Origin: a bacterium
GTDB taxonomy: Bacteria > Patescibacteriota > Minisyncoccia > Phycocordibacterales > Phycocordibacteraceae
DNA: 38,593 nt
Direction: 5' to 3'
Assembly (NCBI GenBank): GCA_021784815.1
Contig: JAJYHK010000015.1
Location: 1-38,593, forward strand
In this document: positions 1 to 38,593 of the stretch, piece by piece
Layout of the letters: every line of letters starts with the position of its first letter
How positions within the stretch are numbered: position 1 is the stretch's first letter
Program-made: the position numbers and the translations under genes
Notes under the pieces: model-generated
Database searches by the model: none
Told to the model about the DNA's origin: nothing
The model's input: only the letters and a program-made list of their open reading frames with translations

Positions 1-32
1 CACTGCGCGGCCGGTTTTTGCATTCGGCGCAG

Positions 33-674
33 CTAGTTACCCGAGGTGTTTGTAAACGTGATCGTAGAAGGAGGCGTAAAGGAGCTCGCCTGAGCCGACC
101 ATGGGTTGCAGCCGTAGGAGAGGCTTTGGGCTGGATCGAGCGCGCCATGGAGGGCGAGCGTACTGCCCGACGCGCTTACGATAGGGAGCACGAGTCCCGT
201 GTGAGCGCCCTGCGCCCATGCGTAGTAATGCGTGCTGTCATCGATGAACGAGACGCCGTTAGCAAGAGTTGCGCGAAATTTGCCGCCCGAAATGTAGGCG
301 GTGCCAGTGCGGTCCGTACCGTTGCGCGCGCTGACCGTGCAAGAGAGTGACTGCCGTATGGCGAGAAGGTCATTAAGCGAACCGACGCCGGTCATGGCGG
401 CCGACGGCGTTCGGACGGGTTGCGGACTGGCGCTCGGCGGCGAGGTCCGCTTGGCAGAGGGAGTCGGCGCCGATGCGTTCCGGTGCGTTGCGGTGGTTAC
501 AAGCGTCTTGGCTGTCGTGGTCGACCCAGGCGAGCTGCTGTAGGGGTGTGCAACCGCGCTAAATGGAAACGGTTCGCGCGAGAAATATGCAAGAGCGAAT
601 ACAAGCACGCTCGCGCCGATAATAACAATGCTAGTCTGTCTCGAAACGGTGTTCTTGAAGCGAGTCTTGGTCAT
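33..674 (-). CDS. Membrane-anchored surface protein, unknown function
   Basis: 213 aa. Residues about 15-31 form one hydrophobic segment (uncleaved signal anchor), followed by a Ser/Thr/Pro/Ala-rich linker (about 44-92) and a compact C-terminal domain with two Cys, one in an SLSCTV motif and one in YGCNPW, that may pair. The linker suggests a cell-envelope protein facing outwards. The C-terminal strand pattern (SLSCTV, then GTAYISGGKFR) faintly resembles LolA/DUF4412-type domains; this is inference only. The start is supported by AGGAG four nt upstream and by a -10-like TATTAT at 684-689, both inside a 15-nt perfect inverted repeat (679-693) that could be an operator. Divergent from the glycosidase gene at 835. 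Confidence 0.75.
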   Translation of the reverse strand: MTKTRFKNTVSRQTSIVIIGASVLVFALAYFSREPFPFSAVAHPYSSSPGSTTTAKTLVTTATHRNASAPTPSAKRTSPPSASPQPVRTPSAAMTGVGSLNDLLAIRQSLSCTVSARNGTDRTGTAYISGGKFRATLANGVSFIDDSTHYYAWAQGAHTGLVLPIVSASGSTLALHGALDPAQSLSYGCNPWSAQASSFTPPSTITFTNTSGN

Positions 675-678
675 ATGG

Positions 679-693
679 CTCCTATAATAGGAG
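679..693 (-). promoter_or_regulatory. Palindrome over -10 and Shine-Dalgarno of the first gene
   Basis: The arms CTCCTAT and ATAGGAG form a perfect inverted repeat around one central base. On the minus strand it contains both the TATTAT -10 candidate and the AGGAG ribosome site of the gene starting at 674. A bound protein, or a hairpin if transcribed, would block expression. Operator function is inferred. Confidence 0.35.
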
Positions 694-834
694 ATGAAAA
701 AAGGTAAAAACGATCGGAACCGGACAAATGTGGATAGCGGTGCTCATGAGAAGACGGCCGGCAAAGGCGAAGCGATGGCGCAGGGACAGGAAGACCGGGC
801 TCGGTGACGCCGCTGAGGTGCTACTATCTTTGGT

Positions 835-1902
835 ATGGCACATCCCGTTACGCGCAACGCGCTCATCGTCCAGCATAGGCACATCCTCGAAGGACTGCAG
901 TATTCTTCTGGATTGTTTGCCGCATCGAAAAAGGGCATGGGCGAGGGCTACGACAAGGCGTGGCTGCGGGACAACTTTTACGAGTGCCTCGCGTTTGAGG
1001 TATTGGGGGATTTTGAGACGGTGCATAAAACGTACCGCGCGATTCTCGATATTTTCAGAAAGCATGAGAACAAAATCGATTACGCGATAGCAAAAAAGCC
1101 CGAGTACACGCACCAGTACATCCACGCGCGATACAACCCCGAGTCGTTCGACGAGTATTGGGAAGAGTGGGGGAATAAGCAAAATGACTCGATCGGCTGT
1201 GTTCTTTTTGAAATTGGGAATCTTGAGACGCGGAAGCCGGGTATGCTTCTCGAGACCGACGACGACCGCCGCGTCGTGCAAAAGCTCGTGTGGTATCTCT
1301 CGACGCTCGAATACTGGCACGATGCGGATTCGGGTATGTGGGAAGAAAACGAAGAGCTGCACGCGTCTTCCGTGGGAGCGTGCGTCGCGGGGCTGAAGTC
1401 AATACGGCGGGTGCGGGACATCGAAGTCCCCGATGAGCTCGTCCGGAAAGGGGAAGCTTTTTTGCGCGAGATACTGCCGCGCGAGTCGCACCAGAAATTC
1501 GTCGACCTCGCACTTCTTTCGCTCGTGTGGCCGTACGACGTGGTAACGGACGACGAGCGAACGGAGATTCTCGAGCATATTGAATACCACCTATTGCGCG
1601 ATCGCGGCGTCATCCGGTACAAGGGCGATCGCTACTTCAACAAGAACGAAGACGGAACCTCAGAGGAAGCCGAATGGACCTTCGGGCTTTCCTGGCTCGC
1701 TATCATTTATGAAAGACTCGGTGATAGAGAGAAAGCGCAACGCTTTCTCGAAGAAGCTGTGCAGACGGCGACGCCGAGGGGGCAGCCGGAACTCTACTTC
1801 TCCGATTCGTCAGCCTATAATGAAAACACGCCTCTGGGTTGGAGCGAGAGCCTTTTCATTGTGGCGCTTCATGACCTAAATGAACGTGCCAAGCCCGGAT
1901 AG
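835..1902 (+). CDS. Glycoside hydrolase family 15-like protein
   Basis: 355 aa, an (alpha/alpha)6-barrel protein of the glucoamylase/phosphorylase-kinase-alpha type. Visible family features are GYDKAWLRDNFY near the N-terminus, HARYN, QNDSIG, YWHDADSGMWEE (acidic pair, probable general acid region) followed by HASSVGACVAGL, and a C-terminal GWSESLFIVAL that normally carries the catalytic base Glu. The family hydrolyses alpha-glucosidic bonds in oligosaccharides, glycogen or trehalose; the substrate here cannot be told. No signal peptide is seen, so probably cytoplasmic. It is shorter than full GH15 enzymes, which carry an extra N-terminal beta domain. A TACTAT box at 822-827 ends 7 nt before the ATG and no Shine-Dalgarno is present, so the mRNA may be leaderless. 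It overlaps the next gene by 23 nt. Confidence 0.85.
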   Translation: MAHPVTRNALIVQHRHILEGLQYSSGLFAASKKGMGEGYDKAWLRDNFYECLAFEVLGDFETVHKTYRAILDIFRKHENKIDYAIAKKPEYTHQYIHARYNPESFDEYWEEWGNKQNDSIGCVLFEIGNLETRKPGMLLETDDDRRVVQKLVWYLSTLEYWHDADSGMWEENEELHASSVGACVAGLKSIRRVRDIEVPDELVRKGEAFLREILPRESHQKFVDLALLSLVWPYDVVTDDERTEILEHIEYHLLRDRGVIRYKGDRYFNKNEDGTSEEAEWTFGLSWLAIIYERLGDREKAQRFLEEAVQTATPRGQPELYFSDSSAYNENTPLGWSESLFIVALHDLNERAKPG

Positions 1903-2491
1903 CATGCCGCTTGCGCTCGCTATCGCTGCGGGTATCGGGGTGCCGGTTTTAGGGTACTTCCTGGGCATTTTTACCGGCGCTCCCTACCTGCCGACTGGTG
2001 CGGATCGCGTCGAGCGCATGCTCGAACTTGCAGAGGTGGGGCCGGGCACGAAGCTCGTAGATCTGGGGAGCGGCGATGGCCGCATTGTCCGAGCCGCGGC
2101 GAAACGCGGTGCGGAGGCGGTCGGGTATGAAATAAATCCGATCCTCGTGCTTCTTTCGTGGCAACGCGCTCGGAATGAGGGTGTGGGTGCGCGTGCGCGT
2201 TTTGTCCGAGGCGATTTTCGCAAGGCAGATCTTTCGCACTTTGATGTGGTGGCCATCTACGGCGTCTCCTCCCTCATGCGTTCGCTCGAGCCGCGGCTCG
2301 AGCAGGAGCTCAAGCCGGGCGCGCGCGTTGTCTCAAATGTCTTCGCTTTTCCGCACTGGCAGGGTCGTGCCGAGGGCGGCATACACCTGTACATAAAGCG
2401 CCAGAGCGCTACTGGTGTCACTCGGACTCGTTCGTCGCCCACCGCGCTTTATGGGCAGTTGGGCGAGAACTCAGTCGGGAAGCGTAAATAA
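1880..2491 (+). CDS. Membrane-anchored class I SAM methyltransferase
   Basis: 203 aa. An N-terminal hydrophobic helix (about 10-28) precedes a Rossmann methyltransferase core. Motif I is VDLGSGDGRIV, followed by an acidic residue at the end of strand 2 (YEINP) and RGDF at motif III. The helix-then-methyltransferase layout resembles the ATPSCKMT/FAM173 group of small lysine methyltransferases, but the substrate is unknown. The last 25 residues (after IHLYIKR) are basic and low in hydrophobics, and may be a tail. The start at 1880 lies inside the preceding gene (23-nt overlap), suggesting co-translation; ATG 1904 is an alternative that keeps the helix. Confidence 0.8.
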   Translation: MNVPSPDSMPLALAIAAGIGVPVLGYFLGIFTGAPYLPTGADRVERMLELAEVGPGTKLVDLGSGDGRIVRAAAKRGAEAVGYEINPILVLLSWQRARNEGVGARARFVRGDFRKADLSHFDVVAIYGVSSLMRSLEPRLEQELKPGARVVSNVFAFPHWQGRAEGGIHLYIKRQSATGVTRTRSSPTALYGQLGENSVGKRK

Positions 2492-2531
2492 AAGGAAAAC
2501 CGTCCCCAACGCGTGGAGGCGCTAAGGACGG
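2485..2531 (-). terminator. Rho-independent terminator, minus strand
   Basis: CCGTCC (2500-2505) pairs with GGACGG (2526-2531), with a further GCG/CGC inner pairing. Read on the minus strand the stem is followed by a T-rich tail (TTTTCCTTTTATTT), the signature of intrinsic termination. It would end transcripts of the minus-strand small genes at 2564-3357 and could also stop readthrough from the plus-strand methyltransferase. Confidence 0.6.
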
Positions 2532-2563
2532 CAGCGGCGATCGGAGCCGCGAGGAAAGGGCCG

Positions 2564-2746
2564 TCAACCTGATCCTTCAGGCGACAGAGCCCCAGATTGA
2601 GCGTTTTGGATGACGCGTACGATGTGGGTCTCGATTGGTTTTGGCAGAGGAGCGACATACGCGTCTGCTTCCTCATGTGTGAGACCGAAGTCGACCCTGA
2701 GCCTGGTGCGGAGGTGGTCATAGTAGGCATTGATGTGGAGGGGCAT
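2564..2746 (-). CDS. Small protein of unknown function
   Basis: 60 aa counted from the ATG at 2746, which has GAGG seven nt upstream; a second ATG at 2752 is also possible. The protein begins MPLHINAYYDHLRTRL, continues with a charged helix (DFGLTHEEADAYV) and ends with a Gly/Ser tail. No family is recognised. An intrinsic terminator directly downstream (2485-2531) on the same strand supports a real transcription unit that probably also includes the small gene at 3002-3235. Confidence 0.45.
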   Translation of the reverse strand: MPLHINAYYDHLRTRLRVDFGLTHEEADAYVAPLPKPIETHIVRVIQNAQSGALSPEGSG

Positions 2747-2873
2747 CGGCATACCTCGTACGGCGAAAGGGCGGTGCATCTATGTACCTATACGCGCCCG
2801 CAATAGGGTCTGTTTCAGGTCTTCCTGTGAAAGTAGGGTTGTGGAAGTAGAGCCGATGCAAGAGAGTACACAT
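2718..2873 (-). CDS. Possible 51-aa protein (weak)
   Basis: ATG to TGA frame of 51 aa, rich in Arg, Tyr and Pro (for example YRYIDAPPFRRTRYADAPP). It overlaps the start of the small gene at 2746 by 29 nt. There is no clear Shine-Dalgarno. It fills the space between two better-supported small genes on the same strand. It may be spurious. Confidence 0.2.
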   Translation of the reverse strand: MCTLLHRLYFHNPTFTGRPETDPIAGAYRYIDAPPFRRTRYADAPPHQCLL

Positions 2874-2961
2874 GGCGCTTCATGTCTCTATACGTGTCAA
2901 ATACAGTACGCCTGTGGGGTATCCTTGGATTTACATCACCGGTGCCTACAAGGACGAGATG

Positions 2962-2990
2962 GCCCGCCGGAGCGCATAGCTCAGGCGGGC
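2962..2990 (-). terminator. GC-rich hairpin between small minus-strand genes
   Basis: GCCCGCC (2962-2968) pairs perfectly with GGCGGGC (2984-2990), with an inner GAGC/GCTC pairing. It sits 12 nt after the stop of the 3002-3235 gene on the minus strand. There is no strong T-run, so it may be an attenuator or mRNA-stabilising hairpin rather than a full terminator. Confidence 0.35.
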
Positions 2991-3001
2991 GTGATTCTCT
3001 C

Positions 3002-3235
3002 TCACGGTACGTTGCGGCGGAACGCGAGGACTTTCTCCACTACTTGCACGTAACAGGTGTCGTCCAGACGCAGGAGGCGTCCTTTGCTAATGCTACTCAA
3101 GGCAACGGTATTTACCGGTTCTCCTTGCGATGCGACTTCACCCTCAAGGCGCATCATGAGCGTGCGCTGGTGGTAGAACTCTTGGCCCGGCTGCACGTCC
3201 TTGAATGGTACAGACTTTGTTGTATCTGGGAACAC
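3002..3235 (-). CDS. Small protein of unknown function with strong Shine-Dalgarno
   Basis: 77 aa with a GTG start at 3235, chosen because AAGGAGG (plus-strand cctcctt at 3241-3247) lies 5 nt upstream; an in-frame ATG at 3256 would give 84 aa but would place that ribosome site inside the gene. The sequence is alternately charged and hydrophobic (VPFKDVQPGQEFYHQRTLMM, then LLRLDDTCYVQVVEKVLAFR), suggesting a small soluble beta-rich fold. No family is recognised. The strong ribosome site contrasts with the leaderless core genes and links it to the island. Part of a minus-strand series ending at the terminator 2485-2531. Confidence 0.55.
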   Translation of the reverse strand: MFPDTTKSVPFKDVQPGQEFYHQRTLMMRLEGEVASQGEPVNTVALSSISKGRLLRLDDTCYVQVVEKVLAFRRNVP

Positions 3236-3357
3236 CGTTTCCTCCTTGTTGCGCATGTTGCCCAGTCCTGAAGGTACTGTGCAAGACGCTCGTCGTCAAG
3301 AATGGCGCTAAAATCAACGATTTCCAAACGATGCGGGCCCACCAGGCCGCTTCGCAT
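3154..3357 (-). CDS. Possible small protein starting at the left att-like repeat
   Basis: 67 aa. The first half (MRSGLVGPHRLEIVDFSAIL then DDERLAQYLQDW) looks like real protein. The C-terminal part overlaps the better-supported gene at 3235 by 82 nt and is Ser/Arg-rich like a shadow frame, so the gene may be frameshifted or truncated. Its first codons are made from the 14-bp copy of the tRNA-Trp acceptor end (3333-3346). Confidence 0.3.
   Translation of the reverse strand: MRSGLVGPHRLEIVDFSAILDDERLAQYLQDWATCATRRKRCSQIQQSLYHSRTCSRAKSSTTSARS
3333..3346. repeat. Left copy of tRNA-Trp acceptor end (possible att site)
   Basis: GCGGGCCCACCAGG is identical to 7045-7058, the 3' acceptor and T-stem part of the tRNA-Trp gene, in the same orientation. 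A duplicated tRNA 3' end 3.7 kb from the intact tRNA is the classic footprint of site-specific integration. The core is palindromic and GC-rich and only 14 bp long, so the call is tentative. Confidence 0.4.
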
Positions 3358-3414
3358 CTCTCCCTCGACTCAAATACTCGCCGTCGCTCGCATTTGGTCT
3401 GGGCACCGCCTCGC

Positions 3415-3534
3415 TGTTTCGCTCAGCTGAGCGAAACATGCTCCAACGTTCGAGTCCTGGACGCGAGCAAAACAGTTTGCTCGCTTGGGCCCGCAAACGC
3501 GAAAGCCGCCTTACGGCGGTCTCGTTTTGCGGGC
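3415..3534. repeat. Cluster of three long inverted repeats
   Basis: Three hairpins in a row. (1) 3415-3438, a perfect 24-bp palindrome with arm TGTTTCGCTCAG. (2) 3463-3484, GCGAGCAAA / TTTGCTCGC with loop ACAG. (3) 3489-3534, GCCCGCAAA (3489-3497) / TTTGCGGGC (3526-3534) enclosing CCGCC/GGCGG (3506-3519). Between the first two lies GTTCGAGTCCTGG (3448-3460), 13 nt identical to the T-arm of the tRNA-Trp gene at 7043. No T-run follows any of them. They could be recombination or replication structures of the element, or decayed tRNA-derived repeats. Confidence 0.6.
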
Positions 3535-3560
3535 TACTCGGGATTCAAACAATCTCTGTA

Positions 3561-3625
3561 AGGCAGTACAAGGCCACTTCGGAGCTTTCGTCTAGGCAGT
3601 ACGGAGCCCCTTCGGGTCTAGCTTT
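3561..3625. repeat. Imperfect tandem repeat, two units of about 33 bp
   Basis: Unit 1 starts at 3561 and unit 2 at 3594. Both begin AGGCAGTAC, continue with GGCC/AGCC, share CTTCGG, and end with GCTTT. No protein is supported here on either strand. It separates the hairpin cluster from the promoter at 3689. Confidence 0.45.
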
Positions 3626-3688
3626 GCGGGCAGCTTCTCTCTGGTTTGGAATGCAACAAATGCAACACTCCGCTACATGCCGCTCCTC

Positions 3689-3697
3689 TGGTATAAT
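3689..3697 (+). promoter_or_regulatory. Extended -10 promoter for the structured RNA
   Basis: TGGTATAAT matches the extended -10 consensus (TGnTATAAT) exactly. No good -35 is visible, which extended -10 promoters do not need. Transcription would begin near 3704, about 17 nt before the closing helix of the structured RNA. Confidence 0.6.
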
Positions 3698-3703
3698 TAC
3701 AGT

Positions 3704-3930
3704 GTTCCTTGAGAGGAAAATAGTGCAGTCCGCGCACCGAATGCGGACCGTGCGCGCCTCCCGAAGAGGGTAGGCAAACTGGGAAATCTGCCAGATGGCG
3801 CGCACGACTGATCGCAAAGCGGTTGGGAGATTTCATTCAGCCTTAGGGCTGGATCAAAACTCCGAGCCGCTTTTGCCTAGTAGTCGTTTGCGGAACCGGC
3901 GAGGAGATTAGCCGGTAACGCACAGCACTA
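3704..3930 (+). ncRNA. Highly structured RNA of unknown class, or 5' leader of the next gene
   Basis: Perfect helices seen directly: closing stem TAGTGC (3721-3726) / GCACTA (3925-3930); GTCCGC (3728-3733) / GCGGAC (3743-3748); GTGCGCGCC (3750-3758) / GGCGCGCAC (3797-3805), enclosing GGCA (3773-3776) / TGCC (3789-3792); GACT (3806-3809) / AGTC (3882-3885); AAAGCGG (3816-3822) / CCGCTTT (3867-3873); GGAG (3826-3829) / CTCC (3860-3863); ATTCAGCC (3835-3842) / GGCTGGAT (3847-3854), with one T-G pair; TGCG (3889-3892) / CGCA (3919-3922); ACCGGC (3895-3900) / GCCGGT (3911-3916), whose loop displays GAGGAG. Nearly the whole 210 nt folds into one closed multibranch domain ending 2 nt before ATG 3933. 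I do not recognise it as tmRNA, RNase P, SRP, 6S or a common riboswitch. Confidence 0.65.
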
Positions 3931-3932
3931 CT

Positions 3933-4319
3933 ATGACCAACAAAAAGAAAACGAGCGGGGCCTATAACCGATTGCGCGCTCCCACCCAATGCGCGCTCTG
4001 GAAGCATCCGGAGCTCGTGAACGGGCCGATCTCAGGGCCGTTCGAACTGCTCGAAACGTACTACAAAGACAGCCACTTCTGGCGATACCTCCTGCGCTGC
4101 CGCGAGTGCGGCCAGCGCTACTTCTTTGAGTTCTACGAAGAAGTCGACTGGGTCGACGGCGAGAATCCCCAGTACAGCACCTATCTGCCGGTGGAAACCG
4201 ATGCAGAGATAGCGAAGCTGCGGAAGACCACGCGGACCGATCTTCTCCTATTCGCGCCGCGGCTCCAGAAAGACTTTCCGAAGGGCGCCAAGGCGCCGAC
4301 GCTCCGCTGGGTGCGGTAA
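3933..4319 (+). CDS. Conserved-looking protein of unknown function with a CxxC knuckle
   Basis: 128 aa, basic N-terminus. Central LLRCRECGQRYFFEFYEEVDW resembles half of a zinc ribbon (CRECG), followed by acidic and aromatic residues; a second CxxC is absent, so zinc binding may need dimerisation or other ligands (Cys/His near QCALWKH). Probably cytoplasmic. The ATG lies 2 nt after the closing helix of the structured RNA, and no Shine-Dalgarno is present at normal distance, the only purine stretch being in a hairpin loop 22-30 nt upstream. Expression may therefore depend on that RNA. No function is assigned. Confidence 0.7.
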   Translation: MTNKKKTSGAYNRLRAPTQCALWKHPELVNGPISGPFELLETYYKDSHFWRYLLRCRECGQRYFFEFYEEVDWVDGENPQYSTYLPVETDAEIAKLRKTTRTDLLLFAPRLQKDFPKGAKAPTLRWVR

Positions 4320-4356
4320 AGAAAAGCCACTCCGACGCGTTTGTGCGTAAGAGTGG
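4314..4356 (-). terminator. Convergent terminator hairpin
   Basis: CCACTC (4327-4332) pairs with GAGTGG (4351-4356), with inner ACGC/GCGT. The minus-strand tail (CTTTTCTTT) is T-rich, giving a good terminator for the small minus-strand gene 4386-4556; the plus-strand tail is poorer but the hairpin could serve both convergent genes. Confidence 0.55.
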
Positions 4357-4385
4357 TTGAGTTGGAAAAGAGGCAGCTGACAAGG

Positions 4386-4556
4386 TCAGCAGGCCGCCTC
4401 CTCATCCGAAAGGGTCTGTGAGGGAGCAGGGTTTGGCGCGTGCGCCGCTTCCGGCTTCCGGGTCGATTGGGTCGTGAAGGCCCGGATTTGCTCTGGGGAG
4501 AGTCCGAGGTCCGAAAGCATCTCGATGACGAATGGGTCGACGGTATGCGTGAGCAT
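4386..4556 (-). CDS. Small acidic protein of unknown function
   Basis: 56 aa from the ATG at 4556, chosen because GGAGG (plus-strand cctcc at 4562-4566) lies 5 nt upstream. The N-terminal helix (VDPFVIEMLSDLGLSPEQIRAF) looks like a short UBA-like or adaptor helix pair, followed by a Pro/Ala-rich tail ending in EEAAC. No family is recognised. An intrinsic terminator follows at 4314-4356. Its Shine-Dalgarno usage places it with the island genes. Confidence 0.5.
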   Translation of the reverse strand: MLTHTVDPFVIEMLSDLGLSPEQIRAFTTQSTRKPEAAHAPNPAPSQTLSDEEAAC

Positions 4557-4711
4557 GGGTGCCTCCAAAAAAGAACGCGGGATACTCTACCTTGCCTATA
4601 CGCCTTCAGAATGGGGTTTGTTTCAGCCGCATATGTGAAGGGGGCGTGGGTGCGAGAAGCTGTTTGGATTGTAAATCGTAATCAGAACGTTGTCAAACAG
4701 CTCGTAATGGT

Positions 4712-5620
4712 TCAATAGCTTGGAAATATGTAACCCTTTCCAGGTATGGCATACACCACCGACCCTCGTGCTCCCCGTGTCCGCCGTGATACGGCCGCGT
4801 TTGCGAAGAAATACGGGGTGCGGACGGCAGCGCGGCGATTCGGCGTCTCGCCCGGCACGGTCACGAAGTGGATGCAGCGGGCGAAGAAGCTCGGCGAGCA
4901 CCCCATCCCCACGAAGTTCTCGAAGCCGAAGCGCCATCCGAGGCAGCTTGCCGACGAGCTGGTCTGGAAAATATTCCATACGCGCATCAAAGAGAAGCGC
5001 AGTGCGGAGGTCATCCACCGCATACTCAAAGATGACGGCGTTTCCGTCTCGCTCTCCTCGGTCAAGCGTACGCTCGACCGTACGGGCCTCCTGAACAAAC
5101 GTTCTCCATACAAGCGCTTCCACCCGCATGTGGAGCGACCGGCGCCAGAATACCCAGGCGCTCTCGTACAAATCGATACCATCCACACCATGCTTTCAGA
5201 GAAGAAGCGGATGTATACCTTCACCCTGATCGACGTCTGCACCAGGAGCGCATACGCGAAGACGCATGCGAAGATGAACACTGCGACCGCCGTGAAGTTT
5301 GTGGCGGAGGCGGAGGAAAGCCTCGGCTTCCATTTCGACATGCTCCAAAGCGATCATGGTCCCGAGTTCGGAACGTGGTTCGTCGAACGTATCCAAAAGA
5401 GACACCGGTATTCCCGCATCGGCAAGCCGAACGACAATGCCCATATCGAGCGCTTCAATCGGACTCTGCAGGAGGAGTGCCTCGACCGCGCGGAGAAATC
5501 ACCAGCCGCGTTTAACGTCGCCCTTGCCGCATATCTGCCTTGGTATCGCGAGAAGCGGCACCACTTCGGACTCGATCTCAAAACGCCGGTCTCAGTGCTC
5601 AGGTGTTTCCAAGCTATTGA
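4712..5620 (+). mobile_element. IS-like element with 15-bp terminal inverted repeats
   Basis: TCAATAGCTTGGAAA at 4712-4726 is repeated as an exact inverted copy at 5606-5620, enclosing a DDE transposase gene. The right repeat lies within the last codons of the transposase. Outward of the repeats some similarity persists with gaps (AGCTCGTAAT against AGCTGTCGTATT on the opposite strand), so the true ends may lie 10-20 bp further out. No clear target-site duplication is seen, suggesting an old or decayed insertion, or ends placed elsewhere. Confidence 0.7.
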
Positions 5621-5624
5621 TTAG
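4746..5624 (+). CDS. DDE transposase / integrase-core protein (IS481/IS3-like)
   Basis: 292 aa. The N-terminal helix-turn-helix (about 15-45, RFGVSPGTVTKWMQRAKKLG) and a second HTH-like segment (SAEVIHRILKDDGVSVSLSSVKRTL) recognise the ends. The rve catalytic core follows: first Asp in VQIDTIH (about 143), second Asp in QSDHGPEFG (about 203), Glu in AHIERFNRTLQEEC (about 238). All three acidic residues are present, so it may be active. It catalyses strand transfer of the element. Single-frame organisation is as in IS481-type elements rather than the frameshifted two-ORF IS3 layout. Flanked by the inverted repeats at 4712 and 5606. Confidence 0.88.
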   Translation: MAYTTDPRAPRVRRDTAAFAKKYGVRTAARRFGVSPGTVTKWMQRAKKLGEHPIPTKFSKPKRHPRQLADELVWKIFHTRIKEKRSAEVIHRILKDDGVSVSLSSVKRTLDRTGLLNKRSPYKRFHPHVERPAPEYPGALVQIDTIHTMLSEKKRMYTFTLIDVCTRSAYAKTHAKMNTATAVKFVAEAEESLGFHFDMLQSDHGPEFGTWFVERIQKRHRYSRIGKPNDNAHIERFNRTLQEECLDRAEKSPAAFNVALAAYLPWYREKRHHFGLDLKTPVSVLRCFQAID

Positions 5625-5634
5625 AATACGACAG

Positions 5635-5660
5635 CTCTAATTTTGCAAAACCGGGTTTAG
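5635..5660. repeat. 26-bp direct repeat, copy 1
   Basis: Matches 6711-6736 at 25 of 26 positions (one T/C difference). It contains the palindrome TTTTGCAAAA (5641-5650) and CCGGG. Copy 1 lies just upstream of the promoter of the 5767-6551 operon; copy 2 lies upstream of the truncated ParB-like gene at 6788. A shared upstream activator or regulator site, or duplicated cassette boundary, would explain it. Confidence 0.7.
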
Positions 5661-5663
5661 CAT

Positions 5664-5700
5664 AAGTAGCTTTGACAGCTACTTATTGTAGTAGTATAGT
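5664..5700 (+). promoter_or_regulatory. Sigma70 promoter with operator palindrome over the -35
   Basis: TTGACA (5672-5677), a 17-nt spacer, then TATAGT (5695-5700): close to the ideal sigma70 promoter. The -35 is embedded in an 8-bp perfect inverted repeat, AAGTAGCT (5664-5671) and AGCTACTT (5677-5684). The operon it drives encodes an HTH protein (6195-6551), so autoregulation at this operator is likely. Confidence 0.75.
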
Positions 5701-5766
5701 AATTTTGCCATTGGATCGCCAAAACCGCCGCCGGTGAGTGGAGGGGTCCCAATCCAAGGAGGGAAA

Positions 5767-6195
5767 ATGGCAGTCGAAATCTTGTTACCTGGGAGTATTC
5801 CTGTTCCCGATCTGGGCATACGGAATATCCATATGAGGACCAAACCTCGTCCTCATCTCTTGATAGACACCCCCGAGATGCTGATCGCGCTCCCGGATCC
5901 TGACATCGAGACCCTGAGACGACTCCCCGCTGTCCAGGTGAGCTGTCTTGAGCTTCGCGTAGGCGTATGTCAATCCAAGCCCGGCGTGTACCAACTGATT
6001 GGTGGTCACACGGTGGTCGTGAGCAAGAGGCCCGTACCTCGCGGCTCAGCCTTCGTTCTTATCACATACGTCACCATTAACGCTGGAGGAGTCCAGTCCT
6101 TTATGGACGCGTGGGCGATGGTGAAGAACGGAAGGCTGAGCGACGTCGCTGTTTCGGCAGAGATGTGCGAATCGTTCCAAGGGGAGGGCAAGTGA
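5767..6195 (+). CDS. Island protein of unknown function
   Basis: 142 aa. The start at ATG 5767 is set by an excellent ribosome site, AAGGAGGG at 5756-5763; an upstream GTG in frame (5734) lacks one. Probably cytoplasmic, with no signal or membrane segment. Sequence features include a Pro-rich N-terminal part (PGSIPVPDLGIRN), a central LRRLPAVQVSCLELRVGVC, and an FVLITYVTIN strand. Unknown family. First gene of a two-gene operon driven by the promoter at 5672-5700; its stop codon overlaps the next start (TGATG). Confidence 0.7.
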   Translation: MAVEILLPGSIPVPDLGIRNIHMRTKPRPHLLIDTPEMLIALPDPDIETLRRLPAVQVSCLELRVGVCQSKPGVYQLIGGHTVVVSKRPVPRGSAFVLITYVTINAGGVQSFMDAWAMVKNGRLSDVAVSAEMCESFQGEGK

Positions 6196-6551
6196 TGGCG
6201 CGTGCGGCAGATAGGGCGATTCGCTCTCAAAGCAACGAGACGGACCGGATCGATCGGCGACTCGCGGACATCCGGGGGTTGGTGTGGGAGGCGTTCAAAA
6301 AACGCCTTATGTCTTGGTCTGACATAGCCGCTGAGGCGGGGCTTTGCACCGTAACGGTGGAGAACTTCGCCTTCGGCATCACCAGGCGGCCACACCTCAA
6401 CACCGTCGAAGCGCTTCTCGAAGCCTTGGGCGTGGAGACCTTCTGCAGACTTCCGAACAGCAAAAGGTACGTGCGGGCAAGTTCCTTCGCAAGTGTTCCC
6501 ATCGGGGAACGTCCTGCCAAGACGCGGCGCAAGCAACGTTCGCGGTCTTGA
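6195..6551 (+). CDS. Helix-turn-helix DNA-binding regulator
   Basis: 118 aa from ATG 6195, preceded by GGGGAGGG (6181-6188) and overlapping the previous stop codon by one base (TGATG), so translationally coupled. Residues about 38-80 contain a XRE/phage-repressor-like HTH: SWSDIAAEAGLCTVTVENFAFG, then a following helix (HLNTVEALLEALGVE) typical of the XRE fold. The C-terminal tail is basic (KTRRKQRSRS). It probably represses its own promoter at the inverted repeat over the -35 (5664-5684). A strong intrinsic terminator follows. Confidence 0.75.
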   Translation: MARAADRAIRSQSNETDRIDRRLADIRGLVWEAFKKRLMSWSDIAAEAGLCTVTVENFAFGITRRPHLNTVEALLEALGVETFCRLPNSKRYVRASSFASVPIGERPAKTRRKQRSRS

Positions 6552-6564
6552 GGACTGCGCCCCC

Positions 6565-6615
6565 AGCCGCAGCGGAGAGGTTAACTCCTCTCTGCTGCGG
6601 CTTTGCTTTTTGTCA
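6565..6615 (+). terminator. Strong intrinsic terminator
   Basis: AGCCGCAGC (6565-6573) pairs with GCTGCGGCT (6594-6602), extended by one G-T pair and GAGAGG/CCTCTC, giving a 16-bp stem with a 6-nt loop, followed by TTGCTTTTTG. Ends the operon 5767-6551. Confidence 0.9.
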
Positions 6616-6710
6616 CGGGAACCTTCTGGTCAATAGTTGCCAACTTCTAGTACGGCGCCGCGTACGAAGCGGAACGCGTAACAAATCAAAATCGCGCCGC
6701 CATCAAACGT

Positions 6711-6736
6711 CTCTAATTTTGCAAAACCGGGCTTAG
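6711..6736. repeat. 26-bp direct repeat, copy 2
   Basis: See copy 1 at 5635-5660. Here the TTTTGCAAAA palindrome is at 6717-6726 and is followed by TATATATAG (6739-6747), a -10-like stretch, then by the truncated ParB-like gene at 6788. Confidence 0.7.
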
Positions 6737-6787
6737 TGTATATATAGAGGGGCTTTTCTTAATCACGCCCTGCTACATACGCCCATC

Positions 6788-6925
6788 ATGGCTACCATCA
6801 CACAGCCAAAACTCCGCATCGAGTACGTTCCAACTGACTCTCTCACGCACGCGCCATATAACCCTCGGACCATCGACGACTCGACCAAAAAAGCGGTTAT
6901 CGAGGATTCGGTCGGGAATTTTTGA
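6788..6925 (+). pseudogene. N-terminal fragment of a ParB-like protein
   Basis: 45 codons from ATG to TGA. LRIEYVPTDSLTHAPYNPRTID matches the start of ParB/sulfiredoxin-like domains found in phage and plasmid DNA-modification proteins (strand, then NPR motif), and EDSVGNF corresponds to the following helix. The catalytic or CTP-binding GERR-type motif and everything after are missing; the frame ends where the sequence changes character, about 120 bp from the tRNA. Probably cut by the event that formed the right end of the island. Confidence 0.6.
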
Positions 6926-7042
6926 AATTTATATCGGAGCCTGCTGAGGATGTCCGGGAATAGGGCCTTCAGGTCTGCACGATAAGCAAGTCTTTGGGCT
7001 ACGGATCAGGCCTTCAGGGTTGATACCGATAAAAAAGTGTGT
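6926..7042. other. Island/tRNA junction, no gene seen
   Basis: 117 bp without a convincing reading frame. It contains GGCCTTCAGG twice (6963 and 7009 regions). On the minus strand, just after the tRNA-Trp CCA end, comes ACACACTTTTTT, a T-run that may help end the tRNA transcript. Confidence 0.4.
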
Positions 7043-7116
7043 TGGCGGGCCCACCAGGACTCGAACCTGGGACGGCGGTTTTGGAGACCGCTGTTTTACC
7101 ACTAAACTATAGGCCC
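7043..7116 (-). tRNA. tRNA-Trp(CCA)
   Basis: 74 nt including an encoded CCA. Acceptor GGGCCTA pairs with TGGGCCC (one G-T pair), with discriminator G. The anticodon arm GCGGT-CTCCAAA-ACCGC gives anticodon CCA, reading UGG. The T-arm has the GGTTCGAGTCC form. The last 14 nt before the 3' end are duplicated at 3333-3346, so this gene is probably the integration site of the island at lower coordinates. Confidence 0.95.
7045..7058. repeat. Right copy of att-like repeat inside tRNA-Trp
   Basis: 14 bp identical to 3333-3346, covering the acceptor 3' strand and part of the T-stem. Being inside the tRNA, this copy would be the one that restores the gene after integration. Confidence 0.4.
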
Positions 7117-7194
7117 TAACGCGCTTTACGATAGCAAACTCACGGCAATGGGGAAAGCGCTGTTCTTGCCGTGATTGCGCGGTATTATGCAGCT

Positions 7195-8100
7195 ATGAGT
7201 TCTCGACGGTCGTTTGTGGGCTCGGCGTTTTTTGTAGTTGGAACAGCGCTATTCCTGCCATCGCTTGCTCATGCAACCGGCATTCCTTTTTTCGGGCCGA
7301 TCGTGCAAGGCGCTAGTCAAACCTGTGCCGGTAATTTCTCCGGGCTCCTGCAAGTCGTAAGTAATGCCTTGGCATTTTTGCTGACAATGGCGATCGTATT
7401 CATTGCGCCACTCATGATTGCCTATGCGGGTTTCCTCATGGTGTTTGAACCGGCATCGCCGGGCGGACACAACAAAGCGCGTACGCTTCTCATTAATGTC
7501 GTGGAAGGTATCGTCATAGCGCTCGCCTCGTGGCTCATCGTCAATATGGTGCTCGTTGGACTCACGGCGAAGAGTATCACCGACTGGACGACCGGCGTTT
7601 TTAACGGAGGGCCGGCAACGTGCTTGCCGATAGACGTAAGCGAGACGTATACAGGACAGACGGTCCTTCCAGGGAGCGGTACGGTGAGCTCGTCCGGTGC
7701 GGGCGCGATAAGTACAGGATCGAATGCACAGTGCGATGCTAGCAATATGTCGTGCAGCCCCTCTGCTCTGGAAAGCGTCGGGTTAGGGCAAAGCCAGGCG
7801 AACGTCATGTCCTGCATTGCGGTGACGGAAAGTTCAGGGAATCCGGCCACGCCGCCCTATAACCAGACCCACCATGGCTCTGATTCGACCGCGTGTGGCA
7901 CCTTCCAGATCACGCAGACGACCTGGAAGGCGATGAATCCATCCGGTTCGTGCAACGATTGGGCATCGAGCTGCACAAATGCTTCATGCAACGCGCAAGT
8001 TGCAACGATGCTCGTTTCCCAGAGCGGTTATAGTAGTTGGACATGCCCGGGGTGTAACTCGAAAGCCGCCTCGTGCGTGTCGGCATACGGGGGGAATTGA
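7195..8100 (+). CDS. VirB2/TrbC-like membrane protein fused to a lysozyme-like domain
   Basis: 301 aa from ATG 7195; TATTAT at 7183-7188 ends 6 nt before it, so leaderless, and an in-frame GTG at 7171 lies before the -10. Order: signal peptide (about 1-27, ending SLAHA), a Cys-containing loop, two long hydrophobic helices (about 50-80 and 98-123, separated by GGHNKAR) as in VirB2/TrbC pilin-type subunits, a Ser/Gly/Thr linker, then a lytic-transglycosylase/lysozyme-like domain (about 185-300) with catalytic Glu in AVTESSGNP and ACGTFQITQTTWKAM, rich in Cys. Likely embedded in the membrane and acting on peptidoglycan as part of a secretion or pilus-like machine. The VirD4-like ATPase at 34180 may belong to the same type of machinery. 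Confidence 0.8.
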   Translation: MSSRRSFVGSAFFVVGTALFLPSLAHATGIPFFGPIVQGASQTCAGNFSGLLQVVSNALAFLLTMAIVFIAPLMIAYAGFLMVFEPASPGGHNKARTLLINVVEGIVIALASWLIVNMVLVGLTAKSITDWTTGVFNGGPATCLPIDVSETYTGQTVLPGSGTVSSSGAGAISTGSNAQCDASNMSCSPSALESVGLGQSQANVMSCIAVTESSGNPATPPYNQTHHGSDSTACGTFQITQTTWKAMNPSGSCNDWASSCTNASCNAQVATMLVSQSGYSSWTCPGCNSKAASCVSAYGGN

Positions 8101-8109
8101 ACTATCTCT

Positions 8110-8691
8110 ATGCGTCTAAAGATACTCCTCATAGGAACAGGGATCGTCATCATAACGCTCTTCGTAGTGTCGTATGTTGTCCGTAGTACGGAACCCAGGC
8201 CGACGCCGCAGGCGGACGGAGGGGGCCTTCCGGTCGCTCCCACGCAGACCACGGGGCAGAATACGGGCACAGGAGTCACGACGCTTGCAACAAGTAGCTC
8301 CCCGCGTAGTGCGGGGACGATGGTCATTTCAGGTACCGATGGGAGCGCGATAACGACGCTCGATTTTATGTCAGCGACCACAACCACGGAAGACGCATCG
8401 AACCGCGGCCTGTATCACCTCAATGTTCCGCCAAGTGCAAACCCTTCCGCTCCGTATGATATTACATACGAAAGTGCCACGCAGTACTTCAACATAAGCC
8501 TCCTAGCGGAGCCGATTGGACAAACCCGCGTTGAAATGGAACACGACCTCATGACGAAGCTTGGCGTTTCCGAAAATGCAATGTGCCTTTTGAACTACAT
8601 GGTGAGCGTGCCGTACTGGGTCAATGCATTCTATACGGGCAAAAACCTCGGGTTCAGTTTCTGCCCCGGTGCGGTGGTACTGCCGCAATAG
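8110..8691 (+). CDS. Membrane-anchored protein of unknown function
   Basis: 193 aa. One N-terminal hydrophobic segment (about 5-24), a Gly/Thr/Pro/Ser-rich linker (about 30-70), then a folded C-terminal domain (YHLNVPPSANPSAPYDITYE, EHDLMTKLGVSENAMCLLNYMVSVPYWVNAFYTGKNLGFSFC). Two Cys in the last 40 residues could form a disulfide, fitting an extracytoplasmic location and the DsbA-like protein at 31350. It follows the VirB2/lysozyme fusion by 9 nt and is probably co-transcribed. Its 3' end overlaps miaA on the other strand by 38 bp. Confidence 0.75.
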   Translation: MRLKILLIGTGIVIITLFVVSYVVRSTEPRPTPQADGGGLPVAPTQTTGQNTGTGVTTLATSSSPRSAGTMVISGTDGSAITTLDFMSATTTTEDASNRGLYHLNVPPSANPSAPYDITYESATQYFNISLLAEPIGQTRVEMEHDLMTKLGVSENAMCLLNYMVSVPYWVNAFYTGKNLGFSFCPGAVVLPQ

Positions 8692-9535
8692 TGTGCTCGC
8701 CGCGCAGCTTGCGCAGCCACGCTTTTTGTCGGCGCGCGTACTGCCAGAGCTTCGCGGAAAGTGCCGGCAAAAGTGAGGCCTCGCTGCGCTCTCCGCGAAG
8801 GAATTCGCCGACCATGCGGTATTCGAGCCCGAGCTCATTGAGGCGATCGTCACCCAGCGCCGCGCGTACCGAGCGGACCTCTTGAACGAGGCCGCGTGCA
8901 AGTGCGTCCGCGAGGCGCGCATCGATGCGCGTACGGAGCTCCGGTCCCGCCGGGTCAATGACGACCCACTCAACTTCGTACCGTGAATCGCCGACATCTC
9001 GCTGGGGCACCTTGTCGTGCGCATGAATGATCTCAAGCGCGCGAATGAGACGGCGGCGATTCTTCGGATCGAGCTCTTGGGCGCGGCGCGGATCGGCCGC
9101 GAGTATCCGAGCAAGAAGCTCTTCATCGCCTAGTAAACTCAAAGCTGCTCGAAGTGCTAGATCAGGATGGGTTTCCTGCGGCAAGCCGTTAAGGAGCGCG
9201 TCGAAATAAAAGTGGGTGCCGCCGGCAAGTATGGGGAGCTTGCCGCGCGCGGCGATCTCCTCGATGAGCCGCGACGCGTCCCCCACGAATTCACCGGCCG
9301 AGTAGCGCTCGTGCGGATCGCGAACATCAATAAGATGGTGCGGCACGCCGCGCATCTCCTGCGCGGTAATCTTCTCGGTGCCGATATCAAGGTGTCGGTA
9401 GACCTGCCGGGAGTCCACCGAGATAACCTCGCCGTTGCGCGCGATCGCTTCAGCGACCGCGCGCGCGGTTTTGCCTGAGGCGGTCGGCCCGACGATGCAG
9501 AGAATTTCCAGCTTTTCTGGGCTTTTGTCGGCCAT
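8654..9535 (-). CDS. miaA: tRNA dimethylallyltransferase MiaA
   Basis: 293 aa from ATG 9535. Transfers a dimethylallyl group to N6 of A37 in tRNAs that read codons starting with U. Visible: P-loop GPTASGKT (16-23), DSRQVYRHLDIGTEK, PHHLIDVRDPHERYSAGEF, GGTHFYFDALLNGLP, NRRRLIRALEI, and the C-terminal QYARRQKAWLRKL helix. Length is normal for the family. The start is set by an extended -10 (TGATACCAT; box at 9544-9549) ending 8 nt upstream; an earlier in-frame ATG (9553) overlaps that promoter. The promoter is divergent and interleaved with that of the peroxiredoxin. Confidence 0.95.
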   Translation of the reverse strand: MADKSPEKLEILCIVGPTASGKTARAVAEAIARNGEVISVDSRQVYRHLDIGTEKITAQEMRGVPHHLIDVRDPHERYSAGEFVGDASRLIEEIAARGKLPILAGGTHFYFDALLNGLPQETHPDLALRAALSLLGDEELLARILAADPRRAQELDPKNRRRLIRALEIIHAHDKVPQRDVGDSRYEVEWVVIDPAGPELRTRIDARLADALARGLVQEVRSVRAALGDDRLNELGLEYRMVGEFLRGERSEASLLPALSAKLWQYARRQKAWLRKLRGEHTIAAVPPHRGRN

Positions 9536-9543
9536 TGCGCGCG

Positions 9544-9553
9544 ATGGTATCAT
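9544..9553. promoter_or_regulatory. Interleaved divergent -10 boxes for miaA and the peroxiredoxin
   Basis: Plus strand TGG-TATCAT has its box at 9548-9553; minus strand TGA-TACCAT has its box at 9544-9549. Both are extended -10 elements sharing two base pairs, so RNA polymerase can serve only one gene at a time. The peroxiredoxin then has a 25-nt gap to its ATG, whereas miaA has 8 nt. Confidence 0.55.
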
Positions 9554-9578
9554 GAGTCGTACGTAATTAAAAAGCGTC

Positions 9579-10244
9579 ATGAAAGAGACTAAGAGCAATT
9601 ATTGCGAGCACTGCGGCGAATTCCACGATACGGTTCAGGACTACACTTCGCAGGTGAAGGTGGGGGAGATGGTGCCGGATTTCGAGTTTGAGGCGTACCA
9701 ACACGGCGCGATCTCGACACGATCGCTCTCCTCGCTGCGCGGGAAGTGGGTTGTGCTCGTTTTTTATCCGGCGGATTTCACTTTCGTGTGCCCGACCGAG
9801 CTCGAGGAGTTTGCTCATCTCTATCCGAAATTCCGCGAGTGCAACGCCGAAGTGATCTCGGTCTCAACGGACTCGGTTTACGTGCATAAAGCGTGGCACG
9901 AAACTTCTCTGCAGATTAAGAACGTGCAGTATCCAATGGCGGCCGATCCGTCTGGCAAACTTGCGTATGCCTTTGGCGTACTTATTGAGGGCGGCGAGCC
10001 GGAGCTCACGTCGGACGAAGGCTTTGCCCAGCGGGGAACGTTTATCATCGATTCTACCGGCACCCTGCGCGCTATGGAGGTGAGCGATAGCTCAGTGGGC
10101 CGCAGCGCGGCGGAGACGCTTCGCAAACTCGAGGCGTGCCAGTTCGTTGACACGCACAAGGGTCAGGCCTGTCCGGCCTCGTGGCAGCCCGGGCACGGGG
10201 CTATCGAAATTGACGAGGGGCTTAAGAATCATGCAGGGCAATAG
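9579..10244 (+). CDS. AhpC/Prx1-type 2-Cys peroxiredoxin
   Basis: 221 aa. Reduces hydrogen peroxide and organic peroxides in the cytoplasm. Peroxidatic Cys71 lies in FTFVCPTELEEF, with Thr and Arg of the active site following; the resolving Cys (about 198) is in HKGQACPASWQPG, making it a typical 2-Cys enzyme. An N-terminal extension carries CEHCG, a CxxC pair not normal for AhpC, which might bind metal or relay electrons. No AhpF is nearby; thioredoxin is the likely reductant (inferred). The promoter at 9548-9553 is shared in part with miaA. The stop codon falls within the start of an XRE-gene remnant. Confidence 0.93.
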   Translation: MKETKSNYCEHCGEFHDTVQDYTSQVKVGEMVPDFEFEAYQHGAISTRSLSSLRGKWVVLVFYPADFTFVCPTELEEFAHLYPKFRECNAEVISVSTDSVYVHKAWHETSLQIKNVQYPMAADPSGKLAYAFGVLIEGGEPELTSDEGFAQRGTFIIDSTGTLRAMEVSDSSVGRSAAETLRKLEACQFVDTHKGQACPASWQPGHGAIEIDEGLKNHAGQ

Positions 10245-10365
10245 CTTGGCGCAAGTAAAAGAGGAACTCGTTAGCAACATAGAGAACGGCAAGTCGAATC
10301 CGACGCTGGCGGCTATCGCTAGGCTCGCAAGGGCATTGCGTGTATCAATCAGAGAAGAGAATTGA
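10231..10365 (+). pseudogene. Remnant of an XRE-family HTH gene
   Basis: The frame SNIENGKSNPTLAAIARLARALRVSI is the second half of a classic XRE HTH (recognition helix end, then helices 4 and 5). The first helices are missing; the segment before it (QGNSLAQVKEEL) looks like helix 2 joined directly, i.e. an internal deletion of about 10 residues. It overlaps the last codons of the peroxiredoxin in another frame. Probably a non-functional leftover. Confidence 0.6.
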
Positions 10366-10421
10366 TAAGATAAATGAGGCTATTCCAAACAGAAGAGCTA
10401 GGAGCGGTCGGGTTAGTAGAT

Positions 10422-11197
10422 TTAGCCAAACTTTGTGTAGGTCGAGCCGTCTGCCTTGCCGCATTCGTAGTAATCGCAACCTGCGTGTCCCCAACAAGCG
10501 GAAGGCTGGCATGTGCCAGGAGAAACGACAGTGAGCCGCTCGAACGCTAGTGGCGGAGCGCGGTACCCTTGATATGTGGTTTTGTGGACGATGAACGAGT
10601 ACCGGCCTGCCAACAGGCCTTGATGAGACGCCCAAACAGCGTTGGCTGCCGAGGCAGTGAATGTCCAACATCCTAAAGTTACAGAAACAACACCTTGGAA
10701 TAGCGGGCTTATGTATTCGGTGCTTGCGGCTGGCACTGGCCCATCAATTTCCATGACGAGTTTCGACACCCGACCGCTGAGCCAGTGATGGTAGGAAATG
10801 CAGATGTAACAACTCCATTTCCGTCAAATATTAATGTTACTGAAGCGCTGGGAAGGTCTGCAGATTGTGGAATGGTCGGATTACTGCTTGTCTAAGGAGT
10901 GATTGGTGCGTGTTGCGGAGAAGTTATTGCAGACGATGAAGAAGCTGTTGTTTGTGGTACGAGAACCTCACTTTTGGGGACTGGCGACTGAGTAACAATT
11001 TCAATTTGCCACAAGAAGATAAGAAGTACAGCAATAAACGGCACAAGAAGGAGAAATGGCGTCGACCAGAACGCTTGCAAAACATTCGTTTTCTGGCGGG
11101 CGGCGCTTACGATTTCTGCGATGAGCAGAGCAATGGCCGCACAAACAATCACCAACATAAGTACTAGTGGGATGTCCTGAGCGATTCGGAGCCACAA
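10422..11197 (-). pseudogene. Interrupted gene for a membrane-anchored surface protein
   Basis: First part (10892-11197): two hydrophobic segments (PLVLMLVIVCAAIALLIAEIV; FLLLVPFIAVLLIFLWQI) then a Ser-rich stretch to a TAG at 10892. The same frame continues beyond the stop as coding-like sequence (NPTIPQSADLP, TLIFDGNGVV, FPTITGSAVG), then shifts frame at a GGG run near 10771. The second part (10422-10769) continues SKLVMEIDGPV, a WTFTASA-type beta domain (GRYSFIVHKTTYQGY) and a Cys-rich tail. So one nonsense mutation plus a one-base deletion, or sequencing errors. The start is uncertain: only a TTG at 11197. The beta domain looks like an Ig-like surface module. Confidence 0.6.
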
Positions 11198-11269
11198 TGG
11201 ACAGAGAAAATCCGGCCAACCGACCGGAGTTGCTGCCGTTACCGAAAAGATAACGGGGCAAGAGAAAAA

Positions 11270-11440
11270 TCACTCAATTACAACTGCCACGACCGCAGCG
11301 GCAACATACCCGCCGATAAGGACATACTCGAACATGCGCAAACGACGGGGCGTTGTCTCATTCCTAAACAGAAGTAGTGGCAATACGCCTAAAACTGCTG
11401 GGACTGCGAGCAGAAGTATATAAAGCAGAATGTAGTACAC
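11270..11440 (-). CDS. 56-aa membrane protein
   Basis: GTG start at 11440. Two hydrophobic helices, YYILLYILLLAVPAVLGVL then YVLIGGYVAAAVVAVVI, joined by a short basic loop (RNETTPRRLR), so a small hairpin-like integral membrane protein. TAGAAT (minus strand; plus 11449-11454) ends 8 nt before the start, matching the leaderless pattern of core genes in this window. It lies just upstream of the interrupted surface-protein gene on the same strand and may have formed an operon with it. Confidence 0.55.
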   Translation of the reverse strand: MYYILLYILLLAVPAVLGVLPLLLFRNETTPRRLRMFEYVLIGGYVAAAVVAVVIE

Positions 11441-11454
11441 ACCGGCATTCTAAC

Positions 11455-11677
11455 TAATATATATGCAGCGAGATAGGGGAGTTTTCACCACCCGTAAGGA
11501 TCAGTGAAAAGAAATAAACTCTGCACACCACGCGCACGGGACGGGTAGGGCAAGGGGTGTGCTCCATGATTGCGACCTCATCTCGAAAAAATCCTCCCTC
11601 CAAAAAATATTCGACTTTCGTATCTTCGAACCTCACCCTCTCGGCGCGCGAAGCGCGCGGTTTGCCCCAAGAACCTT
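11455..11677. other. Region downstream of tRNA-Leu, structured, no sure gene
   Basis: About 220 bp on the 3' side of tRNA-Leu. It holds a 7-bp inverted repeat, GCACACC (11523-11529) / GGTGTGC (11556-11562), and GCGCGC-GAA-GCGCGC near 11645-11660. On the minus strand GGAGGGAGG is followed by ATTTTTTCGAG and an ATG opening a 26-codon frame; a longer minus-strand frame also crosses the tRNA. Neither is accepted as a gene. Confidence 0.35.
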
Positions 11678-11707
11678 GGTTTTCTTTGGCATACGCCAAA
11701 GAAAACC
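11678..11707. terminator. 13-bp perfect hairpin after tRNA-Leu
   Basis: GGTTTTCTTTGGC (11678-11690), loop ATAC, GCCAAAGAAAACC (11695-11707). It lies 28 nt past the tRNA-Leu 3' end on the minus strand. No T-run follows, so termination or 3'-end processing is inferred from position and stability. Confidence 0.45.
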
Positions 11708-11734
11708 GCTCTGAAAATAACTTTGTTTCTCCTC

Positions 11735-11818
11735 TGGTGCCGGGAGAGAGACTCGAACTCTCATGTCTTGCGACAGTGGGTTTTGAATCCACCGCGTCTA
11801 CCATTCCGCCATCCCGGC
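11735..11818 (-). tRNA. tRNA-Leu(CAA)
   Basis: 84 nt with encoded CCA. Acceptor GCCGGGA pairs with TCCCGGC, discriminator A. Long variable arm (TGTCGCAAGACA) as expected for leucine tRNA. Anticodon loop TTCAAAA gives CAA, reading UUG; the innermost anticodon-stem pair is A-C, a mismatch worth noting. The T-arm is GAGAGTTCGAGTCTCTC. Confidence 0.93.
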
Positions 11819-11876
11819 TTGCTTGTGCATACCGTAGCATTTTTAACGCGCAATTTCATCGTGGTACAATCCGTCC

Positions 11877-12938
11877 ATGAACGAGGAGGCGCGGTACATT
11901 CCAACCAAGTACGATTCGATTTTCTGGGTCGAAACGGATCGTATTCGGCCCAATCCGTATCAGCCGCGGCGTGAGTTCAGCGAAGAAGGATTGCGCGCGC
12001 TCGCTGACAGCATCCGCCAGTACGGGCTCCTCCAGCCGCTGACCGTTACGCGCGAGGAGGTGGAGAAGCCGGACGGCGGCCTCGAGACGCACTACGAGCT
12101 TATTGCCGGAGAACGGCGCCTGCGCGCAAGCAAGCTCGCCGGGCTTAAGCAGGTTCCGGTCGTTATTCGTGTGGGCGAGACGAGTCGTACGAAGCTCGAG
12201 CTCGCCATCATCGAAAACCTGCAGCGCGAAGATCTTAACGCCATCGATCGCGCAAAGGCGCTTCAGCAGCTCGTGAGTGAGTTCGGCATTTCGCACGGAG
12301 AGACGGCCGCTAAGATCGGCAAGAGCCGCGAGTACGTAAGCAATTCGCTTCGCCTCTTGGCGCTTCCGGAACACATGCAGACGGCGATCACGACGAAAGA
12401 AATCACCGAAGGCCATGCGCGCGCGCTGCTTGCGCTCGCTGACCGTCTCGAGGAACAGGAGACGCTCTTTAAAGAAATCGTGCTCAAGAAGATCACGGTA
12501 CGCGTTGCCGAACGCATTGCGCGCTCGATCGCGCAAGAACGGGTCCGCAAGCATCACCGCAAGACGCCCGAGATGGCAGAGCTCGAGAAAACGCTTGCCG
12601 AGTGTCTCGGGACGCGGGTCATTATCGAAGCAGGCACCGAAGGAGGCAGGCTCATGATCGACTTTTTCTCGCCGGAAGACCTCGCCTCGCTCGTGTCGGC
12701 GCTCGCAGCAGAACGCGGTGTGCAGATCGTCTCTGAAGCCGCTGTCCACGTATCCACGGAGCCGTACGAGAGCGCGTCGCAGACGGTGCCGGAATCAAAT
12801 AAGGACGATTCGATCGCGGCATTTCCGACATACCCAAATACGACGCAAGTAACGGATGATCCGATAGCTCCTGCGGCGCCCGAAGAGCCGCAGGAGGGCG
12901 AAGAAGATCTCTACGCGGTGAGCTCCTTCACGGTGTAG
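11877..12938 (+). CDS. parB: Chromosome-partition protein ParB
   Basis: 353 aa. ParB clamps onto parS DNA using CTP and helps segregate the chromosome. N-terminal CTP-binding domain: RIRPNPYQPRREF, SIRQYGLLQPL, AGERRLRA (GERR 78-81), ENLQREDLNAIDRA. Central HTH domain: FGISHGETAAKIGKSREYVSNSLRLLALP. The C-terminal part is longer than usual and ends in an acidic, Pro-rich tail (EEPQEGEEDLYAV). No parA is in this window. An extended -10 (TGGTACAAT; box at 11865-11870) ends 6 nt before the ATG, with no Shine-Dalgarno. A bidirectional terminator separates it from convergent rel. Confidence 0.95.
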   Translation: MNEEARYIPTKYDSIFWVETDRIRPNPYQPRREFSEEGLRALADSIRQYGLLQPLTVTREEVEKPDGGLETHYELIAGERRLRASKLAGLKQVPVVIRVGETSRTKLELAIIENLQREDLNAIDRAKALQQLVSEFGISHGETAAKIGKSREYVSNSLRLLALPEHMQTAITTKEITEGHARALLALADRLEEQETLFKEIVLKKITVRVAERIARSIAQERVRKHHRKTPEMAELEKTLAECLGTRVIIEAGTEGGRLMIDFFSPEDLASLVSALAAERGVQIVSEAAVHVSTEPYESASQTVPESNKDDSIAAFPTYPNTTQVTDDPIAPAAPEEPQEGEEDLYAVSSFTV

Positions 12939-12959
12939 GCTCGTTTCCCGCGGAAGCAA

Positions 12960-12992
12960 AACAACAGCCCGGGCTATGCCCGGGCTGTTGTT
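12960..12992. terminator. Bidirectional terminator between parB and rel
   Basis: AACAACAGCCCGGGC, loop TAT, then the exact complement: a 15-bp perfect stem. Downstream bases are T-containing in both directions (TTGTTTACC on plus; TTGTTTTGC on minus). The last base of the rel stop codon (12992-12994) touches the stem. Confidence 0.85.
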
Positions 12993-14605
12993 TACCGCTT
13001 CACGTCTTCGTGAGTTGGCGTTGGGTGTTTAGCAGCGCGCCGCCGTCGCCGGGGTTTATCTGGCTCGGTCATGCCAAGCGCGAGACGAATATGCTTGCGA
13101 GCGAGCGCAGTCTTCACGTGGTCGAGCCATTTGGGCGAAGGGTGCGCGCTCTCGCGGCGAAGCACCTCGACGATATCGCCATTATTGAGCTTGGTGTCGA
13201 ATGATACGAACTTGCCGTTCACCTTCGCGCCCTGAAGGTGGTCGCCGAGGTCCGTGTGAATCGCATAGGCGAAATCGATGGGTGTTGAGTCAATTGGCAG
13301 ATCGACTACGTCGCCCTGTGGGGTAAAGACAAAGACGCGCCGCGAGAAGAAGTCCTCTTTAAGGCCCTCGACGAATGCTTGGGATTCGGCAATGATTGCA
13401 TGTGCATCGGCGAGCTCGACCAGCCAGTGCGGAGATTCCGCTGAGCTCTGATCCGCATTCTTAGTTGCGCTTGAGACGTGCATGAGCGATGGAATGAGCG
13501 AGCGCATCCAGGAAAAGGAGAGCGCGGAAAAACGGCTCCGCTGTGTCGAGCGGTCGAGCTGCTCGATTTCTTTGCCGAGGAGCTTGTACGACATGTGCGA
13601 GGCAACGCCGAACTCCGCGTGCCGGTGCATCTCCTCGGTGCGAATCTGGATCTCGACGATGCCGGCCTCGCTTGTCATGACGGTCGTATGGAGCGACTGG
13701 TAGCCGTTCGGTTTGGGGAACGCGATGTAATCTTTAAACTCGCCCGGAAGCGGTCGATAGAGCGCATGCACGATGCCAAGGGCGACGTAACAGTCCTCAA
13801 GTTTGGGAACAACGATGCGCAGTGCCGCAATGTCATGGATGAGCGTAATGTCATCGTGCTTGCGGATGAGCTTCTGGTGAAGGCTCCAGAGGCCTTTGAT
13901 GCGAATACTGGTGCGGAAATCTTGCAGCCCTTTCTTTACGAACTCTTTCCGGAGCTCCTTTTGTACTTTCGCAAGCCCGATCTCGGTTTCTTTCGTTTTC
14001 GCTTTTCGCAGCTCGAGCGTGTGCGCGTATGCGTCGGGATCGATGTGCGGGAAGACGAGATCCTCGAGATCGCGCTTCACCTGGCCCATACCAAGCCGAT
14101 CCGCAATAGGCGCGTAGATTTCAAGCGTCTCAAGTGCAATGCGTCGGCGCTTGTGCGGCGGCACGTGCCCGAGCGTTTGTGTGTTGTGATATCGGTCCGC
14201 GAGTTTGACGATAAGCACGCGAATATCAGATGCGGTCGCGACGAGCAGCCGGCGCAGGCTCTCCGCATGGCGTTCGGCGCCGCGATATTTATGGTGGCCC
14301 AGTTTTGTAACGCCGTCGACTATGAAAAGCACTTCCTTTTCGAATTCCTTTTCGACCTCCTCGCGCGAGGCGCGTGCGTCCTCAACCGTGTCGTGGAGAA
14401 GGCCGGCAGCAATGGTAGTTGCGTCCATGCCGAACTTCGCAAGTGTCTTCGCAACGGCTGCAGGATGAACGAAATACGGTTCGCCCGAATAGCGGGTCTG
14501 GCCGTCGTGCGCTCGCTGCGCAAATTCGTACGCGCGCCTTACGAGATCGCGGTCCTCTTCGGCCGTTGTCCGCATTGCGCCCAGGATGTCCTTGAGCGGC
14601 GTCAT
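12992..14605 (-). CDS. rel: Rel/SpoT-type (p)ppGpp synthetase/hydrolase, short form
   Basis: 537 aa, against about 700 for usual long RSH proteins. HD hydrolase domain with RYSGEPYFVHPAAVA and LLHDTVEDA (HD at 71-72); synthetase domain with GEFKDYIAFPKPNGYQSLHTTV and VEIQIRTEEMHRHAEFGVASHMSYK; TGS domain (about 418-480, RVFVFTPQGDVVDLPIDSTPIDFAYAIHTDLGD). After a short basic tail it ends, without the zinc-finger and ACT domains that sense the ribosome and amino acids. Both activities look possible from the motifs. TATCAT (plus 14614-14619) ends 8 nt before the start codon. Confidence 0.93.
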   Translation of the reverse strand: MTPLKDILGAMRTTAEEDRDLVRRAYEFAQRAHDGQTRYSGEPYFVHPAAVAKTLAKFGMDATTIAAGLLHDTVEDARASREEVEKEFEKEVLFIVDGVTKLGHHKYRGAERHAESLRRLLVATASDIRVLIVKLADRYHNTQTLGHVPPHKRRRIALETLEIYAPIADRLGMGQVKRDLEDLVFPHIDPDAYAHTLELRKAKTKETEIGLAKVQKELRKEFVKKGLQDFRTSIRIKGLWSLHQKLIRKHDDITLIHDIAALRIVVPKLEDCYVALGIVHALYRPLPGEFKDYIAFPKPNGYQSLHTTVMTSEAGIVEIQIRTEEMHRHAEFGVASHMSYKLLGKEIEQLDRSTQRSRFSALSFSWMRSLIPSLMHVSSATKNADQSSAESPHWLVELADAHAIIAESQAFVEGLKEDFFSRRVFVFTPQGDVVDLPIDSTPIDFAYAIHTDLGDHLQGAKVNGKFVSFDTKLNNGDIVEVLRRESAHPSPKWLDHVKTALARKHIRLALGMTEPDKPRRRRRAAKHPTPTHEDVKR

Positions 14606-14612
14606 AGAATGC

Positions 14613-14847
14613 TATGATACCGCGCTTTTGGCAAGAGTAAAGCACGAGCCTTTCATGCTGCGTTCAGCACGCCGCACGTACGCTTGCTTCGTTGCTGAGC
14701 GCGGACGCGAGTTGTTGTCGAGAGCGCAATCGGGAGGTGCGCACAGAGCGTGCAACAATGCCGCCAGACGGCGACGGGCTCGTGGCGTTCGCAATAAACC
14801 AGCTTCGATGTGCATACTAGGGTCAGCGCTGCGCTGACCCGCTTTTT
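14613..14847 (+). ncRNA. Candidate small RNA (or empty intergenic transcript)
   Basis: No convincing protein here. TGCTATGAT (14610-14618 region) is an extended -10 on the plus strand and a strong intrinsic terminator ends at 14847, giving a transcript of about 220 nt. CACGAGCC (14642-14649) can pair with GGCTCGTG (14778-14785), closing a domain with inner hairpins such as GCCG/CGGC around 14762-14774. The -10 overlaps the rel -10 on the other strand, so it may be a by-product. Class unknown. Confidence 0.35.
14820..14847 (+). terminator. Intrinsic terminator, plus strand
   Basis: GGGTCAGCG, loop CTG, CGCTGACCC, then GCTTTTT. A perfect 9-bp GC-rich stem with T-run. No protein gene on the plus strand ends here, which is the main argument for a small RNA upstream. 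Confidence 0.8.
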
Positions 14848-14868
14848 AGGAGAAGCCCTTCTTTGGGA

Positions 14869-15447
14869 CTATACGGTAAGCCGCACGTGATCTCGAATTG
14901 TAGCAAAGAGTTTTTCGTATCCAGCGGCATTGGGGTGTAGTCCGTCGATCAGGTCTGTGGAGGTGTTGAGGATTGTAAATACATCGATATAGGTGACACC
15001 GTTGCCCGCAAGTTCGCGAAGCGCTTCCGTATAGCGGTAAATATCTGCATTCGAGAAGGTCGGCTTGTCGCTTGGTAAGCGAGATTCGTCGAAGGTAAGC
15101 CCGATGCAGAAAACCTGTTTCGTCATCGTTCGAGCCTGTCGCAGTAGCTCTCGCATAGTATCGGAATACCTTGCAATCGGGACGTTTAGCTCGCGCGTAT
15201 TAAGTAGCCGCTTTGCGTCGTTACTACCCACCGCAAACATGACGTGCGTCGGGCAAATGGTCGCGGCCTCTCGTGAGAAACGGCTCAGCACATTAAGGCT
15301 TGTGTTACCGCAAATGCCCCTGTTGTATACAGCGTCATGCGAACTTGGCGGGATTACCTTGCGCAATCGGCCTACCCAACCAAGCGCGTCAGAATCGCCT
15401 TGGCCGTAGGTTATGCTGTCGCCCCAAACCCCGATGCGTGCATCCAT
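14869..15447 (-). CDS. SGNH/GDSL-family hydrolase
   Basis: 192 aa, the normal size of a single-domain SGNH hydrolase. Block I GDSITYGQG has the nucleophile Ser (about 11); block II NRGICGNTS supplies Gly; block III VGSNDAK supplies Asn; block V DGLHPNAAGY has the Asp/His pair. These enzymes cleave ester bonds in lipids or acetylated sugars; the substrate is unknown. No signal peptide, so cytoplasmic unless exported by other means. No partner gene is obvious. Confidence 0.9.
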   Translation of the reverse strand: MDARIGVWGDSITYGQGDSDALGWVGRLRKVIPPSSHDAVYNRGICGNTSLNVLSRFSREAATICPTHVMFAVGSNDAKRLLNTRELNVPIARYSDTMRELLRQARTMTKQVFCIGLTFDESRLPSDKPTFSNADIYRYTEALRELAGNGVTYIDVFTILNTSTDLIDGLHPNAAGYEKLFATIRDHVRLTV

Positions 15448-15511
15448 AGGCCAATGCTAGCACGCGTCAGTTTTGTCCTGCAGGGTTTACGAAGTCCTGC
15501 AGGGATTTGCA

Positions 15512-17890
15512 CTACGATTTTAAGTACGTTTCGGCCTCGGCGGGCGTTATGGTGCTCGGGTCCGTGTTGTGAGGCAGGTAAATGCGGCGCAGACCTTTCT
15601 TGAAAAATAGCCCTTGCTTCGACCGGTAGAGCGTGATCGGTCTCCCGGTCCTTGGCATCTTGCCGACCTCGCGCACGATTTCGGCTCCGCGCGGCGGCTG
15701 CTTCGGCCGGGCGAGCAGCGCGAGCGCCTCCTCAAAGGTGATCGTGTATGGGTCGCCTTTTTTAATCGAACGGAACTCACCATCGCGGCCGACATACGGT
15801 CCGAAGCGGCCGGTGTTCGCAAATACTATTTTGCTCGTTTGCGGGTCAAGGCCGAGTTCTCGCGGCAGCGAAAGGTACTTGACCGCGTCTTCGGGCGTTA
15901 CCTCTTCCGGTTTTTTTCCGGCAGGAATGCTCGCACGCCTCACCGGCGGCGCTTTCTTTTTTGCAGGCCGCTTTTTTCTCGTTGGCTTTTCCGGTAGTGG
16001 TTCGAGACTGCTCTCCGCGACGGGCATCTCGACGTACGGCCCGAAGCGGCCCGTTTTTATATACATTGGCTGGCTCGTTTCAGGATGTACGCCGATCGGC
16101 TCGTCGCCTTTAATCTCGCCGCCGTCCCCGGTACGCGCGCCCGTGCAGTCGGGGTACCGCTTACAGCTCATGAAGACGCCGCCGCGCGCGAGCTTGTATT
16201 CCATGGGTCCGCCACAGATCGGACAAGGAAACTCGTTGGGTGCGTCACCGAGAGAGGTGGCCTTTGGAAGCTTTTCTTTCGCGAGAACCTCTTTTTCAAA
16301 GGGACCGTAGAATTCGGAGAGGGTCTCTTTGTAGCCGCGTTCGCCGCGCGCTATTTCATCGAGCTCATCTTCCATCTCTGCGGTGAACGAGTCGCTCACG
16401 TACTGAGGAAAGTGCTCCTCAAGCCAGCTGGAGACCACCATGCCGGTCGCGGTCGGGGTGAGTGTGCGGCCGGTTTTCTCCACGTAGCCGCGGTCTTGAA
16501 TCGTTTTCATGATGCTGGCGTAGGTGGATGGACGGCCGATGCCGCGCTTCTCGAGCTCACGGATGAGTCCTGCTTCGGTATAGCGATGAGGAGGTTCGGT
16601 CTGCTTCTCCTGCGCCTCGAGCGCGGCGAGGGAGAGCGTGTCCTGCTCGGCGAGTCTAGGCAGCTCGACATCCTCACCTCGCGCACGCGTGTCGAGTGTA
16701 AGCCAGCCGGGGAACATAACGTGCGAGCCGTTCGCTGTAAATGCGGGGATGTCGGCCGATGCAGCAATCGACACGCTCGTGCGCATGACCCGCGCGCTCG
16801 CCATTTGCGATGCGAGGGCGCGGGTGCGAACGAGATCGTAGAGGCTCTGTTCATCGCCCGTTACGCCCGCGTGCTCGCGCGAAGGGTCGGTTGGTCGGAT
16901 CGCTTCGTGCGCCTCTTGGGCGTTCTTGCTTGTGGTTTTATAGGCGCGCACGTGGAGATACCCTGCGCCGAAACGTCTTTCTACGACGCCCGCAAGCTTT
17001 GCGACCGCCTCTTTCGCAAGGTTCACCGAGTCGGTGCGCATGTAGGTAATATGGCCCGCTTCGTAGAGCTTTTGTGCCGCACGCATCGTTCGGCTCGGTG
17101 CGAACCCGAGGCGGGTAGAGGCTGCTTGCTGGAGGGTGGAGGTCGTGAACGGCGGCCGCGGGTTGCGCTCTTCCGACTTCTCCGCGACACCGGCTACCTT
17201 CCAGGACGCTTGTTTCCCGAGGGCGACGATGCGATCCGCCTCGTCTTTGGTCGGGGGCTGCTCCGTGCAGGTCGCTGGAAAGCTGTGGCCGCCCCCGTCC
17301 GCGAATTCGGCGGAAATGACGAAGTAGGTTTCCGGAACGAATGCGGCGATTTCGCGCTCGCGTTCGGCGATGATGCGCAGCGCCGGCGATTGCACACGGC
17401 CGGCAGAGAGGCCGTAACGCACCTTCTTCCAGATGAGCCCGGAAAGGTCGTAGCCGACAATGCGGTCGAGCACGCGGCGCGCCTCTTGCGCTTCCCGCAG
17501 GTGCTCGTCTATCTCGCGCGGGTGCTTGAGCGCCTCCTCGATCGCGCTCCGGGTAATCTCGTGGAAAACGACGCGCTTGGGTTTCTTGAGGTTGACCGCC
17601 TCCTTGAGGTGCCAGGCGATCGCTTCGCCTTCGCGGTCGGGGTCGGTTGCAAGATATACGATGCTCGCCTTCGCGGCTGCCTTCCGAATTTTCTCGATGA
17701 TCTCGCGCTTGTCCGGCGAAATGACGTAGTGCGGCACAAAGCCGCCCTGGATATCAACCGCATCCTTGTTGCTCTTAGGCAGATCGCGTATGTGGCCAAC
17801 GGACGCGAGCACGTCGTAGCCCTTCCCGACGTATTGGCCTATAGTGCGCGCCTTGGTGGGCGACTCCACGATGAGTAACTGCTTTGCCAT
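15512..17890 (-). CDS. topA: DNA topoisomerase I
   Basis: 792 aa. Relaxes negative supercoils by a transient break of one strand. Toprim domain at the N-terminus (LLIVESPTKARTIGQYVG, then DPDREGEAIAWHL); catalytic Tyr in HITYMRTDSVNL (about 290); RGIGRPSTYASIMKTIQDRGYV. The C-terminal part has one four-Cys zinc finger (CPICGGPMEY, then CKRYPDC) and two GRFGPYV repeats, joined by a Lys/Pro/Arg-rich linker. A weak TATGAG element precedes the start by 8 nt on the minus strand. Divergent from the membrane protein at 17998. Confidence 0.96.
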   Translation of the reverse strand: MAKQLLIVESPTKARTIGQYVGKGYDVLASVGHIRDLPKSNKDAVDIQGGFVPHYVISPDKREIIEKIRKAAAKASIVYLATDPDREGEAIAWHLKEAVNLKKPKRVVFHEITRSAIEEALKHPREIDEHLREAQEARRVLDRIVGYDLSGLIWKKVRYGLSAGRVQSPALRIIAEREREIAAFVPETYFVISAEFADGGGHSFPATCTEQPPTKDEADRIVALGKQASWKVAGVAEKSEERNPRPPFTTSTLQQAASTRLGFAPSRTMRAAQKLYEAGHITYMRTDSVNLAKEAVAKLAGVVERRFGAGYLHVRAYKTTSKNAQEAHEAIRPTDPSREHAGVTGDEQSLYDLVRTRALASQMASARVMRTSVSIAASADIPAFTANGSHVMFPGWLTLDTRARGEDVELPRLAEQDTLSLAALEAQEKQTEPPHRYTEAGLIRELEKRGIGRPSTYASIMKTIQDRGYVEKTGRTLTPTATGMVVSSWLEEHFPQYVSDSFTAEMEDELDEIARGERGYKETLSEFYGPFEKEVLAKEKLPKATSLGDAPNEFPCPICGGPMEYKLARGGVFMSCKRYPDCTGARTGDGGEIKGDEPIGVHPETSQPMYIKTGRFGPYVEMPVAESSLEPLPEKPTRKKRPAKKKAPPVRRASIPAGKKPEEVTPEDAVKYLSLPRELGLDPQTSKIVFANTGRFGPYVGRDGEFRSIKKGDPYTITFEEALALLARPKQPPRGAEIVREVGKMPRTGRPITLYRSKQGLFFKKGLRRIYLPHNTDPSTITPAEAETYLKS

Positions 17891-17997
17891 GGTTTCAACT
17901 CATACCGTGCATACCTATATATGGTCAAGCGTCTGTCCTGTGGGCAGGGAGGCAGCCTGCCACAAAAGGTCTGGTTTTTATAGGTATACTGTGCGCT

Positions 17998-18651
17998 ATG
18001 AAAGAACGGTGGAATGTGCGGCAAATCGCGGCCGTACTTGCGGTCGGCGCAGTGTTTATGCTCGTCTCGCTGATTGCTGACACGTATCGAACCGCCCTTG
18101 CCGCGGTAGTTGGCGTCGGTGGGCCGGCCGGTATAGCGGCCTACGTCGCGCTCACGATGTGCTTCGAGATCTTCTTGCTCCCTCTCGATCTTGCGCTTCT
18201 TGTGCCGCTCGGCACTGCACTCTATGGGCCCACTACGACCGCGCTCATGAGCATAACCGGGTGGACGGTCGGCGCGAGCGTATCGTTTATTCTCGCGCGG
18301 CGGTATGGAATCCGCTTCGTGACCACGATCGTAGGGGCAAAACGCGTCGAGCAGATACGCCGCCGCGTGCCCCGGTCGAATCTTTTCTGGTCGGTCGTGC
18401 TCTTGCGTATGCTCGTGCCCGTCGGCCTGCTCAGCTATACGCTCGGGCTCTTTGCGCCCATCGCCTGGTGGAAGTATGTTGTTGCGACTGCACTCGGCGT
18501 TGCACCCCTTGGTTTCTATTTTGCGTTTACAGGCGCGCTACCGTTTGTGTATCAGTTCCTCGCGCTGGCTGCGGCGCTTTGGTTCGTTATCATCGTGTTG
18601 TCGCGATATCAGTTCGAGCACCACGAGCGCAGAGACGGGCCGGTGGTCTGA
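17998..18651 (+). CDS. VTT-domain (TVP38/DedA-like) membrane protein
   Basis: 217 aa from ATG 17998; TATACT at 17985-17990 ends 7 nt upstream (leaderless). About five to six hydrophobic segments. The VTT signature region is present: FLLPLDLALLVPLGTALYG, GWTVGASVSFILARRYG, then RSNLFWSVVLLRMLVPVGLLSYTLGLFAPIAWWKYV. Relatives act in lipid scrambling or membrane homeostasis; the exact role here is unknown. The last 114 bp overlap the 3' end of the convergent EEP-family gene. Confidence 0.82.
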   Translation: MKERWNVRQIAAVLAVGAVFMLVSLIADTYRTALAAVVGVGGPAGIAAYVALTMCFEIFLLPLDLALLVPLGTALYGPTTTALMSITGWTVGASVSFILARRYGIRFVTTIVGAKRVEQIRRRVPRSNLFWSVVLLRMLVPVGLLSYTLGLFAPIAWWKYVVATALGVAPLGFYFAFTGALPFVYQFLALAAALWFVIIVLSRYQFEHHERRDGPVV

Positions 18652-19398
18652 GCCGACGGCATCATCCGCCGCGCGTGCTTCAGAAAAGGTGAAGTGTCTT
18701 GAAAGCAAAATGTGGTCCAGCTGGCTCTGTGAGAGCGGATGCGTCACCCGTCCGCGCAATGCGTTCGTGAGCGCATGCGCCGAGAAGCGCTCTTCCATGT
18801 GTGCTCGTTCGCGACGCCAAAAGAAAGAATCGGCGAACGGGCCGCCGAGCAGCCAGGAGAGTATCGAGATGCGCCGCGATTCAAGCGTGTTAAAATCGCC
18901 GCACACGATGGTCGGCATGCTGGGATTGCGCTTGCCCACGATCGTCTCGAATTCTTTCCTGCGCCACAGGGCGCGGTGCAAGGGGAGATGGAGGTTAAAG
19001 ACCTCGATACGCCCGTTCGGCGTCTCTATTTCCGCGATAAGCGCAGAGCGCTCGCCGGTGCCGCGAGCCCACTTGCACAGGAGATACATGAGGCCTATGA
19101 AGAGGCGGGTGCGTACGGGGTCGCGCTCGCGCTCGCGATTCGGCAAGGGGAGGATGGTGTGGCTCTTAATCGGGTAGCGGGAGAGGATTATGAGATTCTG
19201 ATGCGAGCGTGTACCACGAAAGACGCGGTCTGTCTCGGGCGCGTAGACGAGCGCATACGGCAGTTCGCACAAGCGCGCAAGGAACGGATCGGGTACTTCT
19301 TGCAGGCAGATAATATCCGCTCCGCAGTCGCGCAGGAACACGAGCGCGCGCTCAGACTGTGCGTTATTGAACAGCATGTTCCAGGAGAGCACTTTCAT
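18538..19398 (-). CDS. Endonuclease/exonuclease/phosphatase (EEP) family protein
   Basis: 286 aa from ATG 19398, chosen because TACACT on the minus strand ends about 8 nt before it; the open frame extends upstream but those codons lie in dprA. EEP motifs in order: LSWNMLF, CLQEV (metal-binding Glu), FNLHLPLHRALW, VCGDFNTLESR, SQLDHILLS, GSDHRPVSALVVLE (catalytic His). Members are Mg-dependent phosphodiesterases on nucleic acids, phosphoinositides or sphingolipids; the substrate is not predictable. No signal peptide. The C-terminus runs 114 bp into the opposite-strand gene. Confidence 0.85.
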   Translation of the reverse strand: MKVLSWNMLFNNAQSERALVFLRDCGADIICLQEVPDPFLARLCELPYALVYAPETDRVFRGTRSHQNLIILSRYPIKSHTILPLPNRERERDPVRTRLFIGLMYLLCKWARGTGERSALIAEIETPNGRIEVFNLHLPLHRALWRRKEFETIVGKRNPSMPTIVCGDFNTLESRRISILSWLLGGPFADSFFWRRERAHMEERFSAHALTNALRGRVTHPLSQSQLDHILLSRHFTFSEARAADDAVGSDHRPVSALVVLELISRQHDDNEPKRRSQREELIHKR

Positions 19399-19420
19399 GG
19401 AGCCACAGTGTAGGCGCGAT

Positions 19421-20302
19421 TCAGGTCCGTCGCCAAGCGCCGAATTGCTCGCAGACCAAGCCGCGCAGTTCGAGTGCGATAAGGGCAGTAAGGAGGCCGC
19501 TCGCGGAGTGCGGCGTGCCGGCGACAGAGCCGGCACGCAAAAGTTCATCGCGCGTCTTTGGTTCTGCGAGCAATTCCCATACCTGCTTCTCTATGCCCTC
19601 AAGCTCCGGGGCCTCCTTCGGGCCGGCCGGTTCGTCGGGCGTGATGCGGAGCGCCTCGAGGAGGTGTTTTGGTTCCGTAGCGAGCGCGGCTCCCATGCGG
19701 AGGAAGAGGTGGGCGCCAAAACCGTGCGCATCGCCGATTCGGTGCGGTATGAACAGCAGCTCGCGGTTGTACTCGCTTGCGAGCCGTGCGGTGATGAGTG
19801 TGCCTGATTTTGGGCCCGCTTCAATTACGAGAACCGCATCGGCAAGGCCGACCATGATGCGGTTGCGCGAAGGGAAGTCGTATGCGCGCGCCTTGTGTGC
19901 GGGCTCGTGTTCCGAGAGAAGCGTGCCGCCCGCGGCGAGAATTTCGCCCGCAAGGGCGTAATTGGCGCGCGGATAGAGCGCGCGGTCGCCAAGACCAGAT
20001 CCTGGTACGGCAATCGCAGGTAAGCCGGCGGCAAGGGCGGCCTTGTGCGCGCACGCGTCCGCGCCGAGCGCAAGCCCCGAGATAATCACAATCGGGTATC
20101 CGGCAAGTCCGGCTATAAGGCTCTCGCACGCTTGCCGCCCATAGGGCGAGAGCGCCCGGCTACCCACTACCGCAAGGCGTTTGAGGCTCACGGGCAGTGG
20201 CGCACCGCGCAGCCAGAGCTGTTCTGGCGGGTCGGGGAGCTCAAGAAGCTCTGGCGGGAATGCATCGCGTTTGAGAACGAGGATTTCGTCGGTCGGATAC
20301 AT
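19421..20302 (-). CDS. dprA: DNA-processing protein DprA (Smf)
   Basis: 293 aa from ATG 20302. DprA binds incoming single-stranded DNA and loads RecA during natural transformation. Rossmann-fold motifs: AVVGSRALSPYGRQAC, ISGLALGADACAHKAAL, AVPGSGLGDRALYPRANY, LLSEHEP, FPSRNRIMVGLADAVLVIEAGPKSGTLITARLA, and a C-terminal winged-helix-like segment (QVWELLAEPKTRDELLRAG). TATACT followed by AGGAG sits within 15 nt upstream of the start on the minus strand, so both a short leader and a ribosome site are possible. Divergent from serS. Suggests competence for DNA uptake. Confidence 0.93.
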   Translation of the reverse strand: MYPTDEILVLKRDAFPPELLELPDPPEQLWLRGAPLPVSLKRLAVVGSRALSPYGRQACESLIAGLAGYPIVIISGLALGADACAHKAALAAGLPAIAVPGSGLGDRALYPRANYALAGEILAAGGTLLSEHEPAHKARAYDFPSRNRIMVGLADAVLVIEAGPKSGTLITARLASEYNRELLFIPHRIGDAHGFGAHLFLRMGAALATEPKHLLEALRITPDEPAGPKEAPELEGIEKQVWELLAEPKTRDELLRAGSVAGTPHSASGLLTALIALELRGLVCEQFGAWRRT

Positions 20303-20399
20303 CGTCTCCTGAGTATAAGCCTGGGAGAATGCGGCGTTGGCTCCAATCCACGAAACCGCGCTTTCCGACCATGCTGGGATGGCGTAGAATGAGCGCACC

Positions 20400-21668
20400 A
20401 TGCTCGATATAAAGTTTATCCGGGAGAACGCGGATATCGTTAAGGCAGGCGCGGCAAAGAAACACATAGAGGCAGACATCGATCGGCTCATCGCGATCGA
20501 CGATCAGCGTAAGGCTCTTCGCTTCGAGATTGATACGAAGAAGGCCGAGCAGAATCGCCACTCCAGCGATATCCAGCGGGCGCAGGGGGGCGAACGGGAA
20601 AGGCTGCTCGAAGCGATGCGCCAGCTTAAGCTCGGGATGCAGGAGACCGAGGAGCGGCTTAAGCCGGTCATGGAAGAATGGCAGCGGCTCATGCTTTCGG
20701 TTCCGAACGTTCCTGACATCAGCGTGCCGGAAGGTGATGATGATTCCGACAATCGCGAAGTGAAGAAGTGGGGCGAGCCGACGCAATTCTCCTTCGAGCC
20801 GAAGAGCCACGTGGAGCTTATGACCGCGCTCGGCATGGCCGACTTTGAGCGCGGAACGAAGGTCGCGGGGTTCCGCGGCTACTTCCTTAAGGGCGATGGC
20901 GTCCTGCTTACGAATGCCGTGTGGCAGCTTGCGCTCAAGCATTTCTCCAGCAAGGGGCTCTCTCCGATGATCGTGCCCTCACTCGTGCGCCGGGAGACCT
21001 TCCTTGGCACCGGATACCTCCCGCAGGGCGAAGAGGATTTGTATAAAACCCAAGACGGCGATTTCCTTGCAGGCACGGGCGAGGTGGCGACGATGGGCTA
21101 CCATATGGACGAGACGCTCGATCTCGAGAAGCTGCCCGTGCAGTTCCTCGCGTTCTCGCCGTGCTTCCGCCGCGAGGCGGGAGCGCACGGTAAAGACGTG
21201 CGCGGCCTCATCCGCGTGCACGAATTTTTCAAATGGGAGCAGGTCGTCCTGTGCAAAGCCGAGCACGACGAGTCTGTGCGGCTGCATGAGTGGATAAACC
21301 GCAACACCGAGGAGTTCATTGAGCTCCTTACGATCCCGTATCATACGGTCGTAAACTGCGGCGGTGACCTCGGCCTCGGCCAGGTGAAGAAATACGATGT
21401 CGAACTCTGGGTTCCGGGCGAGCAGACGTACCGCGAAATCAGCTCAGCGTCGTACTTCCACGACTTCCAGGCGCGCCGGCTCAACATCCGCTATCGCGAT
21501 GCGGAGGGAACGCTGCGCTTCGCGCACTCGCTCAATTCAACCGCTATCCCGACCCCGCGTATTCTCGTGTCGATCGTAGAGAACTACCAGCAAGAAGACG
21601 GTTCGATACGGGTGCCGGAGGCGTTGGTCCCGTATGTTGGAAAGGACGTCATCGGACCCGCGCAGTAG
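20400..21668 (+). CDS. serS: Seryl-tRNA synthetase
   Basis: 422 aa, normal length. Charges tRNA-Ser. The N-terminal long coiled-coil arm (about 30-100) contacts the tRNA; the class II core has motif 2 (SPCFRREAGAHGKDVRGLIRVHEFFKWEQV) and motif 3 (LNSTAIPTPRILVSIVENYQQEDGSIRVPEAL). TAGAAT at 20385-20390 ends 9 nt before the ATG. Stop TAG is 8 nt before the preferred start of the ftsQ-like gene. Confidence 0.97.
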   Translation: MLDIKFIRENADIVKAGAAKKHIEADIDRLIAIDDQRKALRFEIDTKKAEQNRHSSDIQRAQGGERERLLEAMRQLKLGMQETEERLKPVMEEWQRLMLSVPNVPDISVPEGDDDSDNREVKKWGEPTQFSFEPKSHVELMTALGMADFERGTKVAGFRGYFLKGDGVLLTNAVWQLALKHFSSKGLSPMIVPSLVRRETFLGTGYLPQGEEDLYKTQDGDFLAGTGEVATMGYHMDETLDLEKLPVQFLAFSPCFRREAGAHGKDVRGLIRVHEFFKWEQVVLCKAEHDESVRLHEWINRNTEEFIELLTIPYHTVVNCGGDLGLGQVKKYDVELWVPGEQTYREISSASYFHDFQARRLNIRYRDAEGTLRFAHSLNSTAIPTPRILVSIVENYQQEDGSIRVPEALVPYVGKDVIGPAQ

Positions 21669-21678
21669 GAGCGCCCGG

Positions 21679-22563
21679 ATGCTCACGCGCCGGCTCGCCG
21701 CGCGCCGTAGACGGCGTCGGCGCTATGCGTATGGAGCGGGTATGGCGCTTGTCGTGCTCTTTCTGGGGATGGCCGTATGGGGACTCTGGCAGTCGGCGGT
21801 CCGGATCAGTCGCGTGAGTGTCTCGAATGGGGACGCGAGCATTGCCGCGGCAGCGCAAGCGGTCATGCAGGGGACCTATTTCCATTTCATCCCTCGCAAC
21901 TCGGACTTTTTTTACCCCGCCTCAGGGATACGGCGGGCGATTCTGGCGAAGAATCCGGGTATCGCGGCGATTTCAATGAAAGAAGCGGGTGGGACAGCTC
22001 TGCGCATCAGCATTACCGACCGTGTTCCGCTTGCGCGCTGGTGCGGGAGTAGTGACGCTGGTACTTACCAGCCGTGCTACGTCTTCGATCCGAACGGATT
22101 CATATTTGCAACTACCTCGCCGCGCATCCAGCTTGCATCCGCGACGGCAAGCTCGACCGCGACCACAAGCGCGTCCGTTGCGGCGGCGGCGCTTGCTCTC
22201 GTTCCAGGTACGCCGTACAAGCCGCTCGACGCCTATGTGGTATACGAACCGCTCACGGCGAGCACGAGCAGCCCGATCGGCACGACGCTGCCGAACGCCG
22301 ACGCGCTGTCGGCGGTATTTTCCTTTGCCGACCAGCTGGTGCCGTTTGGATCGGCGGTGCGCTCCGTCTCTATTCAGGGTGGCGAGGTAGACGATACGCT
22401 TGCTTCGGGCACGGTCGTCAGGTATCTGCTCGGCCAGGAATCTCAGGCGCTCTCGGAGCTTACCGCCGCCAGGGCGGACATCAATCTTACGGACGGTTCG
22501 GTAACGTACGTCGACCTGCGTTTTCGCGGGAAGGTTTACGTCAAAAAGCGCGGTGCGCCGTAA
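21679..22563 (+). CDS. ftsQ: FtsQ/DivIB-like cell-division protein
   Basis: 294 aa from ATG 21679, preferred because AGGAG lies 7 nt upstream; an earlier ATG at 21634 would overlap serS by 35 nt. Order: very basic cytoplasmic start (RRLAARRRRRRRYAYG), one membrane helix (about 22-42), a POTRA-like domain (ISRVSVSNGDASIAAAAQAV, then FHFIPRNSDFFYP, ISITDRVPLARWC), and an extracytoplasmic beta domain with two Cys and Ser/Thr insertions. FtsQ links early and late divisome proteins. The family is poorly conserved, so the call rests on topology and POTRA pattern. Confidence 0.72.
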   Translation: MLTRRLAARRRRRRRYAYGAGMALVVLFLGMAVWGLWQSAVRISRVSVSNGDASIAAAAQAVMQGTYFHFIPRNSDFFYPASGIRRAILAKNPGIAAISMKEAGGTALRISITDRVPLARWCGSSDAGTYQPCYVFDPNGFIFATTSPRIQLASATASSTATTSASVAAAALALVPGTPYKPLDAYVVYEPLTASTSSPIGTTLPNADALSAVFSFADQLVPFGSAVRSVSIQGGEVDDTLASGTVVRYLLGQESQALSELTAARADINLTDGSVTYVDLRFRGKVYVKKRGAP

Positions 22564-22638
22564 GACGGCGTACGTTCCGTGCGTACGCAGTACGCATCCG
22601 AGCGCTTGGGTTGTCAATATTTGTGGTACCATGGCGGC

Positions 22639-23616
22639 ATGCAGTCGTTTTGGAACAGCCTCCCGAGGCCGTTTTTTGTTTCAGCGCCGCTAGCCGACGT
22701 TACCGATCCGGCATTCCGCCGCCTGCTGGCAACATACGGCAAACCGGACGTCACCTGGACCGAGTTTGTCTCGGCCGACGGGCTTTACCACATGCGTGAA
22801 AAAGCAAAGATACCGGACAAAGAGAATCCGCTTATGCGCGACCTCGCCTTTACCGAAGCGGAGCGGCCGGTCGTGGCGCAGCTTTTCTCACGCGACCCTG
22901 AGATGATGGCGTATGCGGCCAGGCTCGTCGCAGACCTCGGGTTTGACGGCGTCGACCTCAATATGGGCTGTCCGGATCGCGCTATCGAACGGCAAGGATG
23001 CGGTTCTGCAATGATCAAGACTCCCGCGACTGCGCAGGCGGTCATAGCGGCCGCAAAATCGGCGGGGCTGCCGGTGTCCGTAAAAACGCGCGTCGGTTAC
23101 AACAAAGAGTCGCTCGACGAGTGGCTGCCCGCGCTCTTTGCCGCGGCGCCCGCTGCGGTTACGGTCCACCTGCGGACGCGCAAGGAGCTGTCGCTCGTAC
23201 CTGCGCATTGGGAGCTCATGCAAAAGGCGGTCGCGCTGCGAGATGCGCACGCCCTCAGCGTGTTGATGCTCGGCAACGGCGACGTGGCGGATCTGGATGA
23301 CGCCCGGAAACGCGCCGCAGAGAGCGGCGCCGATGGCGTCATGATCGGCCGCGGCATGTTCGGAAATCCGTGGCTGTTTGCCGGTCGCAAGAGCACCGAC
23401 ACGCCGCTGAAGGATAAGCTTGAGGCGCTTATCGAACTCGCGCACGGTTTTGAGGCGCTTCGTCCGCAGAAGCATTTCGCCATCCTCAAGAAACACATCA
23501 AGGCGTTCGCCACGGGCTTTGATGGCGCTGCCGAAATGCGTGCGCGGCTCATGGACGCCGAGAATGCGGCTGAGCTCGAGGCGGCGATACGCCAGTCGCT
23601 GGCCGAGAGCGCATAG
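22639..23616 (+). CDS. dus: tRNA-dihydrouridine synthase (DusB-like)
   Basis: 325 aa from ATG 22639; extended -10 TGGTACCAT (box 22627-22632) ends 6 nt upstream. FMN-dependent TIM-barrel enzyme reducing uridine in tRNA D-loops. Motifs: SAPLADVTDPAFRRL, FVSADGL, VAQLFSRDPEMMAYAA, DGVDLNMGCPDRAIERQGCGSAMIK (catalytic Cys in GCGSAM), PVSVKTRVGY, VTVHLRTRKE, GNGDV, GADGVMIGRGMFGNPWLF. Followed after 20 nt by dnaX, which has its own -10. Confidence 0.93.
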   Translation: MQSFWNSLPRPFFVSAPLADVTDPAFRRLLATYGKPDVTWTEFVSADGLYHMREKAKIPDKENPLMRDLAFTEAERPVVAQLFSRDPEMMAYAARLVADLGFDGVDLNMGCPDRAIERQGCGSAMIKTPATAQAVIAAAKSAGLPVSVKTRVGYNKESLDEWLPALFAAAPAAVTVHLRTRKELSLVPAHWELMQKAVALRDAHALSVLMLGNGDVADLDDARKRAAESGADGVMIGRGMFGNPWLFAGRKSTDTPLKDKLEALIELAHGFEALRPQKHFAILKKHIKAFATGFDGAAEMRARLMDAENAAELEAAIRQSLAESA

Positions 23617-23636
23617 CGGCTATATACTGAGCGCAC

Positions 23637-24716
23637 ATGGCGCACGAGTCGCTCTATCGCAAGTATCGTCCGCAGGCGTTCGCGGATGTCGCCGGGCAGA
23701 GCCAGGTCACCGGACCGCTGGCGGACGCGATTGCGGCGGGGAAAATAGGGCATGCGTACCTTTTTTCCGGCAGTCGGGGGCTGGGCAAGACGTCGGTTGC
23801 TCGCATCTTTGCGCGTGAGATAAACAAGGGCCGTTTTGACGATCATGATGTACACGAGATCGATGCGGCATCGAATAACAGCGTCGAAGATATTCGCGCG
23901 CTCGCCGATGGCGTGTACACGCTGCCATTCGGCTCATCGTATAAGGTGTATATTCTCGACGAGGTTCACATGCTCTCGAAAGCGGCGTGGAATGCGTTTC
24001 TGAAGACGCTTGAAGAACCGCCTGCACATGCGGTATTCATCCTCGCAACGACCGAACCGGAGCGCGTGCCGGAGACGGTGCAGTCGCGCTGCCAGGTGTT
24101 CGAGTTCAAAAAGCCAACCCGGGCGGAGCTCGCCGCCGTGGTGACGGCAGTGGTGCAGAAGGAGGGCCACACGCTCGATAAAGATGCCGCTGACTTGGTG
24201 GCGCGGCTCGCGGACGGCTCGTATCGCGATGCGCTCTCTATTTTGCAAAAAGTCATTGCCGGAATGGAACGGGTAAACGAACTTTTTGGAGCGAAAGACT
24301 ATAGTCCAGAAATAACCCGTGAGAAGGTCGAGGCAGTATCCGGTGCACCCAAGCGCGAGCTCGTGCACGCGCTCATAGCCGCGCTCGCCAAAGGCGAGCG
24401 CGCTGCGGCCCTTGCGGCTGTCGAACGCGCCGCAGAGTCTGGTGCGGACATGAAACTTTTCCTTGAGCTTGTCATCGAGAGCCTCCGCACGGTGCTGCTC
24501 GTTCGCTATGCGCCCGAGATGCGCGACTCTTTCAAGAGCGAGCTCGGTGTCGACGAATACGCTGCGCTCGAGGCGTTTGCTAAAGAGAAAAACAGTACGC
24601 ATAACGCGCTCCTCGCATTCCTCACCGCTTCCGAACGCATGCGCTATGCGCCGATCCCGTCGCTCCCGATCGAGCTTGCCGTGCTCGAACTTTTTCCAGA
24701 ATCAACCGAGAAATGA
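23637..24716 (+). CDS. dnaX: DNA polymerase III clamp-loader subunit DnaX, short form
   Basis: 359 aa. AAA+ ATPase that loads the sliding clamp. Walker A GSRGLGKTS (45-53), Walker B ILDEVHMLS (108-111 DEVH), sensor/SRC region LATTEPERVPETVQSRCQVF, then the clamp-loader lid and collar domain. The four-Cys zinc-binding module normally between Walker A and EIDAASN is absent: REINKGRFDDHDVHEIDAASN runs straight through. The tau-type domains IV-V are also absent. TATACT at 23623-23628 ends 8 nt before the ATG. tRNA-Gln follows after 14 nt. Confidence 0.93.
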   Translation: MAHESLYRKYRPQAFADVAGQSQVTGPLADAIAAGKIGHAYLFSGSRGLGKTSVARIFAREINKGRFDDHDVHEIDAASNNSVEDIRALADGVYTLPFGSSYKVYILDEVHMLSKAAWNAFLKTLEEPPAHAVFILATTEPERVPETVQSRCQVFEFKKPTRAELAAVVTAVVQKEGHTLDKDAADLVARLADGSYRDALSILQKVIAGMERVNELFGAKDYSPEITREKVEAVSGAPKRELVHALIAALAKGERAAALAAVERAAESGADMKLFLELVIESLRTVLLVRYAPEMRDSFKSELGVDEYAALEAFAKEKNSTHNALLAFLTASERMRYAPIPSLPIELAVLELFPESTEK

Positions 24717-24730
24717 TAAGGTATCTCCAT

Positions 24731-24801
24731 TGGGGGATCGTCTAATGGTAGGACAGGGGCCTTTGGAGCCCTTAATCTAGGTTCGACTCCTAGTCTCCCA
24801 G
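24731..24801 (+). tRNA. tRNA-Gln(TTG)
   Basis: 71 nt, no encoded CCA (GCA AC follows the discriminator position). Acceptor TGGGGGA pairs with TCTCCCA, starting with the weak T1-A72 pair typical of glutamine tRNA. Anticodon loop CTTTGGA gives TTG, reading CAA. T-arm TAGGTTCGACTCCTA. The stop codon and last three sense codons of the recombinase on the minus strand lie in its 3' end, marking this tRNA as an integration site. Confidence 0.93.
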
Positions 24802-25716
24802 CAACTCTGAAAAAGACGCGTTAAAGGGCGTTCGTGCAAACACCGCATACGGACTTTTGTAGCGTACTTCAACGATATTCCTATTAAGCAACATAGAGTT
24901 CGATAGTGCTTCCGAGAGGAGTTCGCGCTTTCGCTCTGGTTCTGCCGCCTCGTACTCATCCGCCAAGGAAATACCTTGTTTAAACTTGGAATACACGAGT
25001 TCGATAGTTGCGAGAGGGTCAGTCGCTTCTTGCTCTAGTTCAGCGATGCGCTTAGTGAGTCGGACGCTCTCATTGTCGATTTCAGTCAGTTTTGACCTGT
25101 AGAGGTCGGTATCGATGTCGCCAGCCGTGTAGGTATCAACGAGCCGAGACTTGCGCGTAGCAAGGGTTTTGAGGGCAGTACGGGCATCCGTAAGAGCCGT
25201 ATTGGAAGTGTCTTTTGTCTGGGCTAGTTCTTCGAGCTTGGCCTTGTATACGATGTCTATCATCCGAGGGCTAATCCTGAGCTTGGTGAGGTCAAGCGTA
25301 ATCTGCTTATGGAGGTTGGTTTCGTTCGCGTTGAAGGAACGTTGATCGCAGACACCCTTGCCGTTGGTGCAGTGGTAGTAGGCATATTTTTCTTTTTTGA
25401 GTTCGGCAGTAATAGCACATCCGCACTTAGCGCAGGTGATGAAGCCGGAGAGCGTGAAGTCTCGGGTCTGGCGACGAGAACGAGCTTTGCCGGAAAGTAC
25501 GTCCTGACACTTCGCGAAAAGTTCGGTTGAGACAAGCGGCTCGTGATTGCCCTGATAGTCCTTGCCATTCGAGCGCATAATGCCGCAATAGAAGGGGTTG
25601 GAGAGGAGTTTGTGAATGGCGGACTTGTATATCTTCTTTCCGCGAGGCGAGCGGAGCCCTTGTTCAAACAGGAGATCGGCAATGGCCTTGTGTGAATAGA
25701 GGCCGGTAGGGGCCAA
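24790..25716 (-). pseudogene. Large serine recombinase lacking its catalytic domain
   Basis: About 308 codons. Order: end of the recombinase domain (GLYSHKAIADLLFEQGLRSPRG, NPFYCGIMRSNGKDYQGNHEPLV), zinc ribbon (CAKCGCAIT, then YHC and GVCDQRSF), long coiled coil (about 130-250) and a C-terminal YKSPYAVFARTPF segment. The N-terminal resolvase domain with the catalytic Ser is missing; upstream DNA shows no match in any frame. Codons continue a little upstream of 25716 (TKDRLAPTG) to a TGA. The frame ends LLGD-stop inside tRNA-Gln. Remains of an integrative element inserted at the tRNA 3' end; inactive as it stands. Confidence 0.85.
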
Positions 25717-25878
25717 TCGATCTTTAGTACGTCAGTAGCGAGCTCGCTATGTCGCGCTGCTGTTTCGGTGATTTCTGCCTCTTGAGCCGCCGATAAGGAA
25801 TTCTCGCTTCTTAAAATGAGTATGCGAACGGACATAGTCTTGATTGCCGTATTGTCTCTTTTTCTCTAGAAAAATGAA
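25717..25878 (-). other. Junction upstream of the truncated recombinase
   Basis: The minus strand has an ATG (25835) opening MSVRILILRSENSLSAAQEA, about 40 coherent residues, before running out of frame over the recombinase fragment. It may be the start of a replaced or deleted gene. Not called as a CDS. Confidence 0.3.
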
Positions 25879-25912
25879 AGCCCCGACCCGTAGATAGTGG
25901 TGGGTCGGGGCT
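25879..25912 (-). terminator. Intrinsic terminator, minus strand
   Basis: AGCCCCGACCC (25879-25889) pairs with GGGTCGGGGCT (25902-25912), 11 bp perfect. On the minus strand it is followed by TTCATTTTTC. It lies 28 nt after the stop of the small gene at 25941-26102. Confidence 0.7.
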
Positions 25913-25940
25913 CGTAGAACCGCGGGATGGTTGGAGGCTC

Positions 25941-26102
25941 TTACTTGCGGGGTGGTGCCGGCGGGATGTGGCTGCCGCTGTGTCCGCAAGAACTGGCGCA
26001 GCCGTTGGCCGACTGAGCCGAGTTGCCGCTTCCGTAGGTGAAGCAGAAGGACACAAATATGGATACCCCGTGTTCGACAACGCCGACGAAGCCTACTCGC
26101 AT
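25941..26102 (-). CDS. Small Cys/Ser/Gly-rich protein, unknown
   Basis: 53 aa: a hydrophobic first half (MRVGFVGVVEHGVSIFVSFCF) and a second half rich in Gly, Ser, Cys and Pro (SANGCASSCGHSGSHIPPAPPRK). Support comes from the dedicated terminator 28 nt downstream on the same strand. No Shine-Dalgarno. An overlapping plus-strand frame (GTG 25968 to 26156, ending EPTTKGRAF) also looks coherent, so strand assignment is uncertain. Confidence 0.4.
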   Translation of the reverse strand: MRVGFVGVVEHGVSIFVSFCFTYGSGNSAQSANGCASSCGHSGSHIPPAPPRK

Positions 26103-26300
26103 GCGCTCGGCATAATCAATTCATGCGAGCCAACGACTAAAGGTAGAGCGTTCTAATGCGAGACGGCCGGTAAGGCGCATTTTCGCGGAAAATATGGCTA
26201 TCCACAGGATTCTCCTGGCGCGGGAAGGTTCCCGACCGCATACTGTGCTCGCTCTCTTTGCCGGGGGCAGCTCGCATTAGTCAAACTATTTAAAACAGCC

Positions 26301-26951
26301 ATGTCAAGAAAGGCGTTCGCCGTGCTCGGGGTAATTGGGTTCCTCGCATCTGCGGGTGTTGCGTTTGCGCAATCGGCCAGCTCTGCGCCGGAGCCTATGG
26401 TGCTTCAGGTAAACAAAAATGGAAGCGTACTCATGCGAGGGACTGTCGACTCGGTTTCCTCCGGATCGCTCTCGGTAAAGAGCTGGGGCGGCGATTGGAC
26501 GGTGGATATCGGTGCGTCGGCGAGAGTGCTTCCCTCGAGCCTGACGCTTGCGAATTTCAAGCAGGGTGACTTCGTCGGCCTGATAGGCACCGCAGACTCC
26601 AACGACATGACTATCACGGCGACGCTTATTCGCGATTGGTCCGCGCGCCAGGCACTCAGTCAGGAAGCAAAATCGAACCATCAGGCGGTACGCGCCACGC
26701 TGGCGGATAGGCCGCGTGTCATTCAGGGAACGCTTTCGAACCTCAATACGACAGCAGCTACCTTCACGCTCACGAATGCGGCTGGAACGGTATACACCGT
26801 ATCGCTTGACTCCGGTGCGAAGATTCTCGGGAGGAATTGGGTGACTATTACGCTGAGCCAAGCGGCTACTGGCAATACGGTCCGCGTATACGGGGTAGTG
26901 TCGGGCTCTACCATCGCCGCGTCCGTTTTCAGGGATGTATCGGTAAAGTAG
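26301..26951 (+). CDS. Secreted protein with two DUF5666-like domains
   Basis: 216 aa. A cleavable signal peptide (about 1-23, FLASAGVAFAQ) then two similar beta-rich segments: MRGTVDSVSSGSLSVKSWGG (about 45-110) and IQGTLSNLNTTAATFTLTNAAG (about 143-213), each in the style of small OB-like DUF5666 domains, separated by a charged helix (SARQALSQEAKSNHQAVRA). Function unknown, located in the envelope. TATTTA (26287-26292) ends 8 nt before the ATG. A terminator follows at 26973. Confidence 0.8.
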   Translation: MSRKAFAVLGVIGFLASAGVAFAQSASSAPEPMVLQVNKNGSVLMRGTVDSVSSGSLSVKSWGGDWTVDIGASARVLPSSLTLANFKQGDFVGLIGTADSNDMTITATLIRDWSARQALSQEAKSNHQAVRATLADRPRVIQGTLSNLNTTAATFTLTNAAGTVYTVSLDSGAKILGRNWVTITLSQAATGNTVRVYGVVSGSTIAASVFRDVSVK

Positions 26952-26972
26952 GCATCAGGTAAGCTAAAACAG

Positions 26973-26996
26973 AATGGCCGCCGTGGTGCGGCCATT
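26973..26996 (+). terminator. Hairpin terminator after the DUF5666-like gene
   Basis: AATGGCCGC, loop CGTGGT, GCGGCCATT, then TCGTTATCC. A 9-bp perfect stem 22 nt after the stop codon; the T-tail is weak. Confidence 0.55.
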
Positions 26997-27092
26997 TCGT
27001 TATCCTCGACAAGCTTTCGTCAAGCGGCACGGTTGCCTCGTTTCGTGGGAAGCGCAACGGCGCGAAGTGCAGTACACTATGGTTCATAGCAT

Positions 27093-27371
27093 ATGGCTTT
27101 TATAGCGGATAACGTCATCTTTATTATGAGCACAGTGCTCGTGGCTGGGCTCGTCTTCCTTGGCCAACAGGCGCATCGGGGGTCGCCTGTTGCCGCAACG
27201 CAGGCGAGCCCGCGCGCCGCCACTGCACCGACTCCGACGGGTACCGCGGCCTCCGGCGCAGAACAAGGATCGCAAGGGACCACGAGCACGACGCCGGCGA
27301 GCGCTCCGGTGCAAACCGTTGCGCCGCCCGCGATTCGGCGCGGCGGTGATGATGGCGGCTTTGATAATTGA
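27093..27371 (+). CDS. Small membrane-anchored protein with Ala/Thr/Pro tail
   Basis: 92 aa. One N-terminal hydrophobic helix (about 4-24, NVIFIMSTVLVAGLVFLG) followed by a low-complexity Ala/Thr/Pro/Gly/Gln region and a short acidic end (GGDDGGFDN). TATGGT (27078-27083) ends 9 nt before the ATG. Unknown function; the low complexity limits confidence. Confidence 0.55.
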   Translation: MAFIADNVIFIMSTVLVAGLVFLGQQAHRGSPVAATQASPRAATAPTPTGTAASGAEQGSQGTTSTTPASAPVQTVAPPAIRRGGDDGGFDN

Positions 27372-27503
27372 ACGAGTGCGGATAGACGCGCCGCATGACG
27401 TCTTAGCGAGCCTCCACAAATTCCAGAGCTCGGGCGTGGCTGCGCACGTCATGCCGAAAGTTTCGTTGTTATCTGAAGTCGAACGCTTGGTATACTGCAG
27501 CCA

Positions 27504-28226
27504 ATGGATCCCGGCGCGCAGGTTTCGACGCACGACGTGAGCGACAGCGCGCCAAGAGGCGACACGATGAACCGCCTGCGTGCGGCGGTGCTCGGGGCGA
27601 ATGACGGAATCATTTCGAATGCATCCATCGTCCTGGGGGTCGCGGGTGCAACCACAGATACCCGCGTCATTCTCATTAGCGGCGTAGCAGGGTTGCTTGC
27701 GGGTGCCTTTTCGATGGCGGCAGGGGAGTATGTTTCGGTCTCGAGCCAGCGGGATGCCGAGCAAATGCTCCTCGCGAAGGAGCGCAGCGAATTGAAGGCG
27801 TACCCGCAAGAAGAATTTGCCGAGCTGAAGCGCATTTACGAGGAGAAGGGACTTACTCCTGAGACGGCGGAGACGGTCGCGCGCGAGCTCTCGGCACACG
27901 ACGAGTTTCTGGCGCACGCGGATGCGGAGCTCGGCATCAATCCGAGCGATCTAATGAATCCGTGGCAAGCGTCGATTGCGTCCTTTTTGTCGTTTGGCCT
28001 CGGCGGCGTTATTCCGCTCGTCGCCATTTTGCTCCCGCCGGTCTCGATGCGCGTTTACCTGACCTTTGCCGCTGTGCTTGCCGCGCTCATCGTTACGGGG
28101 ATCATAAGCGCGAGGGTGAGCGGCGCCTCTCCCGGGCGCGCAACAATGCGCGTTGTACTCGGCGGTGTGCTTGCTATGCTTGTCACCTATTCCGTGGGCA
28201 CTCTTTTTGGGGTTACGGCGCGTTAG
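27504..28226 (+). CDS. VIT1/CCC1-family iron/manganese transporter
   Basis: 240 aa. Membrane protein moving Fe2+ or Mn2+ out of the cytoplasm. Family signs: RAAVLGANDGIISNASIVLGVAGA (helix 1), LLAGAFSMAAGEYVSVSSQRDAE (helix 2 with the metal-site Met/Glu), an acidic cytoplasmic helical region (KRIYEEKGLTPETAETVARELS), then three more helices including PLVAILLPPV. The internal soluble region is of normal size for bacterial members, with no ferritin-like extension. Extended -10 TGGTATACT (box 27491-27496) ends 7 nt before the ATG. Confidence 0.92.
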   Translation: MDPGAQVSTHDVSDSAPRGDTMNRLRAAVLGANDGIISNASIVLGVAGATTDTRVILISGVAGLLAGAFSMAAGEYVSVSSQRDAEQMLLAKERSELKAYPQEEFAELKRIYEEKGLTPETAETVARELSAHDEFLAHADAELGINPSDLMNPWQASIASFLSFGLGGVIPLVAILLPPVSMRVYLTFAAVLAALIVTGIISARVSGASPGRATMRVVLGGVLAMLVTYSVGTLFGVTAR

Positions 28227-28442
28227 CGATCCATACTTTTCATGCATGCTTCCAAATCGCTTTGGCACCGTTTGGTCTGGTCGATTGAGCATTGAGCCCT
28301 GTCCTAGAAGACCTTGGTAGAGCGCTATTTTGATAGAGATGGACTCAGTCGCAAGCATGGAGCGCTCTTTAAAGTAGCGTTTTGCTTGGGATTCCCGGAT
28401 GTTCGGATTCCAATGAGCGAAGAGAGTGGTACGATACGGCAG

Positions 28443-29732
28443 ATGGGTAGGACCGGTTCGGTTTTCTTCGGTATATGCGCAGCGGTGGCCACTCTTACCG
28501 CGCTTGTGACGCCCATACAGCAGGTGCCCATAGCGTGGGCGGCCGCGACCTCAAGCACGAGCGGGTCGCCGGCTTCGGTGGCCGATCTTCAGAACCAGAT
28601 CGATGCGCACACCCAGGAGATCCAGCTCTTAACGCAAGAGATTGCGCAATACGAAGCGGCAATACAGAAGGCGGGGACCGACAAGAGAACCCTGCAGGCA
28701 GCGATCAACACCCTTGATCTCCAGCGGAAAAAGACCCAAACCCAAATCTCGGCAACCCAAAACCAGATCGACACCATACAGCTTCAAATCCGGCAGATCG
28801 GCTCCAGTATTGCAAATACCCAGAGCGTCATAGCGACCGACCAAGCCGCGATCGGCGAAAGCCTGCGCCTCATGCAACAAGAGGACGCACGGCCGTTCAT
28901 TCTCCAGCTTTTTTCAAGCAACTCGTTCTCGCAGGCCTGGCAGGATGTTAACCAAGCGGCGCAGCTCCAGATAGCGATCAAGCAAAAGATGCAAGAGCTG
29001 CACGGACAAGAGAGTCAGCTTGTCTCGACGCAGACCGTATCGCAGCAGAAAAAGGCCTCGCTGGTCTCGCAACGCACGACACTTTCTTCGCAGCAGAGCT
29101 CGCTCGTACAAACGAAGCGCGCCAAGACGCAGCTGCTCGCGGAGACGAGCGCAAAACAGTCCAACTACGAGAAGCTTCTCGCCCAGGCGAAAGCGGAGCT
29201 CTCAAGCTTCTCGGCCTTCACCCAAAACGCAGGCGGGTCTGGGATTCTCGGCAATCAAACCAAGTGCGACGCGTGGGGCTGCTACTACAACCAGCGGGAT
29301 GCCGCGTGGGGTAACGATCCGCTCAATGGTACGAACTATACGCTCAAGAGCGACGGGTGCCTCATAACCTCGATGGCTATGGTGCTCACGCATTACGGCT
29401 ATCGCAACGTGACGCCGGTGACTATCAACTCAAACCCGAGTAACTTCGCGGTGTACTACCCGGCATACCTCCTTTTTACCATCAGCGTCGACGGCGTCAC
29501 GGCAACGCGGCAGAAAATCGCTACGATTGACTCGACGCTCGCCCAAGGCAACCCGGTCATCGTGGGTCTCGACGCCTACGGCGGAACGCACTACGTCGTG
29601 CTCGTGAGCGGGTCGCACGGGCGGTACCTTATGCGCGATCCGTATATTCCGAACGGCGACGACGTAAGCTTCAATGCGCATTACACGATGCGGCAAATTT
29701 TCGGCATCGATAAGGTGATTGTGAACGGTTAA
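28443..29732 (+). CDS. Exported coiled-coil protein with C39-like peptidase domain
   Basis: 429 aa from ATG 28443; extended -10 TGGTACGAT (box 28430-28435) ends 7 nt upstream and settles the start. N-terminal membrane anchor or signal (about 5-30), a long coiled coil (about 42-255, LQNQIDAHTQEIQLLTQEIAQ onwards) like that of PcsB/EnvC hydrolase regulators, then a papain-like C39_2 domain: CYYNQRDAAWG, SDGCLITSMAMVLTHYG (catalytic Cys, about 305), GGTHYVVLVSG (His, about 383), RDPYIPNGDD (Asp). Probably cleaves a peptide bond in the envelope, perhaps in peptidoglycan or a surface protein. Confidence 0.85.
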   Translation: MGRTGSVFFGICAAVATLTALVTPIQQVPIAWAAATSSTSGSPASVADLQNQIDAHTQEIQLLTQEIAQYEAAIQKAGTDKRTLQAAINTLDLQRKKTQTQISATQNQIDTIQLQIRQIGSSIANTQSVIATDQAAIGESLRLMQQEDARPFILQLFSSNSFSQAWQDVNQAAQLQIAIKQKMQELHGQESQLVSTQTVSQQKKASLVSQRTTLSSQQSSLVQTKRAKTQLLAETSAKQSNYEKLLAQAKAELSSFSAFTQNAGGSGILGNQTKCDAWGCYYNQRDAAWGNDPLNGTNYTLKSDGCLITSMAMVLTHYGYRNVTPVTINSNPSNFAVYYPAYLLFTISVDGVTATRQKIATIDSTLAQGNPVIVGLDAYGGTHYVVLVSGSHGRYLMRDPYIPNGDDVSFNAHYTMRQIFGIDKVIVNG

Positions 29733-29789
29733 GCGGTTATTTCGTTTTCGCAGGGGTCCGCGATAGAATGGCGGCACCCGCTTCCTCCT

Positions 29790-30968
29790 ATGACTCGTAA
29801 AGCCCAACCACGCCGCCCTCGCTCCTGGTTCGGGGGGCGACTCGGCTCGCTTGCCGCACTGATTGATGCAGGCGTACTTGCGCTCATTGGCGCGACGGTG
29901 TTCGTTACTGCGGGCACGTACTGGATCAGCCGAGCGGATTTTTATCCGAGCTGGTATGCGCGCATCCAATCCGCGGTGCCAGCTAAGCCCTCGTGGCCGC
30001 TGCTGCTCAACAAGACGGCCTACAACGAGCGGATGCTCGCGCTTGCACACTACGTTGCGCCCTCACCGACCCCCGCGCTTGTGAGTTCGACGAAGCTTGC
30101 TGCAATGCCGGTCTGGACGGCTACAACGAGCGTCTCGGTGCCCGGGAAGCTTTGGCCGAAAGCAACCCTGTATCCTGAGGGCGGCGCGATTTTGCCGTTC
30201 CATCGCATCGTCGCGTATTACGGCAATTTCTACTCCAAGCAGATGGGCGTTCTGGGCGAGTATTCGGCTAGCAAAGTCCTCGCGAGACTCGCGTCGACGA
30301 GCGCGATGTGGGAGACGGCCGATCCTGCTACGCCGACGATACCGGCTATCCAGTATATTGCCGTGGTTGCGCAAGGTCAGGCCGGCGCCGACGGTATGTA
30401 TCGGTTGCGCATGCCCGACAGTCAGATTCAAAAGGCGCTCGATATGGCAAATCAAATCCACGGGCTCCTCATCCTCGACGTGCAGGTTGGGAAGAGCACG
30501 CTCGAGCGGGAGCTGCCGCCCTTGAAGAAGTGGCTTACGCTCCCGAACGTGGAGCTTGCGATTGATCCTGAATTCTCGATGAAATACGGTAACGCCCCCG
30601 GCACCGTCATCGGAACGTTTGACGCAAGCGACGTCAACTACGCCGCGGGCTTTTTGGCGGATATCGTCAACGAGAACCATCTGTCCCCTAAGGTGCTCAT
30701 CGTGCATCGCTTTACGTACGACATGGTGATGCGCCCGCAGCTCATCCAGCCGCTTCCGCAGGTGCAGATCGTTATGGATATGGACGGGTGGGGCTCGCAG
30801 GCGAAGAAAATCAACACCTACACACGCGTCATTGAGGCGTACCCGGTGCAGTTCACGGGCATCAAGTTGTTCTACAAAGCCGACCTTAAGCCACCCTCGA
30901 CCGGCATGCTTACGACCAAGCAGGTGCTCTCGCTTATGCCGAAGCCGATCTACATCCAGTACCAATAG
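29790..30968 (+). CDS. Membrane-anchored protein, possible TIM-barrel glycosidase-like domain
   Basis: 392 aa. One N-terminal membrane helix (about 22-47), a linker, then a long globular domain (about 130-392) with alternating strands and helices: RIVAYYGNFYSKQMGVLGEY, GLLILDVQVGKS, VELAIDPEFSM, GTVIGTFDASDVNYAAGFL, KVLIVHRFTYDMV, VQIVMDMDGWG, FTGIKLFYKAD, PIYIQYQ. The repeated buried-strand/acidic ends (DVQ, DPE, DMDGWG) suggest a TIM barrel like glycoside hydrolases; this is inference. TAGAAT at 29764-29769 leaves about 20 nt before the ATG. Confidence 0.7.
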   Translation: MTRKAQPRRPRSWFGGRLGSLAALIDAGVLALIGATVFVTAGTYWISRADFYPSWYARIQSAVPAKPSWPLLLNKTAYNERMLALAHYVAPSPTPALVSSTKLAAMPVWTATTSVSVPGKLWPKATLYPEGGAILPFHRIVAYYGNFYSKQMGVLGEYSASKVLARLASTSAMWETADPATPTIPAIQYIAVVAQGQAGADGMYRLRMPDSQIQKALDMANQIHGLLILDVQVGKSTLERELPPLKKWLTLPNVELAIDPEFSMKYGNAPGTVIGTFDASDVNYAAGFLADIVNENHLSPKVLIVHRFTYDMVMRPQLIQPLPQVQIVMDMDGWGSQAKKINTYTRVIEAYPVQFTGIKLFYKADLKPPSTGMLTTKQVLSLMPKPIYIQYQ

Positions 30969-30981
30969 CAGCGCTCACGTG

Positions 30982-31284
30982 CTATCCGTGCCAGCGGGAT
31001 TGCGCAAGATCGACGCGTGGACCTTTGAAGACGACGCCCTCAGCGAGCAGTTTTTTGCGTTTCATTTCGACGCCGTCAAAGGCGTATCCGGTGAGGGCAC
31101 CGGTGCTCCCGACAACACGGTGGCAGGGGACGCGTTTCGGATCGCGGTTGTTGGCCATAAGCTGGCCTACTGCGCGCGCCGCATTTTGCCGACCAGCAAG
31201 CTCGGCGATCTGCCCGTAGGTGGCAACCTTGCCGCGCGGAATACGCGTGGCAGCTCCGTAGACCGCACACGCAAAGGGGGTCAT
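30982..31284 (-). CDS. O6-alkylguanine-DNA alkyltransferase-like protein
   Basis: 100 aa from ATG 31284; TGCTACCAT (box plus 31293-31298) ends 8 nt upstream on the minus strand. Only the C-terminal catalytic domain of MGMT/Ogt is present: IPRGKVATYGQIAELAG, ARAVGQLMANN, VPCHRVVGSTGALTGY. The acceptor Cys54 in PCHR is intact, so it differs from alkyltransferase-like (ATL) proteins, which have Trp there. Repairs alkylated guanine by self-alkylation. Divergent from the DsbA-like gene with closely spaced promoters. Confidence 0.88.
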   Translation of the reverse strand: MTPFACAVYGAATRIPRGKVATYGQIAELAGRQNAARAVGQLMANNRDPKRVPCHRVVGSTGALTGYAFDGVEMKRKKLLAEGVVFKGPRVDLAQSRWHG

Positions 31285-31349
31285 ATGGCACGATGGTAGC
31301 ACAGGAGCGCCAAGACCGTGTGTCGGCTCGTGTGGTATCATCGCCACAT

Positions 31350-32093
31350 ATGAACAACACGAGCAATAATCCCATTCTTCTTGCGGCCGCCGTGGTCGTT
31401 GCCGGGCTCCTTATCGCTGGCGCGGTCATTTGGAACGGTTCGCATCCCGCCGGCACGACTGGCACGGGAACCCAGGGTGGCACACAGCCGAGCGTAAACA
31501 TTAAAAACGTGAGCACCGCTGGGGAGCCGTACATCGGAAACCCTAATGCGCCGGTAACGATCGCCGAGTGGTCTGATTACCAGTGTCCGTTTTGCAAGGA
31601 ATTCGAGGTCTCGACGTTGCCGCAGATCATTCAGAATTACGTAAACAGCGGCAAGGTGCGCGTCGTCTTTAAAGATTTCCAGTTCCTCGGCCCCGACTCG
31701 ATGGTGGACGCTGAGTGGGCGCGTTCCATCTGGAAACTATACCCGGGCCAGTTCTTCGCGTGGCGCACCGCTATCTATAGCAATGAGCCGCAGGAGAACA
31801 GTATGGACGCTTCGCAGAACCTTGCTTTCCTCAAGAATACGACCAAGTCGGTGCAAGGCATCGACGTGGCTAAAGTCCAGGCGGACGTCGCGGCGAATCA
31901 AGCAGCCTACGATGCGCAGATTAATGCGGACAAGAACGAGGCGGCAAAGTTCGGCATTAATGCGACGCCGTCGTTCGTGATCGGGACGCAAATGATCGCG
32001 GGTGCCTATCCGTACGCAACCTTCCAGCAGGCGATCGATCAGATGCTCGGATCAAGCGGTTCGGGACCGGCCGCGACGAGTACGCAGGGGTAA
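31350..32093 (+). CDS. Membrane-anchored DsbA-like thiol oxidoreductase
   Basis: 247 aa from ATG 31350. N-terminal helix (about 8-28), a Gly/Thr linker, then a thioredoxin fold with an inserted helical domain. Active site CPFC (Cys79, Cys82) in WSDYQCPFCKEF; cis-Pro region GINATPSFVIG. Introduces or shuffles disulfides in exported proteins, fitting the Cys-containing surface proteins in this window. Extended -10 TGGTATCAT (31336-31341) ends 8 nt upstream. A strong hairpin terminator follows. Confidence 0.9.
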   Translation: MNNTSNNPILLAAAVVVAGLLIAGAVIWNGSHPAGTTGTGTQGGTQPSVNIKNVSTAGEPYIGNPNAPVTIAEWSDYQCPFCKEFEVSTLPQIIQNYVNSGKVRVVFKDFQFLGPDSMVDAEWARSIWKLYPGQFFAWRTAIYSNEPQENSMDASQNLAFLKNTTKSVQGIDVAKVQADVAANQAAYDAQINADKNEAAKFGINATPSFVIGTQMIAGAYPYATFQQAIDQMLGSSGSGPAATSTQG

Positions 32094-32110
32094 CGGCCCG
32101 CGCACATGAC

Positions 32111-32150
32111 AAATGCGGACGGCCGGCAAAGCCGGCCGTCCGCATTTTCT
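32111..32150 (+). terminator. Terminator after the DsbA-like gene
   Basis: AAATGCGGACGGCCGGC (32111-32127), loop AAA, exact complement to 32147, then TTCT. A 17-bp perfect stem directly between two genes. Confidence 0.75.
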
Positions 32151-32180
32151 GCCGTTACCTCTGTGGTATGTTTTGCGCAT

Positions 32181-32909
32181 ATGGTCGTCATTCTCCTTGC
32201 GTTTGGCGCACTCATCTCGACTTTCGTCGGCGGGTCGTTTGCACTGCGGTTCCGCGATCACCTTCACCTCATTCTAGGCTTTTCCGCCGGCGCGGTCGCC
32301 GGCGTAGCGCTCTATGACCTTCTACCGGAAGCCATTTCGCTTGGCGCGGCTTACCATACGCCGGAGACTATCGGGCTGTGCGTGTCGCTCGGCCTCTTCG
32401 GGTACCTCGTGCTTGATCGGGTCGTCCTTCTCCATGCGCACGATCATGGCCGCGAGGAGGAGCGCTCGGAGGGCGCGCAGCGCGGTACGTTCGGCGCGCT
32501 TACGCTGTCGATTCATAGCCTGCTCGATGGCATCGCGATCGGCATAGGCTTCCAGGCGTCTGCGGCGGTCGGTGCGATCGTGACCGTTGCGGTGCTTACG
32601 CACGATTTTTCCGATGGTATCAACACCGTAAGCCTCGTGCTGCGCAATGACGGCTCTGCGCGACAGGCATTTCGCTGGCTGCTCGCAGATGCAAGTGCGC
32701 CCGTGCTCGGTGCGGCATCGACGTTATTCTTCCGTATTTCTGATTCGATGATCAGCCTCGTGCTTGCCGTCTTCGTAGGCACCTTTCTCTATCTATCCGC
32801 AAGCGATCTCATCCCGGAAAGCTATCACCGGCACCCCCGCGCGCTCACGACGCTCATGACCCTTTTAGGCGCGGCAACGCTCTATATCGTCGTGCTGCTC
32901 GCTGGTTAG
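32181..32909 (+). CDS. ZIP-family metal transporter
   Basis: 242 aa from ATG 32181; extended -10 TGGTATGTT (32167-32172) ends 8 nt upstream, ruling out the ATG at 32106 that lies in the terminator. Eight hydrophobic segments. Metal-site helices: HSLLDGIAIGIGFQ (helix 4) and HDFSDGINTVSL (helix 5). A His-rich loop (LLHAHDHGREEE) lies between helices 3 and 4, as usual. Takes up Zn2+ or another divalent metal, or exports it, depending on subfamily. Confidence 0.9.
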   Translation: MVVILLAFGALISTFVGGSFALRFRDHLHLILGFSAGAVAGVALYDLLPEAISLGAAYHTPETIGLCVSLGLFGYLVLDRVVLLHAHDHGREEERSEGAQRGTFGALTLSIHSLLDGIAIGIGFQASAAVGAIVTVAVLTHDFSDGINTVSLVLRNDGSARQAFRWLLADASAPVLGAASTLFFRISDSMISLVLAVFVGTFLYLSASDLIPESYHRHPRALTTLMTLLGAATLYIVVLLAG

Positions 32910-32986
32910 CCGCGTGTGCGGGGATTCCCGAGTATCGCGCGCCTTTCACCTTCCGTTTAGCATCAAGCTTGCTATAGTCACTACAC

Positions 32987-33682
32987 ATGGAAACCATCAC
33001 TCTCACCGTCTCTGACAATACGAACATACAAGCGCATGTCGGCAGGCCGCACGGCGTGCCCGGGAAGGGCATCATTATTATCCAAGAAGCATTCGGCGTA
33101 ACCGACTACATCCGCAGCATCGTCGAGCGCGCTGCGCAGCAAGGGTACCTGGCGATCGCTCCGGAGCTGTTCCACCGCAGTGCCGATCCCGGCATGGAAC
33201 TTTCGTACAGCGATTATCCAAGCGTACAGCCGCACATGCAGGCACTGAGCATCGCAGGGCAGGTTGCAGATCTCGCGGCGGCGCACGGGTGGCTCATCGA
33301 ACAGGGAATCGCGGAAACAATGATCGCCGCCTTGGGCTTCTGCATGGGCGGCCGCGCGAGTTTCCTCGCGAACGCGACGTTGCCGCTTGCATGCGCAGTA
33401 TCTTTCTACGGTGGTGGCATCGCCGAGCATCTCCTTGATCGGACAGACGATCTCTCCGGTCCCCAGGCGCTTTTCTGGGGCGGCAAGGACGACCACATTA
33501 CGCCGGAACAGACGCGCAAGGTCTCTGATGCGCTTACTGCCGCGAGGAAGCCGTTTGTCGAAGCAACCTTTTCCGAAGCGGGGCACGCCTTTGCGCGGAC
33601 GGCCGATGCCCATTACCACGAGCCGTCCGCTAAGGAGGCCTGGGCGCTCGCGGATGCATTCCTCCGAAACAACGTAGGCTAA
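32987..33682 (+). CDS. Dienelactone hydrolase-family alpha/beta hydrolase
   Basis: 231 aa. Nucleophile Cys119 in GFCMGG, Asp in GGKDDHITPEQ, His in SEAGHAFART form the DLH-type Cys-Asp-His triad. IIIIQEAFGVTDYIRSI is the N-terminal oxyanion segment. Cleaves lactones or esters; in an organism without an evident aromatic pathway the substrate is unknown. Extended -10 TGCTATAGT (32973-32978) ends 8 nt before the ATG. Confidence 0.92.
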   Translation: METITLTVSDNTNIQAHVGRPHGVPGKGIIIIQEAFGVTDYIRSIVERAAQQGYLAIAPELFHRSADPGMELSYSDYPSVQPHMQALSIAGQVADLAAAHGWLIEQGIAETMIAALGFCMGGRASFLANATLPLACAVSFYGGGIAEHLLDRTDDLSGPQALFWGGKDDHITPEQTRKVSDALTAARKPFVEATFSEAGHAFARTADAHYHEPSAKEAWALADAFLRNNVG

Positions 33683-33779
33683 GCAGGTTCAGGTGGCGCT
33701 CTCGCACGCCGGGGTTTTCGCCTCACGCCCATTCGTATCGAGGCGGCAACTAGGTCGGTGCGTGCTATCATGGCCGCCA

Positions 33780-34115
33780 ATGAAGCTTCTCTTCCACTGG
33801 CTCATTTCGGCATTCGCGATCGGCGTGGCGGCGTATCTCGTGCCGGGCGTATCAGTTACCGTCGGGGGCGCACTCGTTGCTGCAGTGGTACTTGGTGCGC
33901 TCAATTTCTTCGTTCGGCCGATTCTTTTCCTGCTTACGTTGCCGGTCACCATCCTGACCCTAGGGCTCTTTTCGCTCGTTATAAACGCAATCATCGTGCT
34001 GCTTGCCGCGTTCGTCGTGCCCGGGTTCACGATTACAAGCTTCTGGACAGCGCTCTTCTTCGGCATTGTCCTCGCAATCGTGAACTGGGTATTTGCCCTT
34101 TGGAAACGCGCGTAA
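33780..34115 (+). CDS. Small four-helix membrane protein (phage-holin family IV-like)
   Basis: 111 aa from ATG 33780; extended -10 TGCTATCAT (33766-33771) ends 8 nt upstream. Four hydrophobic helices with the conserved order VPGVSVTVGGALVAAVVLGALNFFVRPIL and LVINAIIVLLAAFVVPGFTI, typical of the DUF360/mycobacterial 4-TMS holin-like family that is common in chromosomes and not necessarily lytic. Role unknown. Confidence 0.85.
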   Translation: MKLLFHWLISAFAIGVAAYLVPGVSVTVGGALVAAVVLGALNFFVRPILFLLTLPVTILTLGLFSLVINAIIVLLAAFVVPGFTITSFWTALFFGIVLAIVNWVFALWKRA

Positions 34116-34179
34116 GAAATTCTGTCTGTGCGTGGATTGCGCAGGCTGAAGGCGCGGAGAGCTGTTACCATGCGTACTA

Positions 34180-36951
34180 ATGGAGGGCCCGCAGCTGAAC
34201 TCGCCTGAAGAAGAGCTCGCGTTTTTGCGCGCGCAGGTTGCGCAGAAAGAACGCGAGCTCGCGCTGCAATCGCGGCACGCGCCCGAGCGCGCGCAGGTGG
34301 TCGCCGAGCAGGTTCGCGCATACGCCCAGCTTCCGCACGAGGCGCCCGAGCGCGCGCACCACATGGATGCGCCTGCCTTAGAAAGCGCCGCACAAAGTAT
34401 TCTGTCTCAGATCGAACAGGATAACGCGGACGCGGCGCTTGAGCAGCTTGTGGGAACGGTCGAAGAAAAGGGTGTTAAGAACGCGCTCTCGGTGCTCGAT
34501 AAAGTCAGCGATCCGCGGCTCGCTGACGATTTCCACCGGTTCTTAGTGCGCTACATTGGCGACGGGCTTGCGCGCAAGCCGATAGAGAAGGGTCCGCGGT
34601 TCCAGGCGTTGCGCATGACGCTTTATACCATTGCGCTGCCGGCGCCGAAGGGCGGTACTGACGGGGCGCACCGTCCGCTCAAGGAGCTCATTTCCGCTAT
34701 GGAACAGCTGTATGCCGGGCTCCTCTCGGTTGAGCAGGCGGTATCGGGCGAGCCACCGTACTTTGCATTCGAGCTCGCGGTGCCGGCCGACTCGCCGGAG
34801 CTACAGTTCTTTGCTGCGGTGCCGAACGGCAAGCGCGACCTTTTCGAGAAACAGATGCTTGCTATCTTCCCGAATGCGCACCTCGCTCCGCAGCCATACG
34901 ACTACAATGCATTTGTTCCCGGAGGCGTACAGGCTTCTTCGGAGGCGCGCCTCGCTGAATCGTCTGCGCTCCCGCTCAAGGACTACGGAGAGTTCGACTA
35001 CGACCCGCTTAACGCGCTCCTCAATGCGTTTGCGAAAATTGCCCGCGAGGACGAGGGTGCTGCGCTCCAGTTCATCATCGAGCCGCGAGGGAACCGCCAC
35101 ACCCAGCACTACCGCAAAATGCTCTCGGAGCTGCGCAAAGGGGAGAAGGCGCTCGCTGCATTTTCCGTGCCGGAGACGATGCTCGGAGAGCTTGCGCGAG
35201 ATTTCGGCCGATCACTTTTCTCGAGTAAGCCGAAAGCGGAAGATCCGAAGGCGCAGGAGGAGCGGTCGCGTCAGATCGAAGAAAATCGGGTGCATATTGA
35301 GCAGGTGGAGAAAAAACTCTCCTCGCCCATTGTCGGAGCCACTATTCGCCTCGCGGTATCCACGAAGGAACCCGGCAAAGCGGAACAGCTGCTCTCCGAG
35401 CTCGAGGCCGCGTTCAACCAATTCACCAACACGAATGGCAATCGGATCACCTTCACACGCACGCCGGCACGCCGGATGTCCGGATTTCTTGATGCCTTTT
35501 CGTTTCGGCTGCCCTCCGCTTACGCGCTGCCGCTCTCGCTGCGCGAGCTCACTGCGCTGTACCACTTCCCGCCCCAGGGCGTCGAGAGCTCGCCGCATCT
35601 GCGCCAGGCGCGCTTTACCCACGCTGCAGCGCCGCTCTCACTCCCCAGGGAAGGAGTACTCCTCGGCACGAATACCTTTCACGGGGAGGAGACGCCGGTG
35701 CGGCTTTCGCTTGAAGATCGTCTGCGGCACCTCTATGTCATCGGACAGACCGGCACCGGTAAAACGAGCTGCCTGAAGAACCTCATCGTCCAAGACATCG
35801 CACGTGGCGAAGGCTGCTGCTTCATCGATCCGCATGGCAACGACATCTACGACATTCTCGCGGCGGTCCCGCCGAAGCGCTACCAGGACGTCATCTACTT
35901 CGATCCGGCGGACCTGTCGCGCCCCTTCGGGCTGAATTTCCTTGAGTACGACATCGCGCGTCCGGAGCAGAAGACCTTTATCGTGAACGAGCTGCTCCAG
36001 ATCTTCCGCCGGCTGTATGGCGATGTGCCGGAAAGTATGGGCCCTGCGTTCGAGCAGTATTTCCGCAATGCGACCCAGCTCGTCATGGAGGACCCGTCGA
36101 GCGGTTCGACCATTCTCGACATCGCGCGGGTTCTGAGCAACGCGGAGTTTCGCCGCCAGAAGCTCGCCCGCAGCATGAACCCGATCGTGAACCAGTTTTG
36201 GACGGAGATCGCGACGAAGGCGGGCGGTGAGGCGGCGCTCGAAAACATCGTGCCATACATCACGAACAAGTTCGATGAGTTCAGCGCGAATGATTTTATC
36301 CGGCCGATTGTCGGCCAGCAGAAAAGCTCGTTCAATTTCCGTGACGTCATCGATTCGCGCAAGATCCTGCTCGTCAACCTCTCGAAGGGCCGTCTGGGTG
36401 AACGGAACGCAAACCTGCTCGGACTCATTATTGTCGGCAAGCTCTTCATGGCGGCACTCTCCCGCGCGGACAATCCGCGCGTGGCTTTCCCCCCGTTTTA
36501 TCTCTACATCGACGAGTTCCAGAACATCACCACCGATTCGATTCCCGGCATTCTATCCGAGGCGCGCAAGTACAAGCTCTCGCTCGCCATAGCGCACCAG
36601 TTTCTCGCTCAGGTGGATGACAAGATTCGGAATGCGGTCTTTGGCAACGTTGGTAACATGGCGGTCTTCCGGGTTGGCGAGGAGGATGCGGAGTTCTTCG
36701 CGAAACAGTTCTCCCCGACCTTCGAGGTGAACGACTTCGTGAGCATCGAGAATTACAGCGCCTACGTGAAGATTCTTGCGCAAGGGGTCCCGCAGCAGCC
36801 GTTCGACCTCAAGATCCCCCTGCCACATGCCGGAAATCCGGCACAAATAGACGACCTTATCCACCTTTCGTCCATGACCTACGGCCGCGACCGTGCTACG
36901 GTAGAGACAATGATTCGAGAGCGGTATCTCTCGCACGCCGCGTATGAGTGA
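34180..36951 (+). CDS. VirD4/TraG-like type IV secretion ATPase with long N-terminal region
   Basis: 923 aa. The N-terminal 500 residues start with a Glu/Gln-rich helix and contain a beta/alpha domain that recurs (FELAVPADSPELQFFAAVPNG; ATIRLAVSTKEPGKAEQLL), resembling the N-terminal parts of CPR secretion-like ATPases. The C-terminal half is a RecA-type motor: Walker A GQTGTGKTS (522-530), CCFIDPHGNDIYDIL, DVIYFDPAD, Walker B FYLYIDEFQN (Asp at 778), and AIAHQFLAQVDDKIRNAVFGNVGN sensor region. No membrane helix is evident, so it would be a soluble coupling-protein type motor at the membrane. TGTTACCAT (34166-34171) ends 8 nt before the ATG. The stop overlaps the next start by 8 nt. Confidence 0.88.
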   Translation: MEGPQLNSPEEELAFLRAQVAQKERELALQSRHAPERAQVVAEQVRAYAQLPHEAPERAHHMDAPALESAAQSILSQIEQDNADAALEQLVGTVEEKGVKNALSVLDKVSDPRLADDFHRFLVRYIGDGLARKPIEKGPRFQALRMTLYTIALPAPKGGTDGAHRPLKELISAMEQLYAGLLSVEQAVSGEPPYFAFELAVPADSPELQFFAAVPNGKRDLFEKQMLAIFPNAHLAPQPYDYNAFVPGGVQASSEARLAESSALPLKDYGEFDYDPLNALLNAFAKIAREDEGAALQFIIEPRGNRHTQHYRKMLSELRKGEKALAAFSVPETMLGELARDFGRSLFSSKPKAEDPKAQEERSRQIEENRVHIEQVEKKLSSPIVGATIRLAVSTKEPGKAEQLLSELEAAFNQFTNTNGNRITFTRTPARRMSGFLDAFSFRLPSAYALPLSLRELTALYHFPPQGVESSPHLRQARFTHAAAPLSLPREGVLLGTNTFHGEETPVRLSLEDRLRHLYVIGQTGTGKTSCLKNLIVQDIARGEGCCFIDPHGNDIYDILAAVPPKRYQDVIYFDPADLSRPFGLNFLEYDIARPEQKTFIVNELLQIFRRLYGDVPESMGPAFEQYFRNATQLVMEDPSSGSTILDIARVLSNAEFRRQKLARSMNPIVNQFWTEIATKAGGEAALENIVPYITNKFDEFSANDFIRPIVGQQKSSFNFRDVIDSRKILLVNLSKGRLGERNANLLGLIIVGKLFMAALSRADNPRVAFPPFYLYIDEFQNITTDSIPGILSEARKYKLSLAIAHQFLAQVDDKIRNAVFGNVGNMAVFRVGEEDAEFFAKQFSPTFEVNDFVSIENYSAYVKILAQGVPQQPFDLKIPLPHAGNPAQIDDLIHLSSMTYGRDRATVETMIRERYLSHAAYE

Positions 36952-38593
36952 GAAACCTCCAAAAGCGATATTTGAAGCCGCAGCAGCTCCGGGAACGAGC
37001 GGAGATCGGCTCATGGAGCTCGCGCGCGGGCAGTACGAAGACGCGGTGCGACAAGCACGCGAGGCCTACAAGCACGACATTTCGGAGCTCGAACAAAAAA
37101 TACGTTCCGGATCGACGCGGAAAGACGAACAAGCTGCGATCGAGGCAGAAATTTTGCGAATAGAGGCGAAACTTCGCGATTCGCTTGCTCGCACCCCTGG
37201 TTCTAATGTCCCAGCAAGCGAAAAGCCTACGGCGGCAGAAGCGCGCAGTGCGCTTGCGGCGGCTACGGCGAAGTTTCCTAAAATATCGGCAGATTTTGGA
37301 GAGAAACTGCAACAGCGCATTGATAGCGGAGTCGATGACGAAGGCCACCCGTTGGCAAACCAACCGGTGAGCATGGAATCCGACTTCTCCGATGCGAGCA
37401 CGGATGAAGCCTCTCATACTCAATCGACGACAGCGGACTTGCTGCGGAAAGATCCGAACCAACAGGCGCGCTACGAGGGAGTACGAGCTGCAGCACGGAA
37501 AGACGCGGCGGATTACGGCCTACGCCCGAAGGGGAAACACATCGGCGATACGGAGACATACCAAGGCAAGGTCTACAACGTGATGAACCAGACTGCCGAA
37601 GGGCGGGCGCGCAATGCAGACGTGCTCGCGAAGGCGGCAGGCGTCGAAGCAGAGCGGGATGCGCTTCGTGATACGGAAGCGCATCTCATTAATAAAGAGC
37701 ATGAGCACTACGAAAAGGGCATCTTACACCGCGGCCTTCGCAACCTATTTGGCGGCAGCCGCGCGGAACGCAAAGTTGCAGAGCGCACTATGAACGATGC
37801 GGCGCTTAGTTATGCAGCGAAACTGGAGAGCAGCCTTAAGGAACGTCTGGACGAGAAATTCAGGGCTACGGGAGACCGGAAATATCAGCCAGGAACGGCT
37901 GAACGAATGAAAATCGAGGCGCGCTACCGTCAGACTGTTGCCTCTCGAGATGTGACTGAGCGTGGCGACAAGGCACGCGAGGCCGCACGCAAAGAGGCGC
38001 TCGCATCGCGCAGTCTGAACGTTGCGGAAATCGCCGCGCTCGGCAGTTTGCGCTACCTTGCAGAAGTAAATAAAGGACTCGAGAAGCGCGCTGGGAAGAC
38101 AGGTGCGCGCGTCATTCGCGCACTGGTGATTTCGGGCGGTGCCGCGGGAATCGCTGCGTGTTTTGGCCCGGTTGCCGCTGGAGCGATGCTGAGCGCGGTC
38201 GGCTATCGCGCCGCGCGCGCAGTGGTCGGTGGCAGCCTTGGCGCGATCGGAGGCGGTCTTACCGGTGCAGCATATGAAAAGACACTCGGAAAGCGCGCGG
38301 CGGTAAATTTGAAACAGCAATACGGCCAACAGATTCGTTCTATCGAAGACATCCAAACAGCGCGGCGCGCATATGAAAAAGGGAATGTCGAGGCCATTAG
38401 GCGCAAGACCAAATATGCGGAAATACTCGGCGCGGTGGTGGTGGGCGGCGGCTTCTCGCTCGGCAGTGCCTATGCGCTCGCAGATGCGCATTTCATCCAA
38501 GGATTAGAACACAGTCTCGCAACCCTCAAGCATGACGTGGCCGATCTGCAGATGCGCGTGGTGGGGTCGGCGCATGCTATGCAACATATACCT
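36944..38593 (+). CDS. Large coiled-coil/membrane protein, partial (runs off window)
   Basis: 550 codons visible from ATG 36944, no stop before the window end. The start overlaps the ATPase stop by 8 nt (ATGAGTGA), implying translational coupling and a shared machine. Mostly charged Ala/Glu/Arg helices and coiled coil (about 35-85 and 205-370), then a hydrophobic Gly/Ala-rich region (about 385-440, SGGAAGIAACFGPVAAGAMLS, GGSLGAIGGGLTGAAYE) and another helix near 490-510 (EILGAVVVGGGFSLGSAYAL). No family is recognised; perhaps a structural membrane partner of the ATPase. Confidence 0.75.
   Translation, partial: MSEKPPKAIFEAAAAPGTSGDRLMELARGQYEDAVRQAREAYKHDISELEQKIRSGSTRKDEQAAIEAEILRIEAKLRDSLARTPGSNVPASEKPTAAEARSALAAATAKFPKISADFGEKLQQRIDSGVDDEGHPLANQPVSMESDFSDASTDEASHTQSTTADLLRKDPNQQARYEGVRAAARKDAADYGLRPKGKHIGDTETYQGKVYNVMNQTAEGRARNADVLAKAAGVEAERDALRDTEAHLINKEHEHYEKGILHRGLRNLFGGSRAERKVAERTMNDAALSYAAKLESSLKERLDEKFRATGDRKYQPGTAERMKIEARYRQTVASRDVTERGDKAREAARKEALASRSLNVAEIAALGSLRYLAEVNKGLEKRAGKTGARVIRALVISGGAAGIAACFGPVAAGAMLSAVGYRAARAVVGGSLGAIGGGLTGAAYEKTLGKRAAVNLKQQYGQQIRSIEDIQTARRAYEKGNVEAIRRKTKYAEILGAVVVGGGFSLGSAYALADAHFIQGLEHSLATLKHDVADLQMRVVGSAHAMQHIP

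Follow-up and report, generated by a model that had tools for sequence, protein, structure and literature searches.

This locus raises the question of whether the region between a promoter-like box and the start codon of a small open reading frame encodes an undescribed structured RNA and, if so, whether that RNA acts in cis as a leader or stands alone. The window (the whole stretch of 38,593 nucleotides that was analysed) carries a promoter-like extended -10 (TGGTATAAT, 3689-3697, + strand) and an ATG at 3933-3935; between them, TAGTGC (3721-3726) lies opposite GCACTA (3925-3930), and GAGGAG occupies 3901-3906. An earlier note had placed all of these landmarks at these positions, and all were confirmed there. 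It had also described extensive helices from promoter to start codon, which held. RNAfold analysis of 3703-3935 (233 nt) gave -113.9 kcal/mol, whereas dinucleotide shuffles averaged -76.9 (z -9.01); none of the 200 shuffles was as good. The minimum free energy structure included a 6-bp closing stem and inner helices.

Homologues were identified by searching 148 related genomes at the DNA level, which gave two more copies (L002 in genome G074 and L003 in G048), and by a motif pattern, which gave one copy in an IMG/VR contig (L012). A covariance model (R1) was built on these three copies and that of the window. With this model and its successors, R2 and R3, the set came to 20 full-core copies besides that of the window (21 sequences in total) plus a partial one, scattered over the Patescibacteria. 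Copies found with the covariance models numbered four in 106 genomes of the family, three in a phylum sample of 380, eight in 297 genomes of the order, eight in 384 of the class and four in 241 of another class; the genome of the window is counted wherever a sample contained it. The RNA is rare and scattered, and is present in at least two classes of Patescibacteria. Further searches, in one more order and around the pair of copies that diverge most, yielded no new copies. No homologues were found in phage and plasmid collections (one short chance match), and no RNA lay alongside 54 viral-contig genes resembling those of small alarmone hydrolases (SAH). Outside Patescibacteria genomes, the IMG/VR contig was the only source. 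In the partial copy (L115/L027, genome G707), the 5' half of the RNA is replaced, and the terminator hairpin, the tail and the HD gene are kept; this locus may be a chimera or a product of decay.

The homologues showed a conserved order of P2, a three-way junction of P3, P4 and P5, and a long hairpin with a U-run. P2 (GTCCG/CGGAC, 3728-3748, +) had compensatory changes in five of five pairs across the 21 sequences. The P3 helix (3749-3758 with 3797-3806, +) encloses P4 and P5 to form the junction (3749-3806), with nine of ten pairs compensatory and 92.8% paired. The P4 hairpin (CCC/GGG, 3760-3770, +) had two of three pairs compensatory and is followed by a conserved UAGG. The P5 hairpin (3773-3792, +) carries the loop GGAAAUCUG on a stem that covaries, seven nucleotides of which are missing in the window copy. 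The junction nucleotides (UAGG, GGGAAAUCUG and CCA-AWG) were highly conserved. The P3/P4/P5 junction could be a sensor domain; this role is inferred. A pairing of GGGAGA with the UCUCCC of P4 was rejected by eye, because that strand of P4 changes together with its partner within P4. A GACTA/TAGTC stem around the terminator, visible by eye in many copies and in none of L021, L039 and L040, was not retained as part of the core.

Across the 21 sequences, the model structure of 51 pairs was 95.6% paired, and 33 of the 51 pairs showed changes on both sides, a number that none of 500 shuffled or slid versions approached. This alignment was fitted to the model and is hence biased in its favour, and two checks were added. 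A structure-free MAFFT alignment showed 22 of 41 pairs to be compensatory and recovered P3, P4, P5 and the long hairpin; P2 was not included in the RNAalifold consensus of this alignment. In the second check, which followed R-scape in using a tree-based null, three pairs were significant among all column pairs at E<0.05 (in P2, P5 and the terminator) and none outside the structure. When the E-values were rescaled by hand to the 51 proposed pairs, approximately 12 were significant, in all five helices. The substitutions in the homologues preserve the helices, and the element is a member of a structured RNA family.

Analysis of the whole window with Rfam 15 at the gathering threshold returned three tRNAs only and no match over the element, and 3690-3940 had no match at E<=10. 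There was no gathering-score match over the element in the window, in L002, L003 or L012, or in eight other loci, and the core of eight other copies gave only a chance mir-75 match at E<=5. The claim of an undescribed structured RNA thus held, with no Rfam match over the element and with helices preserved by substitution. The checks named in the earlier note gave, respectively, the fold z-score above, the absence of an Rfam match over the element, and compensatory changes in the homologues found with covariance models. The closing stem (3721-3726/3925-3930) was seen in the window's minimum free energy structure, but failed as a conserved part of the family: by eye, it was readable only in the window and, in a different form, in L002, and it was rejected as a family feature on its absence from the homologues. 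Its 3' strand also has an alternative pairing in the window (3878-3884/3927-3933). An RNA on the opposite strand was likewise rejected; the minus-strand model matches were shadows of the palindromic hairpin, and many G-U pairs fit the plus strand only.

The earlier note had missed the terminator-like hairpin with its U-run, the pairing between the P5 loop and the terminator arm, and the alarmone-hydrolase operons, often in defence islands, that follow the RNA. The hairpin spans 3816-3874 (+), its U-run included, and has approximately -33 kcal/mol in the window, where the run is UUUU; in most homologues it is U5-U7. The corresponding hairpins of the homologues, also with U-runs, ranged from -26 to -37 kcal/mol (-53 in L037). 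A terminator-like hairpin and U-run (U4-U7) were present in all copies examined, the UUUU of the window being weak, and termination itself is inferred. The 5' arm, GGUUGGGAGAUUUC (3821-3834, +), was nearly invariant in the homologues, and its AGAUUUC (3828-3834) is the complement of GAAAUCU in the P5 loop (3783-3789, +), allowing an alternative pairing or pseudoknot. Within this nine-nucleotide loop, GAAAUCU was identical in 19 of the 21 copies, and AGAUUUC was invariant in the same 19. In L037 the segments read GAGGUCU and AGAUCUC, and all seven positions still pair. In L041 they read GAGACCU and AGGACCC; five positions pair, two of them via double changes, and two are mismatched. The loop/arm covariation therefore rests on two divergent copies, the remainder being invariant.

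The two arms of the hairpin differed in their variability: the 5' arm segment had only six deviating positions and the facing 3' segment 41, while the apical part varied to a similar extent on both sides (41 and 36). This asymmetry would not be expected for a plain hairpin, and the 5' arm therefore probably has a second role besides pairing with the 3' arm. When AGAUUUC was blocked in folding, a hairpin of -14 to -31 kcal/mol remained, with the lower stem beside the U-run. Since this lower stem survives, loop/arm pairing need not prevent termination, and control of termination by this pairing is an inference from sequence alone.

The position of the element was consistent with a leader. In nearly all homologues, a TATAAT-like box precedes the core by 26-33 nt; single boxes of this kind are weak evidence in AT-rich DNA, and the weight lies in their constant position. 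Transcription is predicted to start near 3704, approximately 30 nt upstream of P2. Of the first dozen loci, most had an open reading frame beginning 108-116 nt after GGGAGATTT, and the first genes were unrelated; this spacing was looser in more distant copies. In the main group, the sequence 3' of the U-run was conserved and folds as a hairpin with a purine-rich, GGAG-like loop. In the window, this post-terminator hairpin extends from 3878 to 3933 (+), up to the start codon (-28.2 kcal/mol), with GAGGAG in its apical loop. The purine-rich loop lies approximately 25-26 nt from the AUG. The placing of GAGGAG in the loop of the last hairpin, as first described, held; at approximately 26 nt from the ATG, it is too distant to be an ordinary Shine-Dalgarno sequence. 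In L016, L023, L024, L027 and others, the U-run pairs with an A-rich stretch before the AUG. A cis-acting leader and a stand-alone ncRNA had both been offered at the outset, and the leader is favoured because of its own promoter-like box, the near-fixed distance to the starts of unrelated reading frames, and the conserved element between terminator and AUG. The element is very likely a cis-regulatory leader, as inferred from these features; its transcript has not been observed.

The first or second gene behind the RNA encoded an HD_4-type protein (stand-alone RelA/SpoT-type) in 15 of the 21 loci with sequence beyond the RNA, a count that includes L115, with its partial RNA, and L108, with a divergent HD protein. 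The other 6 of 21 had no intact SAH gene. The clients matched HD_4, spoT_relA and RelA/SpoT hydrolase domains, with PDB matches to 7qoc (E 3e-45) and to MESH1 (5vxa, E 2e-23). Of the five clients scanned, four scored above the PF13328 cut-off (E 1e-11 to 6e-18) and one, that of L026, below it. The active- and metal-site residues, H...HD..ED...D...N, were invariant in the client alignment (A9). By domain, structure match and active-site residues the main client is a small alarmone hydrolase of the MESH1 kind, its activity and substrate being inferred. The compounds hydrolysed by an SAH described in the literature, (pp)pGpp, pppApp and NADPH (PMC9765508), suggest candidate ligands for the leader. 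The association was one-way: in an order sample of 128 genomes with approximately 20 stand-alone SAH genes, the RNA lay within 1.5 kb at only 1 of 21 HD loci examined, so that the RNA predicts the enzyme and not the reverse. A second stand-alone SAH gene, without the RNA, was noted at G000:C12:19428-19952. The window also encodes a long RelA/SpoT-type protein of 537 aa (12992-14605, -), which suggests that the organism probably makes (p)ppGpp.

The window's own client gene (3933-4319, +) encodes a protein of 128 aa, which over residues 9-126 shares 53% identity with the C-terminal region of the L002 HD fusion; it is a module that is fused to an SAH-type enzyme in that relative. Homologues of the 128-aa protein without the RNA were present in other genomes of the genus and in one alphaproteobacterial MAG, and the family was rejected as the constant client of the RNA, six other relatives being without it. 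An AlphaFold model of the protein (mean pLDDT 59.8) was too weak for a structure search. Elsewhere, the 93-aa protein of L034 was similar to the C-terminal region of the HD protein in L039, and in L016 and L022 the HD gene followed a gene of the 103-aa family represented in L003. Small proteins that stand alone behind the remaining copies are in many cases modules of the same operons. The client proteins were modular, and several contained paired Cys residues of the zinc-ribbon type. An inverted repeat (CCACTC...GAGTGG, 4325-4360) lies just past the 128-aa gene in the window and is possibly a transcript terminator.

Several copies of the RNA adjoined type I, III or IIG restriction-modification genes. 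The 21 RNA-bearing genomes contained approximately 14 N6-methyltransferase genes, of which five lay within 10 kb of the RNA, compared with approximately 0.3 expected under random placement by our own estimate; none was found in the window's genome. Large serine recombinases and DUF2779 proteins recurred near the RNA, and an rve transposase lies downstream in the window. Related DUF2779-type proteins were noted beside the RNA and the SAH operon in L096, L101, L102 and L107, that of L107 having a Cas4-like N-terminal part. Two loci have a LOOT RNA (RF03000) that shares the strand of the new RNA and lies 1-3 kb upstream of it (L012:7852-7981; L097:11034-11152, the same place as L023:2534-2652). 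A SAM riboswitch (RF00162; L021:2530-2618) was identified less than 1 kb downstream of another copy.

The sequence comparisons establish the structure of 3703-3935, its conservation, its place between a promoter-like box and a reading frame, and its tie to SAH operons. On balance, we lean towards its being a member of a new 5' leader family of Patescibacteria that switches by attenuation, the switching being inferred. Transcription attenuation is considered the most likely mechanism, with the chances for and against it evenly divided. A small-molecule ligand is less likely than not, and binding of one is hypothetical. In the proposed mechanism, transcription would start approximately 30 nt upstream of P2, and the P3/P4/P5 junction would form first. 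The emerging GGUUGGGAGAUUUC would then pair either with the P5 loop (AGAUUUC/GAAAUCU) or with the 3' arm, the latter giving a terminator-like hairpin ahead of the U-run. Binding of a signal to P3-P5 would shift the choice of partner, and this choice would decide transcription of the SAH operon or, in the window, of the 128-aa partner module. The readthrough RNA would form the second hairpin up to the AUG, which may also limit translation. The most economical guess for the signal would be an alarmone or related nucleotide, because the main client probably degrades such compounds. A bolder reading, which is possible, is a new riboswitch class of Patescibacteria that would sense an alarmone or other nucleotide signal and, through exchange between loop and terminator arm, switch on a dedicated alarmone-hydrolase operon in anti-phage islands.

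Among other explanations, the leader may be recognised by a protein (the SAH protein, a partner module or a phage factor), giving autogenous or infection-triggered control. This possibility is supported by the many loci in restriction-modification islands and by the modular clients with their zinc-ribbon-type Cys pairs; against it, the invariant, mostly single-stranded nucleotides of the three-way junction also fit an aptamer. It is also possible that the element is a stand-alone small RNA of a defence island, ending at the U-run, in which the loop/arm pairing would hold permanently as a pseudoknot; the downstream gene would depend on readthrough or be expressed independently. The RNA has its own promoter-like box and terminator-like hairpin, and the U-run is also explained; the islands carry recombinases, a LOOT RNA lies nearby in two loci, and L037 (L111) has no open reading frame close behind. 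However, sequence and structure are conserved from U-run to AUG in the main group, and the distance to the start codons of unrelated genes is near-constant. A peptide-coding attenuator, in which ribosome stalling on a translated leader reading frame selects the structure, is very unlikely. An ATG or GTG is present at one position of P2 in about half of the copies, but the start is missing in the window, L020, L022, L023 and L024, and the leader peptide was rejected, since neither start nor stop codons keep a constant position. Chance structure in GC-rich DNA, for which the 59% G+C and long palindromic hairpin of the window copy could speak, is all but excluded by the fold z-score of -9, the covariation and the recurrence before the same gene family, and is refuted by the homologues.

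We return to the preferred reading, an attenuator-type leader, and to its known counterparts. Leaders of the ppGpp and PRPP riboswitches are linked to purine and alarmone metabolism and can control transcription termination; they belong to ykkC subtype 2, with ligands as described (PMC6031431). The new RNA resembles these in being a leader linked to such metabolism, but differs in helix order, conserved sequence, lineage and client genes, and the ykkC subtype 2 covariance model gave no match (window at E<=10, eight other cores at E<=5). With orphan riboswitch and cis-regulatory motif candidates it has in common a structured leader, covariation, recurrent clients and a candidate expression platform; it differs in lying outside Rfam 15 and in its unusual link to restriction-modification islands. 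As in intrinsic-terminator attenuators whose helices exclude each other (trp, T-box and S-box), a strand ahead of a U-run can pair with either of two partners. In the new RNA, however, the alternative partner is the loop of an upstream-junction hairpin, the lower terminator stem is left uncovered, and there is no conserved leader peptide. The clients share the H...HD..ED...D...N residues and match solved chains of MESH1/SAH enzymes (e.g., XccSAH, PMC9765508), whereas they are frequently fused to C-terminal modules of various kinds and lie behind the new leader. No description of this RNA family was found in the literature searched, most subscription papers being beyond reach. A structured attenuator-type leader is familiar as a kind, and a family with this architecture and these clients is likely to be new.

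Little is known of gene regulation in the Patescibacteria, a very large group of which most members are uncultured. The results give this group an RNA family that is well supported, has a defined structure and serves a clear client, namely an alarmone-hydrolase operon that is often found in mobile defence islands. The sequences and models are sufficient for direct ligand screening, and the family points to a connection, open to testing, between signals of nucleotide stress and genes against phages.
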